Of a stretch of 64,000 bases of DNA, positions 1 to 64,000 are shown piece after piece (position 1 is the stretch's first letter; each line of letters starts with the position of its first letter). The notes under the pieces were generated by a model. That model searched no databases. It saw nothing but the letters and a program-made list of their open reading frames with translations, and was not told the origin of the DNA. This DNA comes from Pseudodesulfovibrio alkaliphilus (GTDB lineage Bacteria; Desulfobacterota; Desulfovibrionia; Desulfovibrionales; Desulfovibrionaceae): assembly GCF_009729555.1 (NCBI RefSeq), contig NZ_WODC01000003.1, positions 293,784-357,783 of the forward strand. Reading direction: 5' to 3'. The position numbers and the translations under genes were made by a program.

Positions 1-77
1 AGAAGGGTGGAGCATCCTGGCCCTGACCCGCGAGGGACAGGCAGCCGACGGCAATGGGGACGACTGAGAGGACGGCG

Positions 78-1457
78 CTACTTCGCCTTGCCCATCAGGT
101 CGTATTTCTTGAGCTTGTATTGCAGGTTGCTTTTGGAGAGGCCGAGCATTTCCGCGGCCTTGACCTGGACGAACTCCGCCTTGACCAGGGCGCGTCTGAC
201 CAGGGCGCCCTCGATCTTGTCCATGGTCTCGGCAAGGTTGAGCTGCGAGGGCAGGAGATCTACCGCGCTCTTGAACTGGGCCTCTTCGTCCTTGATCTCG
301 GGGGGCAGGTCGTCGGCGTCGATGACATCGGTGCGGGCCAGCACCGTGCAGCGCTCCACCACGTTCTCCAGCTGGCGCACGTTGCCCGGCCACTCGTAGG
401 CGGTCAGGTAGTCCATGGCCGCGCCGGTAAACCCGGTGATCTCCACCTGGTTCTCTCTGGCGTACTTGTCCAGAAAATGGGCGGCCAGGAGCGGGATGTC
501 CTCACGCCGCTCGCGCAGGGGGGGCATGAAGATCGAGACCACGTTGAGCCGGTAGAAGAGATCCTCGCGGAATTCACCCCGCGAGACCGCTTCCTGGAGA
601 TTCTTGTTGGTGGCGGCCACGATGCGGATGTCCACGTCAAAGGTCTCGGCGCCGCCCACCCGCTCTATCTGGTGCTCCTGAAGCACGCGCAGCAGCTTGA
701 CCTGAAGCTCGGGCGTCAGCTCCCCGATCTCATCGAGAAACAGGGTGCCCTTGTTGGCCAGCTCGAAGCGGCCCTTGCGCATGGCCGTGGCTCCGGTAAA
801 AGACCCTTTTTCGTGGCCGAAAAGCTCGCTTTCGAGCACGCCGGGACTGAGCGCCATGCAGTTGACCGTGACAAAGGGCTCGTCGCGGCGCGGGGACGAG
901 GCATGGATGGCCCTGGCCACCAGCTCCTTGCCCGTGCCGGATTCGCCGAGGATAAGCACCGTGGAGCGGCTGGGCGCGGCCCGGTCCACCATGTCCATAA
1001 CCTGCTGCATGCCCTTGCCCCGTGCGATGATGTTGCTCTTGCCGAAGCGGTCGAGGATTTCGCGCTTGAGGCGGATGTTCTCGCGCTGGGTGGCGGCGAA
1101 CTGCACGGCCTTGGAGATGGAGAGGAGCATCTCCTCGTTGGCAAAGGGCTTGGTGATGTAGTCAAAGGCTCCGACGCGCATGGCTTCCACCGCGGCCTCG
1201 ATGGAACCGAAGGCGGTCATGATCAGCACCGGAATGTGCGGGTAGCCTTTCTTGCAATGTTCGAGCACGTCCTGGCCCGTGAGCTTGGGCATCTTCATGT
1301 CCGTGAGGATGATGTCCACCTCGGATTCCTCAAGGTAGGCCAGGCCCATTTCCGGGTCGGACAGGGCGGTCACGGCGTATCCTTCGTCCTCGAGGATGGA
1401 CTCGAGGATGAGCAGATAGTTTTTCTCGTCGTCAAGGACCAGGATGTTGGCGGGCAT
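78..1457 (-). CDS. Sigma-54-dependent response regulator, NtrC/AtoC family
   Basis: A cytoplasmic two-component regulator that, once phosphorylated, would activate RNA polymerase with sigma-54. The 459 residues show the full three-domain layout. The receiver domain (about 1-120) has the acidic pair in VLDDE, the phosphoacceptor Asp in ILTDMKMP and the conserved Lys in ITKPF. The AAA+ domain (about 140-380) has Walker A GESGTGKE, the sigma-54 contact loop GAFTGA as GSFTGA, and Walker [10 protein letters not shown]. The C-terminal Fis-type helix-turn-helix is around [19 protein letters not shown]. Length is normal for the family. No histidine kinase is adjacent inside the window, so the signal is unknown. 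It diverges from the cyclo-ligase gene. Confidence 0.95.
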
Positions 1458-1588
1458 GCGTTCTCCGGCGTTTGTTCAGGCAATGGTGGGCAGGATAAAT
1501 CAAGACGGCCCGAAAACCAAGGGGGCATTTAGGCGGGCCGCGCCGACCCGAATTTTCTCCTTCGTTGCTGGATTGTGCCCCTGGCCCA

Positions 1589-1597
1589 TGGTATCAT
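1589..1597 (+). promoter_or_regulatory. Possible extended -10 element giving a leaderless mRNA
   Basis: TGGTATCAT lies seven bases before the ATG of the cyclo-ligase gene and matches an extended -10 (TGn plus TATCAT). Transcription from it would start at or next to the ATG. No Shine-Dalgarno sequence is visible upstream of that ATG, which fits. No good -35 is seen. The promoter role is an inference. Confidence 0.35.
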
Positions 1598-1603
1598 CCG
1601 CCC

Positions 1604-2185
1604 ATGAGCGACATTGACAAGAAGCGGCTGCGGGGCGAAATGCTCGCTCTGCGCGGCCGGATGGACGAGGCGGCCGTGGAGCGGACAAGCCAGGGGGTTC
1701 TGGAGCTGATCCGCACCCTGGCCGAATGGCGCACGGTGCGCGAGGCGCTGGTCTACTGGCCCAAGGGCGGCGAGGTGGATGTGCGCCCGCTGGTGCAGGA
1801 GCTGTGGCAGCGCGGCTGCCGGGTGCTCCTGCCCCGGTGCCGACCGGACGCCCACGGCGTGATGGACCTGGCCTGCGCTGCCTGCGAGGACGACCTGACC
1901 CCCGGACCCTACAGCCTGCTGGAGCCGGATGCCCGGCGCTGCCCATCCCTTGCGGCATGCAGCCCGGACCTGGCCCTGATTCCGGGCGTGGGTTTTGACC
2001 GGCGCGGCTACCGGCTGGGCTTCGGCGGCGGGTACTACGACCGGCTTCTGGCCTCGGGCACCATGGGCCGCCCCCTGCTCATCGGCATCGCCTACACCTT
2101 CCAGCTGGTGGACGAGCTGCCCGTGCAGCCCTGGGACATGCCCGTGGACATCGTCTGCACCGAGGAGGAGCTGTGGCGGCCATAG
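1604..2185 (+). CDS. fau: 5-formyltetrahydrofolate cyclo-ligase
   Basis: Converts 5-formyl-THF to 5,10-methenyl-THF with ATP in cytoplasmic one-carbon metabolism. The protein has 193 residues, normal for the family. It carries the family's C-terminal ATP/Mg loop, seen as GFDRRGYRLGFGGGYYDR, preceded by ALIPGVGF, and an N-terminal basic helix starting SDIDKKRLRGEM. I chose the ATG at 1604 over an upstream TTG at 1565 because homologous sequence begins at SDIDKK. There is no clear ribosome binding site, so the message may be leaderless. The end overlaps the start of pgeF by 13 bases, suggesting translational coupling. Confidence 0.93.
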   Translation: MSDIDKKRLRGEMLALRGRMDEAAVERTSQGVLELIRTLAEWRTVREALVYWPKGGEVDVRPLVQELWQRGCRVLLPRCRPDAHGVMDLACAACEDDLTPGPYSLLEPDARRCPSLAACSPDLALIPGVGFDRRGYRLGFGGGYYDRLLASGTMGRPLLIGIAYTFQLVDELPVQPWDMPVDIVCTEEELWRP

Positions 2186-2937
2186 CCTTTTTTCCCTTTC
2201 TTTTTCCGGGCGTTCCCGGCGTGGGCTGCGCCTTCACCTCGCGCCGGGGCGGGGTGAGCGAGCCGCCCCACGACACGGCCAACCTCTCCTTCGAGGTGGG
2301 CGACGACCCGGACGCAGTGCGCCAGAACCGCCGACTGCTCCACGACCGGCTGGGCCTGAGGGGTTGGTGCGAGTGCCGTCAGGTGCACGGCGACGCCATC
2401 CACTTCGACCCCCCGCCCGCAGAACCCGAGGCCGAGCCGACCCTTGAGGGCGACGGCCTGGCCACGGCCACCCCAGGCATGGGGCTGGTCATCAAGACCG
2501 CCGACTGCCAGCCCCTGATCCTGGCCCACCGCGCCGGTCGCCATGTGGCCGCCCTGCACGTGGGCTGGCGCGGCAACAAGCTCGATTTCCCGGGCTCAGG
2601 CGTGGCCCGCTTCTGCGAGCATTACTCCCTCTCGCCCGCCGACATCCTGGCCGTGCGCGGCCCGAGCCTCGGTCCCGCCGCCGCCCAGTTCGTCCACTTC
2701 GACACGGATTTCGGCTCCGGCTTCGAACCCTACCACGACCCGGCCACCCAAACCGCCGACCTTTGGCGCATGACCCGCGACCAGCTCCGGGCCGCTGGCG
2801 TCCCGCCCCACCAGATATACAGCCTGGACCTCTGCACCCTGACCCGCGACGACACCTTCTTCTCCCACCGCCGCGCCAGCGCCTCCCCGGTCAAGACCAC
2901 CGGCAGGCAGGTGGGGTTGGTGTGGATCAAGGGGTGA
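2173..2937 (+). CDS. pgeF: Peptidoglycan editing factor PgeF / laccase-domain (YfiH) protein
   Basis: A member of the multicopper-polyphenol-oxidase-like YfiH family. Members have been linked to removal of L-Ser misincorporated in the cell-wall stem peptide and to purine nucleoside cleavage. The 254 residues have the three family metal ligands in context: His in CRQVHGD, Cys in TADCQPL and His in ALHVGWRGN. The C-terminal DDTFFSHRR is also characteristic. The start is the GTG at 2173, only a few bases after GGAGGAG and inside the end of the cyclo-ligase gene, so the two are probably co-translated. Which activity dominates in vivo cannot be read from sequence. Confidence 0.92.
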   Translation: MAAIAFFPFLFPGVPGVGCAFTSRRGGVSEPPHDTANLSFEVGDDPDAVRQNRRLLHDRLGLRGWCECRQVHGDAIHFDPPPAEPEAEPTLEGDGLATATPGMGLVIKTADCQPLILAHRAGRHVAALHVGWRGNKLDFPGSGVARFCEHYSLSPADILAVRGPSLGPAAAQFVHFDTDFGSGFEPYHDPATQTADLWRMTRDQLRAAGVPPHQIYSLDLCTLTRDDTFFSHRRASASPVKTTGRQVGLVWIKG

Positions 2938-3032
2938 TGGGGGGGCAAACGGGGGCGGCATATGGTTGTGTCAAGGGCTGGCAACTGCAACCCGGCAGCG
3001 ATTGGCCGGGAATGAGCGCAAGGAGAGCGGCA

Positions 3033-3959
3033 ATGCGACAGTATTTCAGAATCATGCTCGGCCGGGGCAGTCGGCTTGCGTCGGAGTGTATCGAGGGAGG
3101 GTTCATCGGGGCGAATTATGAGGTCAAGCAGGATATCTCGGGCCGCCTGCCCGACGACGTGCGCAGCTTCAACACGCTCTGCGTTCCGATATTCCTGGAA
3201 TCCCACCCCGGCAAATCCAAGGTCTCGGCAAGTCTATCCTGCGGTGCCCTGTGGACGGTATGCAAGGGGGCCAGGACAGGGGACGTGGTCCTTTGTCCCG
3301 ATGGCGGCGGCAGGTATGTGGTCGGAGAATTCAACGGAGAGTACGAGTACCACCCCGGAGGCAACTTGCCGCACCGCCGCCCTGTGACATGGTACAAGGA
3401 ACGGATCGACCGCGAGGACATGAGCCAGGCCCTGAAGAATTCCTGCGGGATCATCGGGACCGTGTGCAACATCACAAAATTCAAGGAGGAAATCGACAGG
3501 CTCCTTGAGACTTCTCCAGCCGCGCAATACGGGGTGAAGAATGAAATCGTGGAAGACCTGACCTGCTTTGCCCTGGAGAGGCATCTTGAAGATTTCCTTG
3601 TGGACAACTGGGAGCAGACCGAGCTTGGGAAGGATTACGACCTCGTCAAGGAGGATGGAGAGCTGGTGGGGCGGCAGTTTCAGACCGACACGGGAGCCAT
3701 CGACCTGCTGGCCATCAGCAAGGACGGGAAAACCCTGCTCGTTGTCGAGCTGAAACGGGGCAGGGCAAGCGATGCGGCCGTCGGCCAGGTGCTCCGCTAC
3801 ATGGGTTTTGTGAGGGACGAGTTGGCCGAGGAGGGGCAGCAGACCAAAGGGACCATCATCGCCCTTGAAGACGACGCGAGAATCAGACGCGCCCTGGCCA
3901 TTGTCCCGGACGTTGACTTTTACCGCTATCAGGTCAGCTTCAAGCTGCTGAAGGCGTAG
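3033..3959 (+). CDS. NucS-like PD-(D/E)XK endonuclease with an extra N-terminal domain
   Basis: The C-terminal part (about residues 165-300) resembles the RecB-like nuclease domain of NucS/DUF91 proteins: a conserved Asp in TGAIDLLA, the E-x-K pair in LVVELKRGR, then AVGQVLRYMGF. NucS enzymes cut branched or mismatched DNA. The N-terminal ~140 residues (GRGSRLASECIEGGFIGANY) are not the NucS DNA-binding domain. They look like the small beta-rich domain found in front of Mrr-like nucleases, perhaps a modified-base reader; that is an inference. The ATG at 3033 is preceded by AGGAG at seven bases, which excludes the long upstream extension of the frame. The gene converges on the RhuM-like gene. 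A restriction or repair role is likely but unproven. Confidence 0.75.
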   Translation: MRQYFRIMLGRGSRLASECIEGGFIGANYEVKQDISGRLPDDVRSFNTLCVPIFLESHPGKSKVSASLSCGALWTVCKGARTGDVVLCPDGGGRYVVGEFNGEYEYHPGGNLPHRRPVTWYKERIDREDMSQALKNSCGIIGTVCNITKFKEEIDRLLETSPAAQYGVKNEIVEDLTCFALERHLEDFLVDNWEQTELGKDYDLVKEDGELVGRQFQTDTGAIDLLAISKDGKTLLVVELKRGRASDAAVGQVLRYMGFVRDELAEEGQQTKGTIIALEDDARIRRALAIVPDVDFYRYQVSFKLLKA

Positions 3960-4039
3960 CAGCGGGAGGGGCGGCGATAGCCCGCCGCGCTCCCGACTGC
4001 ATCGGCGGCGTCAGGCGGGCGGGCTGTCCGCCCCCGGGC

Positions 4040-5062
4040 TCAGGGCTTCCTTCCCTCAACTCCCTTCACCAGTTCCTCAAAGTCCCGTTCGGCTTCGATT
4101 TCCGCCTGTTCCAGCTCCCGTTGCCTGCGGGCGTTGTCAAAGGTCCTGTACTCGCCGTGGGCGTGCTCCTCGGCCTGTAGGCGGGAGACGGTGCCCGCAT
4201 TGGTCAGCACCTGCCACTCGTTGAACTCCAGGAAGCGGTCGGCTATCCCGACCCATTCCTGCATGGTGATGCGCTGGCGCTTTTCGGCGCGGTCTTCGGC
4301 GTGATCCAGGAACATGGTCACGAGCCGGTCCAGCCGCGAGAGTTCATCCTGTTGCAGGTAGTTCTTGGAGGTGAGCACGTCGCCTTTGCGGGCCACGGCT
4401 CCCTTGAAGCTGGTCAGGCCCATGTTGGGTGCGGCGGCATTGGCGCGCTCGACCACGATTTGCGCCGCTGTCTTGCCGGTGATGGCGTAGAGCATCTTGT
4501 TCTGGATGGTCTTGAAGAAATTGTGCGCGGTTTCCGAACTGCCGTCATAGTCGGCACTGGTTTGGGCGAACAGGTCCTTGATCTTTTGGTAAAAACGCTT
4601 TTCCGAGGCCCGGATTGCCCGGATGCGTTCAAGCAGTTCGTCGAAATGGTCCCAGCCGCCGGGGTTCATCAGCCGCTCGTCGTCCATGGTGAACCCCTTG
4701 ACCATAAACTCCCGTAGACGCTGGGTGGCCCAGCGCCGGAACTGGACGCCCACGGACGAACGGACCCGGTAGCCCACCGCGATGATGGAGTCCAGGCTGT
4801 AGTGTTTGGTCAGGTATTCTTTTCCATCCGAGGCAGTTATTCGGAAATTCCTAATAACTGCCTCTTCAACAAGCTCCCTGTCTGCAAATATGTTCCTGAG
4901 GTGCTCGTTGATCGTGGGCACCGAGACCTGGAAAAGGTCGGCCATAAGCTTTTGGGTGAGCCAGGCCGTTTCATCCACGAAACGGACTTGCACACGGATG
5001 TTGCCGTCTGGGGCGGGGAAAAAGTCTATCCGGGACTGCGAGGCAGGCGTGTTGTCGTTCAT
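4040..5062 (-). CDS. RhuM family protein
   Basis: A 340-residue protein resembling RhuM, a family named from a Salmonella pathogenicity island and common in mobile regions of many bacteria. Family features visible are the N-terminal block with ETAWLTQKLMADLF and TINEHLRNIF, the central YLTKHYSLDSIIAVGYRVRS and FRRWATQRLREFMVKGF. The C-terminal ~60 residues are charged and predicted helical. The biochemical function is not established. The ATG at 5062 has AAAGGAC upstream and starts at MNDNTPASQ; an upstream in-frame start would add residues not expected for the family. The gene sits alone, converging on a NucS-like nuclease, so a horizontally acquired pair is possible. Confidence 0.82.
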   Translation of the reverse strand: MNDNTPASQSRIDFFPAPDGNIRVQVRFVDETAWLTQKLMADLFQVSVPTINEHLRNIFADRELVEEAVIRNFRITASDGKEYLTKHYSLDSIIAVGYRVRSSVGVQFRRWATQRLREFMVKGFTMDDERLMNPGGWDHFDELLERIRAIRASEKRFYQKIKDLFAQTSADYDGSSETAHNFFKTIQNKMLYAITGKTAAQIVVERANAAAPNMGLTSFKGAVARKGDVLTSKNYLQQDELSRLDRLVTMFLDHAEDRAEKRQRITMQEWVGIADRFLEFNEWQVLTNAGTVSRLQAEEHAHGEYRTFDNARRQRELEQAEIEAERDFEELVKGVEGRKP

Positions 5063-5134
5063 GGGCTGTCCTTTTCGAGCTTGCTTGCCCGACCATAATA
5101 CAGGCCGCCCCCCGCAACAACCCTGCACCGGAAC

Positions 5135-5167
5135 AAGAAAAACCCCGAAGGCGCGAACCTCCGGGGT
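5135..5167 (-). terminator. Rho-independent terminator of glcB
   Basis: On the minus strand a ten-base arm (5158-5167) pairs with 5142-5151 across a six-base loop, allowing one G-T pair, and is followed by a T-rich run (complement of 5135-5141). It lies 43 bases past the malate synthase stop codon. Confidence 0.8.
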
Positions 5168-5209
5168 CTGTCCGGGACAATCGGTGTTCCCTCTTCTCTC
5201 CGCCTTCGG

Positions 5210-7372
5210 CTACCCCCGGTACCTTTCCTTGGCCTCCAGGCGTCGGGCGTGGAGGATGGGCTCGGTGTAGCCGCTGGGCTGGGCCGCGCCCTTGAAGATC
5301 AGGTCGCGGGCGGCCTGGAAGGCGATGCTGGTGTCGAAGTCGGCGGCCATGGGGCGGTAGGCCGGGTCGGCCTCGTTCTGGCGGTCCACCACGGCGGCCA
5401 TGCGCTTGAGGGCGGCCATGACCTGATCGGGCGTGCAGACCTTGTGGCGCAGCCAGTTGGCAATATGCTGGCTTGAGATGCGCAGGGTGGCGCGGTCCTC
5501 CATCAGGCCCACATCATTGATGTCCGGCACCTTGGAGCAGCCGATGCCCTGGTCGATCCAGCGCACCACATAGCCCAGGATGGACTGGCAGTTGTTGGCC
5601 AGCTCGCGCTCCACCTCGGCCGCCGAGGGCCGGTCGGTCATCAGCGGCAGGGTCAGGAGCTGGTCGCGGCTGGCCCGGCGCTTGCCGATGAGCGCGTGTT
5701 GCCGGGCAAAGACATCCACCTCGTGGTAGTGCATGGCGTGCAGGGTGGCGGCCGTGGGCGAGGGCACCCAGGCGCAGTTGGCCCCGGCCAAGGGATGTGC
5801 GCCCTTGACGGCCACCATCTCGGCCAGCCGGTCCGGCTTGGCCCACATGCCCTTGCCGATCTGCGCCCGGCCGCTGAAGCCGCAGGCCAGGCCCACATCC
5901 ACGTTCCAGTCCTCGTAGGCCAGAATCCAGGGCTGGCCCTTCATGGCCTCCTTGGGGACCACCGGCCCGGCCTCCATGCAGGTGTGGATCTCGTCGCCGG
6001 TCCGGTCCAGGAACCCGGTGTTGATGAAGATGACCCGGTCGGCGGCCCGGCGGATGCACTCCTTGAGATTGAGGGTGGTCCGCCGCTCCTCGTCCATGAT
6101 GCCTATCTTCATGCACCCGGCGGGCAGGCCCAGGGCCTGCTCGGTGCGGGCGAAGAGCTCCACGGCAAAGGCAACCTCGGCTGGCCCGTGCATCTTGGGC
6201 TTGACGATGTGGATGGACCCGGCGCGGCTGTTGGTCAGCGGGCCGCGCCCCTTGAGATCGTGGGAGAAGATCAGGCCCGTGGCCATGGCGTCGAGCATGC
6301 CCTCGGGGACTTCCCTGCCCTCTTTGTCGAGCACGGCGGGCGTGGTCATGAGATGGCCCACATTGCGCACCAGCAGCAGGCTGCGGCCGGGCAGAACCAG
6401 CTCAGTGCCGTCCGGCCGAGTGTAGCGCCGGTCCGGGTTCATGGTCCGGGTCACGATCCGCTCGCCCTTGGAAAACGACGCCTCAAGGGTGCCCATGACC
6501 AGCCCGAGCATGTTGGCGTAGGCCAGGGCCTTGTCCTCGCCATCCACCACGGCCACCGAGTCTTCGCAGTCGAGGATGGTGGTCAGGGCGGCTTCGAGAA
6601 CCACATCCCTGACCCCGGCGGGGTGGGCCTTGCCCACAGGGTGGGCGCGGTCGATGCACAGCTCGATGTGCAGGCCGTTGTTGACGAAGAGCAGCCGCGA
6701 GCCCTGGTCCGCGCTGCCCGCGAACCGCTCGGGGTGGCGCAGGGGGGTGGCATCGCCTCTGGCCAGCCGCGCCCGCAGGCCGTTCTCGCCCAGGGCGTAT
6801 GCGGTCACATCGGCGTGGGAGCCCGAGGCCAGGGGAATGGCTGTGTCCAGGAGCCGGGCACAACAGGCAAAGACCTTGTCCCCGCGCACCGGGTTGTAGG
6901 CGCCGCCCCGCTCCGCGCCGTCTGCCTCGTCGATGACATCGCTGCCATAGAGGGCGTCGTAGAGGCTGCCCCAGCGGGCGTTGGCCGCATTGAGGGCATA
7001 GCGGGCGATGGTGACGGGCACCACCAGCTGCGGCCCGGCAATGGTGGCGATCTCCTGGTCCACGCCCTGGGTGGTGATGGCGAAGTCCCCGCCCTCGGGC
7101 CGCAGGTAGCCGATCTCCTCCAGAAATGTCCGGTAGGCCACGGGGTCGTGGGCATGGCCGGTCCGCTCACGATGCCAATTGTCGATGGCCTGTTGCAGGG
7201 CCTCGCGCCGTTCGAGCAGGGCCCGGTTCTCCGGGCCGAGGTCGGCCACCATGCGCTCAAGGCCGCCCCAGAAAGTTTGGGCGTCAAGGCCCGAGCCCGT
7301 CAGGGCAGACTCCATGGTCTCGAACAGGGGGCCGGCCACGGAAAGGCCGCCGACCTGGATTCTTTTTGTCAT
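5210..7372 (-). CDS. glcB: Malate synthase G
   Basis: Condenses glyoxylate and acetyl-CoA to malate in the cytoplasm. The 720 residues match the monomeric G isoform (about 720) rather than the shorter A isoform. Recognisable segments include [15 protein letters not shown] sequence near residue 135 ([15 protein letters not shown]), [11 protein letters not shown], the [19 protein letters not shown] block, [13 protein letters not shown] and the C-terminal [10 protein letters not shown]. The second ATG (7372) is preferred over the one at 7378 because AAAGGAG lies eight bases from it and only two from the first. No isocitrate lyase is in the window, so glyoxylate probably comes from another source such as glycolate. 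It is followed by its own terminator. Confidence 0.96.
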
Positions 7373-7625
7373 GCACATGGCTCCTTTGGGCTGTGGTCCG
7401 TCAATTTCGCATTACCGACAGGCCGCTCCCGCCTTCAGGGCTGGCAGGGCCGAGTCTACAGGCTAGCCTTCCCGGCCCGGAAGCGCAACGTCCGATCTCT
7501 GCGCACAGGTCAGTTGCGCCGCAATGGCGCATACGCGACGGAGACCGGCCGCAAGGGGACGGCACCAGCCCTGGCAGGGGCAAAGGGGAGCGTTGACAGA
7601 GGCCGGGCGGAAGCGAAGACAGGCG

Positions 7626-8501
7626 CTACTTGACCGCCACCCAGCTGCTGGCCATGGCCACCAGGGTCACGCCCCCGGCCAGCATGAGCATCTGCTCTGG
7701 CGGCAGAAAGGGGATGCGGATGAAAAAGGGCGCGAAGTCGAGGGCGTCAGCGGCCAGGGCGTGCGCTCCGGCCAACAGGCCGAGCCCGGCCGAGGCGCCC
7801 GCCAGCCCCTGGAGAAACCCGGAGGCGAGCAGCGGCCAGCGGATATAGGCCGGGCTGGCGCCCACCAGGGCGAGAATCTCGATCTCGTCCCGGCGCGTGA
7901 GCAGGGAGAGCTTGATGGTATTGTGGACCACCAGGGAGATGACCAGCCCGAGAAAGCCGAGCACGGGCCAGATGACGAGCTGCGACAGGGTCATCCAGCC
8001 CTGGGCGAGATCGGTCTGAAAGGGCGTGTAGTTGACCTTGTCCACCCCGGGCAGCTCCTTGAGCGAGGTGAGCAGCCGGGCGGCCCAGCCCTCTTCCTGG
8101 GCCTCGGGCGGCACGGCGAAGCGGACCAGGGCCGAATGGGGCAGGGGGTTGTCCCCGGCCAGCCAGGAGAAATCGCCGCTTTCGCCCAGGGTGGAGGCCA
8201 GCTCGGTCAGGGCGTCCTCCGGGGTGAATGTGGCGAACTCGGTCAGATGGTCCATGGCCCCGATGGCATCCCAGTCGGCGCGTACCGCGTCGCGGGACTG
8301 GCCGTGCTGCCAGTATGCCTGGAACTCCACCTGCCCCCGGCTCTTGAGCAGTTCGAGGTTGACGGTGTGAAAGCCGATGAGGATCAGGCCGGTGAGCAGC
8401 GTGACCATGGCCACGGCCACCATGGTCAGTAACTGGGCCACGGGATGGAGCCGGAAGTCGGCCAGCCCGCGCAGGGTCAGACGCAGAAACCGACCAATCA
8501 T
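7626..8501 (-). CDS. ftsX: Cell division ABC transporter permease-like protein FtsX
   Basis: Membrane partner of FtsE; in model bacteria FtsEX controls peptidoglycan hydrolases at the division site. The 291 residues show the FtsX topology: a short cytoplasmic N-terminus, a first membrane helix (about 22-43, VAQLLTMVAVAMVTLLTGLIL), a long periplasmic loop (about 44-165), and three further helices, with the cytoplasmic coupling segment RRDEIEILALVGASPAYIR between the second and third. The start overlaps the ftsE stop by four bases (ATGA), so the pair is co-translated. Confidence 0.92.
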   Translation of the reverse strand: MIGRFLRLTLRGLADFRLHPVAQLLTMVAVAMVTLLTGLILIGFHTVNLELLKSRGQVEFQAYWQHGQSRDAVRADWDAIGAMDHLTEFATFTPEDALTELASTLGESGDFSWLAGDNPLPHSALVRFAVPPEAQEEGWAARLLTSLKELPGVDKVNYTPFQTDLAQGWMTLSQLVIWPVLGFLGLVISLVVHNTIKLSLLTRRDEIEILALVGASPAYIRWPLLASGFLQGLAGASAGLGLLAGAHALAADALDFAPFFIRIPFLPPEQMLMLAGGVTLVAMASSWVAVK

Positions 8502-9271
8502 GCCCGGCCTCCGTCAGGGAAAAGGGCCTCGGGATCGGCCGCGTCGTCCGTGGGATCGCTGCCGGATGCCGCGTCCGGGCGCTGGCAGGGCTCGCCTCCG
8601 GGCGGCTGCTCCCCTTGGGCCATGGCCCGTCCGTCCTGCAGATGAAGGATGCGCGCCTCGGGCACGCAGTCGAGCACCTCGCGGCTGTGGGTGGCCATGA
8701 TGATGGAGGTTCCGTAGGTGTTGAATTGCTTGAAGATGTCCATCAGGTGCATGGTCAGGTCAAAGTCCAGGTTGCCTGTGGGCTCGTCAGCCAGGATGAG
8801 TTCGGGGTTGGCCACCATGGACCGGGCGATGGCCACCCGCTGCTGCTCGCCGCCCGAGAGCCGCTCACAGGGGGAGTAGCTCTTGGTATCGAGCCCCAGG
8901 GCGCGGATCACGGCGCGTACCCGGCGCTCCAGGTGGGCCCTCGGCATGCCGCGCACCTCAAGGGCCATGGCCACGTTGTCGAACACGGTGCGCTGGGGCA
9001 GGATCTTGAAATCCTGAAAAACCACGCCCACCTTGCGCCGCAGGCCCGGAATATGGCGCTTCTTGAGCGAGTTGAGGGAGATTCCGGCCACCGAGGCGCG
9101 GCCCCGGGTCACGGGGAGGGCGCCGTAGAGCAGCTTGAGCAGGGTGGACTTGCCCGCCCCGGAGTGGCCCGTGAGAAACAGGAACTCCCCCTTGGCAAGG
9201 GTGAAGGAGATGTCCTTGAGCGCCCAATGCGCCCCGAAGCTGTACGACAAGCGCTCCACATTGACCATCAT
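8498..9271 (-). CDS. ftsE: Cell division ATP-binding protein FtsE
   Basis: The ABC ATPase that drives FtsX. Motifs are complete: Walker A GHSGAGKS (about residues 35-42), Q-loop VGVVFQDFK, signature [14 protein letters not shown], Walker [10 protein letters not shown] and the H-loop ATHS. At about 257 residues it is some 35 longer than usual; the extra part is a Pro/Gly/Asp-rich tail after [12 protein letters not shown], probably disordered. The start is one of two adjacent ATGs (9271 or 9268); neither has a strong ribosome binding site. A longer upstream frame is rejected because its extra residues have no homologous character. It overlaps ftsX by four bases. Confidence 0.93.
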
Positions 9272-9506
9272 GCCCGGCAATGTACCCGGCCATGACGCAA
9301 TTGTACAGCGCCGGGGGTCGCAAACAGGGGCAAACGCATCGCGGTATCGCCGGAGAGGGGACAATCCCCTCCTGCCCAAGGCGTTGTTCGGGCTTCGACG
9401 CCTTTACCCGGAAAAGCCGCCACGCCGCCCTTTACCTGTCCCGACCCAGCCTGCTACATTGCCCCACGGCCATCCTGCCGCCAGACTCAGCCCACGGGAA
9501 CCTCAC

Positions 9507-10364
9507 ATGATAGACCTGCACACTCACTCCACCGCCTCGGACGGCACCCTGACCCCCACCGAACTGGTCAAACTGGCCAAGGACATCGGCCTGGACGCCA
9601 TCGCCCTGACCGACCACGACACCCTGGCCGGACTCGACGAGGCCGAGGAGGCTGGCCGGGCTTGCGGCATTGAAGTCATCCGGGGGTGCGAGCTGAGCCT
9701 GGAGTCGCCCCGCGGCGCGGGCTGGCTGCACATGGTGGCCCTCTGGGTGCCCAGGCAGGCGGAGGAGCTGCAGGCCGCCTTTGACTGGGTCATCGAGGGG
9801 CGGCGCATCCGCAATCACGAGATCGTGGCCAAGCTGCGCTCCCTCGGGGTGAACATCACTTACGAGGCCGTGGCCGCCAGGGCGGGCGGCACCATCGGCC
9901 GCCCTCACTTCGCCCAGGAGATGTTGGCCCTTGGCGTGGTCTCCAGCCTGGACGAAGCCTTCAAGGTCTGGCTGGGCGACCGGGGCCGCGCCTATGTGCC
10001 CAAGCGCAAGCTCAAGCCCGCCGATGCCCTGGCCATCCTCGGCCGGGCCGGAGCCACCAGCATCCTGGCCCATCCCTTCATTCTCGGCCTGGACCTGCCG
10101 GGCACGGAAACCCTGGTACGCGAGCTGCAAGCCCAGGGACTTGACGGCATTGAGGTCTACTACTCCGAGCACGACGACGCTGCCACCAGAGCCTACAAGG
10201 CCATGGCCGAGCGCCTGGGCCTGCTTGCCAGCGGCGGCTCGGACTTCCACGGGGCTGTCAAGCCGAGAATCCAGCTGGGCCGGGGCAAGGGCGGCCTGCA
10301 TGTCTCCACCGCCCTGCTCGACGCCATGAAGGCCCATCGCCGCGAACGCGGCCTGCCGGTATAG
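9507..10364 (+). CDS. PHP-domain phosphoesterase (RNase AM / YciV-TrpH family)
   Basis: A metal-dependent phosphoesterase of the polymerase-and-histidinol-phosphatase fold. Characterised relatives hydrolyse 3',5'-nucleoside bisphosphates and trim 5' ends of RNA. The 285 residues start MIDLHTHSTASDGT, giving the first metal motif HxH plus Asp. LTDHDTLAG, the conserved region GRPHFAQ, ILAHP and GGSDFHG supply the remaining metal ligands. The ATG at 9507 begins exactly at the conserved fold; the upstream part of the frame lies over the ftsE promoter region and is not coding. Which nucleotide substrate is used cannot be determined here. Confidence 0.9.
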   Translation: MIDLHTHSTASDGTLTPTELVKLAKDIGLDAIALTDHDTLAGLDEAEEAGRACGIEVIRGCELSLESPRGAGWLHMVALWVPRQAEELQAAFDWVIEGRRIRNHEIVAKLRSLGVNITYEAVAARAGGTIGRPHFAQEMLALGVVSSLDEAFKVWLGDRGRAYVPKRKLKPADALAILGRAGATSILAHPFILGLDLPGTETLVRELQAQGLDGIEVYYSEHDDAATRAYKAMAERLGLLASGGSDFHGAVKPRIQLGRGKGGLHVSTALLDAMKAHRRERGLPV

Positions 10365-10397
10365 CCGCAGGCCCCGCTGCCGACAGGCGTTTCATCA

Positions 10398-10418
10398 TTG
10401 CCGACGACTTATCGGCAA
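10398..10418. repeat. Short inverted repeat downstream of the PHP gene
   Basis: TTGCCGA and TCGGCAA form a perfect seven-base stem around a seven-base loop. No T run follows, so it may be a weak transcript end or a protein site. The rest of the 357-base gap (10365-10721) holds no gene; the promoter of the next gene is at its right end. Confidence 0.4.
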
Positions 10419-10676
10419 GGTCACGATTATGCCGTGCAACACCGTTTTTTCGGTGACTCTTCCTGTCTTCCGGGGGTCGCTCCAGGCAGCCGGGGCGGTT
10501 CATTGTGCGCAGGCTTGTCAAAGCCCGCGGTTTTCGTAGGTCGGTTTTCCCAATTTTGAGACGGCGAGGAGACGACACTGCCGCAATCAGCGAATGACAA
10601 TCGACACCCTTCCTTACAATAAATATTCGACACGCCTACCCTACGGACATCGTGCTTTCTTTTCCGCGCAATCCGG

Positions 10677-10682
10677 TATAAT
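10677..10682 (+). promoter_or_regulatory. Perfect -10 box upstream of the exported binding-like protein
   Basis: TATAAT starts 45 bases before the ATG at 10722, in an AT-rich stretch that contrasts with its surroundings. The -35 region is weak, so an activator may be needed. The ribosome binding site GGGGAGG follows at 10705-10711. Confidence 0.55.
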
Positions 10683-10721
10683 GATTTTGGTAGAGATTTC
10701 TTTCCGGGGAGGATACCCCTC

Positions 10722-11636
10722 ATGCTGGCCAAACATTTCTTCCTGCTGTTCCTTGGATGCATGGCGCTGATCCCCACTTCGTCTTTTGGCAGCGACACGG
10801 TGACCATTACAATCAATAAGCAGGCCTTTGAGGAATACCAACGATTGATGGCCGTGTTCGACAACGACCCACTCAAGGTCGACCGTATCCCCTCGGAATT
10901 CAATCACCGGAGCACAATTGACGCCATCATTCTCACCAAGGCTCTAAAGCTGGGCGGACTCGACAGCCCGCCCGAATTCATTCCTGTTACCAATGCCCGG
11001 CGGGAAACCGAGGAAGTTGCGGCGGGAAGGGCCGTCATGGCCGCTCATCAACTCAACTACCGCACCGTGGATGTGCCGGAGTATAAGAATGTCTTCTACA
11101 TGAGCGCCCCCATCGCCCGCCATGGCGAATTCGTTAAGGGATTCTTCTGCCTACAGACCAACGAACAACTTCTGCAGGCCACCTCGGCCCAAGATATCAA
11201 CCGCATGACGGGCATCATCGGCCAGCACTGGGACAACGACGCCGCAGTTCTGAAGGACATGGGCATCACCAACGTCATCAGGGCTCCCACAATAGAATCC
11301 ATGGTCAAGATGGTCAGTGCGGGAAGGGCCGACTGGATTCCCCTGGAGTTTCCCGACAACGATCGCCTGGAAATAACTCTCTTCGCCTACAGATTGGTGC
11401 CCGTGCCGGGGATCAAGTTCTCCCTGATCGAAAGCCGACACTTCCTGGTCTCGAAAAAACATCCCTTGGGCAAGAAGGCTTTCGAAGCTCTGCAAAAGGG
11501 GATCAAGGGACTGCGCAAAAAGGGCTTCATTGAGCAGGCCCTGATCGCAGCCGGTTTCTTCAACCCTCGGACCAAATCATGGAAAACGCTCAACCAGGAT
11601 GCCTTGGACCAAGGCAGACCGGCAGCGAAAGAATAG
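10722..11636 (+). CDS. Exported periplasmic solute-binding-like protein (type 2 fold)
   Basis: A 304-residue protein with a clear signal peptide (hydrophobic residues 5-20, likely cleavage after SSFG). The mature part has the size and pattern of an amino-acid or phosphonate-type periplasmic binding protein: an early ITINKQAFEEYQRL, a hinge-like VFYMSAPIA, a helix SMVKMVSAGRADWIPLEFP, and a C-terminal FLVSKKHPLGKKAFEALQKGIKGL. No transporter or sensor gene is adjacent, so it is an orphan. Such orphans can serve as input domains for sensors or are simply uncharacterised. The start has GGGGAGG nine bases upstream. Ligand unknown. Confidence 0.8.
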   Translation: MLAKHFFLLFLGCMALIPTSSFGSDTVTITINKQAFEEYQRLMAVFDNDPLKVDRIPSEFNHRSTIDAIILTKALKLGGLDSPPEFIPVTNARRETEEVAAGRAVMAAHQLNYRTVDVPEYKNVFYMSAPIARHGEFVKGFFCLQTNEQLLQATSAQDINRMTGIIGQHWDNDAAVLKDMGITNVIRAPTIESMVKMVSAGRADWIPLEFPDNDRLEITLFAYRLVPVPGIKFSLIESRHFLVSKKHPLGKKAFEALQKGIKGLRKKGFIEQALIAAGFFNPRTKSWKTLNQDALDQGRPAAKE

Positions 11637-11943
11637 CGCAAAGAGAGGTGCGGTCCAACCAACAACCACTCAATCGAACATCTAAAGACAATCATTCCGG
11701 TGACTTTCTATTGGGGTGACTGGAGATTGTATCAACGTCCGGCCTTCAATCCGACAACGATGGAAACCCAGCTCACGCAGAAAACGCTCAATGCGCTACT
11801 GCTTTTGCATTGTTTCCACCCCTGCTACAACGCCTCAAATCTCTTGGGTCCATCGGAATTTTTGTTCCACTTGGTGGCATGAGCCCTTCAGCCTTATCTT
11901 CTCGCCCGACCCGCCGCCCGCGCAGGAAGACCCTATTTCCCCG
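11637..11943. other. Gene-free stretch
   Basis: About 300 bases with no convincing reading frame. A 60-codon open frame at 11700-11882 has no ribosome binding site and no recognisable content. Base composition is less GC-rich than the flanking genes, as expected of decaying DNA next to the pseudogene to its right. Confidence 0.5.
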
Positions 11944-12190
11944 AAGGAGGGTCGCGTCGTGTTCGCGGTCGGACCTGAGCGCAAGAATGTGGTGGACCAT
12001 GTCGGAAAACAGATCGATGGGGTGGTGGCTGATAACCAGGAGTTGCAGGCCGAGGCGGTCGGCTATCTCGGCGATGAGCTTCATGAGTTTTGGGACAGGG
12101 GCGACCTGATCCAGCAGTCCTGTTCATCAAGCCCAGGAAGGGCGGTGCGCCTCGGGCGCAAGCTGGGACAGGGCGATATGACGGAGCTCC
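11944..12190 (-). pseudogene. Decayed fragment of the split-ATPase C-terminal gene
   Basis: On the minus strand this stretch encodes, across at least one frameshift, the last ~80 residues of a paralogue of the ATPase C-half gene at 48614-49270. Shared blocks include HIALSQLAPE, DEQDCWIR (with LGLDEQDCW for LVLDEQDCW), MKLIAEIADRLGLQLLVISH and HPIDLFSD. DNA similarity runs from about 12185 down to about 11945. The original stop codon is lost and the signature-motif region upstream is missing, so it cannot make a working ATPase half. It is a relic of a duplicated or once-present second locus. Confidence 0.8.
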
Positions 12191-12313
12191 ACGTCTTCTC
12201 CATCATCGCGCTCATTGTCATGTCGCGCCGCGCCGCCTATCCCAAGGAGCTGCTGATTCCCTTCAGGAAGAGCGAAAGGCTGGGATTTTCCGAGGGGCTT
12301 CCCGGCAGCGGGA

Positions 12314-13030
12314 TCAGCCCATCTCGGGCTCGGTGCGCCAGGCAAAGAGGGGATTGAGGGGACGCATGTTGACAAAATCAACGCGCACCGCGCCAAAGGC
12401 TCCCACAAAGGGGGGATAGAGGGCACAATTGACGGCCCGGCAGACACGGCCCTGACGCCAGGTTCCGCTCGGGCCGGGAAGCACCGAGCGGGCCAGGGTG
12501 GGCCGGAATCCGGTGGCCCTGCGGATCATATCCTGGATTTCGCACCAGGTGTACCAGGTCCCGGAGTCCAGGGTGGACCCGGTGTTGCGCACGTTCATGG
12601 CGTAGTAGAGGGAGTTTTTGTTGAGAAATCCCAACAGGATGCCCTTTTCCGCCAGCCGGGCGGCCTCTGTCAGCATGGCTTCGGGCTCGTCGGCGAACTC
12701 AAGGGCGGACCAGATCATGGCGTAGTCGAACTCGTTGTCCCCGTAGGGGGTCAGTTCCCCGTCGCCCAGGTGCAGCTCGGCCCGCTTGCCCAGCCGCTTG
12801 CGGGCGGCCATGATCATTTCCGGGCTGCTGTCCAGGCCGGTGACATCGAAACCCATCTGGTAGAGCATTTCCAGCATCAGCCCGGTGCCACAGCCCAGTT
12901 CGACCAGCTTGTGGCCGCGCCGGGGCCACCCCGCAAGCACGGCCTGGAGCAGCCGCGTCTCGCAGTCGAGGGCAAAGCGCCCCTCGGGCGTGTCGAACCA
13001 TTGCTCGTAGCGTTCCGGGTCCCAACCCAT
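12314..13030 (-). CDS. Class I SAM-dependent methyltransferase
   Basis: A 238-residue cytoplasmic methyltransferase of the Methyltransf_11 type. The SAM-binding motif I is LVELGCGTGLMLEML, followed by the acidic ligand in VTGLDSSPEM, the second-site HLGDGELTPYGDNEFD and the WSALEF region of motif IV. The C-terminal third (WCEIQDMIRRATGFRP, VRVDFVNMRP) is family-specific. The ATG at 13030 is preferred because AAGGAG lies six bases upstream. Substrate unknown. It lies just downstream of the NtrX-like regulator on the same strand, separated by about 100 bases. Confidence 0.85.
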   Translation of the reverse strand: MGWDPERYEQWFDTPEGRFALDCETRLLQAVLAGWPRRGHKLVELGCGTGLMLEMLYQMGFDVTGLDSSPEMIMAARKRLGKRAELHLGDGELTPYGDNEFDYAMIWSALEFADEPEAMLTEAARLAEKGILLGFLNKNSLYYAMNVRNTGSTLDSGTWYTWCEIQDMIRRATGFRPTLARSVLPGPSGTWRQGRVCRAVNCALYPPFVGAFGAVRVDFVNMRPLNPLFAWRTEPEMG

Positions 13031-13131
13031 GCCCACTCCTTCAGACTCCGCGGCACCGGCCTCGGGGCCGGCCCGTTGCGCTGCGGCACGCCCCCAACGG
13101 CCCGACAGGCGGGCCAGGGAGACGGACCGGA

Positions 13132-14547
13132 TCAGTCTATTTGTATCCGATACGCCTTGAGCTTGCGGTACAGGGAGCTGCGCTCCAGGCCCACGGCTTT
13201 GGCCAGTTGCGTAATATTGCCGTCAAAGTCGCGCAACTTCGCTTCCAGAAACCGCGCCTCAAACTCGGCCCGGGCCTGCTTGAGGTCGGTCGGCGCCCCG
13301 GCCACGAGGTCGTCCAGCGACCCCCTGTCGGCCTCGTTCGCCTCTGCGCCTCCCCTGGCCGGGGTCCGCGGCTGGCGGCCGCCGGAAAACTCCGGGGGCA
13401 GTCTGTCGCGGGTCACGGTTCCGCCAGCGTGCAGGATGAACATCCGCTCCACGAAATTCTTGAGTTCGCGCACGTTGCCGGGCCAGGGGTGGGCCACAAG
13501 CACCTCCATGGCCCCGTCGTCAAAGGCGATGGGCTTGAACCCGTGCTGCCGCACCAGGGTGGCGATGAAATCCCTGATGAGCAGGGGGATGTCCTCGGTG
13601 CGCTCGCGCAGAGGCGGCACTTCCAGGGGAAAGACCTTGAGCCGGTAATACAGATCCTCTCGAAAGGCACCCGCCTCTATTTCGCGCAGCAGGTCCTTGT
13701 TGGTGGCCGCGATGACGCGCACGTCCACGGTGATGGTCTTGCGTCCGCCCACATGCTCGAAGGACTGTTCCTGAAGGATGCGCAATATCTTGGCCTGGGT
13801 CTTCAGGCTCATGTCGCCGATCTCGTCGAGGAAAAGGATGCCGCCGTCGGCCAGCTCGAACTTGCCTGCCTGGGCCTTGTCCGCGCCGGTAAAGGCCCCT
13901 TTTTCATGACCGAAAAGCTCGCTCTCGATGAGTTCCTCGGGAATGGCCGCGCAGTTGACCGCCACCAGGGGCTTGTGCCGACGGCTCGATTGGTGGTGAA
14001 TGGAGCGGGCCACTATCTCCTTGCCGGTGCCGTTCTCACCAGTGATGAGCACCCAGGCGTCGGTGGGCGCCACCCGCGAGATGACATCGTTGAGGGAGAC
14101 GATGGCCTCGGATCGGCCCGTGAGCACCACGGGCTGCTCGGAAGAGATGCGGGTCCTGAGGGCGAGGTTTTCCTGACGCAGACGGGAAAACTCCAGGGCA
14201 TTGCGGGCGGTCACCACCACCTTCTCCAGGGAGAGGGGCTTCTCGATGAAGTCAAAGGCCCCCTTCTTGAGCGCCTTGACCGCGGTTTCGATGGTCCCGT
14301 GGCCCGAGATCATGATTACCGGCAGCCCCTCGTGATCGCGGGCAATGGCGTCGAGGACGGCCAGGCCGTCCATGCCGGGCAGCCAGATATCCAGAAAGAC
14401 CATGTCCGGGGTCGCCGCGCCAAGCCGTTCGAGGCCCTGCTCGCCGGACTCCGCCTCGGCCACCTCGTGGCCGTCGTCCTCAAGGATGCCGCGCAGGGAG
14501 AAGCGGATGCCCTCCTCGTCGTCGATGATCAGTATCCTGCCGCCCAT
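13132..14547 (-). CDS. Sigma-54-dependent response regulator, NtrX/NtrC family
   Basis: A 471-residue regulator with receiver, AAA+ and Fis-type DNA-binding domains. The receiver shows ILIIDDEEG, phosphoacceptor [13 protein letters not shown] and FIEKPLS. The AAA+ part has Walker [15 protein letters not shown] and Walker [11 protein letters not shown]. The C-terminus ends with [16 protein letters not shown]. The YxKP-to-EKP substitution and overall pattern are closer to NtrX than to the regulator at the left end of the window. AAGGAG four bases before ATG 14547 decides the start; the longer frame upstream is not coding. No kinase is adjacent, so its partner is elsewhere. Confidence 0.93.
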
Positions 14548-14641
14548 CAAAGCTCCTTGGGTGATAATTGCCACGGCCAGACCGGGACGCCCTCCCCTCA
14601 TACCGGAGCGGGACGATTCCTTCAAGCCGGACCGCCCCGGC

Positions 14642-15562
14642 TCAGACGGTTGGCCTTGCCACGGCCAGCAGGTCGGCCAGCGTCTCCTCAAGGTCGGGAT
14701 GCCGGAACACATAGCCCGCCTCGGTCAGCCGGGTCGGCAGGGCCAGCTGGCCCGAAAGCAGCACCTCGTCGGCCATCTCGCCAAACAGCAGGCGCAGGGC
14801 AAAGGCAGGGGCATTGAGCCGGTAGGGTCGTCCCAGGGTCTGGCCAAGAATGCGGGCGAACTTGCGAAATCGAACCGGCGTAGGCGCGGTCAGGTTGTAT
14901 GCGCCCCGGGCCTCCTTGTTTTCCATGAGAAAGCGGATGGCTCCCACCTCGTCTTCCAGATGGACCCACGACACCCCCTGGTACCCGGAGCCGGGCGGCC
15001 CGCCCAGGAAATACCGAAATGGCGGCAGCATCCTGGCCAGGGCGCCGCCATGCCCGAGGACCATGCCCGTTCGCACGACGACCCGTCGTACGCCCATGGC
15101 TTCCACCTCGGCCGAGGATGCTTCCCAGGCGCGGCAGACCTCCGCCAGATAGCCGCTGCCCGACTCCGCGCCCTCGTCCACCGGGTCGTTGCCTCGCGGG
15201 CCGTAGTAGCCCACGGCCGACGCCTGGACAAACACGCCGGGCTTGGCCGAGGCCTCGCCCACCGCCTTTACCAGGGAGCGGCCCGCATTGACGCGGCTTT
15301 CGAGAATCCTGCGCTTGACCTCCCCGGTCCAGCGCCCGGCAGCGATGTTCTCCCCCGCCAGATTAACCACCGCCGTGTCCGGCCCCAGCAGCTCGAGCCA
15401 GCCGGAGCCGTCCCAGCGCATGCCGATGACCCCGTGCCCGAAGACCTCGGCCACCTTGCCCGGCGAACGCGAGAGGACAACGATATCCCACCCCGCGTCG
15501 CGTAACGCGACCACCAGCGCCTGCCCAATGAAGCCGGTTCCCCCGGCGATGATTGCCCGCAT
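14642..15562 (-). CDS. TIGR01777 family NAD-dependent epimerase/dehydratase-like protein
   Basis: A 306-residue Rossmann protein of the YfcH/TIGR01777 family, common in bacteria but with no firmly established reaction. It begins MRAIIAGGTGFIGQAL, the dinucleotide loop. NLAGENIAAGRWT, FVQASAVGYYGPRG and the C-terminal DUF1731-like part (LGRPYRLNAPAFALRLLFGE, ADEVLLSGQ) are family signatures. AGGAGG four bases before ATG 15562 sets the start. It stands alone between the NtrX-like regulator and the U32 gene. Confidence 0.9.
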   Translation of the reverse strand: MRAIIAGGTGFIGQALVVALRDAGWDIVVLSRSPGKVAEVFGHGVIGMRWDGSGWLELLGPDTAVVNLAGENIAAGRWTGEVKRRILESRVNAGRSLVKAVGEASAKPGVFVQASAVGYYGPRGNDPVDEGAESGSGYLAEVCRAWEASSAEVEAMGVRRVVVRTGMVLGHGGALARMLPPFRYFLGGPPGSGYQGVSWVHLEDEVGAIRFLMENKEARGAYNLTAPTPVRFRKFARILGQTLGRPYRLNAPAFALRLLFGEMADEVLLSGQLALPTRLTEAGYVFRHPDLEETLADLLAVARPTV

Positions 15563-15691
15563 GCGGCCTCCTGTGCGGTTCATGGGTCCACCATTCCCAG
15601 GTATCCGGCCTCCACGATTACCATGCCTTGACGCCTTGCGCCACAGTCTTCGCCGGATTTTCGGGGCAATGCGGCCGGGACCGGCCTGAGA

Positions 15692-17083
15692 TCAGTCCAG
15701 GGAATCGAGATCCCAGGGCTGGCGGATGAACATGCCGGGCTTGATCTCGGGATGATCGCAGATGAGCAGCGCCCGCTGCCCCGGATGGGCGGTGGTCAGC
15801 CCCACGCCCAGGTCGTTCTCCACGCCGTAGTCCTCGGCTGCGATGCGCGGCCGGATAAGGCCGGGAATGAGCAGCTCCATGTCCTGCCCCGTCTGCCAGC
15901 GCGACTTGGTCTGAACTTGCCAGCGCCCCTCCCCGGCTTGCTCAAGGACGCGGGCGAGGACGGCTCGCTTTTCGCCCTCTTCGGGCGGCAGGGCGATGGC
16001 GGCCCGGCGCTCGGGGTCGAAAAAGCCGGTGGTCAGGGGGCGCGAGGCGGCGTTGACCAGCTCGGAGAGGTATTTTTCGGGGGCGAAACTCCCGGCGGCG
16101 ATGTCGCGCAGGGCGGTCTTGTAGGCATCCACCACCTGGGCGAGATACGCGCTGCTCTTGGTCCTCCCCTCAATCTTGAGCGAGGCCACGCGCATACGGG
16201 CGAACCACTCGAGATAGTGGATCAGGCAGAGGTCCTGGGCCGCGAAAAAGGCGGACCAGCCGCCCGTGTCGTGGGCCAGGGAAAGGGCCGGATCAGCAGG
16301 CCTCTCAGGGCAGGGTTCGTCATCGCCCAGAGGCTCGAAGGCGAAATCGTCCTCGGCCCGCTCAAAGGTGAACTCCTCACCCGCGCCGTACTCGCGCACC
16401 TCCCACATGGGCTCCCCTGGACGGGTGCGCTCTTCGAAGGTCACGGACAGAGGGCGGTACTCGTAGCGACAGGGATGGGAACACTGGCCGAGGTTGCCCG
16501 GCCGGTCGCTCTGCAGGGCCGAGAGATAGCAGCGGCCGGAAACGGCCATGCACATGGCCCCGTGCACAAAGACCTCAAGCTCCATGGTCGGCAGCTGCTT
16601 GCGGGCGATGGCCAGCATCTCCAGCAGTTCCTGGGCGCGCAACTCGCGGGCCACGTTGACCCGTCTGGCCCCGCACTCGCGCCAGAAACGCACGGCCTCG
16701 GAATTGGAGGTGTTGGCCTGGGTGGAGATGTGCACCGGGATTTCCGGCAACTGGCGGCGCAGCAGGCGGACCACACCGGGGTCGGCTGCGATGACCCCGT
16801 CGGGCTTCAGCTCGCCGAGCCGGTCGATGACGCGGTGCACCTCGGGCATCATGCTCTCGCGGGGGTAGACATTGAGGGTGAAGTAAGCCTTGACCTTGGC
16901 CGCCCGCGCCTTGGCCAGCCCCTCGGTCAGCCCCTGGTCGGAGAACCCCCCCGCCCCGGAGCGCAGGTTGAGGCCGTCGCCGCCGAGATAGACCGCGTCC
17001 GCGCCGTAGAGGATGGCGGTTTCGAGTTTTTCCATGTCCCCGGCCGGGGCGAGCAGTTCGGGCAGGCGGTTGGTGTCGGCCAT
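15692..17083 (-). CDS. Peptidase U32 family protein (YhbU/TrhP-like)
   Basis: A 463-residue member of the U32 family. Although named as peptidases, characterised relatives act in tRNA or ubiquinone hydroxylation and some as collagenases. The N-terminal TIM-like half shows ELLAPAGDMEKLETAI, GADAVYLGG, HISTQANTSN and the family centre VFVHGAMCMAVSGRCYLS with the QCSHPCRY cysteine cluster. An acidic segment of about 45 residues (roughly 225-270, EYGAGEEFTFERAEDDF) precedes QDLCLIHYLEWFARMRVASLKIEGRTKS. The cysteines suggest an iron-sulfur centre, as in tRNA hydroxylase TrhP. Exact substrate uncertain. Confidence 0.85.
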   Translation of the reverse strand: MADTNRLPELLAPAGDMEKLETAILYGADAVYLGGDGLNLRSGAGGFSDQGLTEGLAKARAAKVKAYFTLNVYPRESMMPEVHRVIDRLGELKPDGVIAADPGVVRLLRRQLPEIPVHISTQANTSNSEAVRFWRECGARRVNVARELRAQELLEMLAIARKQLPTMELEVFVHGAMCMAVSGRCYLSALQSDRPGNLGQCSHPCRYEYRPLSVTFEERTRPGEPMWEVREYGAGEEFTFERAEDDFAFEPLGDDEPCPERPADPALSLAHDTGGWSAFFAAQDLCLIHYLEWFARMRVASLKIEGRTKSSAYLAQVVDAYKTALRDIAAGSFAPEKYLSELVNAASRPLTTGFFDPERRAAIALPPEEGEKRAVLARVLEQAGEGRWQVQTKSRWQTGQDMELLIPGLIRPRIAAEDYGVENDLGVGLTTAHPGQRALLICDHPEIKPGMFIRQPWDLDSLD

Positions 17084-17213
17084 GGATTTCCCTGGGCGGC
17101 GCTGAAGGTGATTGTGGGGTTACGACCCAGGATGATACAGCAAAGCGCGCTGCCGCGCCAGCCGCAATATGCCGGGGCGCAAGCAGGAAGTTGCGGTCAT
17201 GGGCATGCCGCCC

Positions 17214-18578
17214 TCAAGCAGGGTTCCGGTCCGACCCGGCCGCGATGGCCTGGTCAACGCGCCGGAGCAGGAGGCGCAGCAGATACAGGCCGAGCAGGCC
17301 CGAGGCCATTTGGGAGACGGTGTGGCTCAGGTAAACACCCTCCCCGCCCAGAAGATGGCCGAAGAGGAAGGCCAGGGGCAGCCGCAGGGCCAGCAGCCGC
17401 ACAGAGCCGAGGAGCAGGGAATAACCCGGCCGCCTCGCCCCCTGGGCCACGCCCAGAATCGCCAGCTCCACCGGGGCCAGCGCCATGCCGAACAGGGCCA
17501 GCCGGAAGGCGTGGGAGGACAAAGAGGCCACCTCGGGGCCGGGATTGAACAGAGCGAAGATTTCGTGGGAAAAGACGGCAAGCAGCACGCCCGCCGGGAC
17601 AAGGACCGCATAGCAGGCGCGGACGCACAGCCGCACGGCCTCGCGGATGCGGCCCCTGTTGCCCTGGCCCATGTTGAAGCCCACAAAGGGAATCAGGGCG
17701 CAGCTCAGGCCGTAGATGGGCAGGATGAGCATCTGTTCCATGCGCGAGGAAAGGTTCCACGCGCCCACAAAGGCCGGGCCGAAACCGGCCAGCACATAGT
17801 TGAGGCCAGCCGTGGACACCGGAATGATGAGCATGGTCAGGCTCACCGGAAACCCCAACCGCACCATGCCGCCCCACTGCCCGACGCTGTCGCGGCCCCG
17901 GGCCAGGGTGGGCCGATCCATGCCGCGCCGGCCAAGGACGACGAAGAGAATGGCCCCGGTCACGGCCCATCCGACAAGGGAGGCCAGCGAGGCCCCGGCA
18001 ATGCCCATCTTGCAGGAGAAGATCAGCAGCGGATCAAGCGCCAGGTTGACCACGTTGCCCGCGATCATGGCCAGCATGGGCGTGCGCGAGTCGCCGTGGC
18101 TCAGAAAGACCGACTCGCAGAGCATGGCAAAACCCATGACCGGAAAGGTCCAGGCCAGCCAGAAGACGAATTGCTCCGCAGCGGCCAGCACCTCACCGTC
18201 CACGCCGAAGAGGCCGAAAAGCGGTTGGTTCAGGGCCGGAAGTGCCAGGAGGCAAAAGGGGGTAAGCACCAGCAGGGCCAGAGGCAGCGAGGCCCTGGCC
18301 ACGTCTCCGGCACCGCGCTGGTCGCCCGCGCCCCGAGCGTGGCTCATGAGGGCCGTGGCCCCCACGGCCAGCCCCTTGCACAGCGAGAGCGCCACATAAA
18401 ACAGCGGCACGGACAGGGAAAGGGCGGCCAGCTCGGCCGTGCCCAGCCAGGACACGAAGACCGTGTCCACCAGGGCGTAGAGGTTCTGGAAAAACATGGA
18501 GACCATGGCCGGGCCGCCGAGCCGCAGCAGCACGGAAAGCACCCTCCCCTGGCCCATGTTCACGGGCGCGGGACTCAA
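17214..18578 (-). CDS. MATE family multidrug/cation antiporter
   Basis: An inner-membrane secondary transporter of 454 residues with about twelve hydrophobic helices in two similar halves, as expected for MATE exporters. Family segments include LRLGGPAMVSMFFQNLYALVDTVF-type N-terminal sequence (helix 1), FVSWLGTAELAALSLSVP, LDPLLIF and the second-half FVGAWNLSSRMEQMLILP and IPFVGFNMGQGNRGR. Such proteins expel drugs or metabolites using sodium or proton gradients; the substrate cannot be read from sequence. The U32 gene follows on the same strand about 130 bases downstream. Confidence 0.92.
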   Translation of the reverse strand: MSPAPVNMGQGRVLSVLLRLGGPAMVSMFFQNLYALVDTVFVSWLGTAELAALSLSVPLFYVALSLCKGLAVGATALMSHARGAGDQRGAGDVARASLPLALLVLTPFCLLALPALNQPLFGLFGVDGEVLAAAEQFVFWLAWTFPVMGFAMLCESVFLSHGDSRTPMLAMIAGNVVNLALDPLLIFSCKMGIAGASLASLVGWAVTGAILFVVLGRRGMDRPTLARGRDSVGQWGGMVRLGFPVSLTMLIIPVSTAGLNYVLAGFGPAFVGAWNLSSRMEQMLILPIYGLSCALIPFVGFNMGQGNRGRIREAVRLCVRACYAVLVPAGVLLAVFSHEIFALFNPGPEVASLSSHAFRLALFGMALAPVELAILGVAQGARRPGYSLLLGSVRLLALRLPLAFLFGHLLGGEGVYLSHTVSQMASGLLGLYLLRLLLRRVDQAIAAGSDRNPA

Positions 18579-18886
18579 GGGCGTGTCCTCCCGGCAAAAA
18601 TCCCCGGAGCGTGAGAGGCGGATGGAAGCAATGCCTGCATGGATGGTCCCGTTGTTTCGCCGCTAGCTACCCCACACCGCCCATCCGCGCAAGGGGCTTG
18701 TGCCCTCCCGGACCGGGCCGCAATCAGTCGGCATCGATTCAGCTCATAGATTCTGTCTATACCAATGCGGTGCCAAACCGCAGGAAATCGATTTGTCATT
18801 GCCACGCCCATCCCCTACAGAATCAAAAGGATAATCTCCGTGCCGCCAGGGGGCAGGCGACGCGGGCAAACCGTGCGAGGGGGACC
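18579..18886. other. Divergent intergenic region between MATE and yedE genes
   Basis: About 308 bases with promoters implied in both directions. An AT-richer stretch near 18730-18830 is the likely promoter zone of the yedE operon. I could not identify a convincing -35/-10 pair or a riboswitch fold by eye. Confidence 0.4.
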
Positions 18887-19969
18887 ATGAAGACATTCTT
18901 TTCTTCCAGGGCGGGCATCATCGCCGTTGGGGTGGCCATCGGCGTACTCGCGCCGCTGCTGCAATACTGGGGCAATCCCGGCAACATGGGCATCTGCGTG
19001 GCCTGCTTCGAGCGCGACATCACCGGGGCGCTGGGGCTGCACCGGGCCGAGGTGGTCCAGTACATCCGGCCTGAGATCATCGGATTCGTCCTCGGCTCGC
19101 TCCTGGCCGCTCTGGTCTTTCGCGACTTCCGTCCCAGGGCCGGGTCCGCGCCCGTGGCCCGCTTCGTCCTGGGAGCGTTCGCCATGATCGGCGCCCTGGT
19201 TTTCCTGGGCTGCCCGTGGCGGGCCATCCTGCGTCTGGCTGGCGGCGACCTGAGCGCGGTCTTTGGCATCCTCGGCCTTGTGGCGGGCATTTTCATCGGC
19301 ACGATCTTTTTCCGCAAGGGCTACACCCTGGGCCGCGCCCAGAAGACGTACCCCTCGGTGGGGCTCATATTGCCCCTGTGCATGGCGGGACTGCTGGCCA
19401 TGATGCTCGCCTCGCCCCAGGTGCAGGGCGAACTGAAGAGCGGCGTACTCTTCTACAGCGTCAAGGGCCCCGGAGCCATGCACGCCCCCCTGCTCATCTC
19501 CCTGCTGGTGGGCTTGTTCGTGGGCTTCATCGCCCAGCGCAGCCGGTTCTGCACCATGGGAGCGTTCCGCGACGTGATCCTGTTCAAACAGTCGCACCTG
19601 CTCCTGGGCGTGGTCGCGCTGCTGGTGGCCGCCTCGGTGGTCAATGCGCTGCTGGGGCAGGTCAAGGTGGGTTTCGAGGGCCAGCCCGTGGCCCACACCC
19701 AGCAGGTCTGGAACTTTGCCGGAATGCTGCTGGCCGGATGGAGCTTCGCCCTTGCGGGCGGCTGCCCTGGCCGACAGCTCTTCCTGGCCGGAGAGGGCGA
19801 CGGCGATGCCGCGGTCTTTGTCTTCGGCATGATCGCGGGCGCGGCCTTTGCCCACAACTTCGGGCTGGCCAGCTCCCCGGCCGGGGTCGGCCCCCACGGC
19901 ATTCTGGCCGTCTTCATCGGCCTGGCCGTATGCCTCTACTTTGGCCTGACCATGCGTGCGAAGAGCTAA
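18887..19969 (+). CDS. yedE: YedE/YeeE-type transporter, putative selenium or sulfur importer
   Basis: A 360-residue inner-membrane protein with about ten hydrophobic helices. It belongs to the YedE family, proposed to move selenium or sulfur compounds and usually found beside a SirA/TusA-like protein, as here. The family's paired motifs are visible: RSRFCTMGAFRD in the middle and LAGGCPGRQLFLAGEGDGDA in the last third, plus FLGCPWRAILRLAGGDL in the first half. The ATG at 18887 is preceded by GAGGGGG. The SirA-like gene starts 12 bases after its stop. The match to selenium-type YedE is by family and context; transport was not tested. Confidence 0.85.
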   Translation: MKTFFSSRAGIIAVGVAIGVLAPLLQYWGNPGNMGICVACFERDITGALGLHRAEVVQYIRPEIIGFVLGSLLAALVFRDFRPRAGSAPVARFVLGAFAMIGALVFLGCPWRAILRLAGGDLSAVFGILGLVAGIFIGTIFFRKGYTLGRAQKTYPSVGLILPLCMAGLLAMMLASPQVQGELKSGVLFYSVKGPGAMHAPLLISLLVGLFVGFIAQRSRFCTMGAFRDVILFKQSHLLLGVVALLVAASVVNALLGQVKVGFEGQPVAHTQQVWNFAGMLLAGWSFALAGGCPGRQLFLAGEGDGDAAVFVFGMIAGAAFAHNFGLASSPAGVGPHGILAVFIGLAVCLYFGLTMRAKS

Positions 19970-19981
19970 GGAGAAATGATC

Positions 19982-20200
19982 ATGAGCAAAACAGTTGACG
20001 CACGCGGGCTCTCATGCCCCCAGCCGGTTCTGGAGGCCCTCAACGCCATCGCGGCCATGAGCAGCGGCACTCTGGTCGTCCTGGTGGACACCGAGGCGTC
20101 CAAGGAAAACGTCTGCCGCGCCGTGGAGGCCAAGGGGTGGACCCTTGACTCCGTGTCCGAGGACAGGGGCGAATACCGCATCGCCATCAGCAAGGGGTAG
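19982..20200 (+). CDS. SirA/TusA-like sulfur- or selenium-carrier protein (YedF-type)
   Basis: A 72-residue protein with the TusA fold. The reactive cysteine sits in the CPxP motif of ARGLSCPQPVLEAL, where relatives carry a persulfide and possibly a selenide. The rest (VLVDTEASKENVCRAVEAKGW) fits the family. I chose the second ATG (19982) because AAGGAG lies eight bases upstream; the first ATG (19976) is only two bases from it. Its position between yedE and a DUF3343 gene is the arrangement associated with selenium metabolism proteins YedE/YedF. Role as a chalcogen shuttle is an inference. Confidence 0.88.
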   Translation: MSKTVDARGLSCPQPVLEALNAIAAMSSGTLVVLVDTEASKENVCRAVEAKGWTLDSVSEDRGEYRIAISKG

Positions 20201-20202
20201 CC

Positions 20203-20754
20203 TTGGGCCTTTTCTCGTTCCTGAAACAACGGACCTCCGGTCAGGACCCGGCCAGGGCTGACCGGGGGTTGCTCCTTTTCGAGAACACCAGCGAGGTCAT
20301 CCGGGCCGAAAAGATCCTGCGGGCCGCAGGCTTTGCGGTGGCGGTCAAAGGGCCGCCGCCCGAGGTGCGTACCGGCTGCGATCTGGCGGTGGAGTATCCC
20401 CTCATCGAGGGGCTGAACATCCTGCGCCGCCTGGAAGAGGCCAAAGTGCCGCCGCTGGACGCCATTCCCGTGACCGGGCCGCTGCTCACCCCGGTGGACC
20501 TCTATCATGTCAAGGACTTCGGCGACCACCTCATGGTCCGGGCCGCCAACATGAAAATCACCGTGGACAAGCGCACGGGCGTCATCGTCAACGTCTCGGG
20601 CGGAGGCTGCCCGGACGTGCCCTGGCTGGCCGCCCGTCTCATCGGACAAAGGCTGGACGAGGCCCCCTCCCCACGCGAGACGGGCCACACCCTGTGCGGC
20701 TATGCCCTGGGGCTGGCCTTTGAGGAGATGAAGCGACAATGCTTGCCATCGTAG
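20203..20754 (+). CDS. DUF3343-domain protein, putative Se/S carrier
   Basis: A 183-residue protein. Residues ~20-85 form a DUF3343 domain (LLLFENTSEVIRAEKILRAAG, then a conserved Cys in VRTGCDLAVEYP); such domains are fused to or next to YedF-type proteins. The C-terminal ~95 residues (LYHVKDFGDHLMVRAANMK, VNVSGGGCPDVPWLAARLIG, HTLCGYALGLAFEEM) are a separate cysteine-containing part that I do not recognise with confidence. Translation probably starts at TTG 20203, two bases after the SirA-like stop, so coupling is likely. It overlaps the following kinase-like gene by 16 bases. Confidence 0.75.
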   Translation: MGLFSFLKQRTSGQDPARADRGLLLFENTSEVIRAEKILRAAGFAVAVKGPPPEVRTGCDLAVEYPLIEGLNILRRLEEAKVPPLDAIPVTGPLLTPVDLYHVKDFGDHLMVRAANMKITVDKRTGVIVNVSGGGCPDVPWLAARLIGQRLDEAPSPRETGHTLCGYALGLAFEEMKRQCLPS

Positions 20755-21605
20755 GCACTGTACCGGACCCGTCCCTGCCTGTCGTGGAAGGCTCGGCTGT
20801 TCTTGACGGCGACGCGCTGACGACAGCCGGAAGGCGCATCCCCGCGGACCGGGGCACCCCTGCCCTCCTGGCCGCGGCCTGCGCCGCCAGCGCCACTCTG
20901 GACCTGCCCGCGCCCCACGCCTTTCTCGTGGGCGACCAGGGCCAGGGCCACGGCAGCCGCGCCCTCTTTGCCCACCTGACCGACACCCTGCCCGACCGGC
21001 ACATCGCCACCCTGGTCTTCCACTACCTGATGCCCGATGTCATGTGGCACGACAAGGTCCTCTTCGCAGTGGAGGCCATGGCCGTCCGGCCCAGGCTCAT
21101 CGCGGACGCGGGCTTCATGTACGCGGCCAAGATGAGCGGGCAGGCCCCGGCCTACGACCTCTTCACCCCGGACGCCGGGGAGCTGGCCTTTCTGGCCGAC
21201 GAGTCCGCGCCACACCCCTTCTACACCAGGGGCTTCATCCTGCACGGAGACAACGACGTGCCCGACCTCATTCGGCGGGCTTACCGCGGAGGCAACGCGG
21301 CCCGCTGCCTGTTGGTCAAGGGGAGCGTGGACCGCGTGGCAGACCAGGGCGGCGTTCTCCACACCGTGGACAGCCCGTGCGAAGAGGCCATGGAGGCCAT
21401 GGGCGGCACCGGAGACACCGTGGCGGGCATCGCCGCCGCCCTGGTGCAGGCCGGACATGCCGTGGCCCCCGCCGCGCACCTGGCGGCCAGGGCCAACCGG
21501 CTGGCCGGACAACTGGCCCGGCCCAACCCGGGCTCGCGGATCATCGAGATCATCGCCCACATCCCCCAGGCTCTCAGGCAGGCCATGAACGGGGTCGGCC
21601 AATGA
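20739..21605 (+). CDS. Ribokinase-superfamily (NAD(P)HX dehydratase-like) protein
   Basis: A 288-residue protein of the sugar-kinase / NAD(P)H-hydrate dehydratase fold. The catalytic glycine-rich loop is AMGGTGDTVAGIAAALV with the conserved Asp. FTPDAGELAFLADE and CLLVKGSVDRVAD are also typical; the last resembles the nucleotide-site KG segment. The N-terminus departs from classical NnrD and the usual epimerase domain is absent, so the substrate is uncertain. The ATG at 20739 overlaps the previous gene, with GAGGAG a few bases upstream. Its stop overlaps the next start (ATGA). Its place in a selenium/sulfur-type operon is unusual. Confidence 0.7.
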   Translation: MLAIVGTVPDPSLPVVEGSAVLDGDALTTAGRRIPADRGTPALLAAACAASATLDLPAPHAFLVGDQGQGHGSRALFAHLTDTLPDRHIATLVFHYLMPDVMWHDKVLFAVEAMAVRPRLIADAGFMYAAKMSGQAPAYDLFTPDAGELAFLADESAPHPFYTRGFILHGDNDVPDLIRRAYRGGNAARCLLVKGSVDRVADQGGVLHTVDSPCEEAMEAMGGTGDTVAGIAAALVQAGHAVAPAAHLAARANRLAGQLARPNPGSRIIEIIAHIPQALRQAMNGVGQ

Positions 21606-21835
21606 CCGCCCCCCGGCCAGCCATCACCGCGTCCATGACCCTGCTGGACACGGTCCACGCCCACCCGGAGACAGAGGCCGTGTTCCGCTCCCGCGACCAG
21701 GAGGCCGGCGTCTGCCTGCTCTGCGCCGCCCTCTTCGAGAGCATCGGCACCATGGCCGTCATGTATGGGCTTAACCTGAGCGCCCTGCTCGCGGACCTGA
21801 ACCGGGCCATCGCCCGGACCGATAGCCAGGGCTGA
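21602..21835 (+). CDS. DUF1858-domain protein
   Basis: A 77-residue protein of the DUF1858 type, small domains often fused to or near cysteine-rich redox or hybrid-cluster-type proteins. The family pattern is the early SMTLLDTVHAHPETEAVFRS followed by a short segment with two cysteines (VCLLCAALFESIG) and the closing LNLSALLADLNRAI. It overlaps the preceding kinase-like gene by four bases (ATGA), so it is the last gene of the yedE operon and is followed by a strong terminator. Function unknown; the cysteine pair suggests metal or chalcogen binding, an inference. Confidence 0.75.
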   Translation: MTAPRPAITASMTLLDTVHAHPETEAVFRSRDQEAGVCLLCAALFESIGTMAVMYGLNLSALLADLNRAIARTDSQG

Positions 21836-21857
21836 ACCCCTGTCCCGTCCGCAAACG

Positions 21858-21896
21858 AAGATCGGGACTCCGGCAACAGCCCGGAATCCCGATCTT
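21858..21896. terminator. Bidirectional terminator between the yedE operon and nrfA
   Basis: A 16-base arm (21858-21873) pairs with 21881-21896 with one mismatch around a seven-base loop, flanked by short A and T runs. It stands between two convergent operons and can end both. Confidence 0.85.
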
Positions 21897-21918
21897 TACA
21901 ATCAACGATCAGTTGCCG

Positions 21919-23481
21919 CTAGCTTCCCGGTGAAGGCGGAATGAGCCGCTTGTTCTCATCCCACATCAGCTCCTTTTCGGGCAGCAACGGAATGTACTTG
22001 AACCAGGCGTGGCTGGCCATGTGTTCCTGGCTCTGCTGCAGCTTGCGGCTGTGCTCCAGAATGGGCGGCACGAGCTCCCTGATGTCGCCGGACAGGGCCT
22101 GGGCCGTGGTGAAGGACGCGGCCTTGATGGCGGTGTCCACGGCCTTCTGGCTGAACTGCTGGGAGCGGGCCAGGGTGTCCAGCGCCTTGGCCGGGTTGTG
22201 GAAGCCCACGCTGTTTTCGGCCGAGACCAGATCCCAGAAGAACTGGCCCTTGCGGCACATCTCGCGGGCGTCGATCATCAGCTGGTCATAGTCGGCGGGC
22301 TTGTCGCCCGCGTATTCGGCGGCCATGCGGATGGCCTCGTGGGCCTTGACCGAGATGTCCTGGGCGATCATCAGCTGGTCCCAGACCTTGTGCTGGGTGT
22401 AGAGCACACGCTCGCGCAGGTATTCCGGCGACTTGTCGGTATGGCACTGGCGGCAGGCCTTCATGTCCGGGTCCTTGAGCGGCGAGGTCCAGTGATGGTT
22501 GGATATCTTCTTCTTGCCGTCCAGGCGGGTGTAGCTCATGTGGCAGTCCGAGCAGCTCACTCCGGCCGCGCCGTGCACACCATTATGCCAGAACTCGTAC
22601 TCGGGATGCTGGGCCTTGAGCATGGGCGTCTTGGACACCGGATGGACCCAGTCCACGAAATGGCCCTCGAAACCGGGCGTGGTGGTGATGCCGTGGGACT
22701 TGTAGTAGGTGTACATCTCCTCGGGGTCCAATCCCTCGGTCCACGGAAACACGGGCTTCTTGGCCGCGCCCATGCCCTCGTCGGTGAAGTAGTACTCCAC
22801 ATGGCACTGGCCGCAGACCAGGGCGCGCTGGTCGTTGCGCGGCAGATCCTTGAATTCCTTGCCCTGGCTGGCCAGATAGACCTTGAGGGGCTCGGAGTAA
22901 AGGCGCAGCTCCATGTTGGTCGGGTTGTGGCAGTTGGCGCAGCCGATGGTGTCGTCGTCCAGGTCCACCTGCTCGCGGAACTCGTTGAAGTCCTTTGCCC
23001 AGAAGTCGTCGCCGTACTCGGCGACCCACTCGTTCATCTTGGGCGTCTTGCAGTTCCAACAGGTGGCGGGCAGCCCGGCCTTCTCGTTGTAGCGATCAAG
23101 CCGGTCGATATGCAGGATGTCCTTCATGGCGTAGGTGTGGCCCCGCGCCGCCCGGTATTCATAGCTGAAGGGATAGCCCAGCCAGAGGTTCTTCAGGTAC
23201 GGCTGGGCATACTTGTATCCCTCGGGCAGCGGGTTGACGCCGTCGTTCTTGTTATAGGCCACGGACCCGCCGTACTCGGTCATGATCTCGGACTCGTTGT
23301 TGCGCAGATACGTCTCGTAGTGCAACGGAAAGTCCGGCTTGAACTTGGAGTTTTTGTTCTCGGTCTCAGCAAGATCGGTCTTGAAGACCGGGGTCTGCGG
23401 TTCGGACACCTCGGAACAGGCGGACAGGGCCAGCGCACACAAGGCGGCCAGCAGGGCTATGAGGATCGTGCTTCTAGGCAT
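21919..23481 (-). CDS. nrfA: Cytochrome c nitrite reductase, pentaheme catalytic subunit
   Basis: Reduces nitrite to ammonium with six electrons in the periplasm and can also act on hydroxylamine and sulfite. The 520 residues carry five heme sites: the active-site CWNCK (141-145, Lys-ligated) and CANCH (181), CGQCH (223), CSDCH (310) and CRQCH (343). Conserved VSCSDCHMSY and the distal NHHWTSPL histidine region are present. The N-terminus is a lipoprotein signal with a lipobox LSAC, cysteine 22, as in Desulfovibrio NrfA, which is membrane-bound with NrfH. Its start overlaps the nrfH end by eight bases. Confidence 0.97.
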   Translation of the reverse strand: MPRSTILIALLAALCALALSACSEVSEPQTPVFKTDLAETENKNSKFKPDFPLHYETYLRNNESEIMTEYGGSVAYNKNDGVNPLPEGYKYAQPYLKNLWLGYPFSYEYRAARGHTYAMKDILHIDRLDRYNEKAGLPATCWNCKTPKMNEWVAEYGDDFWAKDFNEFREQVDLDDDTIGCANCHNPTNMELRLYSEPLKVYLASQGKEFKDLPRNDQRALVCGQCHVEYYFTDEGMGAAKKPVFPWTEGLDPEEMYTYYKSHGITTTPGFEGHFVDWVHPVSKTPMLKAQHPEYEFWHNGVHGAAGVSCSDCHMSYTRLDGKKKISNHHWTSPLKDPDMKACRQCHTDKSPEYLRERVLYTQHKVWDQLMIAQDISVKAHEAIRMAAEYAGDKPADYDQLMIDAREMCRKGQFFWDLVSAENSVGFHNPAKALDTLARSQQFSQKAVDTAIKAASFTTAQALSGDIRELVPPILEHSRKLQQSQEHMASHAWFKYIPLLPEKELMWDENKRLIPPSPGS

Positions 23482-23950
23482 CGGCGGCGCTCCTTTCGGC
23501 TACGGGGATTTTCGGCATGTGGGGCACGCTGCGGTGGCAGTCGGTGCAGTACGGCTTGCTGGTCATGACCACGGTGGAGGTGGTCTCGGCGTGGCAGCGC
23601 AGGCAGTTGGCCTGGGTCACGTCCCTGGTCTCGCCCCCCGGATGAATGAGATCCGGTATGGTGCTGGTGGCCGTCACATACATGTCCCGCATCCCCTCCT
23701 TGGTCTTGAACGGGACCTTGGCCACCAGATTGTACGGGGCATGGCACTCGTTACAGGCCAGCTTGGCATGGACCGACCGCTGATGCGTCAGGGCCGCCTC
23801 GGACATGGAGTGGCAGCTTCCACAGAACGATGCCTGGTCCGTGGTGTGCATGGCCAGAGCCACGCCCACGGTCAGCACCACGCCGCCCAGGCCGGGCAGC
23901 AGCGCATAGAGCCATCCCGGGCCGCCGGGGTCTCCTTTCTTGAAAAACAT
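23474..23950 (-). CDS. nrfH: Cytochrome c nitrite reductase, tetraheme quinol dehydrogenase subunit
   Basis: A NapC/NirT-family protein that takes electrons from menaquinol and passes them to NrfA. The 158 residues have one N-terminal membrane helix (about 14-34, LYALLPGLGGVVLTVGVAL) and four heme motifs: CGSCH, CNECH, CLRCH and CTDCH. The Met of CGSCHSM fits the unusual heme 1 ligation of NrfH. AGGAGG six bases before the ATG at 23950 sets the start; the longer frame upstream is rejected. It is the first gene of the nrfHA operon and diverges from a glycosyltransferase gene. Confidence 0.96.
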   Translation of the reverse strand: MFFKKGDPGGPGWLYALLPGLGGVVLTVGVALAMHTTDQASFCGSCHSMSEAALTHQRSVHAKLACNECHAPYNLVAKVPFKTKEGMRDMYVTATSTIPDLIHPGGETRDVTQANCLRCHAETTSTVVMTSKPYCTDCHRSVPHMPKIPVAERSAADA

Positions 23951-24196
23951 TCCTTCCCTCCTTTTGCCTTTTGACACTTTGTGAAAGGATGCACCTGCAA
24001 ATGGTTTTCGTCAACCCGGTGGCCGAATTTTGCCAACACCATCGCCCGCCTCATTCGCCCTGATAGCCCTTGCCACCCCTTCCTGATAGCGCTACAAGAC
24101 GATCGGCATGCGCGTATCGTCTTTTTTGGGGAGGGCTCCCTTGAGCGCATCCCCTTTTTTCCTCTTTCTGGCCATAGAACCACGAGCAAGCGAACC

Positions 24197-25354
24197 ATGA
24201 GCAAGCGAACCATCTGTTTTTTCAACTCCAACAAAGTCTGGGGCGGAGGGGAAAAGTGGCATCATGACTTTGCGCTTCTCATGCGCGACCGGGGGTATCC
24301 CGTCCATGTGGTCACAAACGCCCAAAGCGAACTGTACGAGCGGCTTCAGGGCGAACCCGGTATCAGGCTGTTCAAGACCTCCATCCGCAACCTGACCTTT
24401 CTGAATCCCCTGGCGCTTGGCAGGCTGGTCCGCCATTTCCGCCGCGAAAAGGTGGATACCGTGGTCATGGCCCTGCCCTCCGATGTCAAGACGGGCGGCA
24501 TCGCGGCGCGGCTGGCCGGAGTTCGCCACATCGTCTACCGCCGGGGGCTGGCCGCGCCGGTCAGGAACACGGCCATGAACCGCTTCCTGTTCGGCAGCGT
24601 GGTCACCAAGCTGATCACCAACTCCCAGGAAACACTGCGTATGTTCCTGGTCAACAACCCCGACATCATTGATCGGTCCAAGGCCCATCTGGTGCACTGC
24701 GGGTTCGACGTGGAGGAGTTCGACGCGCAGGACGCCACGCCCATCCATACAAAAAAAGCCGACGAGATCGTCATCGGCAACGCGGGGCGGCTGTGCCGCC
24801 AGAAGGGACAGGACATCCTGCTGGACATCGCCCGCATCCTCAAGGACCGGGGCCGGAACTTCACCGTGCTCATCGCGGGCAAGGGCGAGGAAGAGGACGC
24901 CCTCAAGGCCAAGGCAAGGGCGCTGGGCGTGGAGGATGTCGTCAAATTCCTGGGGTTCGTGACCAACATGAAGGGATTCCAGGCATCCCTGGACATTTTT
25001 GCCCTGACCTCGCTCTGGGAGGGGTTCTGCTATGTCCAGATGGAGGCCATGGTGCTTGAGCGGCCAGTGGTGGCCTTCAACATCAGCTCCATCCCCGAGG
25101 TGCTGGCCGATGGCGAAACCGGATTCCTGGTCCCCCCGCCCCCGACGGAAGCCGGGGAAGCGGCAGACCGCGACTCCGACGGCGTCCAGGCCGCCGGGCC
25201 CGTGGGCGCCGAGGCCTTCGCGGACAAGCTGGAGTTGCTCATGGACGACCCCGAGCTGCGCAAGCGCATGGGCAGGGCCGGACGCGAGCGGGTGCTCGAG
25301 AATTTCACCATGCTCAAGACCCTGAACGATTTCATCAAGGTTGTCGAATCCTGA
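24197..25354 (+). CDS. Glycosyltransferase, family 4 type
   Basis: A cytoplasmic GT-B sugar transferase of 385 residues. The acceptor side shows SNKVWGGGEKWHHDFA near the start. The nucleotide-sugar side shows VIGNAGRLCRQKGQD, VLIAGKGEEEDALK, VKFLGFV and the donor-site ALTSLWEGFCYVQMEAMVLERPVVA with the E-x7-E spacing. Start ATG 24197 has no strong ribosome binding site, and a 15-base direct duplication spans it, so the exact start is uncertain. With the two following genes it forms a surface polysaccharide cluster. The sugar is not predictable. Confidence 0.88.
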   Translation: MSKRTICFFNSNKVWGGGEKWHHDFALLMRDRGYPVHVVTNAQSELYERLQGEPGIRLFKTSIRNLTFLNPLALGRLVRHFRREKVDTVVMALPSDVKTGGIAARLAGVRHIVYRRGLAAPVRNTAMNRFLFGSVVTKLITNSQETLRMFLVNNPDIIDRSKAHLVHCGFDVEEFDAQDATPIHTKKADEIVIGNAGRLCRQKGQDILLDIARILKDRGRNFTVLIAGKGEEEDALKAKARALGVEDVVKFLGFVTNMKGFQASLDIFALTSLWEGFCYVQMEAMVLERPVVAFNISSIPEVLADGETGFLVPPPPTEAGEAADRDSDGVQAAGPVGAEAFADKLELLMDDPELRKRMGRAGRERVLENFTMLKTLNDFIKVVES

Positions 25355-25523
25355 AAAAACGGATACAGCCGGAATGTTGCTGCGGAGCGTGGCGAGAGCC
25401 TCGCCCCGCGCCGTTTTGATCTGCTGATTTATTTCTAACAATTCCGGGAGCGGCCAACGAGGCGCGAGCCCTTTTTTTCAAAGCGGCTGCCTCTTGATCT
25501 CTTTCCATAAACAAGGACGTGCA

Positions 25524-26489
25524 ATGACCAAGGTTTTCATCACGGGCGGCGCGGGGTTTGTCGGTTCCCGCGTGGCCAAGCGGTTCGCGGACCAGGGCGA
25601 CGAAGTCTACATCTTCGACACCTTCAAGCAGTACCTCATTCCCGATCCCACAGTGCAGCCGCCGAACCTCCTCCTGCGGCTCAAGGATTTCATCGACAAG
25701 ATCGAGCTGATCCAGGGAGACACCCTGAACAAGGACCACCTGCGGCGCACCCTGAACCGGATCAAGCCGGACATCATCATCCACATGGCCGCGCTGCCCC
25801 TGGCCTTCATGGCCATCGAGCACACCGAGGACGCCTTCCAGTCCATTCTGGGCTCCACGGTCAATTTCCTTGAGATCGTCCGGGACTTCGAACATCCCTG
25901 CCGACTGGTCTACACCTCCTCGTCCATGGTCTACGGCAATTTCGTCACCGACCCGGTAACAGAGGACTCTCCCAAGGACCCCAAGGAGATATACGGCTCC
26001 TTCAAGCTTTCCGGCGAGATTGTCTGCCGGGGCTACATGAAGTGCTACGACATGGACGTTTCCATCGTCCGCCCCTCGGCGGTCTACGGCCCATACGACG
26101 CCAACCAGCGGGTCCTGCAAAAGTTCATCTCCCGCGCCCTGAACGGGGAACCCCTCAAGGTGGACGGGGACGGCTCCATGCGCCTTGATTTCACCTATGT
26201 GGACGACGCGGCCCAGGCCATTTTCCTGGCGGCCACGCACCCCAAGGCCCGGGGCGAGGTTTTCAACATCACCCGAGGCAAGGCCCAGTCCCTCAAGGAA
26301 GCCATTGAGATCATCCAGGAAGAGATTCCCGGCGTGAAGGCGGAGTTCGGCCCGGTCCCGGCCTACATGCCCAAACGCGGCACCCTGGATGTGACCAAGG
26401 CCCGGACACTGCTCGGCTACGATCCCGAATACGACCTGAAAAAAGGGCTCAAGCTCTACATCGAGCACTTGCGGCACAACCCCATCTAG
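25524..26489 (+). CDS. NAD-dependent sugar epimerase/dehydratase (SDR extended family)
   Basis: A 321-residue nucleotide-sugar enzyme. It starts MTKVFITGGAGFVGSRVA, the NAD loop, and has the catalytic YxxxK in EIYGSFKLSGE with Ser/Thr in VYTSSSMVYGN. VSIVRPSAVYGPYDANQ and DFTYVDDAAQA are typical of UDP-glucose epimerases and GDP-mannose or dTDP-glucose dehydratases. AAGGA precedes the ATG at 25524. It lies between a glycosyltransferase and a DegT aminotransferase, an arrangement for making an amino or deoxy sugar for surface glycan. The precise reaction is unknown. Confidence 0.9.
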   Translation: MTKVFITGGAGFVGSRVAKRFADQGDEVYIFDTFKQYLIPDPTVQPPNLLLRLKDFIDKIELIQGDTLNKDHLRRTLNRIKPDIIIHMAALPLAFMAIEHTEDAFQSILGSTVNFLEIVRDFEHPCRLVYTSSSMVYGNFVTDPVTEDSPKDPKEIYGSFKLSGEIVCRGYMKCYDMDVSIVRPSAVYGPYDANQRVLQKFISRALNGEPLKVDGDGSMRLDFTYVDDAAQAIFLAATHPKARGEVFNITRGKAQSLKEAIEIIQEEIPGVKAEFGPVPAYMPKRGTLDVTKARTLLGYDPEYDLKKGLKLYIEHLRHNPI

Positions 26490-26601
26490 GGTTGTCAGAG
26501 ACGTTGGCGGAAAGGACCAGGCGGAACAGCGCGGCTTGATTCAGCGGGACCGGAGGCGACCCTCCTTCCTTGGTCATGGACACACTCATAAGGATACAAG
26601 C

Positions 26602-27717
26602 GTGACTGAAAAGATTCCCTTCATGCGCCTGGACCGGCAGTTCGCCGAGCATCGCAGCGAGTTCATGGATGCGGTCGAGGGCGTGTTCACCCACGGCCGG
26701 GTTTTGCAGGGCCAGGAAGTCACCGATCTTGAGGGGCGCGTGGCCGGGCTGTTCGGCCTCGGCCGGTGTGCCTGCGTGGGTTCGGGCACGGATGCGCTGG
26801 TCCTGGCCATGAAGGCGCTGTGCATCAAGCCCGGCGTCAAGGTGGCTGTCACGGACTTGTCCTTTGTGGCGTCCGCCTCGGCCATTGTCCTGGCGGGCGG
26901 CATACCCGTGTTTGTGGACGTGGAGCCGGACACCGGGCTGTGCCGTTCGGACGTGCTGGTCAAACTGCTGAAGAGCGGCGAGGTCGGCGGGGTCGTCGCG
27001 GTCCATCTGTACGGACAGATGATGGAGCTTTCCGAGGTGTTTGCCGCAGCCGATGAGGCCGGGGCGTTCGTTATCGAGGATGCGGCCCAGGTCCTCGGCG
27101 CGACCCGCCGCGGCATGGGGCCGGGCAGACACTCCCACGCCACCTGCGTCAGCTTCGACCCGACCAAGGTCATCGGTGCCCAGGGCAGCGGCGGGGCGGT
27201 GCTCACGGATGACCCGGAAATCGACGAGCGGATCAAGCGGCTCAGGTACCATGGACACGCCGGAGAACGCCGCTACTCCGAAATCGGCCACAACAGCCAG
27301 TTGCCCACGGTCCAGGCAGCCCTGATCAACGTCAAGCTCAACCACGAGGCTGACTGGCGCGCCCGCCGCATAGAGATCGCCGGGCAGTTCACCGAAACCC
27401 TGAACGGGATCGACGCCATTGCCGCACCCCTGGTCCTGCCGGACAACAGCCATATTTTCCACAAGTATGTCATGCGCGTGGACGGCGACCGCGACGGTCT
27501 GGCCGCCTTCCTCAAGGAACGCGGCGTTGTCACGGCTGTCCACTATTCCCTGCCCCTGCACCGGCAGCCCTGCTTTGCGGGCTGCCATGAAACGGCCGGG
27601 ACGTTGGCCGGGTCCGTCAAACTGACCAACGAGGTTCTGTCCCTGCCCATCTACCCGGAACTCACCGACGCCGAAGTCAGTCGCATCTGCCGCGCCCTCA
27701 AGGAGTGGCGGCGTTAG
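26602..27717 (+). CDS. DegT/DnrJ/EryC1 family sugar aminotransferase
   Basis: A PLP enzyme of 371 residues, probably converting a keto-sugar nucleotide to an amino sugar. Family features are IPFMRLDRQFAEHR at the start, CVGSGTDALVLAMKAL, the acidic pair in AFVIEDAAQVLGA, and the SFDPTKVIGAQGSGGA segment with the PLP lysine. HYSLPLHRQPCF and LSLPIYPELTD follow near the C-terminus. GTG 26602, seven bases after AAGGA, is taken as start. The upstream epimerase may supply its substrate. No terminator is obvious downstream. Confidence 0.92.
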   Translation: MTEKIPFMRLDRQFAEHRSEFMDAVEGVFTHGRVLQGQEVTDLEGRVAGLFGLGRCACVGSGTDALVLAMKALCIKPGVKVAVTDLSFVASASAIVLAGGIPVFVDVEPDTGLCRSDVLVKLLKSGEVGGVVAVHLYGQMMELSEVFAAADEAGAFVIEDAAQVLGATRRGMGPGRHSHATCVSFDPTKVIGAQGSGGAVLTDDPEIDERIKRLRYHGHAGERRYSEIGHNSQLPTVQAALINVKLNHEADWRARRIEIAGQFTETLNGIDAIAAPLVLPDNSHIFHKYVMRVDGDRDGLAAFLKERGVVTAVHYSLPLHRQPCFAGCHETAGTLAGSVKLTNEVLSLPIYPELTDAEVSRICRALKEWRR

Positions 27718-27938
27718 CCGCAGCCGGTCAGCCAGGGTCGCCCGGCCGCAGAAGACTCCGCAAGCGCCATCAATTGGGATGATGTCAACAACCTAGAACA
27801 AAAGGGTTTTTTGGGAAACGGTCAGTTGTCGGAGGCTTCCTGGACGAGCAGGGAGCCGTGACCGCATTGGGACACGCTCGAACCCGCGGACATGTTGTTT
27901 GATTGCGAAATGGCTTTTACATCCCGCGAGGGACGCGA

Positions 27939-28850
27939 TTATTCTTCAATGAAATAGTCAAGATTGATTTTCTTCAATTCGTAGACCTGAGCAATCTCGA
28001 CGCCGACGTTATACTTGACCATAAGCTCGGCCAGTCGGGAACCGGAGATCAGAACGATTCTTGTGTCGATGTTCCCGACATACTCCAGCGCCTCGCGGCT
28101 GAAATCTGACAGCGTTATGAAAACACCTTTTCGGGCCTTTTTGCCATGCAGTGCCCCGGCGAATTGTTGTATTTCTGGCCGCCCAACCGTTTTTGCCCAC
28201 CGCTTCGCCTGAACATAGACGACATCAAGGCCAAGCTTGTCTTCATTGATAATGCCGTCTATGCCCTCGTCAGCCCCGTTTCCGGTCAGCGTGGCTGCCT
28301 CATGGAGCGACTCGCCATAACCCATGGCCAAGAGCAAATCCACGACCAGGCGTTCAAAAAAACGCGGGGGGCACTCCCTGATCCGCGCAATCAATTCGGA
28401 AGTCAAATCCTTCGACGCCAGATGAAGGCCGTACTCCATGTGATCCTGTGGTGTTTTCGCGTCACAGCTCATGCCTGAAGAGGCCTCGCCGCCATCGGAG
28501 TTGCCACTGCCCTCCCTGAATTTCCTGAACTCGGGAAACGCCATCAGGTCCTTGATAGTGAGCTTGTCGGGCTTCCGGCTGAGTACGTCGATCCCCCGCT
28601 GGGTAATCCCGTACCAACCTCGTTGTTTTGATTCAATGAGGCCTGCCTGCTTCAGGTACGATTTCCCCCAAGCGACACGATTGTTGAAAACCCTTTGCTT
28701 TCCGCTTGGCAGCAATCTCCTCCTCTCCTCGTCGGTCAGCACGAACACCTTGGAAATGGCCTCGAATATTTCCTGATTTGAACGGCTGTTGCCATCTTGA
28801 AGAAACTCGAGAACAGGCAGAATGAGGGTTTGGAAATCAGGAATTGCCAT
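27939..28850 (-). CDS. mrr: Mrr-type restriction endonuclease
   Basis: A 303-residue type IV restriction enzyme that cuts DNA carrying modified bases. The N-terminal ~100 residues are a winged-helix Mrr_N domain (FQTLILPVLEFLQDG, RVFNNRVAWGKSYLKQAGLI, RGWYGITQRGIDVL). The C-terminal nuclease domain has RFFERLVVDLLLAMGYGES, GADEGIDGIINEDKLGLD and the catalytic YVQAKRW. Lower GC content and codon use than the flanking genes suggest acquisition. No methyltransferase accompanies it, as expected for a modification-dependent enzyme. Confidence 0.92.
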   Translation of the reverse strand: MAIPDFQTLILPVLEFLQDGNSRSNQEIFEAISKVFVLTDEERRRLLPSGKQRVFNNRVAWGKSYLKQAGLIESKQRGWYGITQRGIDVLSRKPDKLTIKDLMAFPEFRKFREGSGNSDGGEASSGMSCDAKTPQDHMEYGLHLASKDLTSELIARIRECPPRFFERLVVDLLLAMGYGESLHEAATLTGNGADEGIDGIINEDKLGLDVVYVQAKRWAKTVGRPEIQQFAGALHGKKARKGVFITLSDFSREALEYVGNIDTRIVLISGSRLAELMVKYNVGVEIAQVYELKKINLDYFIEE

Positions 28851-28916
28851 TCAATTCTCCGGGTTCGTGATTCTGGGAAAGAGGAATCGCTATCGCCTTT
28901 ATCATATGCTCCCCGA

Positions 28917-31900
28917 TTACACAATTTCCCCGCGCCCTGCGTCGCCGCTCCCCACATGGCCTGGGGTGCCGAGGCGCAGGAGCATGCGGTCCAGCGCCTT
29001 GAGGTAGCCGGGGTAGCGCACGAGATAGAAGGACAGAGCCCTGGAGAAGTTCCGGCCCACAACGCCATCCACGAAGAGCTGCGACACGTCGCGCTCGCGC
29101 AGGAGCACCAGCTGGGACGTGAAGAAGATGCGCCGTTCCTCGGGCTTCATCTCCCGCAGCAGGGCGGCAAGGGCTGTGGCCGCCCGAGGCTGATACATCC
29201 AGAACGTCAGCAGGTCCAAGGCGTTGAGCATCACCGCCTTGTCCAGCTCGTCCACGACCTCGCCCCGCTCCCGCAACTTGCGCACCTCGCTGACCATGGT
29301 TTCCGGGTCGGCCATCATGCGCAGGGTGTCGCGCTCCGGGAAAAGGCTGTCCAGCCGGGCATACACGGACAACACCTGGGCGATCTTGCCCCGGTAGTCC
29401 CACAGGCGCAGACGCACGTTGGCCCCCCGGTCGGCCAGCCCCTCAATGGCGCCCGCCACGCAATCCGAAGCGAGCTTGGAGATGACGGCCGCCCACTGCT
29501 GGAGCACCGGATCGACCTGGGCCACGCCCCCTGCCGCCAGGGCCAGCCCGGCCGCCCAGTTGAAGGCCACGGCCAGGGGGATGGAGAGTGCGCTGCGGAA
29601 GAGATTCCAGAAGGCCGCCTCCCTGGGCAGACCCCGGAACATGTTGTGGCTGAAGATATACAGGCCGTTGGTCAGCCCCATGACCGCATAGAGCAGTACC
29701 GGGCTGGTTGCGGTGTTGATGCCCAGGCCCGCGTCGAGGAGCACCCCCTTGCACAGCCAGTCGAGCAGGGGCACTGAAAACCCGGTGAACATCAGGGAAT
29801 CCGCGATGCGGCTCCAGTTGACGTACTGGTGCCAGCGCAGCAGCGAGAGGCTGCCCACCCCGCCCCCGCCCAGCACGGACTGGACCACGTTGCGCCCGGC
29901 CGTGATCCCCAGCCAGATGAAGGCTCCCAAATAGGCCAGCAGCCACCAATCCTTGCTCAAGGAAAAGGTCAGGAAGGCGGGAATGAACCCGAGCAGAACC
30001 TTGAGCCAGTTGCGCAGGGTGGTGTTGAGATAAAAGGGCGAGAGACGATCGGCGCGGTGGCGGGGACCGGGTTCGGCAAGCGACAGGCCGTTGCTGGTCT
30101 CGGTCAGCCCGCCGAGCATGGCGATGTTGCCGCAGCGGCCCGGAGTGATGCGCGTACGCTCGGAAATATAGTCCACCTCGCGGGCCTGACCCAGTCGGCG
30201 CAGCACGGGTACGCGCTCCAATGCCGCCCGGACCCTGCGGCCAAGCGGCGTCACGGCCTCCACCGGCCAATAGGTGTGGCGCTCGCGCACCGTGGTGGCG
30301 ATGGGCAGGCACACACCGCGGCCCAGTCCCCGTCTCGACCCCTCGCGGGCCAGATGGGCGGCGCGGGCTGGCAGGGTCTCGAGCACGGCGAACCCCATGC
30401 CGAAGCTGCGCGAACTGTGCCCGGTGGACCCGCTTCCGATGCAGGTATGCAGGGAGTTGTGGCGGTAGAGCCCGGCCAGGGTGTTGATGTCCGCCAGGAT
30501 CTCGCGCAGCTTGACCGCCTCGTCGCTCTCGGCGCAGTCCATGTCGCCAAGGCAGAGCTGGTCGATGTTCTCGAGGAGAATGCGCTTGAGCGCCACCACG
30601 TCGCCCTGGTTGAGAGCCTCGCGCAGGGCACCCAGGTCCTCGCCGTCGCGGAAGCGGTTGTCGGCCACGTCGCGCAGGCTGAACAGCTCAAGATGATTGA
30701 TCATGCCCCTGGCGTCGTAGAGCAGTTCGATGACATCGGCCTGGGTCAGGTCCACGGTGTTGAGCACAAATCGGTTCACCGAGTGCAGCCCGCGAAGCCG
30801 GTGCATCAGGTCCGGGGGCGAAAGGGTCAGCAGCTCGGGATCATCCGCCGAAGGGGCCATGGGATTGGGCAGGCCGGGGTTGTCTCCGGGCAGGAGATAG
30901 CGCTGCACAAAGGTGTCGGCGTCCAGGGCGTCCAGCGTGTCCATCTGCATCTCTATGTCGCGGCGGGCATCGGGATCATCCGTGGCGGCGAACTCGCGAC
31001 GCAGCGCGTCGGCGCGCTCGCGCATCAGGGGCAGGGCGGTCCTGTGGATGAAGCCGCCCAGATGCAGCAGCGAGGGTTGGCCCGAACCCACGAACCCCTC
31101 GAACTCCTCGCGCACAAGACGGGGCAGGTCCAGGCCGAACTCGCGCAGGATCGAGGCCCGGTGCTGATTGTTGAACGCCTCAAGCGCGGCGAACACGTAT
31201 TTGCGACGGAAGCCGGAAGCCTCCCGCCCCTGCGCCATGAAGTCGCGCATGGGGCCGGACTCCAGAAAGCGCAGATAATCGCCCTGCTCGGTGAATCCCT
31301 TGGGCTCCCAGATGATGTTCACGAACCGCTCGCGATGCCGGGCGGCCAGCTCCACGCCGATATGGACCTCCACCTCCATGATCCGGGCCGCCTCCAATAG
31401 CTCCCGGGCCACATCAGGCCGCACGAAATTGTAGTACACCACGGTCAGCCGCCGGATGCCCTTGATCCAGGCGTCCATGATCAGGTGGGTGGGCGACTTG
31501 CGGCCCTTGGTGTTGGCGTCGTGGACCCGATCGTCAAAGGTGAGCTGGTTCCACGCCTCGGGCATTTCCATGAGATGGTACTTGGCCAGCTGCGCCCGGA
31601 TCATGCGCGGTCTGCCGGTGGCCGCCACGCGAAACTCATGGGCCAGCTTGAGCTGCTCCAGGCTGCCGCGGGGGGCTCGCACCAGCTCCTTCATGATCTG
31701 CAAGAGCACCCTGGCCGTGTTGCACCGCATGAATCCGGTGGGCGCGGTCAGCACCTCGTCGCGCAGGGAGCGCAGGGCCTGGAGCCGTTCGCTGGCCAAC
31801 CCGGTCTCCAGGGAGCCGAGCAGGCTGACCACGGCGTAGGCGATGCGCAGATTGGCCGAGGAGGCCAGCGCCTTGATGCCGTTGGGATGCAGGAAGGGCT

Positions 31901-32018
31901 CAAGCAGCGTCTTGACATCGCGCCCCTGCCGCCGGGCGGGGTCGAGCACGTCGTTGACCACGGCCAGCAATTGATGGTCCGAGGGGTCGAAAAAAATGCG
32001 GGGAATGCGGGGCAGCAT
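28917..32018 (-). CDS. Large conserved-looking membrane protein of unknown function
   Basis: I do not recognise this 1033-residue protein. The N-terminal two thirds (about 1-680) are soluble-looking and rich in Arg and Leu. The segment roughly 690-870 has several hydrophobic helices, among them LKVLLGFIPAFLTFSL, LLAYLGAFIWLGITAGRNVV, and VLLYAVMGLTNGLYIF. The last ~150 residues are again soluble. It contains no nuclease, kinase or heme motif I can see, apart from scattered Cys such as ITPGRCGNIAMLGG. The ATG at 32018 is preceded by AGAGG at eight bases. It diverges from the octaheme cytochrome gene across a 248-base gap, so a shared control region is possible. Confidence 0.85.
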   Translation of the reverse strand: MLPRIPRIFFDPSDHQLLAVVNDVLDPARRQGRDVKTLLEPFLHPNGIKALASSANLRIAYAVVSLLGSLETGLASERLQALRSLRDEVLTAPTGFMRCNTARVLLQIMKELVRAPRGSLEQLKLAHEFRVAATGRPRMIRAQLAKYHLMEMPEAWNQLTFDDRVHDANTKGRKSPTHLIMDAWIKGIRRLTVVYYNFVRPDVARELLEAARIMEVEVHIGVELAARHRERFVNIIWEPKGFTEQGDYLRFLESGPMRDFMAQGREASGFRRKYVFAALEAFNNQHRASILREFGLDLPRLVREEFEGFVGSGQPSLLHLGGFIHRTALPLMRERADALRREFAATDDPDARRDIEMQMDTLDALDADTFVQRYLLPGDNPGLPNPMAPSADDPELLTLSPPDLMHRLRGLHSVNRFVLNTVDLTQADVIELLYDARGMINHLELFSLRDVADNRFRDGEDLGALREALNQGDVVALKRILLENIDQLCLGDMDCAESDEAVKLREILADINTLAGLYRHNSLHTCIGSGSTGHSSRSFGMGFAVLETLPARAAHLAREGSRRGLGRGVCLPIATTVRERHTYWPVEAVTPLGRRVRAALERVPVLRRLGQAREVDYISERTRITPGRCGNIAMLGGLTETSNGLSLAEPGPRHRADRLSPFYLNTTLRNWLKVLLGFIPAFLTFSLSKDWWLLAYLGAFIWLGITAGRNVVQSVLGGGGVGSLSLLRWHQYVNWSRIADSLMFTGFSVPLLDWLCKGVLLDAGLGINTATSPVLLYAVMGLTNGLYIFSHNMFRGLPREAAFWNLFRSALSIPLAVAFNWAAGLALAAGGVAQVDPVLQQWAAVISKLASDCVAGAIEGLADRGANVRLRLWDYRGKIAQVLSVYARLDSLFPERDTLRMMADPETMVSEVRKLRERGEVVDELDKAVMLNALDLLTFWMYQPRAATALAALLREMKPEERRIFFTSQLVLLRERDVSQLFVDGVVGRNFSRALSFYLVRYPGYLKALDRMLLRLGTPGHVGSGDAGRGEIV

Positions 32019-32266
32019 GATCAAAACCTCTCACGCCACGGTCGGCGGCCGGGCGTAACCTGATTGTCAAAACTATGTGCCTCTTTTCTCAATTCCAGCG
32101 ATCCACCTGAAATGTCAAGCAGAACGTCGCGTGCAGACGCGGGCCTGCCGGTCGGATGTGATAATAAGCCAAAGGGCGTTGCGCTTTGCCGAAGATGTGG
32201 GTAAGAATGGAGACATACCCATACCCCCCTTGGGATGGGGGGAGAGGCATTCACAAGGAGGACTTC

Positions 32267-33970
32267 ATGCGTAGACCTGTCTGGGGACTGTTGCTCCTGG
32301 CCCTTGCCTGCACAATGCTGTGCGGGCAGGCCGCCCTCGCTGCCGAGGACACGGCGCCGGGTCGCGCCCTGGCCATCCAGGCCACCAGGGCCAAGCCCGA
32401 GGTGCGCAGCACCACTGCCGACCACAGCAGATTCAAGGAATTGCATTTCGACGCTGAGAAACAGAAGACCATGCAACCCGAGGAGGTGACCCAAACCTGT
32501 CTTGGCTGCCACAACCTTGCAGCCCTCCAGTTTCACCAAACCATCCACTGGACCTGGCGCGACACCGAGGGCCAGCCCGAGAACTTCGGCAAGGGGGCTC
32601 TCTCGGTCAACAACTTCTGAATAAACATCATCAGCAACGAGGCTCGTTGCACCTCATGCCACGCCGGCTACGGCTGGAAGGATGACACCTTCGACTTCAC
32701 GGCCCAGGAAAAGGTTGACTGTCTGGTCTGTCACGAGCAGACAGGCTCCTACCGCAAATACCCCTCGGGCGCGGGCTATCCCGCCCCCTACGTGGAAGAC
32801 CCGGACAATCCGGGAACCCAAAAGGGTGTGCCCTTTCCCGGGGAAAGCAAGCCCTACTTCGCCCCGGACTGGTCCAGGGTGGCCCAGTCCGTGGCCCGCC
32901 CCTCGCGCACGAACTGCGGCTCCTGCCATTTCTACGGCGGCGGAGGCGACGCAGTGAAGCACGGCGATCTGGACTCCACCATGGCCCGTCCGCCCAAGAC
33001 CCTGGACGTGCACATGGGCACACGCGAATCCGGCGGCCAGGACTTCTCCTGCGTTCGCTGCCACACCACACACAGCCATCACATCGCCGGGCGCATCTAC
33101 GAGACCCCTGCGGCGGCCGAGCGCAAGAGTCTGCTCCAGGACGACCTGGGCGACAAGATCCTCTGCGAATCCTGCCACGGCACCGAGCCGCACCAGAGCG
33201 GCGGCATGTCCGCAAAGATCAACGACCACACGGACAAGGTCTCCTGCCAGGCCTGCCACATTCCCGAGTACGCCCGCGCCCAGTCCACCAAGATGTGGTG
33301 GGACTGGTCCAAGGCCGGACAGCTCATGGACGGCAAGGAAGTGGTCATGGGCCCGGACGGCAAATCCGTCTTTGACAAGAAAAAGGGCGAGTTCCGCTGG
33401 GAAAAGAACGTGGTGCCCGAATACTACTGGTTCGACGGCACCCTGGACCACGTCACCGTGCAGGACCCCATCGACCCCACGGCCGAGGTCTGGCTGAACA
33501 GGCCAAAGGGTTCGGCGGACGATCCCAACTCGCGCATCATGCCCTTCAAGGTCCACCGGGCCATGGCGCCCTACGACAAGGTCAACAAGGTCATGACCAT
33601 CCCGCACCTGTTCCCCTATGACAAAAACGACGGCACCGCCTATTGGAAGGGGTTCGACTGGAACCGGGCCATAGAGGTGGGCATGGAAAAGGCCGGTCAG
33701 CCCTATAGCGGTGAGTTCGGCTTTGTGGAGACGGCCTACGTCTTCCCCACCACCCACATGGTGGCGCCCAAGAACGAGGCCCTGCCCTGCGAGGCGTGCC
33801 ACTCGCGCCAGAGTCGGCTGGCGTCCATTACCGAACTCTACCTGCCAGGCCGCGACACTTTCGCCCTGGTGGACGCTGCGGGCTGGGTCGGCGTGGCCGG
33901 GGCCATCGTGGCCGTCATCATCCACGGCCTGATGCGCTTTGTCTCCGGCCTGAGAAGGAAGGAGGAATAG
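32267..33970 (+). CDS. Octaheme c-type cytochrome (OTR family) with a predicted selenocysteine
   Basis: A 567-residue exported cytochrome, read through an in-frame TGA at 32618-32620 (codon 118). It has a signal peptide (residues 1-26, ALA cleavage) and eight CxxCH sites: CLGCH (78), CTSCH (128), then CLVCH, CGSCH, CVRCH, CESCH, CQACH and CEACH. The C-terminus has one membrane helix and a basic tail. Two hemes lie before and just after the TGA and the frame keeps its heme motifs throughout, so this is not a broken gene. In the family the TGA position is a cysteine in NNFC, next to the active-site heme of the Shewanella enzyme (from memory). Such enzymes reduce nitrite, hydroxylamine or tetrathionate. 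AAGGAGG sets the start; cytochrome b follows. Confidence 0.85.
32618..32650 (+). promoter_or_regulatory. UGA codon with SECIS-like hairpin
   Basis: The in-frame TGA at 32618-32620 is followed after 13 bases by a perfect seven-base stem, GCAACGA (32634-32640) and TCGTTGC (32644-32650), with a GGC loop. The tip G lies about 20 bases after the UGA. Bacterial SECIS elements are short stem-loops inside the reading frame just after UGA, with G-rich tips, so the placement fits. The assignment is by eye and not folded computationally. Confidence 0.65.
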
Positions 33971-33972
33971 CC

Positions 33973-34629
33973 ATGTCGCATCAACCCATGGTCAAGATAT
34001 ACCTGTATTCCAAGTTCGAGCGTTTCTGGCACTGGGTACAGTCAGTGCTGATCATCCTGCTGCTGCTCACGGGCTTCGAGGTCCACGGCAGCTTCTCCTG
34101 GCTGGGCTTCATGGCCGCAGTGGACCTGCACAACACCATCGGCCTGACCTGGCTGATCCTGTTCGTGTTCATCGTCTTCTGGCTCTTCGTTACCGGCGAG
34201 TACAAACAGTACATCCCCACCACCAGGAAGCTTCTGGAAGTAGTCCGCTACTACTCCTCTGGCATCTTCCGGGGCGAGCCGCACCCGGTACGCAAGAGCC
34301 GCATCGCCAAGCACAACCCCATGCAGCGGCTGACCTACCTGGGCCTGACCGCCGTGCTGCTGCCGGTCCAGATGGTCACGGGCCTGCTCTACTGGAGCTA
34401 CAACGACTGGCCCGCCTGGGGGCTGGACGGATTCCTCAGCCTCAAGGTGCTGGCCCTGGTCCACCTCGTGGGCGGGTTCGCCATCCTCATCTTCCTCATT
34501 GTCCATGTGTACATGACCACCACCGGCCACACCGTGACCGCCCACATCGCGGCCATGTTCTCGGGCTGGGAGGAGGTGCCCGCGGACGAAAAGATCGAGG
34601 AATGGGAGCGCATGCCCGAGCGGCACTGA
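33973..34629 (+). CDS. Membrane cytochrome b subunit partnering the octaheme cytochrome
   Basis: A 218-residue inner-membrane protein of the thiosulfate-reductase / Ni-hydrogenase cytochrome b type. Several hydrophobic helices are visible, beginning FERFWHWVQSVLIILLLLTG, then a second around HNTIGLTWLILFVFIVFWLF, and further ones after MQRLTYLGLTAVLLPVQMVTG. Histidines suited to bis-His heme b include those in FWHW, LHNT, and the paired VHLVGGF and IVHVYM near the end. It begins two bases after the octaheme cytochrome stop and would connect that enzyme to the quinone pool. Confidence 0.88.
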   Translation: MSHQPMVKIYLYSKFERFWHWVQSVLIILLLLTGFEVHGSFSWLGFMAAVDLHNTIGLTWLILFVFIVFWLFVTGEYKQYIPTTRKLLEVVRYYSSGIFRGEPHPVRKSRIAKHNPMQRLTYLGLTAVLLPVQMVTGLLYWSYNDWPAWGLDGFLSLKVLALVHLVGGFAILIFLIVHVYMTTTGHTVTAHIAAMFSGWEEVPADEKIEEWERMPERH

Positions 34630-34650
34630 CCCTCGCCCCAAAGACAATCC

Positions 34651-34685
34651 AAAGGGAACCGGGCCGGACGGCCCCGGTTCCCTTT
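34651..34685 (+). terminator. Terminator after the octaheme cytochrome operon
   Basis: A long GC-rich arm at 34651-34665 pairs with 34670-34685 (one bulged base), with AAAGGG/CCCTTT closing the stem. A short T tract follows within the stem's 3' end. It lies 21 bases after the cytochrome b stop. Confidence 0.75.
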
Positions 34686-34803
34686 GCTGTTCCGGCATAC
34701 CGACGCTCTTGCCCCGCGCCGCTGGCGCACGACGCCCGGTTGTGCTAGCCCAAGGGGACAAGGCGGGATGCGCCCGCCGCAACGCCGAGCCGGAGGTCGC
34801 CCC

Positions 34804-37800
34804 ATGAACGCCGCCAAGCTGAAAACCCTCGTCATCATCGTCCTCGCCCTGGTGGTGGCCGTTCAGGCCGTCATGCTCGCCCGGTCCCCTTCCCCTTCCG
34901 GCGGCCTTGCGGTTGACGAGGTGCGGGTCAGCCCGGACCGCACCGCCATCGAAGTGGCCTTGTCCGGCCCGGCAGACACGGCGTCCATCCCGGCCGAGGA
35001 CGCTGCCGCCATCCTCCCGGCCCTGGATGGACGGTGGAGATGGGCCAATCCCTACCTGCTCCGCTTCGAGACCAGGACGCGCCTGGCCGAGGACGCGGAA
35101 TACACCGTGGAGATGCAGCCAGCCCTGCCCCTTGAGGGCGGGCGGTCCTTCACCGTGGGCACCGGCTCCTTTGCCCTTGCCTCCCTCTCCCTGGCCGAAC
35201 GGGCAGGCGACGCCCCGGCCAGCGCGGTGATCGCGGCAACCCTGGAGTTCACCGGGCCGGTGTCGCCCGAAGACATCCTGGCCCATGCCCGGCTCGTCAA
35301 CGAGGCGGACGGCCGCGATATCCCCCTTCGGGCCATGACCTCGTGGAGTTCCCGTTACATGGAATTGCGTTCGGACCCGGTACCCAAGACCCCGGAAGGG
35401 GATACCTATGTCCTGACCGTGTCGCGGACCCTGAAAAAGGCGGGCTCGGCCCTGTCCCTGGGACGCGACGCCACGGCCTCCATCCCGGTGCGGCTGGACC
35501 CGGTCCTGGCCTATCGCGGGGCCGATGCCTGGGCCTCGGCCACAGGCTCGGGCATCCGGCTGACCTTTTCCACGCCAATGGACGCCCGCTCCGCGGCCCC
35601 CTTCATCTCCCTCAAACCCGATGCCGACCACTCCCTGACCGCTGACGGCACCGCCCTGCTCCTGACCGGCGGCCTCGCGCCCGGCATGCGCTACACCGTC
35701 ACCCTGCGCCAGGGGCTGACAGCCGCCGACGGCGCAACCCTGAACAGCGATGAAACCACCACCCTGACCGTACCGGACATTCCCCCGTCCGTGGATTTCG
35801 TGGGCACCGGCCTGTTCCTGCCCCCGGGCCGCAAGGCCGGGCTGGCCCTGACCGCCATCAATGCAAACCGGGTGGAGCTGCGCGTGGACCGGGTCTACCC
35901 CAACAACCTCTTCACCATGCTTGGCGATTACGGCAGCCGCCTTTTCGAGGACACCTGGGACTATGGCGGGGTGCCCGACTCCCTGGGCGGCAGGATATTC
36001 GAGGCCACCCTGCGGACCGGGGGCGAGCCCAACGTCCCGGTGCGCCAGCCTGTTCGCCTCGACGCCATCCGCTCCGGCGAGCGCGGCCTGTTCCGCGTCA
36101 GCGCGTCCATTCCAGGCCAGCCAGGGGTCAAGCGATGGCTGACCCTGACCGACATCGGCCTGACCGCCAAGCGCGGGGCCGAGGGCTTCCTGGTCTGGAC
36201 AGTGTCCAACACGACCCTGGCACCCCTGCCCGGCACCCGCCTGACCCTGATCAGCGACAGGAATCAGCGCCTCGGCTCGGCCGTGGCCGATGCCGGCGGC
36301 GCAGCCCGGATCGCCCTGCCCGCCCCGGACGGCAGCAGTCCCGGCGCCCCTGAAACGACCGACCGCGGGCCGGGCGCTCCCTTCATGCTCCTGGCCGAGC
36401 GTGACGACGACTTCGCCTTTCTCCTCCTCTCCCGCGCTGCAGTGGATACCACGGGCCTCGACGTGGCCGGGACCGAGACGACAGCCTCGGGCCTGCGGGC
36501 CTACCTCTACGGAGAGCGCGACCTGTACCGCCCGGGCGAAACCGTCCAGGGCATGGCCGTGGTCCGGCGCGACGACCTGAGCGCACCGGGGTCCATGCCC
36601 CTGACCCTTGTGCAGCGCGATCCGCGTGGCCGCGAGGTACGCAAGCTGCGCCTGGACAGCGGTCAGGCAGGAGCCGCCCCCTTTTCCCTGGACCTTCCCG
36701 ACTACGCCTTGACCGGCACCCACGCCCTGGAACTGCTGGCAGGCGACACGGTCATCGGCTCCCGCCCCCTCAAGGTGGAGGAGTTCGTCCCGGACCGGAT
36801 CAAGGTGGCTGTGGACACCCCGGCGGACGCCTTTGCCCCGGGCCGCGAGATCAGGGCCGGGGTCAGCGCCGAATATCTCTTTGGTCCGCCAGCCTCGGCC
36901 CTGCCCGTGACCCTGCGCGTCCAGCTCCGTCCGGCCCCCTTCGCGGCCCAGGGGTATGAGGGCTACCTCTTTGGCGACCCGGACGCACCCTTCGCTCCCC
37001 AGGAGGTCTTTTCCGAGGATGCGGCCCTCGACGCCGAGGGACGCACCGAGTTCTCCTTCGCCATCCCCTCTGGCCTGCTGCCCCCGGCCGCCCTTGAGGC
37101 GATCCTTCTCGCCCGCGTCAGCGAGGCGGGCGGGCGCGGGGTCACGGCCCGCAAACGGGTGGCGATCCATCCCCACCCCTACTACCTCGGCATGCGCCAG
37201 ATGGAGCGCAAGGGGTTGGACCCGGGCAAACCCGCGGCCTTCGACTTCGTGGCCGTAACGCCCGACGGCCAGCCCGCGGACCACGGCCCCCTCTCGGCCC
37301 GACTCTACCGCGACCGCTGGAGCACCGCCGTACGCCTGACCCCCTCGGGCGGCTATCGCTACGAATCGGTCAACGACCCCGAACTGCTGGCCGAGCGACC
37401 CATCCCGGCCGGGACCGGCGCGGGCTCCGTGACCTTCACCCCGCCCGACCACGGCAGCTACCGGGTGCACATCGCCCCGGCCGGAACCGACGGTACCGGA
37501 GCGTCCGCCGTGGCCGCCTTTTTCTGCGGCGGCTGGGGCGACTCGCCCTGGGCGCTGGAAAACCCGGCCCGCGTTGAGCTGGTGGCGGACAAGGACCACT
37601 ACCTGACCGGGGAAAACGCCCGCATCCAGATCCGCGCTCCCTTTCCGGGCCGACTCCTGGTTGCCGTGGAAGGCCGCTTTGTCAACGACGTGCGCGTGGT
37701 GGAGCTTGCGGGCAACACGGGAGAGGTCGTCATCCCTGTTCGGCAGACATACGGACCCAACGTCCATGTCACGGCCCTGCTGGTACGCAAGGCGTCGGAC

Positions 37801-40194
37801 GTGGCCGAAGGGTCCGTGGGACGCGCCTTCGGGGCCATCCCCCTCCTGGTGGACACCGGCCTCAACCGGCTGGATCTGCAGGTGGACGCCCCGGCCGAAG
37901 TCCGACCAGAAGGGGAGCTTGAACTGGCAGTCCGCCTGCCGGACGGCATGCGCTCCGATGCGCTGGTGACTCTCGCGGCGGTGGACGAGGGCATCCTTCA
38001 GCTCTCGGGCACTGGCGACCCGGACCCCTTCGGCTTTTTCCACGCCCGCCGCGCCCTGGGCGTGACCAGTTATGACACCTTTGCCATGCTCTATCCCGAT
38101 CTGGCCCGGATTCTGGGCGCGGCCGCGGCAGGCGGCGGCATGGACCTGTCGGCCGAGAGCCAGTTCATCCGCACCGAGTCCATCCGCCGGGTTGAACCCG
38201 TGGCCTTCTGGTCCGGCCCCCTGGCCGTGGGCGAGGACAGCACCGTGCGCTGGCGCGTGGACCTGCCCGATTTCCAGGGGGCGCTGCGCGTGGTGGCCGT
38301 GGGCCTGGACGGCAAACGGTTCGGCACGGGCCGCGCCATGGTCCGGGTGCGCTCGCCCCTGGCCGTCACCCCGACCCTGCCGCGCTTCATGGCTCCGGGC
38401 GACGACATTGAGATGCCCGTGACCGTGCGCAATGATCTTGAAGGAGAACGCGCCGCCGTCACTCTGACCGTATCGGCCTCGGGTGGGCTGACCTCCCCGG
38501 CCGAACCCCTGACCCTCGACCTTGAGCGCGGCGGGGAGCAGACCGTGTATGTGCCGGTCTCGGCCCTGCCCGGACCGGGTGCGCAAGGCACGGTCGTGGT
38601 CACGGCTTCGGGCACGGCTTCGGGCGTCACCGAGACGCGCCGGGTGATTACCCGCCTGCCCGTCCGCCCGGCCGCGCCCCTGCGCCGCCAGCTGGCCTTC
38701 GGGGCGCTGGACGGACCATCCGGCGAGCTGGTCCCGGCGGCCCAGGGCTTTGTGCCCGGCACCGCCACCCGCTCCGTGGCCCTGGGAAGCCTGCCCCTGG
38801 CCCGGTTCGCGGGCAGGCTCGAAAACCTCCTGAACTATCCCTACGGCTGCGCCGAGCAGGTGGCCTCCCAGGCCCTGCCCCTGATCCGCTTCGGCGATCT
38901 GGCCCGCCAATTCGCTCCCTCCCTGGCGGGCGAGCGCGGCCCGGCCTTCATGGTCCAGTCCGCCCTCATGCGCCTGCAATCCCTGCAAACCGACAACGGC
39001 GGCTTTGCCCTGTGGCCGGGGGGGGACGAGGACTCCGCCTGGGTGAGCGCATACGTCACGCTGTTCCTGGTGGAAGCGGGCAGGGCGGGCTATGGTTCGC
39101 CGGGCATGACCGGCCGCGCCCTGACGCGCATGGCCGAAACAGCCGTCTCGCGTCCGGCCGACCCCGATGCGGCCGCCCTGGCCCTCTTCAACCTCGCCCT
39201 GGCGGGGCGCCCGGAACGGGGGGCCATGGACGAAATGCGCGACAGAAAGCCCGGCCCCCTGCCGGACCTGGCCCGCACGCTGCTTGCCAGCGCCTACGCC
39301 CTGGCCGGAGACACGGACTCCTTCAACGGGTTGCTGGCCGACGCGCCGCGGGCGGGCGAGGGGCGCCAGCCAGGGGGAGGCATGGGCTCGGGCCTTCGCG
39401 ATGCGGCCCTCATGCTTCTGGCCCTGGTCGAGGCAGCGCCCGGCGATGCGCTGGTTCCCAGGCTGGCGGCGGATGTGGCCCGGCGCATGACCACCCCGGA
39501 CTGGGGCACCACCCAGGAGAACGGTCTGGCCTTCGCCGCGCTGGGTCGAACCCTGGCCGGGATCGATCCCGCGCCCCTGACCGGCCGCCTTGAGGCCGGA
39601 GACTGGGCAGGGGAATTTACCGACGCAGCCAGCGTCACCCTGGACACGGACGTAACGGACGCCCCCCTTGTTGCGGATCTTGGCGCACACAACGCCACGG
39701 TCTACTGGTCGGTGATCACCCGCGGAGTGCCTGCGCCGGAAAGCCTTGCTGCCCGGAGCCAGGGTCTGGAGATCCGGCGCACTTTCCTTGACAGGTCAGG
39801 CGCGGTCGTGGACATGAGCGGACTGCCCCAGGGGGCGCTGGTTATCATGAAGACCGAGCTGCGGACCACGGGCGCGGCCGTGGAAAACGTGGCCGTCCAG
39901 TGCCTGCTCCCCGCCGGGCTGGAAGTGGAAAACCCGCGCCTGGAGACCTCGGAAACCGCGCTGCTGGCCCGTGACGACGAGCTGCCCCTCTCCGGCCACC
40001 AGGATCTGCGCGACGACAGGGTGCTCTTCTTCACCGATCTGCGCCGGCCGGGCTGGCATGCGGGCTACACGCAGCTCAGGGCCGTGACCCCTGGCCGTTT
40101 CGCCCTGCCTCCGGTCCAGGCCGAGGCCATGTACGACCCGGACATCGCGGCCTCGGACGCGCCCGCAGACATGGCCGTGACCCGCCGCCCCTAG
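34804..40194 (+). CDS. Alpha-2-macroglobulin family protein with thioester motif
   Basis: A 1796-residue envelope protein. Bacterial alpha-2-macroglobulins are thought to trap proteases in the periplasm and guard the cell when the wall is breached. An N-terminal hydrophobic anchor (about 8-25) lacks a clear lipobox, so it may be a signal anchor. MG-type beta domains follow, and the thioester motif GCAEQ (Cys about 1349) lies in NYPYGCAEQVASQALPL. The last part has repeated helical pairs typical of the thioester domain. GGAGG at eight bases sets the start. pbpC begins six bases after its stop, the usual bacterial pairing. Confidence 0.93.
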   Translation: MNAAKLKTLVIIVLALVVAVQAVMLARSPSPSGGLAVDEVRVSPDRTAIEVALSGPADTASIPAEDAAAILPALDGRWRWANPYLLRFETRTRLAEDAEYTVEMQPALPLEGGRSFTVGTGSFALASLSLAERAGDAPASAVIAATLEFTGPVSPEDILAHARLVNEADGRDIPLRAMTSWSSRYMELRSDPVPKTPEGDTYVLTVSRTLKKAGSALSLGRDATASIPVRLDPVLAYRGADAWASATGSGIRLTFSTPMDARSAAPFISLKPDADHSLTADGTALLLTGGLAPGMRYTVTLRQGLTAADGATLNSDETTTLTVPDIPPSVDFVGTGLFLPPGRKAGLALTAINANRVELRVDRVYPNNLFTMLGDYGSRLFEDTWDYGGVPDSLGGRIFEATLRTGGEPNVPVRQPVRLDAIRSGERGLFRVSASIPGQPGVKRWLTLTDIGLTAKRGAEGFLVWTVSNTTLAPLPGTRLTLISDRNQRLGSAVADAGGAARIALPAPDGSSPGAPETTDRGPGAPFMLLAERDDDFAFLLLSRAAVDTTGLDVAGTETTASGLRAYLYGERDLYRPGETVQGMAVVRRDDLSAPGSMPLTLVQRDPRGREVRKLRLDSGQAGAAPFSLDLPDYALTGTHALELLAGDTVIGSRPLKVEEFVPDRIKVAVDTPADAFAPGREIRAGVSAEYLFGPPASALPVTLRVQLRPAPFAAQGYEGYLFGDPDAPFAPQEVFSEDAALDAEGRTEFSFAIPSGLLPPAALEAILLARVSEAGGRGVTARKRVAIHPHPYYLGMRQMERKGLDPGKPAAFDFVAVTPDGQPADHGPLSARLYRDRWSTAVRLTPSGGYRYESVNDPELLAERPIPAGTGAGSVTFTPPDHGSYRVHIAPAGTDGTGASAVAAFFCGGWGDSPWALENPARVELVADKDHYLTGENARIQIRAPFPGRLLVAVEGRFVNDVRVVELAGNTGEVVIPVRQTYGPNVHVTALLVRKASDVAEGSVGRAFGAIPLLVDTGLNRLDLQVDAPAEVRPEGELELAVRLPDGMRSDALVTLAAVDEGILQLSGTGDPDPFGFFHARRALGVTSYDTFAMLYPDLARILGAAAAGGGMDLSAESQFIRTESIRRVEPVAFWSGPLAVGEDSTVRWRVDLPDFQGALRVVAVGLDGKRFGTGRAMVRVRSPLAVTPTLPRFMAPGDDIEMPVTVRNDLEGERAAVTLTVSASGGLTSPAEPLTLDLERGGEQTVYVPVSALPGPGAQGTVVVTASGTASGVTETRRVITRLPVRPAAPLRRQLAFGALDGPSGELVPAAQGFVPGTATRSVALGSLPLARFAGRLENLLNYPYGCAEQVASQALPLIRFGDLARQFAPSLAGERGPAFMVQSALMRLQSLQTDNGGFALWPGGDEDSAWVSAYVTLFLVEAGRAGYGSPGMTGRALTRMAETAVSRPADPDAAALALFNLALAGRPERGAMDEMRDRKPGPLPDLARTLLASAYALAGDTDSFNGLLADAPRAGEGRQPGGGMGSGLRDAALMLLALVEAAPGDALVPRLAADVARRMTTPDWGTTQENGLAFAALGRTLAGIDPAPLTGRLEAGDWAGEFTDAASVTLDTDVTDAPLVADLGAHNATVYWSVITRGVPAPESLAARSQGLEIRRTFLDRSGAVVDMSGLPQGALVIMKTELRTTGAAVENVAVQCLLPAGLEVENPRLETSETALLARDDELPLSGHQDLRDDRVLFFTDLRRPGWHAGYTQLRAVTPGRFALPPVQAEAMYDPDIAASDAPADMAVTRRP

Positions 40195-40200
40195 CCCGGC

Positions 40201-42693
40201 ATGACCGGACTGGTTCAGCGGCTCCGGGAAGCCGCCCGGAGGATTCGGCCCCTCTGGCCGAAAAGGGCATGGGTGCGGCTGGCCCTGGTTTCGGCCGGGC
40301 TGCTGCTGGCCGTGCCCCTTGCTTTCCTGGTGCTGGACGCGCTCTTTCCGCTCCCGGCCGGATGGCTCGACGCACCCTCGGGAACCCGGCTGCTGGACCG
40401 CTCCGGCACCGAGCTGCGCCGCTTCCCGGCCAGGGACGGCCAGTGGCGGTTCCCTGTGACCCTGGACGAGGTCTCGCCCGCCCTGGTCACGGCACTGGTG
40501 GAGTCCGAGGACCGCTGGTTCTTCGTCCATCCTGGCGTCAACCCGCTGGCTGCGCTCCGCGCTGCCTGGACCAACGCGGTCTCGGGCCGGGTGGTGTCCG
40601 GGGCCTCGACCATTCCCATGCAGCTGGCGCGCATGGCCGATCCCGGCCCGCGCACCCTGCGGCGGAAGCTGGCCGAGTCCTTCCGCGCCCTGCAACTGGG
40701 CCTGACCCGCTCCAAGGCCGAGCTGCTCGAAGCCTACCTCAACACCGCGCCCTTTGGCGGCAATATCGTGGGGGTGGGCGCTGCGGCCCGCATCTATTTC
40801 GGCAAGCCGCCGGACCGGCTTTCTCTGGGCGAATGCGCCCTGCTGGCCGTGCTGCCCCGTTCGCCCAACCGCTACGACCCCTCGCGCCATCCCGAAGCGG
40901 CCATGGCCGTGCGCGACCGGGTGCTGGCTCTCCTGACGACCAGGGGCGTAGCAGACCCGGACGAGGCCAGACGGGCCATGCGCCAGCCCATGGTGGCCCA
41001 GCGCAGGCCATCGCCCATGTCTGCCCCCCATTTCTGCCTGCTGGCCCGCGCCCGGCTCGGGTCCGAACCCGTCATCGCCACTTCCCTGGATCTCGCCCGG
41101 CAGCGAACGGTGGAACGGCTGCTGGCCCGGCATGTGGAGCGGCTGCGCGACCTTGGCATCGGCAACGGCGCAGCAGTCGTCCTTGATCGGACCAGCCGCG
41201 AGGTGCTGGCCCTGGCCGGGTCGGCGGATTTCGCCGATGACCGGCGTCAGGGACAGGTGAACAACGCCCTGGCCCCGCGTTCGCCCGGCTCGACCCTCAA
41301 GCCCTTTCTCTACGCCCTGGCCTTTGACCGGGGGCTGGCCGTCCCCGGTTCGCGTCTGCTGGACGTGCCAGTGGACTATGCCGGGTACGCGCCCGAAAAC
41401 TACTCGGGCACTTTCTCGGGCAGGGTGAGCGTGGCCGAGGCCCTGACCCGGTCCCTCAATGTCCCGGCCGTGCGTCTGCTCGCCACCACCGGGCTGCGCG
41501 ACTTCCATTCCCTGCTGCGCCAGGGGGGCCTTGAGACCATCGACCGTCCGGCCACAAGCTACGGACTGCCTCTGGTCCTCGGTGCCTGCGAGGTGCGGCT
41601 CGTGGACCTGACCAACCTCTATGCCACGCTGGGCCAGGGCGGAGTCCACCGCCCCTGGCGGGTCACACTCCCCACGCAGGCAGACCCCGCCCCGGCCGGG
41701 CCACCCGGAAAGGCCGGGCTGTTCTCGCCCGAAGCGGCCCGTGTGGTGGCCGACATGCTCACCGAGGTAGCCCGACCCGACATGCCCGACTCCTGGCGGT
41801 TGACCCGCGACCGACCGGCCGCAGCCTGGAAGACCGGCACCTCCTTTGGCCATCGCGACGCCTGGGCCGTCGGATTCGGCCCGACTCTGGCCGTGGGGGT
41901 CTGGGTGGGCAACCCGGACGGCACGCCGGTCAAGGGCATCTCGGGCGCGGTCCACGCCGGACCGCTCTTCTTCGATCTGCTGAGGGCCCTGGACGAACCG
42001 GGACGCGATCTGCGGCTGCCCGAGGCCCCGGCCTTGCGCTCGGTGACCCTCTGCTCCGCCAGCGGCCTGCCCGCCGGGCCGGACTGCCCGGCCACCATCC
42101 AAAGCCCGGCCGGACCAACCCTGGCCCTGCCCCGTTGCGCCGAGCACCGCCGGATACTGGTGGACAGGGAAACCGGCCTGCGCCTGGAAGGGAGCTGTCT
42201 GGCCGCGCCCGTTCCCGGCGGCCGCGCCGAAGCCGGGACCGCGCAGACCGTGCCACCCGAACTGGCCGCCTGGATGGCTGCCCAAGGCAAGCCTGCGCCC
42301 GGCCTGCCGCCCCTCTCGCCCCTGTGCCCGGACGTGCCCGGCGGCCTGGGGCCGACCATCCTCTCCCCTTCCTCCGCCACCCCGTATGTCATGCGCCACG
42401 ACGCCCCGGCCCACCACCAACAGGTGGCTCTCCGCGCCGCTCCCGCAGATCCAGGCGACTCCCTGTGGTGGTATGTGGATGGTCGTTTCGTTGGTGTCGT
42501 ACACCAATCGTCAGACAGGAAAGAGTACGGAAAAGGATACGGATTGGCGGCTGAAACCACTGACGTTCCCGCCCACGAGCCGCGCAACCTGCTCTGGCCC
42601 ATGACGCCGGGCGAGCATCGGGCCTCGGTCACGGACGGACAGGGCAGAACAAGCACAGTGACTTTCCGCGTGCTGGACCGCTCCGCTCCCTGA
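40201..42693 (+). CDS. pbpC: Penicillin-binding protein 1C
   Basis: A bifunctional class A PBP of 830 residues. An N-terminal membrane anchor (about 26-48) is followed by the glycosyltransferase domain with ESEDRWFFVHPGVNP and GASTIPMQLARM. The transpeptidase domain has the catalytic SPGSTLKPF (SxxK), SLNVPAVRL (SxN) and KTGTS. The C-terminal ~100 residues form the PBP1C_C region (LCPDVPGGLGPTILSP onward). It sits directly behind the alpha-2-macroglobulin gene, so the two are probably co-transcribed and may repair the wall together. Confidence 0.95.
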   Translation: MTGLVQRLREAARRIRPLWPKRAWVRLALVSAGLLLAVPLAFLVLDALFPLPAGWLDAPSGTRLLDRSGTELRRFPARDGQWRFPVTLDEVSPALVTALVESEDRWFFVHPGVNPLAALRAAWTNAVSGRVVSGASTIPMQLARMADPGPRTLRRKLAESFRALQLGLTRSKAELLEAYLNTAPFGGNIVGVGAAARIYFGKPPDRLSLGECALLAVLPRSPNRYDPSRHPEAAMAVRDRVLALLTTRGVADPDEARRAMRQPMVAQRRPSPMSAPHFCLLARARLGSEPVIATSLDLARQRTVERLLARHVERLRDLGIGNGAAVVLDRTSREVLALAGSADFADDRRQGQVNNALAPRSPGSTLKPFLYALAFDRGLAVPGSRLLDVPVDYAGYAPENYSGTFSGRVSVAEALTRSLNVPAVRLLATTGLRDFHSLLRQGGLETIDRPATSYGLPLVLGACEVRLVDLTNLYATLGQGGVHRPWRVTLPTQADPAPAGPPGKAGLFSPEAARVVADMLTEVARPDMPDSWRLTRDRPAAAWKTGTSFGHRDAWAVGFGPTLAVGVWVGNPDGTPVKGISGAVHAGPLFFDLLRALDEPGRDLRLPEAPALRSVTLCSASGLPAGPDCPATIQSPAGPTLALPRCAEHRRILVDRETGLRLEGSCLAAPVPGGRAEAGTAQTVPPELAAWMAAQGKPAPGLPPLSPLCPDVPGGLGPTILSPSSATPYVMRHDAPAHHQQVALRAAPADPGDSLWWYVDGRFVGVVHQSSDRKEYGKGYGLAAETTDVPAHEPRNLLWPMTPGEHRASVTDGQGRTSTVTFRVLDRSAP

Positions 42694-42721
42694 GCGGCAA
42701 CGCCCTGACCGAAAGGCCCGG

Positions 42722-44215
<1,494 letters not shown>

Positions 44216-44459
44216 GTCTCCATACTCTCCTTGCAGTCAAAATACCGACGCTCGCCACGTCCGCACAGGAGGATGAGCAAAAACGGGGCCAACAGTGATC
44301 CTGGCCGCAATGAGGCTGTCCATCCGGCTATTTTTACGAACTTTTTGCGCTAGCCCAAAGCCTCTTGGCGGCACTCTCCGGCAGAAAATGCCGCTTCCCC
44401 GGAACCCGGCTTCCCTGAAAGCCATTGACAAATCCTGGCAATACGGTTTTGACCTACCT

Positions 44460-46094
44460 ATGTCCGAATCCAAGCGCATATGGGCCACGCTGGACCCGTT
44501 TTTCGAACCTGGCCCGGTGCTGGGCCGCAAGGTGGCCAACACCAAGTTTCTCCGGGCCCTGCTGGCCGCCGACCCCTACGACGAATACCGCTTCTTTCTC
44601 GGCGACGCGGGCCAGTCCGATCGGCTTGCCGCCCACCTGAAAAAGGTGGCGCCCGGCATGATCGGGAAGGGCCGGGTGCACATCCTTGACCGGCGCGAGC
44701 TGCCCCGCCGTCTGGCCGAGGAGCCGGTCCACTGCATGCACCTGTCGGACTGCATCACCAGCCAGCCCCAGGTGGCCGCCCTGCGCAACAGATACAGCCG
44801 CAACATTTTCCCCGTCACCGGCACCATCCATTCCTTGAGCTGTTCCACCTTCGGCGGGCAATTCCTGCGTCACCTGTGGCCCGGCACCACCCGGCGCGAT
44901 GCCATTGTCTGCACCTCCACGCCGGGGCGCGAGGCCGTGGCCCGGTTCTTCGACTGGCTGCGCCACGGCTACGGTCTGGACCCGGACCGTTTTCCCGCGC
45001 CGACACTGACGCATATTCCCCTGGCCGTGGACACGGACGAGCTGCGTCCAGGCCCCCCGGGGGCCAAGGGCGGGACAGGGGCCGACCCGGTGCGTCTGCT
45101 CGTGTTCGGCCGCATCTCCCACCATTCCAAGATGGATCTGCTCCCCCTGCTGCGCGCCCTGCACCGGCTGGTGCGCCAGGGCATGGACCCGGCCTCTGTG
45201 TCCCTGACCCTGGCCGGATGGGCCGACGACAACGACGACTTTCTGCCCACCCTCAAGGACCTGGCCGCCAACGCGGGCATCCGCATGACCGTGGCACTCA
45301 GGCCGAGCGAGACGGAAAAGACCGCCCTGTTTCACGACGCGGACATCTTCGTCTCCATTGCGGACAATCCCCAGGAGACCTTCGGCATCACCCTGGTGGA
45401 GGCCGGGGCCTTTGGCCTTCCCGTTGTCGCCTCGGACTACGACGGCTACCGCGACATCGTCGTTCCCGGCGTCACCGGCCTGCTGGTGCCGACCATCGGC
45501 CCGAACCGCACCGACGACGCCGATCTGCTGGCCCCGATCACTTTCGACAACCAGTACCATCTGCTCCTGGCCCAGCGCACGGCCGTGGAGATTCCGGCCC
45601 TGGCCGACGCGCTGAAGACCCTCATCCTCTCGCCGGACATGCGCCGGTCCATGGGGGTGGCCGCCCGTCAGCGCGTGGAGGCGGAATACTCCTGGCCCGA
45701 AACGGTCAGGCGCCATGTCCGCCTCTGGGACGGCCTGTGGGCCGAGCCTGTGGACCCCGCGCCCCTGCGCGATGCGCCCCACCCCCAGGCCATGCCCTAC
45801 GCCGCGCTCTTCGGCCATTACACCAGCCGCACCCTTGAGCCTGCCTTCATGGTACGCCCCGGAGCCACGGGCGAGGCCTTCTATCGCGGCCGCGACTTCC
45901 CTCCCCTCTACTCCGGCCTGACCGGCGCCATCGACCCCGGCCTTGCCCGCAAACTCGTGTTTCTGGCCCGCAATTCCGTTGACACCGCCAGCCTGATACG
46001 CAACCTTGTGGACACGGAACCCGGCATGGACGTTGCCACGGCCTCTGCCCATGTGCTCTGGTCCCTCAAGCACGACCTGCTCGAAAGGGTCTAA
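44460..46094 (+). CDS. Glycosyltransferase, GT4-like, with C-terminal extension
   Basis: A 544-residue cytoplasmic GT-B protein. Conserved donor-site features are LLVFGRISHHSKMDLLPLL, LTLAGWADDNDDFL, and DNPQETFGITLVEAGAFGLPVVASDYDGYRD, with the E-x7-E pair. The N-terminus (KVANTKFLRALLAADPYDEYRFFLGD) is typical of the group. The last ~120 residues (after HVRLWDGLWAEP) are an extra region I do not recognise. ATG 44460 begins a segment matching the conserved start but lacks a good ribosome binding site. It has no obvious polysaccharide neighbours, so its glycan is unknown. Confidence 0.8.
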   Translation: MSESKRIWATLDPFFEPGPVLGRKVANTKFLRALLAADPYDEYRFFLGDAGQSDRLAAHLKKVAPGMIGKGRVHILDRRELPRRLAEEPVHCMHLSDCITSQPQVAALRNRYSRNIFPVTGTIHSLSCSTFGGQFLRHLWPGTTRRDAIVCTSTPGREAVARFFDWLRHGYGLDPDRFPAPTLTHIPLAVDTDELRPGPPGAKGGTGADPVRLLVFGRISHHSKMDLLPLLRALHRLVRQGMDPASVSLTLAGWADDNDDFLPTLKDLAANAGIRMTVALRPSETEKTALFHDADIFVSIADNPQETFGITLVEAGAFGLPVVASDYDGYRDIVVPGVTGLLVPTIGPNRTDDADLLAPITFDNQYHLLLAQRTAVEIPALADALKTLILSPDMRRSMGVAARQRVEAEYSWPETVRRHVRLWDGLWAEPVDPAPLRDAPHPQAMPYAALFGHYTSRTLEPAFMVRPGATGEAFYRGRDFPPLYSGLTGAIDPGLARKLVFLARNSVDTASLIRNLVDTEPGMDVATASAHVLWSLKHDLLERV

Positions 46095-46189
46095 AGCGGC
46101 CAGGCCCGCGGGACGCCAGGCTCCAATCACGAACGCGACGCACACGAACCGCACGATCCGGTTCCCAAAACATCTTGGAGGCAGAAGGA

Positions 46190-46624
46190 ATGAAAGCATT
46201 GAGGGCTGTACGCATGGAACGCTGCATAGGCTGCCATTCGTGCTCGCTGGCCTGCGCACGACAGGTCCATTCGGTCCTCTCGTGGAACAAGTCGGGCATC
46301 CGCATCTCCTCGGCGGGCGGGCTTTCCACGGGTTTCGAGGCCAGACTGTGTCTGGCCTGCAAGCCCGCCCCCTGCGCCCAGGCGTGTCCCACAGGCTCCC
46401 TGGCCCAACGGCGAGACGGCGGGGTCATCCAAAAGAAAAACCTCTGCATCCGCTGTGGCGAGTGTGCCAGGGCCTGCCCTGTGGACGCCATCTTTCTTGA
46501 CCATCAGGTCAATCCCTATGTCTGCATCCACTGCGGACGGTGCGTGGAATTCTGTCCCCACGACTGCCTTGAAATGGAGGAACTGCCCAGAACGCCCAAG
46601 GACAAGGGGGGCTCTGATGATTAG
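46190..46624 (+). CDS. Four-cluster ferredoxin-type electron-transfer subunit of AOR
   Basis: A 144-residue 4Fe-4S polyferredoxin. It shows CIGCHSCSLACARQ, CLACKPAPCAQACPTG, CIRCGECARACPVDA, and CIHCGRCVEFCPHDC, giving four cluster sites. GAAGGA lies immediately before ATG 46190 and GGAGG lies further up. The gene overlaps the aldehyde:ferredoxin oxidoreductase start by eight bases. In related enzymes such as AorA-AorB and YdhY-YdhV the small ferredoxin protein links the tungsten enzyme to other electron carriers. Confidence 0.92.
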   Translation: MKALRAVRMERCIGCHSCSLACARQVHSVLSWNKSGIRISSAGGLSTGFEARLCLACKPAPCAQACPTGSLAQRRDGGVIQKKNLCIRCGECARACPVDAIFLDHQVNPYVCIHCGRCVEFCPHDCLEMEELPRTPKDKGGSDD

Positions 46625-48374
46625 AGACTTCTTCCGCATCTTGAAGATGGACCTGACCACAGGCAAGGCCACTCTGCTGGAACGGCCCGGCCGCAACCAG
46701 TACCTGGGCGGCACCGGCCTGGCGGCCATGCTTTTCGAGGAATTCGGCCACCTGGACCGGGACTGGGACGACCCCGAGCAGCCCTTGATCTTCGCCATCG
46801 GCCCCCTGACCGGCTACTACCCGCTCATGAGCAAGACCTGCTGCGCCTTCCGCTCGCCCTATCACAACCAGTATGCCGAGAGCTACGCCGGGGGAAAATC
46901 CGCCCTTTCGCTGCGTTTTGCGGATCTGGACGCCCTGGTGGTGGTGGGCAGGGCCGAGAGGCTGTCCGCCCTGTGCGTGGGCTCGCGCAGGGTCGAGACC
47001 CGCGATGTGGAATACATGCGCGGCTTCGACGCCCTGCGCACCGGCCGCATCGTGCGCAAGATATTCCCGGGCTCGGGCCGCCGCTCCATCCTGCGCATCG
47101 GCCCGGCAGGCGAGAATCTCTCTGCCTATGCCTGCATCAATGTGGATACCTTCCGCCATTTCGGCCGGCTGGGCGGCGGCACGGTCATGGGGGCCAAAAA
47201 CCTCAAGGCCATCTGCATCCTGGGCGACCGGGGCTTCGACCTGCCGGGCGGCAAAGAGTATTCCGCCCTGTACAAGGACATCCACAAGCAACTGACCACC
47301 ACGGAAATGATGGCCAAGTACCACGGCCTGGGAACGGCGGTGAACATCAACCCCCTCAACGAGCTGAAAAGCCTGCCCTGGAAAAACCTCCAGCAGACCA
47401 GCAGCCCGGAGGCGGACAACATCTCCGGCGAGCGCTTCGCCCAGGACACCCTGCTGCGCAACGCGGCCTGCGCGGGCTGCCCTGTGGGCTGCATTCATGT
47501 GGGCTTTGTTCGCGAACAGTTCCAGGCCAACAACCAGTATCTCTACCGTCAGGTGGGCTACGACTACGAGCCCATCTTCTCCTGCGGCGGCATGCTGGAG
47601 GTCACGGACGCCCCCCAGGTGCTGCGCATCCTTGATGTCATCGAGAAAGAAGGGCTGGACAACATGTCCGCAGGGGTGGCCCTGGCCTGGGCTACCGAGG
47701 CTCTGGAAAAAGGGGTCATCACCCTTGAGCAGACCGTGGTTCCCCTGGCCTGGGGAGACGCCGAAAACTACATGCGCGGCGTGGAGATGATCAGCCGCCC
47801 GCCCAACGACTTCTACCGGCTGCTGGCCCAGGGCACCCTGAAATGCGCCAGGGTTTATGGCGGCGAGGACTTTGCCTGCGTCCTCGGCCAGGAGATGGCG
47901 GGCTACGCCACGGGCGAGGTCTTCTTCATCTCCGAGGCGCTGGGCTTCCGCCACGCGCACCTGGATTCCGGCGGCTACTCCTACGACCAGAAGTACGAAG
48001 ACAAAAACGTGACCCAGGCCCTGGACTTCCTGGTCAGCGACGCCCGGGAGCGCATCGTGCTCAACTGCATGGTGGGCTGCCTGTTCGCCCGCGGGGTGTA
48101 CAAGGATGCGCTGATGGCCCAGGCTCTTGAGGCCGTGGGCTACGGCGCCCTTAACGAGTCGCTCGCGAGCATCGGCGAAAGGGTGCAACGGCTGCGCTGG
48201 CGGCTGCGCCTGGGCATGGGCTACGACCCCCTCAAGGTGACCATCCCCAAGCGCTACACCGAGGTGACCACCTGGAAAGGCCCCATTGATCCCGAGTATC
48301 TGGACGCCCTGCGCATCGGCTATGCGGCGCGGATCATGGAAATGGGCGCTCCGCTGCCCGAAACCGGGGAATAA
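46617..48374 (+). CDS. Aldehyde:ferredoxin oxidoreductase, tungsten enzyme catalytic subunit
   Basis: A 585-residue member of the AOR family, oxidising aldehydes (or a related substrate) with a bis-pyranopterin tungsten cofactor and a 4Fe-4S cluster. Signatures are YLGGTGLAAMLFEEFG and FAIGPLTGYYPLMSKTCCAFRSP in the first domain, the cluster motif NAACAGCPVGCIHVGF, and LNCMVGCLFARG near the C-terminus. ATG 46617 overlaps the ferredoxin stop; translation is probably coupled. It fits Desulfovibrio, where such enzymes are known. The physiological aldehyde is not predictable. Confidence 0.9.
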   Translation: MIRDFFRILKMDLTTGKATLLERPGRNQYLGGTGLAAMLFEEFGHLDRDWDDPEQPLIFAIGPLTGYYPLMSKTCCAFRSPYHNQYAESYAGGKSALSLRFADLDALVVVGRAERLSALCVGSRRVETRDVEYMRGFDALRTGRIVRKIFPGSGRRSILRIGPAGENLSAYACINVDTFRHFGRLGGGTVMGAKNLKAICILGDRGFDLPGGKEYSALYKDIHKQLTTTEMMAKYHGLGTAVNINPLNELKSLPWKNLQQTSSPEADNISGERFAQDTLLRNAACAGCPVGCIHVGFVREQFQANNQYLYRQVGYDYEPIFSCGGMLEVTDAPQVLRILDVIEKEGLDNMSAGVALAWATEALEKGVITLEQTVVPLAWGDAENYMRGVEMISRPPNDFYRLLAQGTLKCARVYGGEDFACVLGQEMAGYATGEVFFISEALGFRHAHLDSGGYSYDQKYEDKNVTQALDFLVSDARERIVLNCMVGCLFARGVYKDALMAQALEAVGYGALNESLASIGERVQRLRWRLRLGMGYDPLKVTIPKRYTEVTTWKGPIDPEYLDALRIGYAARIMEMGAPLPETGE

Positions 48375-48409
48375 CGCCCCCGAAAATCGCCCGGACGCCA
48401 AAAAAGGGG

Positions 48410-48438
48410 TTGCCAACCCCGGCCCATTTGGGTAAATC
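48410..48438 (+). promoter_or_regulatory. Possible sigma-70 promoter of tRNA-Phe
   Basis: TTGCCA at 48410-48415 and TAAATC at 48433-48438 are separated by 17 bases and lie just upstream of the tRNA. Match is moderate, so the assignment is tentative. Confidence 0.4.
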
Positions 48439-48455
48439 CCACTTCTCGACCACGT

Positions 48456-48531
48456 GCTCGGGTAGCTCAGTCGGTAGAGCAGGGGACTGAAAATCCCCGT
48501 GTCGGCAGTTCAATTCTGTCCCCGAGCACCA
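48456..48531 (+). tRNA. tRNA-Phe (anticodon GAA)
   Basis: A 76-base cloverleaf with encoded CCA. The acceptor GCTCGGG pairs with CCCGAGC, the anticodon stem GGGGA/TCCCC encloses the loop CTGAAAA, and the T-loop reads TTCAATT. The anticodon GAA decodes UUU and UUC. Confidence 0.97.
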
Positions 48532-48540
48532 GAGGAATCA

Positions 48541-48575
48541 AGCCCTTGCGTCAGAAACGGCGCAAGGGCTTTTTC
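48541..48575 (+). terminator. Rho-independent terminator of tRNA-Phe
   Basis: AGCCCTTGCG (48541-48550) pairs with CGCAAGGGCT (48561-48570) around a ten-base loop and is followed by a run of T. It lies nine bases after the tRNA CCA. Confidence 0.9.
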
Positions 48576-48613
48576 GTTGGCGGGAGCGGCCCCCTCCTGG
48601 TATCGGGAAGCGC

Positions 48614-49270
48614 CTACTTGACCCGGTGAAGGGTCGCGCCGTGCTGGCGGTCGGGCCGCAGCTCAAGGATGCGCCGGGCCGTGTCGGCAAAGAGGTCGAT
48701 GGGGTGGTGGCTGATGACCAGCAGTTGCAGCCCGAGGCGGTCGGCTATCTCGGCGATGAGCTTCATGAGCTTGGGGACGAGGGCGGGCCTGATCCAGCAG
48801 TCCTGCTCGTCGAGAACCAGAAAGGGACGGTGCCCCTCGGGCGCGAGCTGGGACAGGGCGATGAGCCGAAGCCCCACGGACAGGATGTTGCAGACCGAGC
48901 CGCCCTGGCCCGACAGGATGTCCTCCACACGGTCGCCGTGGCCCTGATTGTGGATCTCGAAGCGGATCTGGAGCCGGTTGTTGCGCACCTCGCGCCGGGT
49001 GGCCACCACCCGGTCCTGACCGAGGATTTCGCGCACCGCATGGGTCAGGTTCAGCTCGACCTCGTCGAGCACCTGACCGAACAGGGCGGTGGACAGCTCC
49101 TCCAGAGTGTCGCGGGCGCCGGGGGCAAGGGCCAGGAAGTCGCGCACCCCGGCCAGCCCGGCCCGGACCCGGGCATGTCCGGCGTGGGCCCCCTCGGCCA
49201 GTCCCACGAGCCGGTCGAGCCGTTGCCGGACCTCGTCAAGAGAGGGCATGTCAGCCCCTTCGGGCAGCAT
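48614..49270 (-). CDS. Rad50/SbcC-like ATPase, separate C-terminal half
   Basis: A 218-residue protein that looks like the C-terminal lobe of a Rad50/SMC ATPase encoded on its own. LSGQGGSVCNILSVGLRL (about 119-136) corresponds to the ABC signature, LVLDEQDCW (151-159) to Walker B with catalytic Glu, and LLVISHHPIDL (183-193) to the H-loop. There is no Walker A; that is in the gene at 50535-51881. The N-terminal ~70 residues are helical. Its ATG shares its A with the TGA stop of the coiled-coil gene upstream (TGATG), so translation is probably coupled. A truncated homologous relic lies near 12 kb. Confidence 0.85.
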   Translation of the reverse strand: MLPEGADMPSLDEVRQRLDRLVGLAEGAHAGHARVRAGLAGVRDFLALAPGARDTLEELSTALFGQVLDEVELNLTHAVREILGQDRVVATRREVRNNRLQIRFEIHNQGHGDRVEDILSGQGGSVCNILSVGLRLIALSQLAPEGHRPFLVLDEQDCWIRPALVPKLMKLIAEIADRLGLQLLVISHHPIDLFADTARRILELRPDRQHGATLHRVK

Positions 49271-49596
49271 CAGCCCGCCCGCTCCACGCTGTTTTCCACA
49301 GCGGCCAGGTCAGCCTGAATCTGTTGGACATGCTCGCGGTATTGCGTGACAAGCATCTCGTTTTCCTTCCTTTTTTTCTCAAGAAGCGCCTGCAGTTCCT
49401 CGGGGTCGCTGGTGCCGTATTCAGCCTGGGCCTGGGCCTTGAGGGCATCAAGCTGTTCGGTGAGATGGGTGATGTCCTGCTCGGTACGCACCCGCTGCTC
49501 CCGCAGACGCTCATAGTCCTGACGCAATTGGGCAAGCTCGCGCTCCAGCTGGACATCGCGGGTCGTCCCTGTGTTGTTGGGGTTGCTATCGTTCAA
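49270..49596 (-). CDS. Small coiled-coil protein of the split Rad50 operon
   Basis: A 108-residue protein that is almost all heptad-patterned helix from about residue 14 (VQLERELAQLRQDYERLREQ, ITHLTEQLDALKAQA) with one break at GTSDPEE around 61-67. It has no cysteine and no catalytic motif. It lies between the Mre11-like and ATPase C-half genes and could supply coiled-coil length missing from the split ATPase. Start is TTG 49596, with AGGAGG six bases upstream inside the end of the nuclease gene (11-base overlap). No homolog is known to me; the structural role is an inference. Confidence 0.75.
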   Translation of the reverse strand: MNDSNPNNTGTTRDVQLERELAQLRQDYERLREQRVRTEQDITHLTEQLDALKAQAQAEYGTSDPEELQALLEKKRKENEMLVTQYREHVQQIQADLAAVENSVERAG

Positions 49597-50545
49597 GGGT
49601 GACCTCCTCGTAAAGTTCCCAGATAAGTGCCCCCTCCGGGGTTTCCCTGGACAGGTTTTCCTGCAGAAACTGGCGCAGGCCCATGCCCTCGCGGGTGCGT
49701 CTCCAAGCCAGCCGCTCAAGCCCCCTGATGAACTCCGACCCCGCCTCGGCTGGCTGCTCCTCAGGCGGAAAATCCTGGTCGGGAAAGACCTGCTCAAAGG
49801 GCAGATGGGGCACGGCCCAGCGTTCGAGCTCCGTCCAGCCGGGCCGCCAGATGGCTGCGGCGGGCCGCCGCTCCATGGAGCGGCGGGTAAAGGTGAGCCG
49901 GGTGATGTTGCCGGGATTGGCCCAGGTGGTTCGCCCGGCCTGTACTGTGGGCTGGGGCCGGTGGATGTGGCCGTTGATGAGCCAGTCGATGCCGGGCAGT
50001 TCCCGGATGGCGTAGGCACGGTCCTCGAACTCGGGAAACCTGATGTTGTGGTGGGTGAGCCAGACCACGGCGGCCGGATCGCCCGGCCCGGCCTCGTACC
50101 CCTTGGGCAGGGGCGAACCGTCCGGGCTGGCGCAGATCAGGGCGCTGCCGGAGTCGGTCTCGAGAAGGAACTGCGGCCCCTCCTCCTTCATCAGCCGAAG
50201 CACTCCGGCCGTCTCCAATACCGCAATGGTCAGGTCCTCGGTGAACCTCGACTGGTACTTGTCGTGGTTGCCAAGCAGCGCCCAGACCCTGCCCGACCCG
50301 GTGCGCGCGCCAAGGAGGCGGATCAGTTCCACAAGCATCTTGTTGGAGTTGTCGCGTGGCCGGTGGAAGAGGTCGCCCAGGAGCACCGGGACCATGCCCA
50401 GCTCGTCGGCGCGGTCCAGGCAGGCGGTCAGCTTGCTCATGATCTGCTCAAGATAACCATCAAGCCGCTGACCCGGCGGAAGGTCCGCCAGATGTGGATC
50501 GCCAACCAGAAAGAGCCCGTTGGCCCGGAGGGTCTCAACACTCAT
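49586..50545 (-). CDS. Mre11/SbcD-like metallophosphoesterase
   Basis: A 319-residue calcineurin-like phosphoesterase, probably a nuclease. All five metal motifs are present: GDPHLADL (15-18 as GDPH), LLGDLFHRPRD, ALLGNHDKY, VVWLTHHNI and INGHIHRPQ. The C-terminal ~80 residues (TELERWAVPHLPFEQVF, ERLAWRRTREGMGLRQFLQ) resemble a partner-binding region. It starts at ATG 50545 inside the end of the ATPase N-half gene (11-base overlap), which excludes the longer open frame. With the ATPase halves it probably forms a DNA-end processing machine like SbcCD. Confidence 0.9.
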   Translation of the reverse strand: MSVETLRANGLFLVGDPHLADLPPGQRLDGYLEQIMSKLTACLDRADELGMVPVLLGDLFHRPRDNSNKMLVELIRLLGARTGSGRVWALLGNHDKYQSRFTEDLTIAVLETAGVLRLMKEEGPQFLLETDSGSALICASPDGSPLPKGYEAGPGDPAAVVWLTHHNIRFPEFEDRAYAIRELPGIDWLINGHIHRPQPTVQAGRTTWANPGNITRLTFTRRSMERRPAAAIWRPGWTELERWAVPHLPFEQVFPDQDFPPEEQPAEAGSEFIRGLERLAWRRTREGMGLRQFLQENLSRETPEGALIWELYEEVTLER

Positions 50546-51881
50546 GCCCGTGCCCCCGATCAAGGAAGGTTTCGGCATTGATCCGTGCCCCGCACAAGGG
50601 GCACCCGCCAATATCCGCCAGCACCCCGGCCAGGGTTTCCGCGGTCTCCTGCAACCGCATCTCCAACCCGGACAGAGCAGCCTCCAGGGTCTGCCTGCGC
50701 ATGGTCAGGCCGCGAAGGCCAGCAACCAGTTCCAAAAGGTGCGCGTCCTCCTCGACCCGAGGCGGCTCCGCAAGGCTCCGCAATACCTTGTCGCGCCGTG
50801 CGACGCGCTCCATACGGTAGCGGGATGCAATCATTTCATCCACAACTTCAGACAGATGTGCGGTATTCACCGTATCCGGCGGCCCAAGCAGCCCGTCCAC
50901 GCACCGGCTTTTGACTTCAGCCTTCCGCAAGGCACATGCAGCCGCTTGCTGGCGCTTGCAGAGCTCGGCCAGCCGGGCGGTGTTCTCCGTTGCCGGCGGC
51001 GCAGCGAGATCTGCCAGGGCGGCACCGGCCCGCCCGGCATCGGCCAGTCGCGCCGCGGTGCGGGCCATTTCCGCCGCCAGAGAGCGCAACCCATCGATCG
51101 GATTGGAATTGGGCACCGGCTCCAGAGAGTTGAGGGCGACCAGGACCCGGCGCAGGACACCGCGCCTCGCGGCCAGGCCGCGCAGGGAGGAACAACGGCT
51201 TTCAAGAACCGGCATGGCGACTTGGAGTTCCTTTGCGGAGTCTTCCAGTTGCCGTGCCTCTTCCATGCGCAGGGCGATGTCCGGCAGACTGGCCAGCGCA
51301 TCAAGCCCGACCTCGATGCGCTCCCGCTCGGCCTCAAGATCGCGCTCCCGCCGCTTTGCCTCGGTGGTCCGCGCCTTGAGGGCGTTTTGCATGGCCAGCA
51401 GGTGGGCGCTTTCGGTGGACGCGGCGAAAAAGGCGGCCACATTGGATTCAGGCCGGTTGAGCAGAAAAACGGGCTCGCGCTGGTTGCCCAGATGCACATC
51501 CACGGGATCGCCCGTCTCAAGCTCCACCAGATTGAGCCGCAGCAGGGCCCGGACCTCGTCTGGCACCTTGCCCTGGAGCTTCCAGAAGGGCTCCTCCGGC
51601 TCGTCGCGGCCCGGCAGGGTGATCTCGTAGCCCGCGCTGCGTTTCTTGCGTATCCAGACGACTTTTGCCCCGTCGTCCAGCACCACCGTAACCCGCGCCT
51701 CCCTGGCCCCGTGGCGGATGCAGTGGCTGAAGGACGGGTTGGTGGTCACACAGCGCAGGGCCTCGACAACGGCGGATTTGCCCGTATTGTTGGCGCCGGT
51801 CAGTGCCGTGATCCCCGGCCCAAGCTCCAGCTCGGTCCGCTCGTGGGCCATGAAATTTTCCAGAATGATGCGGTGTATCAT
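50535..51881 (-). CDS. Rad50/SbcC-like ATPase, N-terminal half ending in a zinc hook
   Basis: A 448-residue protein starting MIHRIILENFMAHERTE, a classical SMC/Rad50 N-terminus, with Walker A GANNTGKS (29-36). Residues ~165-415 are charged helical coiled coil with a repeated TENTARL / DTVNTAHL / EEDAHLLEL pattern of loops. The protein ends 18 residues after a zinc-hook CPLC (427-430, GGCPLCG), exactly where a normal Rad50 would turn back. It lacks signature and Walker B, which lie in the C-half gene. It is the first gene of the four-gene operon; adjacent genes overlap by 1-11 bases. Confidence 0.88.
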   Translation of the reverse strand: MIHRIILENFMAHERTELELGPGITALTGANNTGKSAVVEALRCVTTNPSFSHCIRHGAREARVTVVLDDGAKVVWIRKKRSAGYEITLPGRDEPEEPFWKLQGKVPDEVRALLRLNLVELETGDPVDVHLGNQREPVFLLNRPESNVAAFFAASTESAHLLAMQNALKARTTEAKRRERDLEAERERIEVGLDALASLPDIALRMEEARQLEDSAKELQVAMPVLESRCSSLRGLAARRGVLRRVLVALNSLEPVPNSNPIDGLRSLAAEMARTAARLADAGRAGAALADLAAPPATENTARLAELCKRQQAAACALRKAEVKSRCVDGLLGPPDTVNTAHLSEVVDEMIASRYRMERVARRDKVLRSLAEPPRVEEDAHLLELVAGLRGLTMRRQTLEAALSGLEMRLQETAETLAGVLADIGGCPLCGARINAETFLDRGHGHEC

Positions 51882-51980
51882 GCTGCTCGGCGGGGTTTGC
51901 TCAACCTGTCCATTCGTTTGATGAAATCATTCCTCCCCTTCTCTTCTCTCCGCTCTCCTCCCCCCCTCCCCGACCTGCGA

Positions 51981-52106
51981 AGCAGGTGGCGGAAATGGGT
52001 CGAGTGCCAGGCGCAAGAGCCATGCAGGACCGAAGCGTACTCCGGGTACGCGAAGGTCTGCATGGAGCGAAGCAACGACGCAGTCGGGCCATTTACGCCA
52101 CCTGCT
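51981..52106. repeat. Nested palindromic element, about 126 bases
   Basis: The outer arms 51981-51998 and 52089-52106 are complementary over 18 bases with one mismatch. Inside, CCATGCAG (52020-52027) matches CTGCATGG (52057-52064 on the other arm) with neighbours extending the pairing, and CGTAC / GTACG (52036-52040 and 52046-52050) close the tip. The right arm includes the stop region of the adjacent gene. It looks like a large cruciform or structured RNA; whether it is a transcription terminator, a regulatory leader or a mobile palindromic repeat cannot be told. Confidence 0.65.
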
Positions 52107-53007
52107 AGGGGTAGCGCGGTTTGGGGTGGCGTGTAAAGAACCAGGGGGCCGGTCCGAGGCGGCGCATGGCCTCGTTGTTGGCCTGCCAGCGCTCGGCCAG
52201 GGGGCCGGGCATCCCGTGGCGGTCGCAGGGGAAATCAGCGCACTGGAAACAGTAGTCCACCCCGCGCTCGCGGGCGCAGCCGGGCACGGCGCAGGACTTG
52301 AAGAGACACCCGGCCTCGCGGCAGCCGGAGCAGGAACCCGAGGCCAGGAAGTCGAGCAGCTCGCTGAAGGCCCCATAGTTGCCAAAGGCCGGGTTCATGG
52401 AGGCGAAGCGCTCGGCGTAGGCCGCGAAATTGTTACCCAGGGCCGCCTTGAGGGCGCTGGCGGACTGCTGGACAGGGCCGCCGTCAAAGGCGAGACAGGT
52501 GGAACAGAGCAGGCCACAGGGCGCAAGGCGGGACCGTACAAAAGCGGACTCGTCGGGCTGAAGGCCGGTCTCGCGCAGCAGGTCCAGGGCGATGTCCACG
52601 GCCCGGATCACGTATTCGATGCAACGGGCCTTGACGTTCTGGCTCTTGAACCGGGCCTGGCCCTCGGGCGTGGCAAAATCGCAGCCGGTCAGGTCAAGGC
52701 AGTTGACGGAGCCGAAGGCGTCGCGGAATCGTTCCTGAAACTCCTGGGCCAGGGTGTAGGCCGCATCATATTCGCCGCCCGGTCCCGGCCGCCCAGCATA
52801 CAGGCCGATGCCCATGACCGCGCCCGAGACCGCCCCGCACTGGCCGCAGGTGCGGGCCATGCCGCTGCAAAACCCTGTGGCCATGGGCGTCAGCGGCTGC
52901 GGATCGCGCCCCCCGGCCTCGGCCATGAGTTTGAGCACGATCTCCGCACAATAGAGATCGCCGGAGTTGAAGAGTTCGGCCGCTGCGGCCCGGTGGTGAT
53001 CAGACAT
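52105..53007 (-). CDS. Fusion of a C_GCAxxG_C_C redox protein with a DUF3795 zinc-ribbon-like domain
   Basis: A 300-residue protein. Residues 1-~140 match the C_GCAxxG_C_C family: CAEIVLKLMAEAGG, ATGFCSGMARTCGQCGAVSGAVMGIGLYAG and SVNCLDLTGCDF. The remainder (~160-290) is DUF3795-like and rich in Cys: APCGLLCSTC, GSCSGCREAGCLFKSCAVPGC, and DYCFQCADFPCDRH. Function of both domains is unknown, but the cysteines suggest metal binding. AAAGGAGG before ATG 53007 sets the start, and the longer upstream frame is not coding. It overlaps the methylase gene upstream by eight bases. Confidence 0.85.
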   Translation of the reverse strand: MSDHHRAAAAELFNSGDLYCAEIVLKLMAEAGGRDPQPLTPMATGFCSGMARTCGQCGAVSGAVMGIGLYAGRPGPGGEYDAAYTLAQEFQERFRDAFGSVNCLDLTGCDFATPEGQARFKSQNVKARCIEYVIRAVDIALDLLRETGLQPDESAFVRSRLAPCGLLCSTCLAFDGGPVQQSASALKAALGNNFAAYAERFASMNPAFGNYGAFSELLDFLASGSCSGCREAGCLFKSCAVPGCARERGVDYCFQCADFPCDRHGMPGPLAERWQANNEAMRRLGPAPWFFTRHPKPRYP

Positions 53008-53827
53008 GGGAATCCTCCTTTGGCGCGTGGCGATTGGCGCGGTCCGGCCGTTCAATGGCCCGCGTACCCCGGCGGCTGGAAAGAAAGGGGCAGAAGGCAA
53101 TGGCCTCATCCGTAAGGCGGGTGGCGTTGCCCGCCCCGGAATGAAGCGCCAGCGGCGGCTCCACATGCAGGCCCGGACGGCCCTCCTTGACCGCCTCCAT
53201 GAGCACCATGCGCGCCTCCCGGTCGGCCCGGCCGTGGACCAGACGCATGCGCTTGGGGGCCAGACCGGCGGCGGCCAGGCCCTCCATGAGGTCTGGCAGC
53301 CGCTCGGGCAGATGAACAAAGGAGAAGCGGCCACGCGTCTTGAGGGCCACGGCCGCGCATTTGGCGAAGCGGGCAAAATCGCCCCTGCTCTCGAAACGGG
53401 CTGCGGCACGGCCCTGGCCCTGGCTGACCCGGCCGCAGCCAAGGGGCCTGTATGGCGGGTTTGCCACCACGAAATCCGCCACCCGGTCGGGCCGCCACAG
53501 GGCCACATCGCCGCACACCGGAGCATAGCGGTCCCCGAGGTGGAGGGCGACGGCGTTGGCTTCGGCCGCTTCCACGCTTGCAAGGTCGATGTCCACGCCG
53601 GTCAGGCGCAGATCGGGCTGGCGCAGGAGCAGGGCAAGACCAACCACCCCGCAGCCGCAGCCGAGGTCCACACCCGCCTGCCCCCGCCCGGTCCGGGCAA
53701 AACAGGCCAGGAGCAGCGAGTCGAGGGAAAACCGATACCCGCCCTCGGGCTGAACCATGCCGCGGGGAAAGGCGGCCCTTCGGTCAAGGACAGCCCGGGC
53801 GTCTGTGCCGGGGCGGACTTCGTTCAC
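53000..53827 (-). CDS. TrmN6-like N6-adenine methyltransferase (YfiC family)
   Basis: A 275-residue Rossmann methyltransferase like YfiC/TrmN6, which modifies A37 of tRNA1(Val). Family marks are GYRFSLDSLLLACFA, the SAM motif VDLGCGCGVVGLALL, the base-flipping NPPY in FVVANPPYRP, and FVHLPERLPDLMEGL. GTG 53827 overlaps the murJ stop by four bases, and the start coincides with the conserved N-terminus. The substrate assignment is by family resemblance only. Confidence 0.85.
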   Translation of the reverse strand: MNEVRPGTDARAVLDRRAAFPRGMVQPEGGYRFSLDSLLLACFARTGRGQAGVDLGCGCGVVGLALLLRQPDLRLTGVDIDLASVEAAEANAVALHLGDRYAPVCGDVALWRPDRVADFVVANPPYRPLGCGRVSQGQGRAAARFESRGDFARFAKCAAVALKTRGRFSFVHLPERLPDLMEGLAAAGLAPKRMRLVHGRADREARMVLMEAVKEGRPGLHVEPPLALHSGAGNATRLTDEAIAFCPFLSSRRGTRAIERPDRANRHAPKEDSHV

Positions 53828-55371
53828 GCCTTGCCCCGCTTTCTGCCGCGCCTGACGCGGGAGCGGACCATGTCCATGAACAGACGCGCCTCGGCCATGT
53901 CCAGGACCAGGGCCAGGAACAGATAGGCAGCCACCCAAACGGGCATCAGGGCCAGCCACCAAAGCCCCCAGGATGCGGAGAGGTAAGCGCCAAGCCCCAC
54001 CCCGAGACTCAGGGCAAGGGTCTTGAGAGACGCGGCCAGGGGCACCAGCGTGGCCTTGCGCTTGCGGGCCAGACTGATGTGCAGGAGCGCGAAATTGAGC
54101 AGGGAGGACAGGCTGACGGCCAGGGCAAGCCCCACATGGGCCATGGGGACCATGAGCAGGACGCCGAGCAGCACGTTGGCCGCCAGACAGACCACGGCGA
54201 TTCTGACCGGGGTACGGGTATCCTCCAGGGCGTAGAATCCGGCCACCAGCGGGCGGGCCAGGGCGATGAAGGGCAGTCCAACAGCGTAGGCGACCAGGGC
54301 GTGGGCCGTGGCGGTCACGGCCTGGGGAGAAAACTCGCCGCGCTCGAAGAGCAGCGAGACAATGGGGCCGGCCAATCCGATGAGCCCTGCGGCCGCGGGC
54401 AGGGAGATGAACAGGGTCAGCCCCAGGGAAAGGGCCATGGCCCCGTCGTACTCCTCCATCTCCCCCTTGGCTGCCAGCCGCGCCAGACTCGGTAGGGCGG
54501 CAGTGCTAATGGCCAGTCCGAAGACTCCCAGGGGAAACTGGACCAGCCTGTCCGCGTAGTAAAGATACGAAACCGACCCCACGGGCAGGAAGGAGGCCAG
54601 GAGCGTGCCCAGCAGGATGTTCACCTGATAGACGGCCGCGCCGAACAGGGTGGGCAACATGAGCAGCCCCATGCGGGCCACGCCCTTGTTGCGCCACGAC
54701 CAGGGGCCGCGCCAGGAAAAACCGCTCCTGCGCAGATAGGGCTGCTGGAGCAGCCACTGGCCCACCCCTCCCAGAAGGACGCCCCAGGCCATGGAGTAGG
54801 CCACGTTGTAACCGAAACGATACCCGAACAGGGCCGACCCGATAAGGGCCACATTGAGCACCGACGGAGACAGGGCCGGGGCCAGAAAATGGTTGTCCGC
54901 ATTGAGCACACCCATGCACAGGGCCACCCCGCAGATGAGGATGACATAGGGAAAGCAGATACGCACGAGGTCCACCGTGGTGGCGAACAGCTCGGGATTG
55001 CGCAGAAAGCCCGGAGCAATGGCCATGGTCAGCGGCCACGCCAGCACCTGGGCGGCCAGGGTGATGCCCCCGAGGATCACCGCCAGCCAGATCATGGCCG
55101 AACGGGCCATGGCCTGGGCCGCCTCCTCGCCCTCTTCCTCGCGCACACGGGAATAGACCGGGATGAAGGCCATGGTCAGCGATCCCTCGCCAAAGAGCCT
55201 GCGCAGCAGGTTGGGGATGCGGAAGGCCACGAAAAAGGCGTCGGCAAACACCCCTGCCCCCAGGGCAAAGGCCACGATCATATCTCTAACAAACCCCAAC
55301 ACCCTCGAGACAAGGGTCGCGCCCGCCACAACGGCCGCGTTTCTGGCTATGTCCCTGCCGTGCTTATTCAC
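53824..55371 (-). CDS. murJ: Lipid II flippase MurJ (MviN)
   Basis: Flips the peptidoglycan precursor lipid II to the outer face of the inner membrane. The 515 residues have about fourteen hydrophobic helices. Family signatures are ATLVSRVLGFVRDMIVAFALGAG at helix 1, FRIPNLLRRLFGEGSLTMAFIPVY, and the repeated long helices. A basic C-terminus (RVRRGRKRGKA) follows. GTG 55371 begins at MNKHGRDIARNA. Its end overlaps the TrmN6-like gene start. Confidence 0.95.
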   Translation of the reverse strand: MNKHGRDIARNAAVVAGATLVSRVLGFVRDMIVAFALGAGVFADAFFVAFRIPNLLRRLFGEGSLTMAFIPVYSRVREEEGEEAAQAMARSAMIWLAVILGGITLAAQVLAWPLTMAIAPGFLRNPELFATTVDLVRICFPYVILICGVALCMGVLNADNHFLAPALSPSVLNVALIGSALFGYRFGYNVAYSMAWGVLLGGVGQWLLQQPYLRRSGFSWRGPWSWRNKGVARMGLLMLPTLFGAAVYQVNILLGTLLASFLPVGSVSYLYYADRLVQFPLGVFGLAISTAALPSLARLAAKGEMEEYDGAMALSLGLTLFISLPAAAGLIGLAGPIVSLLFERGEFSPQAVTATAHALVAYAVGLPFIALARPLVAGFYALEDTRTPVRIAVVCLAANVLLGVLLMVPMAHVGLALAVSLSSLLNFALLHISLARKRKATLVPLAASLKTLALSLGVGLGAYLSASWGLWWLALMPVWVAAYLFLALVLDMAEARLFMDMVRSRVRRGRKRGKA

Positions 55372-55432
55372 CGTTTCTCTCCGTCCGAAGACCGATTCGC
55401 CAACATCCTGATTTCTCGTCGCGCCTATTTTC

Positions 55433-55456
55433 TAGAGTTTTTCTAGAAAAACTCTA
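55433..55456. repeat. Perfect 24-base palindrome
   Basis: The arms TAGAGTTTTT and AAAAACTCTA surround the central CTAG, giving a perfect 24-base dyad in AT-rich DNA within a GC-rich region. It lies about 60 bases upstream of the murJ start codon and downstream of mutM. Candidates are an operator controlling murJ or a terminator for mutM. The remaining gap (55457-55713) contains no gene I can support. Confidence 0.7.
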
Positions 55457-55713
55457 ATATCATGTATTCTTTTGCATTAACCACAACCGCCCCGTGCTGC
55501 CTGCCAGAGGCCCCCCTCCTGGACGCCCCCGCCGCAGCAGCGCGGCAACATGCCGGAATATAACGCATTGGCCTGAAAGGCAGACGGCTCCCGCCAGACC
55601 CGTCGCAGCCGGGGCCATTGGAGCAAAGACACCGTACCCGACGGGTTCACGGGACCGATTCCGGTGTACCTGCGGCGCATCGACCGCAAGGGACTTTTGC
55701 AGATGGTTGTGGT

Positions 55714-56538
55714 TCATGGCCGGGGCTCCGGCTGGCAGCGCGGGCAATAGGTGGAGGTGCGGCCAGCCACCTTGATGGCGGCCAGAGGTGTTTTGCAGGC
55801 CGCGCAGGGCAAGCCCTGCCTGCCGTACACGGCAAAGCTGTTCTGAAAGGCTCCGGCGTCTCCGCTGGCATTGACGTAGTTCCGTATGGAGCTGCCGTTT
55901 TCCGCGATGGCCTGGAGCAGGACCTCCTGAAGATGGGCAAAAAGGCGCAGGGCTCCGGCCCGACCCAGGCTGTGGCCGCGTGTCCGGGGATGGATACCGG
56001 CCCGAAACAGGGATTCGTCCGCATAGATGTTGCCCACCCCGGCCACCACGGTCTGATCGAGCAGCAGCGCCTTGATCCGCCCGGTGCGCGAGACCACTCG
56101 CCCGGCGAGAGTCACGGGATCGGTCTCCAGCGGCTCGGGACCGACTCGGCGCAGAAAGTTCCACCCCGCCAGCCCGCCCGGCCCAAAGGCGCACACATAC
56201 CCGAAGCGACGCATGTCGGCAAAGCACAGCAGCGAGCCGTCGTCCAGAATGAACCGGGTCCGGTCGTGGCGGTCAACGGGCCGCATGGGGCCATGTACCA
56301 CCCGTCCGGTCATCTTCAAATGAAAGGCCAGGGTCGCGCCGCCAACCATGTCCACCAGCAGCACCTTGGCCCGGCGGCGCACTCCGGTCACTGTGGCGCC
56401 GAGCACCTTGGGTACCAGCGTGGCCGCGCCCTCGCTCAGTCGCGTGGGGTCCACCGGCTCCACGCCCGAAATCACACGCCCGGTCAGCGTGGCGCACAGT
56501 CCCCTGGCAATGACCTCAACCTCTGGCAACTCTGGCAT
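55714..56538 (-). CDS. mutM: Formamidopyrimidine-DNA glycosylase
   Basis: Removes oxidised purines such as 8-oxoguanine and nicks the strand. The 274 residues start with the catalytic MPELPEVEVIARGL (Pro2 and Glu3), have AFHLKMTGR and the H2TH region VGNIYADESLFRAGIHP. The zinc finger near the end uses CAACK and CPRC (GLPCAACKTPLAAIK, TYCPRCQPEPRP). It appears to be a single-gene unit. Confidence 0.95.
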   Translation of the reverse strand: MPELPEVEVIARGLCATLTGRVISGVEPVDPTRLSEGAATLVPKVLGATVTGVRRRAKVLLVDMVGGATLAFHLKMTGRVVHGPMRPVDRHDRTRFILDDGSLLCFADMRRFGYVCAFGPGGLAGWNFLRRVGPEPLETDPVTLAGRVVSRTGRIKALLLDQTVVAGVGNIYADESLFRAGIHPRTRGHSLGRAGALRLFAHLQEVLLQAIAENGSSIRNYVNASGDAGAFQNSFAVYGRQGLPCAACKTPLAAIKVAGRTSTYCPRCQPEPRP

Positions 56539-56794
56539 GGCCCACTACCTACCCCAATTCCCATGCCGAGAAAAGCGCGGAGACAAGCAAGGGACGGGGG
56601 AAGGTGCTGTGCTTCGTGGGAAATGGACAAGAGGATGCGCGTTGGCGCGGCCGAACGCCCCCTACGCCGCCATCAGGCCCTTCGTTGCCCGCACAGCGCC
56701 ACCAGACGGCACAGACCCAAAAAGTCTTGAAAAGATTTCCCCCGGGACCCTCCACCTCCACACCACCCACCGCCAACCCGCCTTTGCCCTTTCA

Positions 56795-57301
56795 TTACGG
56801 CGCGGCCGGATGGTGGAAGGTGTCGAGCATCAGGTCCTGATCGGCCGGGGCGGCGCTGATCCAGTAGACGAGGTCCGCCGTGTGCCAGATCAGATGCGCC
56901 TGCCCCATGCCGGTGAATCGGTAGACAGGGCTGCCCCGGTGGTCGATGCGTACGGGATCGCGGAAGGGGGATTTTGGGTTCTCGTACATCATGTGGACCA
57001 TCTGGCCGGTCTGCCGCCGGGCCTCGTTGGGAGAAGAGACCCGCGAAATCCAAATCTCGGTCAGGCGTTCGACTGGGCGACCCTTGGCGTCGGTGCGGGC
57101 ATAGCGGGCAACCAGACTTTCCTCGGCGGGCAGGGCCTTGCCGTGCAGCTCGTCCACCTCGGCCTGGGCCATGGGGCCTGTGACCAGTTCGATACGCACC
57201 ATCTCGCCTGCCGTTTCAGGCATGGCGGGCAGCAGGCCATCGGCTCGGGCCAGTACGGGGATAAGCGCCACAGCCAACACAATCAGGGTCACTTGTCTCA
57301 T
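56795..57301 (-). CDS. Exported protein of unknown function
   Basis: A 168-residue protein with a signal peptide (residues ~1-20, RQVTLIVLAVALIPVLARA). The mature part has no motif I can identify; residues such as EIWISRVSSPNEARRQTG and VYRFTGMGQAHLIWHTADLVYW suggest a beta-rich domain. It overlaps the ChaN-like lipoprotein gene upstream by four bases (ATGA), so the two are co-translated and may act together in the envelope. No reaction is assigned. Confidence 0.75.
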   Translation of the reverse strand: MRQVTLIVLAVALIPVLARADGLLPAMPETAGEMVRIELVTGPMAQAEVDELHGKALPAEESLVARYARTDAKGRPVERLTEIWISRVSSPNEARRQTGQMVHMMYENPKSPFRDPVRIDHRGSPVYRFTGMGQAHLIWHTADLVYWISAAPADQDLMLDTFHHPAAP

Positions 57302-58614
57302 CTCTCTTCCCCTTGGGTTTCGGGTTGGATGTCTGGGGCGGTGTCCGGCTCGCGGCCAGGAGGCGCATCGCCCGAGGGGGACGTGGCCTTTTCTTCGGCG
57401 GCATCGGCCGGGCGGCTCCGAGCGGGCTGGCCCAACCTGCCCACATCGGCCCTGAAGGATTGTCCGCCCCGTTGCACGGTAAAGACCAGGGGGCGATCCG
57501 CCTTGTGGACCTTGAACCCGGCGGCGTGCAGGTCCATGAGCCGGTCAAGGCGCACACCAGCCGCCTCGACGAGCAGATCGCCGGGGCGAATACCCGCGGC
57601 CTCGGCACGGGAGCCCCGCCCCACTCGCTCCACCAGCAGGCCGCCCCGGCCCGTGGCGGCCAGGGTCATGTCCATCCGCGATTCATAGGTGTCCGGGCAG
57701 AAAAAAAAGGCGTCGGCCGCGTCGGCCGCGAATTCACCGCCGCGCCAGGGCATGAGCAGCAATATCCGGGCTCCGGGATCAAAATGGCGGATACGGCGGG
57801 CGATGCCCCAGCCATGCTCCACATGCCCCGCACCGGCCACCACCAACACGGGCCAGTCGTACTTGCGGCGCAAGGCAACGGCCGCCTCGGCCATGCCGGA
57901 GTCCCAGACGGACTGGACCAGCAAAAACCGCTCGCGCCGCGTGGCCTCGTCGACCCTGGCAATCTCGGGCCCGTCAGGATCGCGTTCCTGGTGCAGCGCA
58001 AAGACGGCATCGAGCAGGGGCATCTGTTCCTCGGCAGGAGGCTTGATCTCGGCCGGAAGCCACTTCAGCTCGTCAGGAGTCAGCGCCTCCAGGCCCTGCC
58101 GGGCGATCTTCCGGGTCACTGCCGAGGGCACGTTGAGCCCGGCCACAGGCAGACTGTGCCGACGGATGATCTCGAAGTGACCGCGAAACAAGGCAAAGGG
58201 GTAGCCCCAGCGATCGCGCCACTCAAGCTCCTCCTCCATGGCGTCCACCTCCACAGTCCCTGCCGAGAAATCGTCGAGCACGGCCTGCATGTCCGCGGCG
58301 ACCATTTCGAGCCCCACGGCCGGAGGCGTGTCGGATTCGGCCAGGGCGGCCAGCACCCGCAGCTGCACAGTGTGGTCGCAGACGTTTGGATGGTTCTCGC
58401 CAAGCAGGATATATTCTGCGTCCCGAGCCAGGCCCATGACCTCTTCAAAGGCGAGCCGCTCGCCATCCACGGACACGAACTCCCCGGAGGCGGGCAGAAA
58501 AGTGACCTGCAGAGGGGGATGGGCAATCCTGGATGAACAGGCGGCCAGGACTGCGGCGAAAATCAGCGGCACAGCCACGCGAAAAGCGGTGGAACCGGGG
58601 ATTCGTCTGGGCAT
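57298..58614 (-). CDS. ChaN-like heme-binding lipoprotein with a C-terminal PDZ domain
   Basis: A 438-residue lipoprotein with lipobox LAACS (Cys about 26). Residues ~60-300 are the Haem_bd_uptake/ChaN domain: ILLGENHPNVCDH, VGLEMVAADMQAVLDDFSAG, and VLVVAGAGHVEHGWG. Characterised relatives bind heme-like ligands, and the fold resembles EreA/TIKI proteins. A PDZ-like domain follows (GLLVERVGRGSRAEAAGIRPGDLLVEAAG), which is not part of classical ChaN. The last ~50 residues are Pro/Ala-rich. ATG 58614 has GAGGAG a few bases upstream. Confidence 0.85.
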   Translation of the reverse strand: MPRRIPGSTAFRVAVPLIFAAVLAACSSRIAHPPLQVTFLPASGEFVSVDGERLAFEEVMGLARDAEYILLGENHPNVCDHTVQLRVLAALAESDTPPAVGLEMVAADMQAVLDDFSAGTVEVDAMEEELEWRDRWGYPFALFRGHFEIIRRHSLPVAGLNVPSAVTRKIARQGLEALTPDELKWLPAEIKPPAEEQMPLLDAVFALHQERDPDGPEIARVDEATRRERFLLVQSVWDSGMAEAAVALRRKYDWPVLVVAGAGHVEHGWGIARRIRHFDPGARILLLMPWRGGEFAADAADAFFFCPDTYESRMDMTLAATGRGGLLVERVGRGSRAEAAGIRPGDLLVEAAGVRLDRLMDLHAAGFKVHKADRPLVFTVQRGGQSFRADVGRLGQPARSRPADAAEEKATSPSGDAPPGREPDTAPDIQPETQGEER

Positions 58615-58624
58615 TCGCTCCTCG

Positions 58625-59374
58625 TCAGTTGAAGTCGTGATACCAGATGGCCATGGGCAGGCCGGTTTCATCGCGCTCGGGCGGATCGGGCAGGGACGCG
58701 GGACGCGGGCCCGCGACCCCGAGGCAGGCATGGGCGCTGACGGCCAGGATGGCCGCGTCGAGCGCGTCGTCTCCCTTCGCCGCCCCAGCCGGATGCCGTC
58801 CATCAAGGGCGCAGAGCATGGCCCTTGCCTCGGGAATCCATCGCTGCACGATCTCCAGCCGCCGCGCCAGGCCTTTTGCCGTGCGCTTTGGGTAAGCCAT
58901 GGGGGCTTTGCCAGCCAGGACGAAACAGACCTCCGGGTGCGCCTCAAAGACCTTGCCTCGCGCTTCAGGCGTGGCAGCCAAAAACGAATCCACCTCAAGT
59001 ATTTTTGGAATAAGATTCAGTGATTGCTCAGAAAGAGACTTACCGGAAAGCTCCCGGTTGATTTCCTTTGCCCTGGCCCTGCCCTTGGCTGACGACTTGT
59101 CTTTGTCCGCCATGGCCCAGGCGGCAGTACGCACTGGGGCGTTGAACACGCTCGCCCCACGCGGGCCGAGCATCCGCCGGGCCAGGGTGTCGGCCAGACG
59201 CGATCCATGGCCGGGAAGACCGATGGGAATGTCTGCAAACAGGGCGTCGGCATCGCTGTGATCGGCCCAGATTGAGGCCATATCCGGGTACAGGGCGCAC
59301 TCCCAGACCGCGCCGTCCCCGGTCCAGAACGCCAGCCAACCGCCCCGGCATCCGTCGATTCCCACCCCTTTCAT
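58625..59374 (-). CDS. DUF429-domain protein
   Basis: A 249-residue protein that begins MKGVGIDGCRGGWLAF, the typical start of the DUF429 family, which has an RNase H-like fold predicted to act on nucleic acid. Other family segments are LFADIPIGLPGHGSR, CFVLAGKAPMAYPKRTAKG and DDALDAAILAVSAHAC with conserved acidic residues. Start is uncertain: GGAGG touches the ATG at 59374, and a GTG nine bases further in has better spacing. The family start supports 59374. Enzymatic function is unproven. Confidence 0.75.
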   Translation of the reverse strand: MKGVGIDGCRGGWLAFWTGDGAVWECALYPDMASIWADHSDADALFADIPIGLPGHGSRLADTLARRMLGPRGASVFNAPVRTAAWAMADKDKSSAKGRARAKEINRELSGKSLSEQSLNLIPKILEVDSFLAATPEARGKVFEAHPEVCFVLAGKAPMAYPKRTAKGLARRLEIVQRWIPEARAMLCALDGRHPAGAAKGDDALDAAILAVSAHACLGVAGPRPASLPDPPERDETGLPMAIWYHDFN

Positions 59375-59443
59375 CCTCCAACCATACACCGGGTGCGCCC
59401 CCTGGGCAAATCCCCGCCGACAATTGCACAAGCGGGCGCGAAA

Positions 59444-59475
59444 GACCCGGCCCGCGAACAGACGCGGGCCGGGTC
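59444..59475 (-). terminator. Terminator downstream of the PaaK-like gene
   Basis: A 13-base GC arm (59444-59456) pairs perfectly with 59463-59475 around a six-base loop and is followed on the minus strand by TTTC. It lies between the PaaK-like stop and the DUF429 start. Confidence 0.75.
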
Positions 59476-59597
59476 GGAATTGCGTGGATGCGGAGGCGCA
59501 CAAATCGTTGTCAGCCGCTTGGCCGAAGTTTCCGCTGCCCTGCGGATTGGCGATCTTTTCGCGGCAACGCGGCAGGCCGCCTTTTATCAGTCTGGCG

Positions 59598-60863
59598 CTA
59601 GTCCCAGGTGCGGTTGTCCTCAATGGGCCGGATCTGCGGAGGCAGGGTGCCCGGAGCCAGGACCTTGAGGATGGGCCGCAGCTTGATCTTCTCGCGGAAA
59701 AGATGGAGCAGCTCGTCTTCCTGGGAGAACTGGCCCGCCTCGATGGACAGGATCATCTCGTCAATGCCGCCGGGATTGGTGACTTCGATCTGCCAGCGCT
59801 TGATCTCCTCGAACCGGGCCATGACCTGCTCCACCTGATGGGGGTAGACAAACATGCCCTTGATGCGCGCCGTGGTATCCACCCGGCCCACGATATTGCC
59901 AAGGCGCGGGCTGGTGCGGCCGCAGGCGCAGGGCTGACGGTCCAGATAGCCGAGATCTCCTGTGGCCAGCCGGATGAGCGGATAGGTCTTGTTGAAGGCC
60001 GTGACCACAATCTCGCCCACCTCGCCGTCCTTGAGGGGGATGCCGGTATCGGGATGGCAGATCTCGACATAGGCGCGGTTGGAGAGGTGCAGCCCGTTCT
60101 TGTGGAAGCATTCGTAGCCGATGCAGCCCACGTCAGCCGTGCCGTAACCCTGGCGCATGATGCAGTCGAACTTCTTCTCAAGGGTGGAGCGCATCTTTTC
60201 CGAGAACTTCTCGCCCGTGACAAAGGCCACTTCCATGAACAGGTCCTTGCGCAGCGACAGCCCCATTTCCTCGGCCTTCTGGGCCAGGTGCATCAGGTAG
60301 CTCGGGGTGCCCACATACCCTGTCACCCGCAGCTTCTGCATGATCTCGATCTGCGAGTTGGTGTTGCCGGGTCCGGCCGGAATGACCGCGCAGGAGAGGT
60401 TGCGCAACGGCTCCTCAAACATCAGCCCAGCCGGAGCGAGGTGGTAGTTGAAGGTGATCTGGGTCAGATCGCCGGAGCGGAAGCCCGCGGCATAGAACCC
60501 TTCGGTCCAGCCCCAGTAGTCCTCGCTGCGGTCCTCGGGATCGAAGATGGGGCCGGGCGAAAGAAACACGCGCTGCAACTCGCCGAGATCCTTGGTCAGC
60601 AGTCCGCCCAGACGCGGGCCCATGGACTGCAGGAAGATCAGCTCCTTCTTCTTGATGATGGGAATATGCTTGAGATCGGCCAGGGAGCGGAATTTCTCCA
60701 CATTGAACTGGGCGCGATCAAAGCGCTTCTTGACATCCTCGGAGTAGCGGTAGGCATAACTGAGCAGCTCCTTGAGCTGAAGCTGGCAATACTGTCTGCG
60801 CTCGGACTCGTCGAGCACCTCGCGGCGGGAGTAGATTCCTTCCGTGCGGTCTTTTCTGGTCAT
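59598..60863 (-). CDS. PaaK-like phenylacetate-CoA ligase / adenylate-forming enzyme
   Basis: A 421-residue adenylating enzyme. It has the family N-terminus (LLSYAYRYSEDVKKRFD), a central GYGTADVGCIGYE with the ATP loop, GEIVVTAFNKTYPLIRLATGDLG, and C-terminal INGMFVYPHQVEQV-like sequence (GMFVYPHQVEQVMARFEEI). Such ligases activate phenylacetate or related acids to CoA thioesters; Desulfovibrio often has several, used in aromatic amino acid breakdown. AGGAG seven bases before ATG 60863 sets the start. Substrate not predictable. Confidence 0.92.
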   Translation of the reverse strand: MTRKDRTEGIYSRREVLDESERRQYCQLQLKELLSYAYRYSEDVKKRFDRAQFNVEKFRSLADLKHIPIIKKKELIFLQSMGPRLGGLLTKDLGELQRVFLSPGPIFDPEDRSEDYWGWTEGFYAAGFRSGDLTQITFNYHLAPAGLMFEEPLRNLSCAVIPAGPGNTNSQIEIMQKLRVTGYVGTPSYLMHLAQKAEEMGLSLRKDLFMEVAFVTGEKFSEKMRSTLEKKFDCIMRQGYGTADVGCIGYECFHKNGLHLSNRAYVEICHPDTGIPLKDGEVGEIVVTAFNKTYPLIRLATGDLGYLDRQPCACGRTSPRLGNIVGRVDTTARIKGMFVYPHQVEQVMARFEEIKRWQIEVTNPGGIDEMILSIEAGQFSQEDELLHLFREKIKLRPILKVLAPGTLPPQIRPIEDNRTWD

Positions 60864-61012
60864 ATGTCTGCTCCTATATGGATATGATCTCGCCATGAAC
60901 GGAAGCGGGAGCATACCACGCAAAAACAATTTTGCAAGAAAAAAATGAAATAGTACGACATGTCAGGCGGTTGAAGCAAACAAAAGCCCCCCGTGGCCCG
61001 CGGTTTTTCCGC

Positions 61013-61041
61013 TTGACACCTGAAATGCAAATGGATAGACA
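61013..61041 (+). promoter_or_regulatory. Promoter of tRNA-Lys
   Basis: A perfect -35 TTGACA (61013-61018) and TAGACA (61036-61041) are spaced by 17 bases and end 15 bases before the tRNA. Confidence 0.6.
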
Positions 61042-61056
61042 TACCTTCCTTGGCGC

Positions 61057-61132
61057 GGGTCGTTAACTCAGTTGGTAGAGTATCTGCCTTTTAAGCAGAG
61101 AGTCACTGGTTCGAGCCCAGTACGACCCACCA
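61057..61132 (+). tRNA. tRNA-Lys (anticodon TTT)
   Basis: A 76-base cloverleaf with encoded CCA. GGGTCGT pairs with ACGACCC, and the loop CTTTTAA in the CTGC/GCAG stem carries the anticodon TTT. The T-loop is TTCGAGC. Confidence 0.97.
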
Positions 61133-61139
61133 AACATGC

Positions 61140-61215
61140 GTCCCCATCGTCTAGTGGCCTAGGACTCCGGCCTCTCACGCCGGCAACAGGGGTTCAAACC
61201 CCCTTGGGGACGCCA
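61140..61215 (+). tRNA. tRNA-Glu (anticodon CTC)
   Basis: A 76-base cloverleaf with encoded CCA. GTCCCCA pairs with TGGGGAC, the loop CTCTCAC in the CCGGC/GCCGG stem carries the anticodon CTC, and the T-loop is TTCAAAC. It lies seven bases after tRNA-Lys, so the two share a transcript. Foreign-looking DNA follows, making its 3' end a likely integration site. Confidence 0.97.
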
Positions 61216-61225
61216 AGTAAATACA

Positions 61226-61256
61226 ACGGGTTACGGTTTATGCCGTAACCCGTTTC
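61226..61256 (+). terminator. Terminator of the tRNA-Lys/tRNA-Glu transcript
   Basis: ACGGGTTACGG (61226-61236) pairs perfectly with CCGTAACCCGT (61243-61253) around a six-base loop, followed by TTCTT. Confidence 0.85.
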
Positions 61257-61336
61257 TTGTTTGCGTGTAAAAATACGTGTAAATTGGTGGCAAATCGGCC
61301 TAATCTCGGAGGCATTACTTTCAAAGGAGCCACCGG

Positions 61337-61642
61337 ATGAGTAGCTACGAGAATCGAGATTGTTGGATTAGTGAAGCCGAAAAAATACTTGCTGAAAGGG
61401 AAGATACGTCTTGCGAGGTTGAAGGGGTGGGGACGATCCTTTTTGAAAAGATCGGTTCTAAGTCAGCTACGATCCGTGTTAACGGTCGGAACATTGGGTC
61501 AGGCGGAACCGGGATCACACTGGTTAACAATTTAACCGAGTATTTAGAAAAAAAATTCCAAGTCGCCAAAGATGAGAGCCAGCTTGTGGCTGTGTGGGAT
61601 GCGATGAATGATCTTTTCGAAGAATGCGCTGAAGAAGAGTAA
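61337..61642 (+). CDS. Small acidic protein of unknown function
   Basis: A 101-residue acidic protein with no domain I recognise. The ribosome binding site AAAGGAG lies seven bases before the ATG. Its stop is 12 bases before the preferred start of the KAP NTPase, so the two are probably one operon. The middle part (FEKIGSKSATIRVNGRNIG) suggests a beta sheet and the ends are helical. It may be a partner or regulator of the NTPase, an inference from position only. Confidence 0.8.
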   Translation: MSSYENRDCWISEAEKILAEREDTSCEVEGVGTILFEKIGSKSATIRVNGRNIGSGGTGITLVNNLTEYLEKKFQVAKDESQLVAVWDAMNDLFEECAEEE

Positions 61643-61654
61643 TTGGGAAACATA

Positions 61655-63787
61655 ATGTCAATAGATCACAATGACAACCCAATATCTGAGCCAGAGCAAG
61701 ATGTGTATGGCATCGCCTCATTTGCTTCAGGGATTGCGCAGGGCATAAGCAAGATGAAGGCTCCAGCTGGCTTTACGATCGCAATCAATGGCCCATGGGG
61801 AGCGGGTAAGAGTAGTGCTATCAACCTAGTCAGGCACTACCTCGATCACCATGAATCAGACACACGATTTGAGATAGTAAATTTTAAGTGCTGGTGGTTC
61901 AAAGGAGAAGAAGCACTCACCTTAGCTTTCCTTCAAGAACTCAACACCGCGCTGGTTAAGACTATCGGAGGAAAGGATAAAAGCCTAATCCCCGACATCG
62001 CAAAACTATTGCTTCAAGCAAGACCAGTCGTTGGCACCGCGATCAACATGGCTACTGGAACCTCACTCGGTACACTTATCTCTGGAGCAATGAAATTCAG
62101 CGAACGTTTTTTTCAGAATGAAAGCCTCGAAAAACTCTTCAAACGCTTAGAAGGTGTCTTACAGATTCAAGACAAACATTTCTTATTCATAATTGACGAC
62201 ATTGACCGATTAACTCCAGATGAAGCGTTGATCGTATTTATGCTCATTAAATCTGTGGGGCGACTCCCGAATGTAATATATCTCGTTGCCTTTGATCGAG
62301 ACGTCTGTGAAAAGGCTATAGCTAATAGATTCCCATCTGAAGGCCCAAAGTTTTTGGAGAAAATCATCCAGTCTAGCTTTGAACTGCCACTACCAGCGCC
62401 TTCAGATCTCAATGAGGCGATGTATTCATCTATTCAATCCTTATGTGGCCCTTTGGAATTTGATGATGAACGACATTTCATGAACTTGTTCCATGATGGG
62501 ATTGCGCCTTTCTTGTTCATCCCAAGAGATATTGTTCGAATATCCAACGCGATGACTGTCAGTTACCCGCCGATCAAGGGGGAGGTTGACATAGCTTCAT
62601 TTGTTTCTATGGAGGGCATACGCCTTTATGAACCTGCTCTTTACTCTGCAATAAGGAGAAACAAGGATCGTGTTTGCGGTGTTAATAGGCAGGGTCAGGA
62701 AAGCAAAGCCACTCTTGATGAGCTTTTAAGCTGTGTTGACGAGAAGGATCGAAACCGGGCCGAAAGGATGCTTACCCGCTTATTCCCTCGTTTAGGGAAC
62801 ATAGGTTACAGTGGAGACTTCCTCAAGCAATGGGATGCAATGCGTCTGGTGTGCGTTGAGAAGCACTTTGACACCTATTTCAGAATGGCAGTAAGTGACG
62901 ATGTCATGCCAGCCATTGAACTCTCCATGTTTATTAGCAAGTGTGGTGATGAAGAATTTGTAAGAAGAGCATTGCTAGAAGCTTCTAATACAATTCGAAG
63001 AAATGGAAGCACGAGAGTTCCTCTAATCCTCAACGCTATTGGTACTCATTCAAGCAAAGTTGCCGATGGTGACGTTCCTGCACTTGTTAAGGCAATCTTT
63101 GAAATAGGGGATGACATCGATCGTGAAGAAGATCGGGGCAGAGAATTCGGCTCAATCAACACGAATCATCTTGAAATTATGTGGCTAATTCAGGATGTAG
63201 TAGTCCGACGGCGTCCGATAGAGGAAAGGAGCGAGATATTCCTTCAGGCCTGCGCTAAGGCTCAAGTCGGCTGGCTATGCTATTTCGTGGCATTTGCGGT
63301 TGCTGACCATTTTCCAAGGGAAGGCAAGTCTCCTGTGCCAGAGGAAGCATGCTTGGTACACAATGATGACATTGAGAGTTTTAAACGCATCGCACTTGGA
63401 AGGATTAGTGAAGCTGCAAATGAGGGAATTTTGCTAGAGCACCCACGGCTGCCTGGAATTCTGTTTAGATGGTCGGAATTTTCACCACAAGACGATAATT
63501 CTCTTCGGACATGGACAAGCGATCAACTGAATGACAATACTGCAGTTGCAAGCCTAGCAAAAGCCTTCACAACTCAAGTCCGGTCGTACTCTAGTGGAGA
63601 TAGTGTTTCTGTCAGACGACGCCAAGCGTCGACTGATGGGTTGGAAAAGCTGCTAGACGTCAGATTGTTCAGGAGTCGATTAGAAGAGTGCCGATATGAC
63701 AAGTCCCTGACTGAAAAACAACGAAATTCGATCGAAACCTTCTTAACTTCATGGGAAAAAAAGGAAAGTGGAGACATTTTCAGCTAA
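61655..63787 (+). CDS. KAP family P-loop NTPase
   Basis: A 710-residue protein with a KAP-type NTPase domain in the first ~300 residues: Walker A GPWGAGKSS (46-54), FKCWWFKGEE, and Walker B FIIDDIDRLTPDEAL (Asp about 181-182). A hydrophobic stretch between them (LLLQARPVVGTAINMATG, about 115-145) fits the membrane insertions typical of the family. The C-terminal ~400 residues have no match known to me. KAP proteins include PifA, which blocks phage T7, so a defence role is plausible. ATG 61655 is taken; an in-frame TTG at 61643 is an alternative. AT-rich and foreign-looking. Confidence 0.85.
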   Translation: MSIDHNDNPISEPEQDVYGIASFASGIAQGISKMKAPAGFTIAINGPWGAGKSSAINLVRHYLDHHESDTRFEIVNFKCWWFKGEEALTLAFLQELNTALVKTIGGKDKSLIPDIAKLLLQARPVVGTAINMATGTSLGTLISGAMKFSERFFQNESLEKLFKRLEGVLQIQDKHFLFIIDDIDRLTPDEALIVFMLIKSVGRLPNVIYLVAFDRDVCEKAIANRFPSEGPKFLEKIIQSSFELPLPAPSDLNEAMYSSIQSLCGPLEFDDERHFMNLFHDGIAPFLFIPRDIVRISNAMTVSYPPIKGEVDIASFVSMEGIRLYEPALYSAIRRNKDRVCGVNRQGQESKATLDELLSCVDEKDRNRAERMLTRLFPRLGNIGYSGDFLKQWDAMRLVCVEKHFDTYFRMAVSDDVMPAIELSMFISKCGDEEFVRRALLEASNTIRRNGSTRVPLILNAIGTHSSKVADGDVPALVKAIFEIGDDIDREEDRGREFGSINTNHLEIMWLIQDVVVRRRPIEERSEIFLQACAKAQVGWLCYFVAFAVADHFPREGKSPVPEEACLVHNDDIESFKRIALGRISEAANEGILLEHPRLPGILFRWSEFSPQDDNSLRTWTSDQLNDNTAVASLAKAFTTQVRSYSSGDSVSVRRRQASTDGLEKLLDVRLFRSRLEECRYDKSLTEKQRNSIETFLTSWEKKESGDIFS

Positions 63788-63921
63788 AATATAACCCCAG
63801 TCGCGTCCGCCTCCGAATCCTCTCTCCTGTTAGCCGAACACGTCTTCTAAAACATTTTTAGTGAAGCCCAGCCTGTACAGAGATAGTATTCACCTGACAC
63901 CGCCGCCCCTGGCGGGGTGAG

Positions 63922-64000
63922 TTACGCTGCTTCTTCGGTTTCCGTTTTCTTGCCTTTCACGATGCCGTCCAGGAAGACCTGGTTCGGCGTCCGTCCCTGC
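63922..64000 (-). CDS. Transposase, C-terminal fragment cut by the window end
   Basis: Reading leftward from the window edge, the last 25 codons give QGRTPNQVFLDGIVKGKK followed by TETEEAA and a stop. RTPNQVFLDG is typical of the end of integrase-core transposases of the IS481/IS3 kind. The GC content is again high, unlike the KAP genes. The outer end of the element probably lies within about 50 bases left of the stop, but I cannot fix it without the other end. Confidence 0.6.
   Translation of the reverse strand, partial: QGRTPNQVFLDGIVKGKKTETEEAA

Follow-up and report, generated by a model that had tools for sequence, protein, structure and literature searches.

Cytochromes of the octaheme tetrathionate reductase (OTR) type reduce tetrathionate, nitrite and hydroxylamine, and activity has been reported for the Shewanella and Beggiatoaceae enzymes (PMC4484225, PMC6449678). 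The available text of two studies names heme 2 as the catalytic heme of OTR (PMC11024163, PMC4484225), and a conserved lysine is a heme ligand in OTR-type cytochromes (PMC11024163). Among the matches listed from the open-licence PMC literature, no text was found that gives a role to Cys64 of the Shewanella enzyme.

Two other multiheme systems offer partial parallels to the protein described here, which is encoded in the window (the whole 64,000-nucleotide stretch of Pseudodesulfovibrio alkaliphilus DNA that was analysed). For ExtKL of Geobacter (NF040886; PMC5877670), likewise a multiheme c-type cytochrome, a selenocysteine (Sec) has been proposed. However, in the available part of that source ExtKL belongs to another family and another gene cluster, and the window protein had no reported match to NF040886. 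TsdA, a dihaem thiosulfate dehydrogenase/tetrathionate reductase, carries at its active-site heme a cysteine that forms an S-thiosulfonate intermediate (PMC5146829). This is a mechanistic analogy only; the cysteine of TsdA is itself a heme ligand, whereas in the window protein a lysine is the expected ligand and the Sec would lie in the second shell.

A selenocysteine form of OTR has already been catalogued. Table 1 of PMC13188914 (AEM 2026) contains a line for a TIGR04315 octaheme c-type cytochrome with 1 Sec (WP_331457571.1), marked 'GenBank annotated' and with '-' as its motif, so the category already exists as annotation. The entry shares with the window gene its curated family and the single Sec, which likely occupies the same column as the window UGA. 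Unlike the present analysis, the entry says nothing, in the available part of the paper, on where the Sec lies, on its SECIS, or on its distribution and function. An earlier sequence-only reading of this DNA had known of no described case; that view must yield to the listing of the family as a selenoprotein, and holds in so far as the table is the sole mention found in the open-licence PMC literature, where no other paper naming a Sec form of OTR was found among the matches listed. As far as the literature searched extends, what is new here is the position of the Sec, two SECIS forms, their spread and a 13-heme paralogue.

The octaheme gene and its in-frame UGA

The octaheme c-type cytochrome gene lies at 32267..33970 on the forward strand. 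It begins with an ATG (32267-32269) preceded by AAGGAGG (32255-32261), ends with a TAG (33968-33970) and encodes 567 residues with UGA read as Sec. A single in-frame TGA (32618-32620) forms codon 118, and the frame is open on both sides of it. Eight CxxCH motifs start at residues 78, 128, 152, 217, 262, 300, 327 and 508, one of them upstream of the UGA and seven downstream. Outside the heme motifs, the Cys-type positions are residue 118 together with Cys15 and Cys19 of the predicted signal peptide. The protein belongs to the OTR family, as it matches the TIGR04315 profile with 576.8 bits (cut-off 375; profile positions 2-440 of 440) and combines the eight CxxCH motifs with the lysine ligand of heme 2.

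Alignment with Shewanella oneidensis OTR (1SP3; E 1e-109) spans both halves of the protein. Counted along this alignment, the UGA codon falls on Cys64 of the segment SINNFC, 10 residues before the heme-2 CxxCH. Cys64 itself presumably lies by the active-site heme. The heme-2 motif, CTSCH (residues 128-132, 32648..32662, forward strand), corresponds to the catalytic heme of OTR in the available text of PMC11024163. Lys231 (DAVKHGD; codon at 32957..32959, forward strand) aligns with Lys153, again counted from the alignment, and is the expected distal ligand of heme 2. Sec118 would thus likely sit beside the catalytic heme 2. The two proteins share the eight heme motifs, Lys153 and the heme-2 motif, but differ in that Shewanella OTR has Cys64 in place of the UGA and, in the description of PMC6449678, is a soluble periplasmic protein; the window protein, by contrast, bears a hydrophobic C-terminal stretch, and its gene adjoins one for a cytochrome b561. 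The sequence-only reading had anticipated much of this, namely the clean frame around one TGA, the distribution of the heme motifs in a gene that is not decaying, and the placement of the TGA in the NNFC segment at the Shewanella cysteine beside the catalytic heme; the last point gains support from the sequence position, and the others agree with the coordinates and counts given above and with the codon-position differences given below.

The occupancy of this column was compared among relatives. A class-wide TIGR04315 search gave matches in 112 of 348 genomes and a phylum-wide draw in 93 of 395, to which 80 named loci from GTDB species contigs were added. The resulting main set of 274 loci was reduced to 266 unique rows by dropping 8 duplicates, and one row has an N at the column. 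With the window included, the column holds Cys in 198 rows, UGA in 67 and is unread in 1, a ratio biased toward UGA because the main set has every TGA row of the class and phylum searches but only part of the others. The 124 class rows divide into 92 Cys and 32 UGA, and the 80 named GTDB loci (duplicates included) into 72 Cys, 7 UGA and 1 unread. A completion set made of the remaining class and phylum rows (52 loci, 51 unique frames, mostly distant; L340 lacks this region) showed Cys in 36 frames, a gap in 13, Thr in 1, Ala in 1 and UGA in none. The Thr occurs in L303, which scores over the TIGR04315 cut-off, and the Ala in L305, which scores below it.

The column is therefore generally Cys or UGA; near relatives depart from this only rarely, and a distant branch does not have the position. 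This pairing of UGA with Cys in homologues is the pattern by which bacterial selenoproteins are recognised. As 67 of the 266 unique rows share the UGA at this codon, neither sequencing error nor chance accounts for it, and other genera also conserve it. Among named relatives, the nearest one found is Pseudodesulfovibrio pelocollis SB368, which is 89% identical, has the same protein as locus L102 and keeps the UGA. The equivalent of Lys153 and the heme-2 Cys and His residues are present in all 67 UGA rows and all 198 Cys rows of the main set.

Predicted SECIS hairpins and selenocysteine machinery

Downstream of the window UGA, a predicted SECIS hairpin (32634..32650, forward strand) consists of the arms GCAACGA and TCGTTGC, which form a 7-bp stem, and a 3-nt GGC loop that begins 20 nt downstream of the UGA. 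Within the 3' arm lies the codon for the first Cys of the second heme motif. Hairpins of two types recur in the main set, to which the stem counts, proline counts and trees below also refer, and one or the other stands at a fixed distance in 65 of 67 UGA genes and in 1 of 198 Cys genes. Type A, GCAACGAGGCTCGTTGC, is found in 35 UGA genes including the window, starting in all of them exactly 13 nt after the UGA; 33 rows have GCAACGAGGCTCGTTGC and 2 have GCAACGAGTCTCGTTGC. It forms a 7-bp stem whose loop, GGC or GUC, lies 20 nt downstream of the UGA. Type B, CTGGTGCAGGTGCACCAG, is unrelated to type A in sequence and occurs in 30 UGA genes, all outside the window's class (L148, L158, L159, L162, L164, L166, L169, L171-L173, L175, L189, L196, L226, L239, L256-L258, L260, L262-L272). 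It starts about 17-18 nt after the UGA, with 24 exact copies and 6 close variants, and places an AGGU or AGUU loop on a 7-bp stem 24 nt after the UGA. No hairpin of either type was found anywhere in the 52 completion-set loci.

The bSECIS model, in the available text of its source, comprises a loop of 3-9 nt, a stem of 4-16 bp, a loop position 16-37 nt after the UGA and a G within the first two loop positions (PMC13188914). Both hairpin types fall within these limits, the window with its 7-bp stem, GGC loop and 20-nt distance. Of the 67 UGA rows, 65 have a stem of at least 7 bp when the motif is ignored, as against 6 of the 198 Cys rows. Stems vary minimally within each type, with one compensated pair (L271), and covariation is therefore almost absent. 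An Rfam scan of 32560-32760 (201 bases) up to E 10 returned four chance-level matches and no SECIS family. RF00031, which we take to be the eukaryotic SECIS family, matched nowhere, the 14 controls included; it is the wrong model and hence uninformative here. Two distant TIGR04315-like loci below the cut-off, L273 and L274, have UGA at the column and no clear hairpin; they could represent a third kind of SECIS or a UGA that truly ends translation.

Both hairpin types overlap the codons of the heme-2 motif, and the protein sequence at this site differs between Cys and UGA genes. Many Cys genes encode SNEPRC or SNWPRC, type A rows encode SNEARC or SNESRC (GNEARC in L061, L062 and L153), and type B rows mostly SNWCRC. 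The proline of SN(E/W)PRC is present in 138 of 198 Cys rows and in 0 of 67 UGA rows. In addition, the arginine codon is CGT in 35/35 type A rows, compared with 12/154 Cys rows having Arg there; in the window gene as a whole, CGT accounts for 3 of 29 Arg codons. Since a proline codon (CCN) would remove the G's of the loop, the simplest reading is that the RNA signal would dictate these codons. Once relatedness is counted, the association of proline with Sec is modest (10 independent pairs, 5.5 on average in the same direction and 0 in the opposite; sign test median p 0.031, range 0.031-0.25). With two SECIS types behind one codon, an RNA signal may constrain the protein sequence beside a heme-binding motif.

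The genome (3.22 Mb, 29 contigs) encodes the machinery by which selenoprotein genes can be expressed. It has a tRNA-Sec (82.3 bits; confirmed by ARAGORN, anticodon UCA), SelB (367.6 bits), SelA (606.7 bits) and SelD (330.4 bits; L143, contig C4:110800-111729), in agreement with the sequence-only prediction of a selenoprotein, which had proposed a search for selA, selB, selC and selD. That prediction is strongly supported by this machinery, by the conservation of the UGA and by the Cys/UGA column; of the observations that would have spoken against it, sequencing error is countered by the UGA in other genera, and relatives with neither Cys nor Sec are confined to the few exceptions in the completion set. 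SelD itself contains one UGA, within KAAGUAAKI; an 8-bp hairpin lies downstream, its GGA loop at a distance of 20 nt from the UGA, so that this genome has a second gene with the same UGA-hairpin layout. Among genomes with a UGA-type OTR gene (matched by eye), SelA was found in 26 of 29 in the class and 29 of 31 in the phylum outside it; the 3 and 2 genomes lacking a match are all assemblies that are 81-94% complete. SelA presence is non-discriminating as an independent test, because most genomes carry it anyway (276 of 348 in the class, 355 of 395 in the phylum).

Exchange of cysteine and UGA, and a 13-heme paralogue

Trees were built with the trait columns removed, from 265 rows with FastTree and from 108 rows in a short IQ-TREE search. 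Both required 14 changes between Cys and UGA (at least 14 on the best trees). Type A accounts for 11-12 changes, at least 7 of them on well-supported branches, and type B for 2. The window's clade comprises 11 UGA rows and one Cys row. A single gain followed by losses was compared with repeated gains; with 14 changes on both trees, the counts cannot tell gain from loss.

Several rows appear to retain traces of an earlier state. L180, from a Desulfatitalea MAG, has a Cys codon (TGT) and yet a complete type A hairpin, the sole such case among the 198 Cys rows, and is an apparent relic of a recent Sec-to-Cys change. L060, L122 and P0001 have Cys at the column and Ala at the proline site. These relics make Sec-to-Cys conversion likely in several lineages. 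Conversions of this kind have precedents in other families (PMC1794560, in the part available).

The same UGA column, followed by a type A hairpin, is also present in a paralogue with 13 CxxCH motifs, found in 12 loci (L106, L110-L113, L118, L123, L125, L129, L131, L132 and L134). In L110, L112 and L125 its layout consists of an OTR domain, extra N-terminal c3/c7-like hemes and one heme near the C-terminus. Three genomes (G295, G310 and G055) contain both the 8-heme and the 13-heme UGA genes.

Putative function and alternative readings

The octaheme gene is followed after 2 bases by a cytochrome b561 gene (PF01292; 33973..34629, forward strand; 97.9 bits, cut-off 30.1), whose product is likely the quinol-side partner of the octaheme protein. 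By script, 21 of the 23 type A genes with 8 hemes were found to have a b561 gene downstream, and one of the two misses is the window, in which b561 is present by direct reading; among type B rows it was found in 24 of 30. Cys rows whose frame holds fewer than 11 heme motifs have it in 118 of 175 cases (6 flanks too short), and rows with 11 or more motifs in 0 of 35 (4 flanks too short). Residues 534-552 of the window protein (33866..33922, forward strand) form a hydrophobic stretch with a Kyte-Doolittle mean of 2.19 over 19 residues and are likely a membrane anchor. Together, the signal-like N-terminus, the hydrophobic C-terminus and the adjacent b561 suggest a membrane-attached, quinol-fed periplasmic enzyme.

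A working mechanism can be proposed from these features. The hairpin at 32634-32650 would be the binding site of SelB with Sec-tRNA(Sec), which would place Sec at the UGA (32618-32620); this insertion is the best-supported step. The 567-residue protein would then be exported, loaded with eight hemes and held by its C-terminal helix, while electrons from menaquinol would pass through the b561 of the adjacent gene to the octaheme protein. In the heme-2 pocket, the selenolate may serve as a nucleophile or gate on an S-S (tetrathionate or polythionate) or N-O substrate, with heme 2 supplying the electrons; the analogy with TsdA suggests that an S-S bond might be attacked by Sec118 as electrons arrive from heme 2. 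Of all parts of this scheme the substrate is the least certain, and we put a sulfur substrate for the Sec enzyme at somewhat better than even. As a redox site, a catalytic heme with a lysine ligand and a selenolate at its side would be unusual.

That the UGA and its conserved hairpin specify a predicted Sec, at a mostly conserved cysteine position likely beside heme 2, is in our view very probable. A UGA does end the neighbouring b561 gene, and were the UGA at codon 118 a true stop too, the locus would hold a decaying gene or a 117-residue monoheme protein, with the remainder started separately, as in the truncated database reading P0004 (an NCBI protein of 418 aa whose start lies downstream of the UGA). 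This is exceedingly improbable when UGA occupies the same codon in a quarter of the unique rows (67/266), a SECIS-like hairpin follows in nearly all of these (65/67) and all eight heme motifs are kept. Moreover, differences between the window gene and L102 after the UGA number 17, 16 and 84 at the three codon positions over 449 codons, and the excess at position 3 holds against four relatives, which indicates protein-level selection on the downstream part. Read-through as Cys, Trp or another ordinary residue, with no selenium involved, is also very improbable: insertion of Cys would be functionally neutral, given that most relatives have it, but ordinary suppression does not need a fixed hairpin, the genome has the sel genes and a tRNA-Sec whose anticodon is UCA, and the normal use of UGA as stop of b561 in the same operon argues against general reassignment.

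A further alternative accepts the selenoprotein but gives Sec118 a structural or protective role, for example against over-oxidation, in a protein that mainly wires electrons. The at least 14 interchanges of Cys and UGA on the best trees suggest that neither the fold nor the basic function depends on Sec, and the related cytochrome MmcA is an electron conduit (PMC11024163). However, in the available text of that study neither the second heme motif nor the lysine is present in MmcA, and their retention in 67/67 UGA rows points to an enzyme. We consider the non-catalytic role possible though rather unlikely, and a catalytic role for Sec118, by analogy, fairly probable.

Taken jointly, the Sec form of OTR may be a widespread, evolutionarily switching selenoenzyme of Desulfobacterota with selenium in a lysine-ligated heme pocket. 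Its two SECIS forms would have arisen separately, each accompanied by loss of the proline and by recoding at the heme-2 site, the 13-heme paralogue would share the Sec, and selenium would tune periplasmic S-S or N-O reductases; this combined claim seems to us slightly more apt to be right than wrong. Database entries cut short in the manner of P0004 exist for at least part of these genes, so that counts of this respiratory enzyme among sulfate reducers and organisms related to them are probably too low. Close relatives that differ naturally in Cys or UGA offer a direct way to test what selenium contributes.

Near the cytochrome pair, on the reverse strand, lie an Mrr-type restriction endonuclease gene (27939-28850; PF04471, PF14338) and an ORF of about 1035 residues (28917-32024), divergent to the cytochrome gene and with no Pfam match at 1e-3. 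A bacterial alpha-2-macroglobulin gene (34684-40194) directly follows the cytochrome pair.
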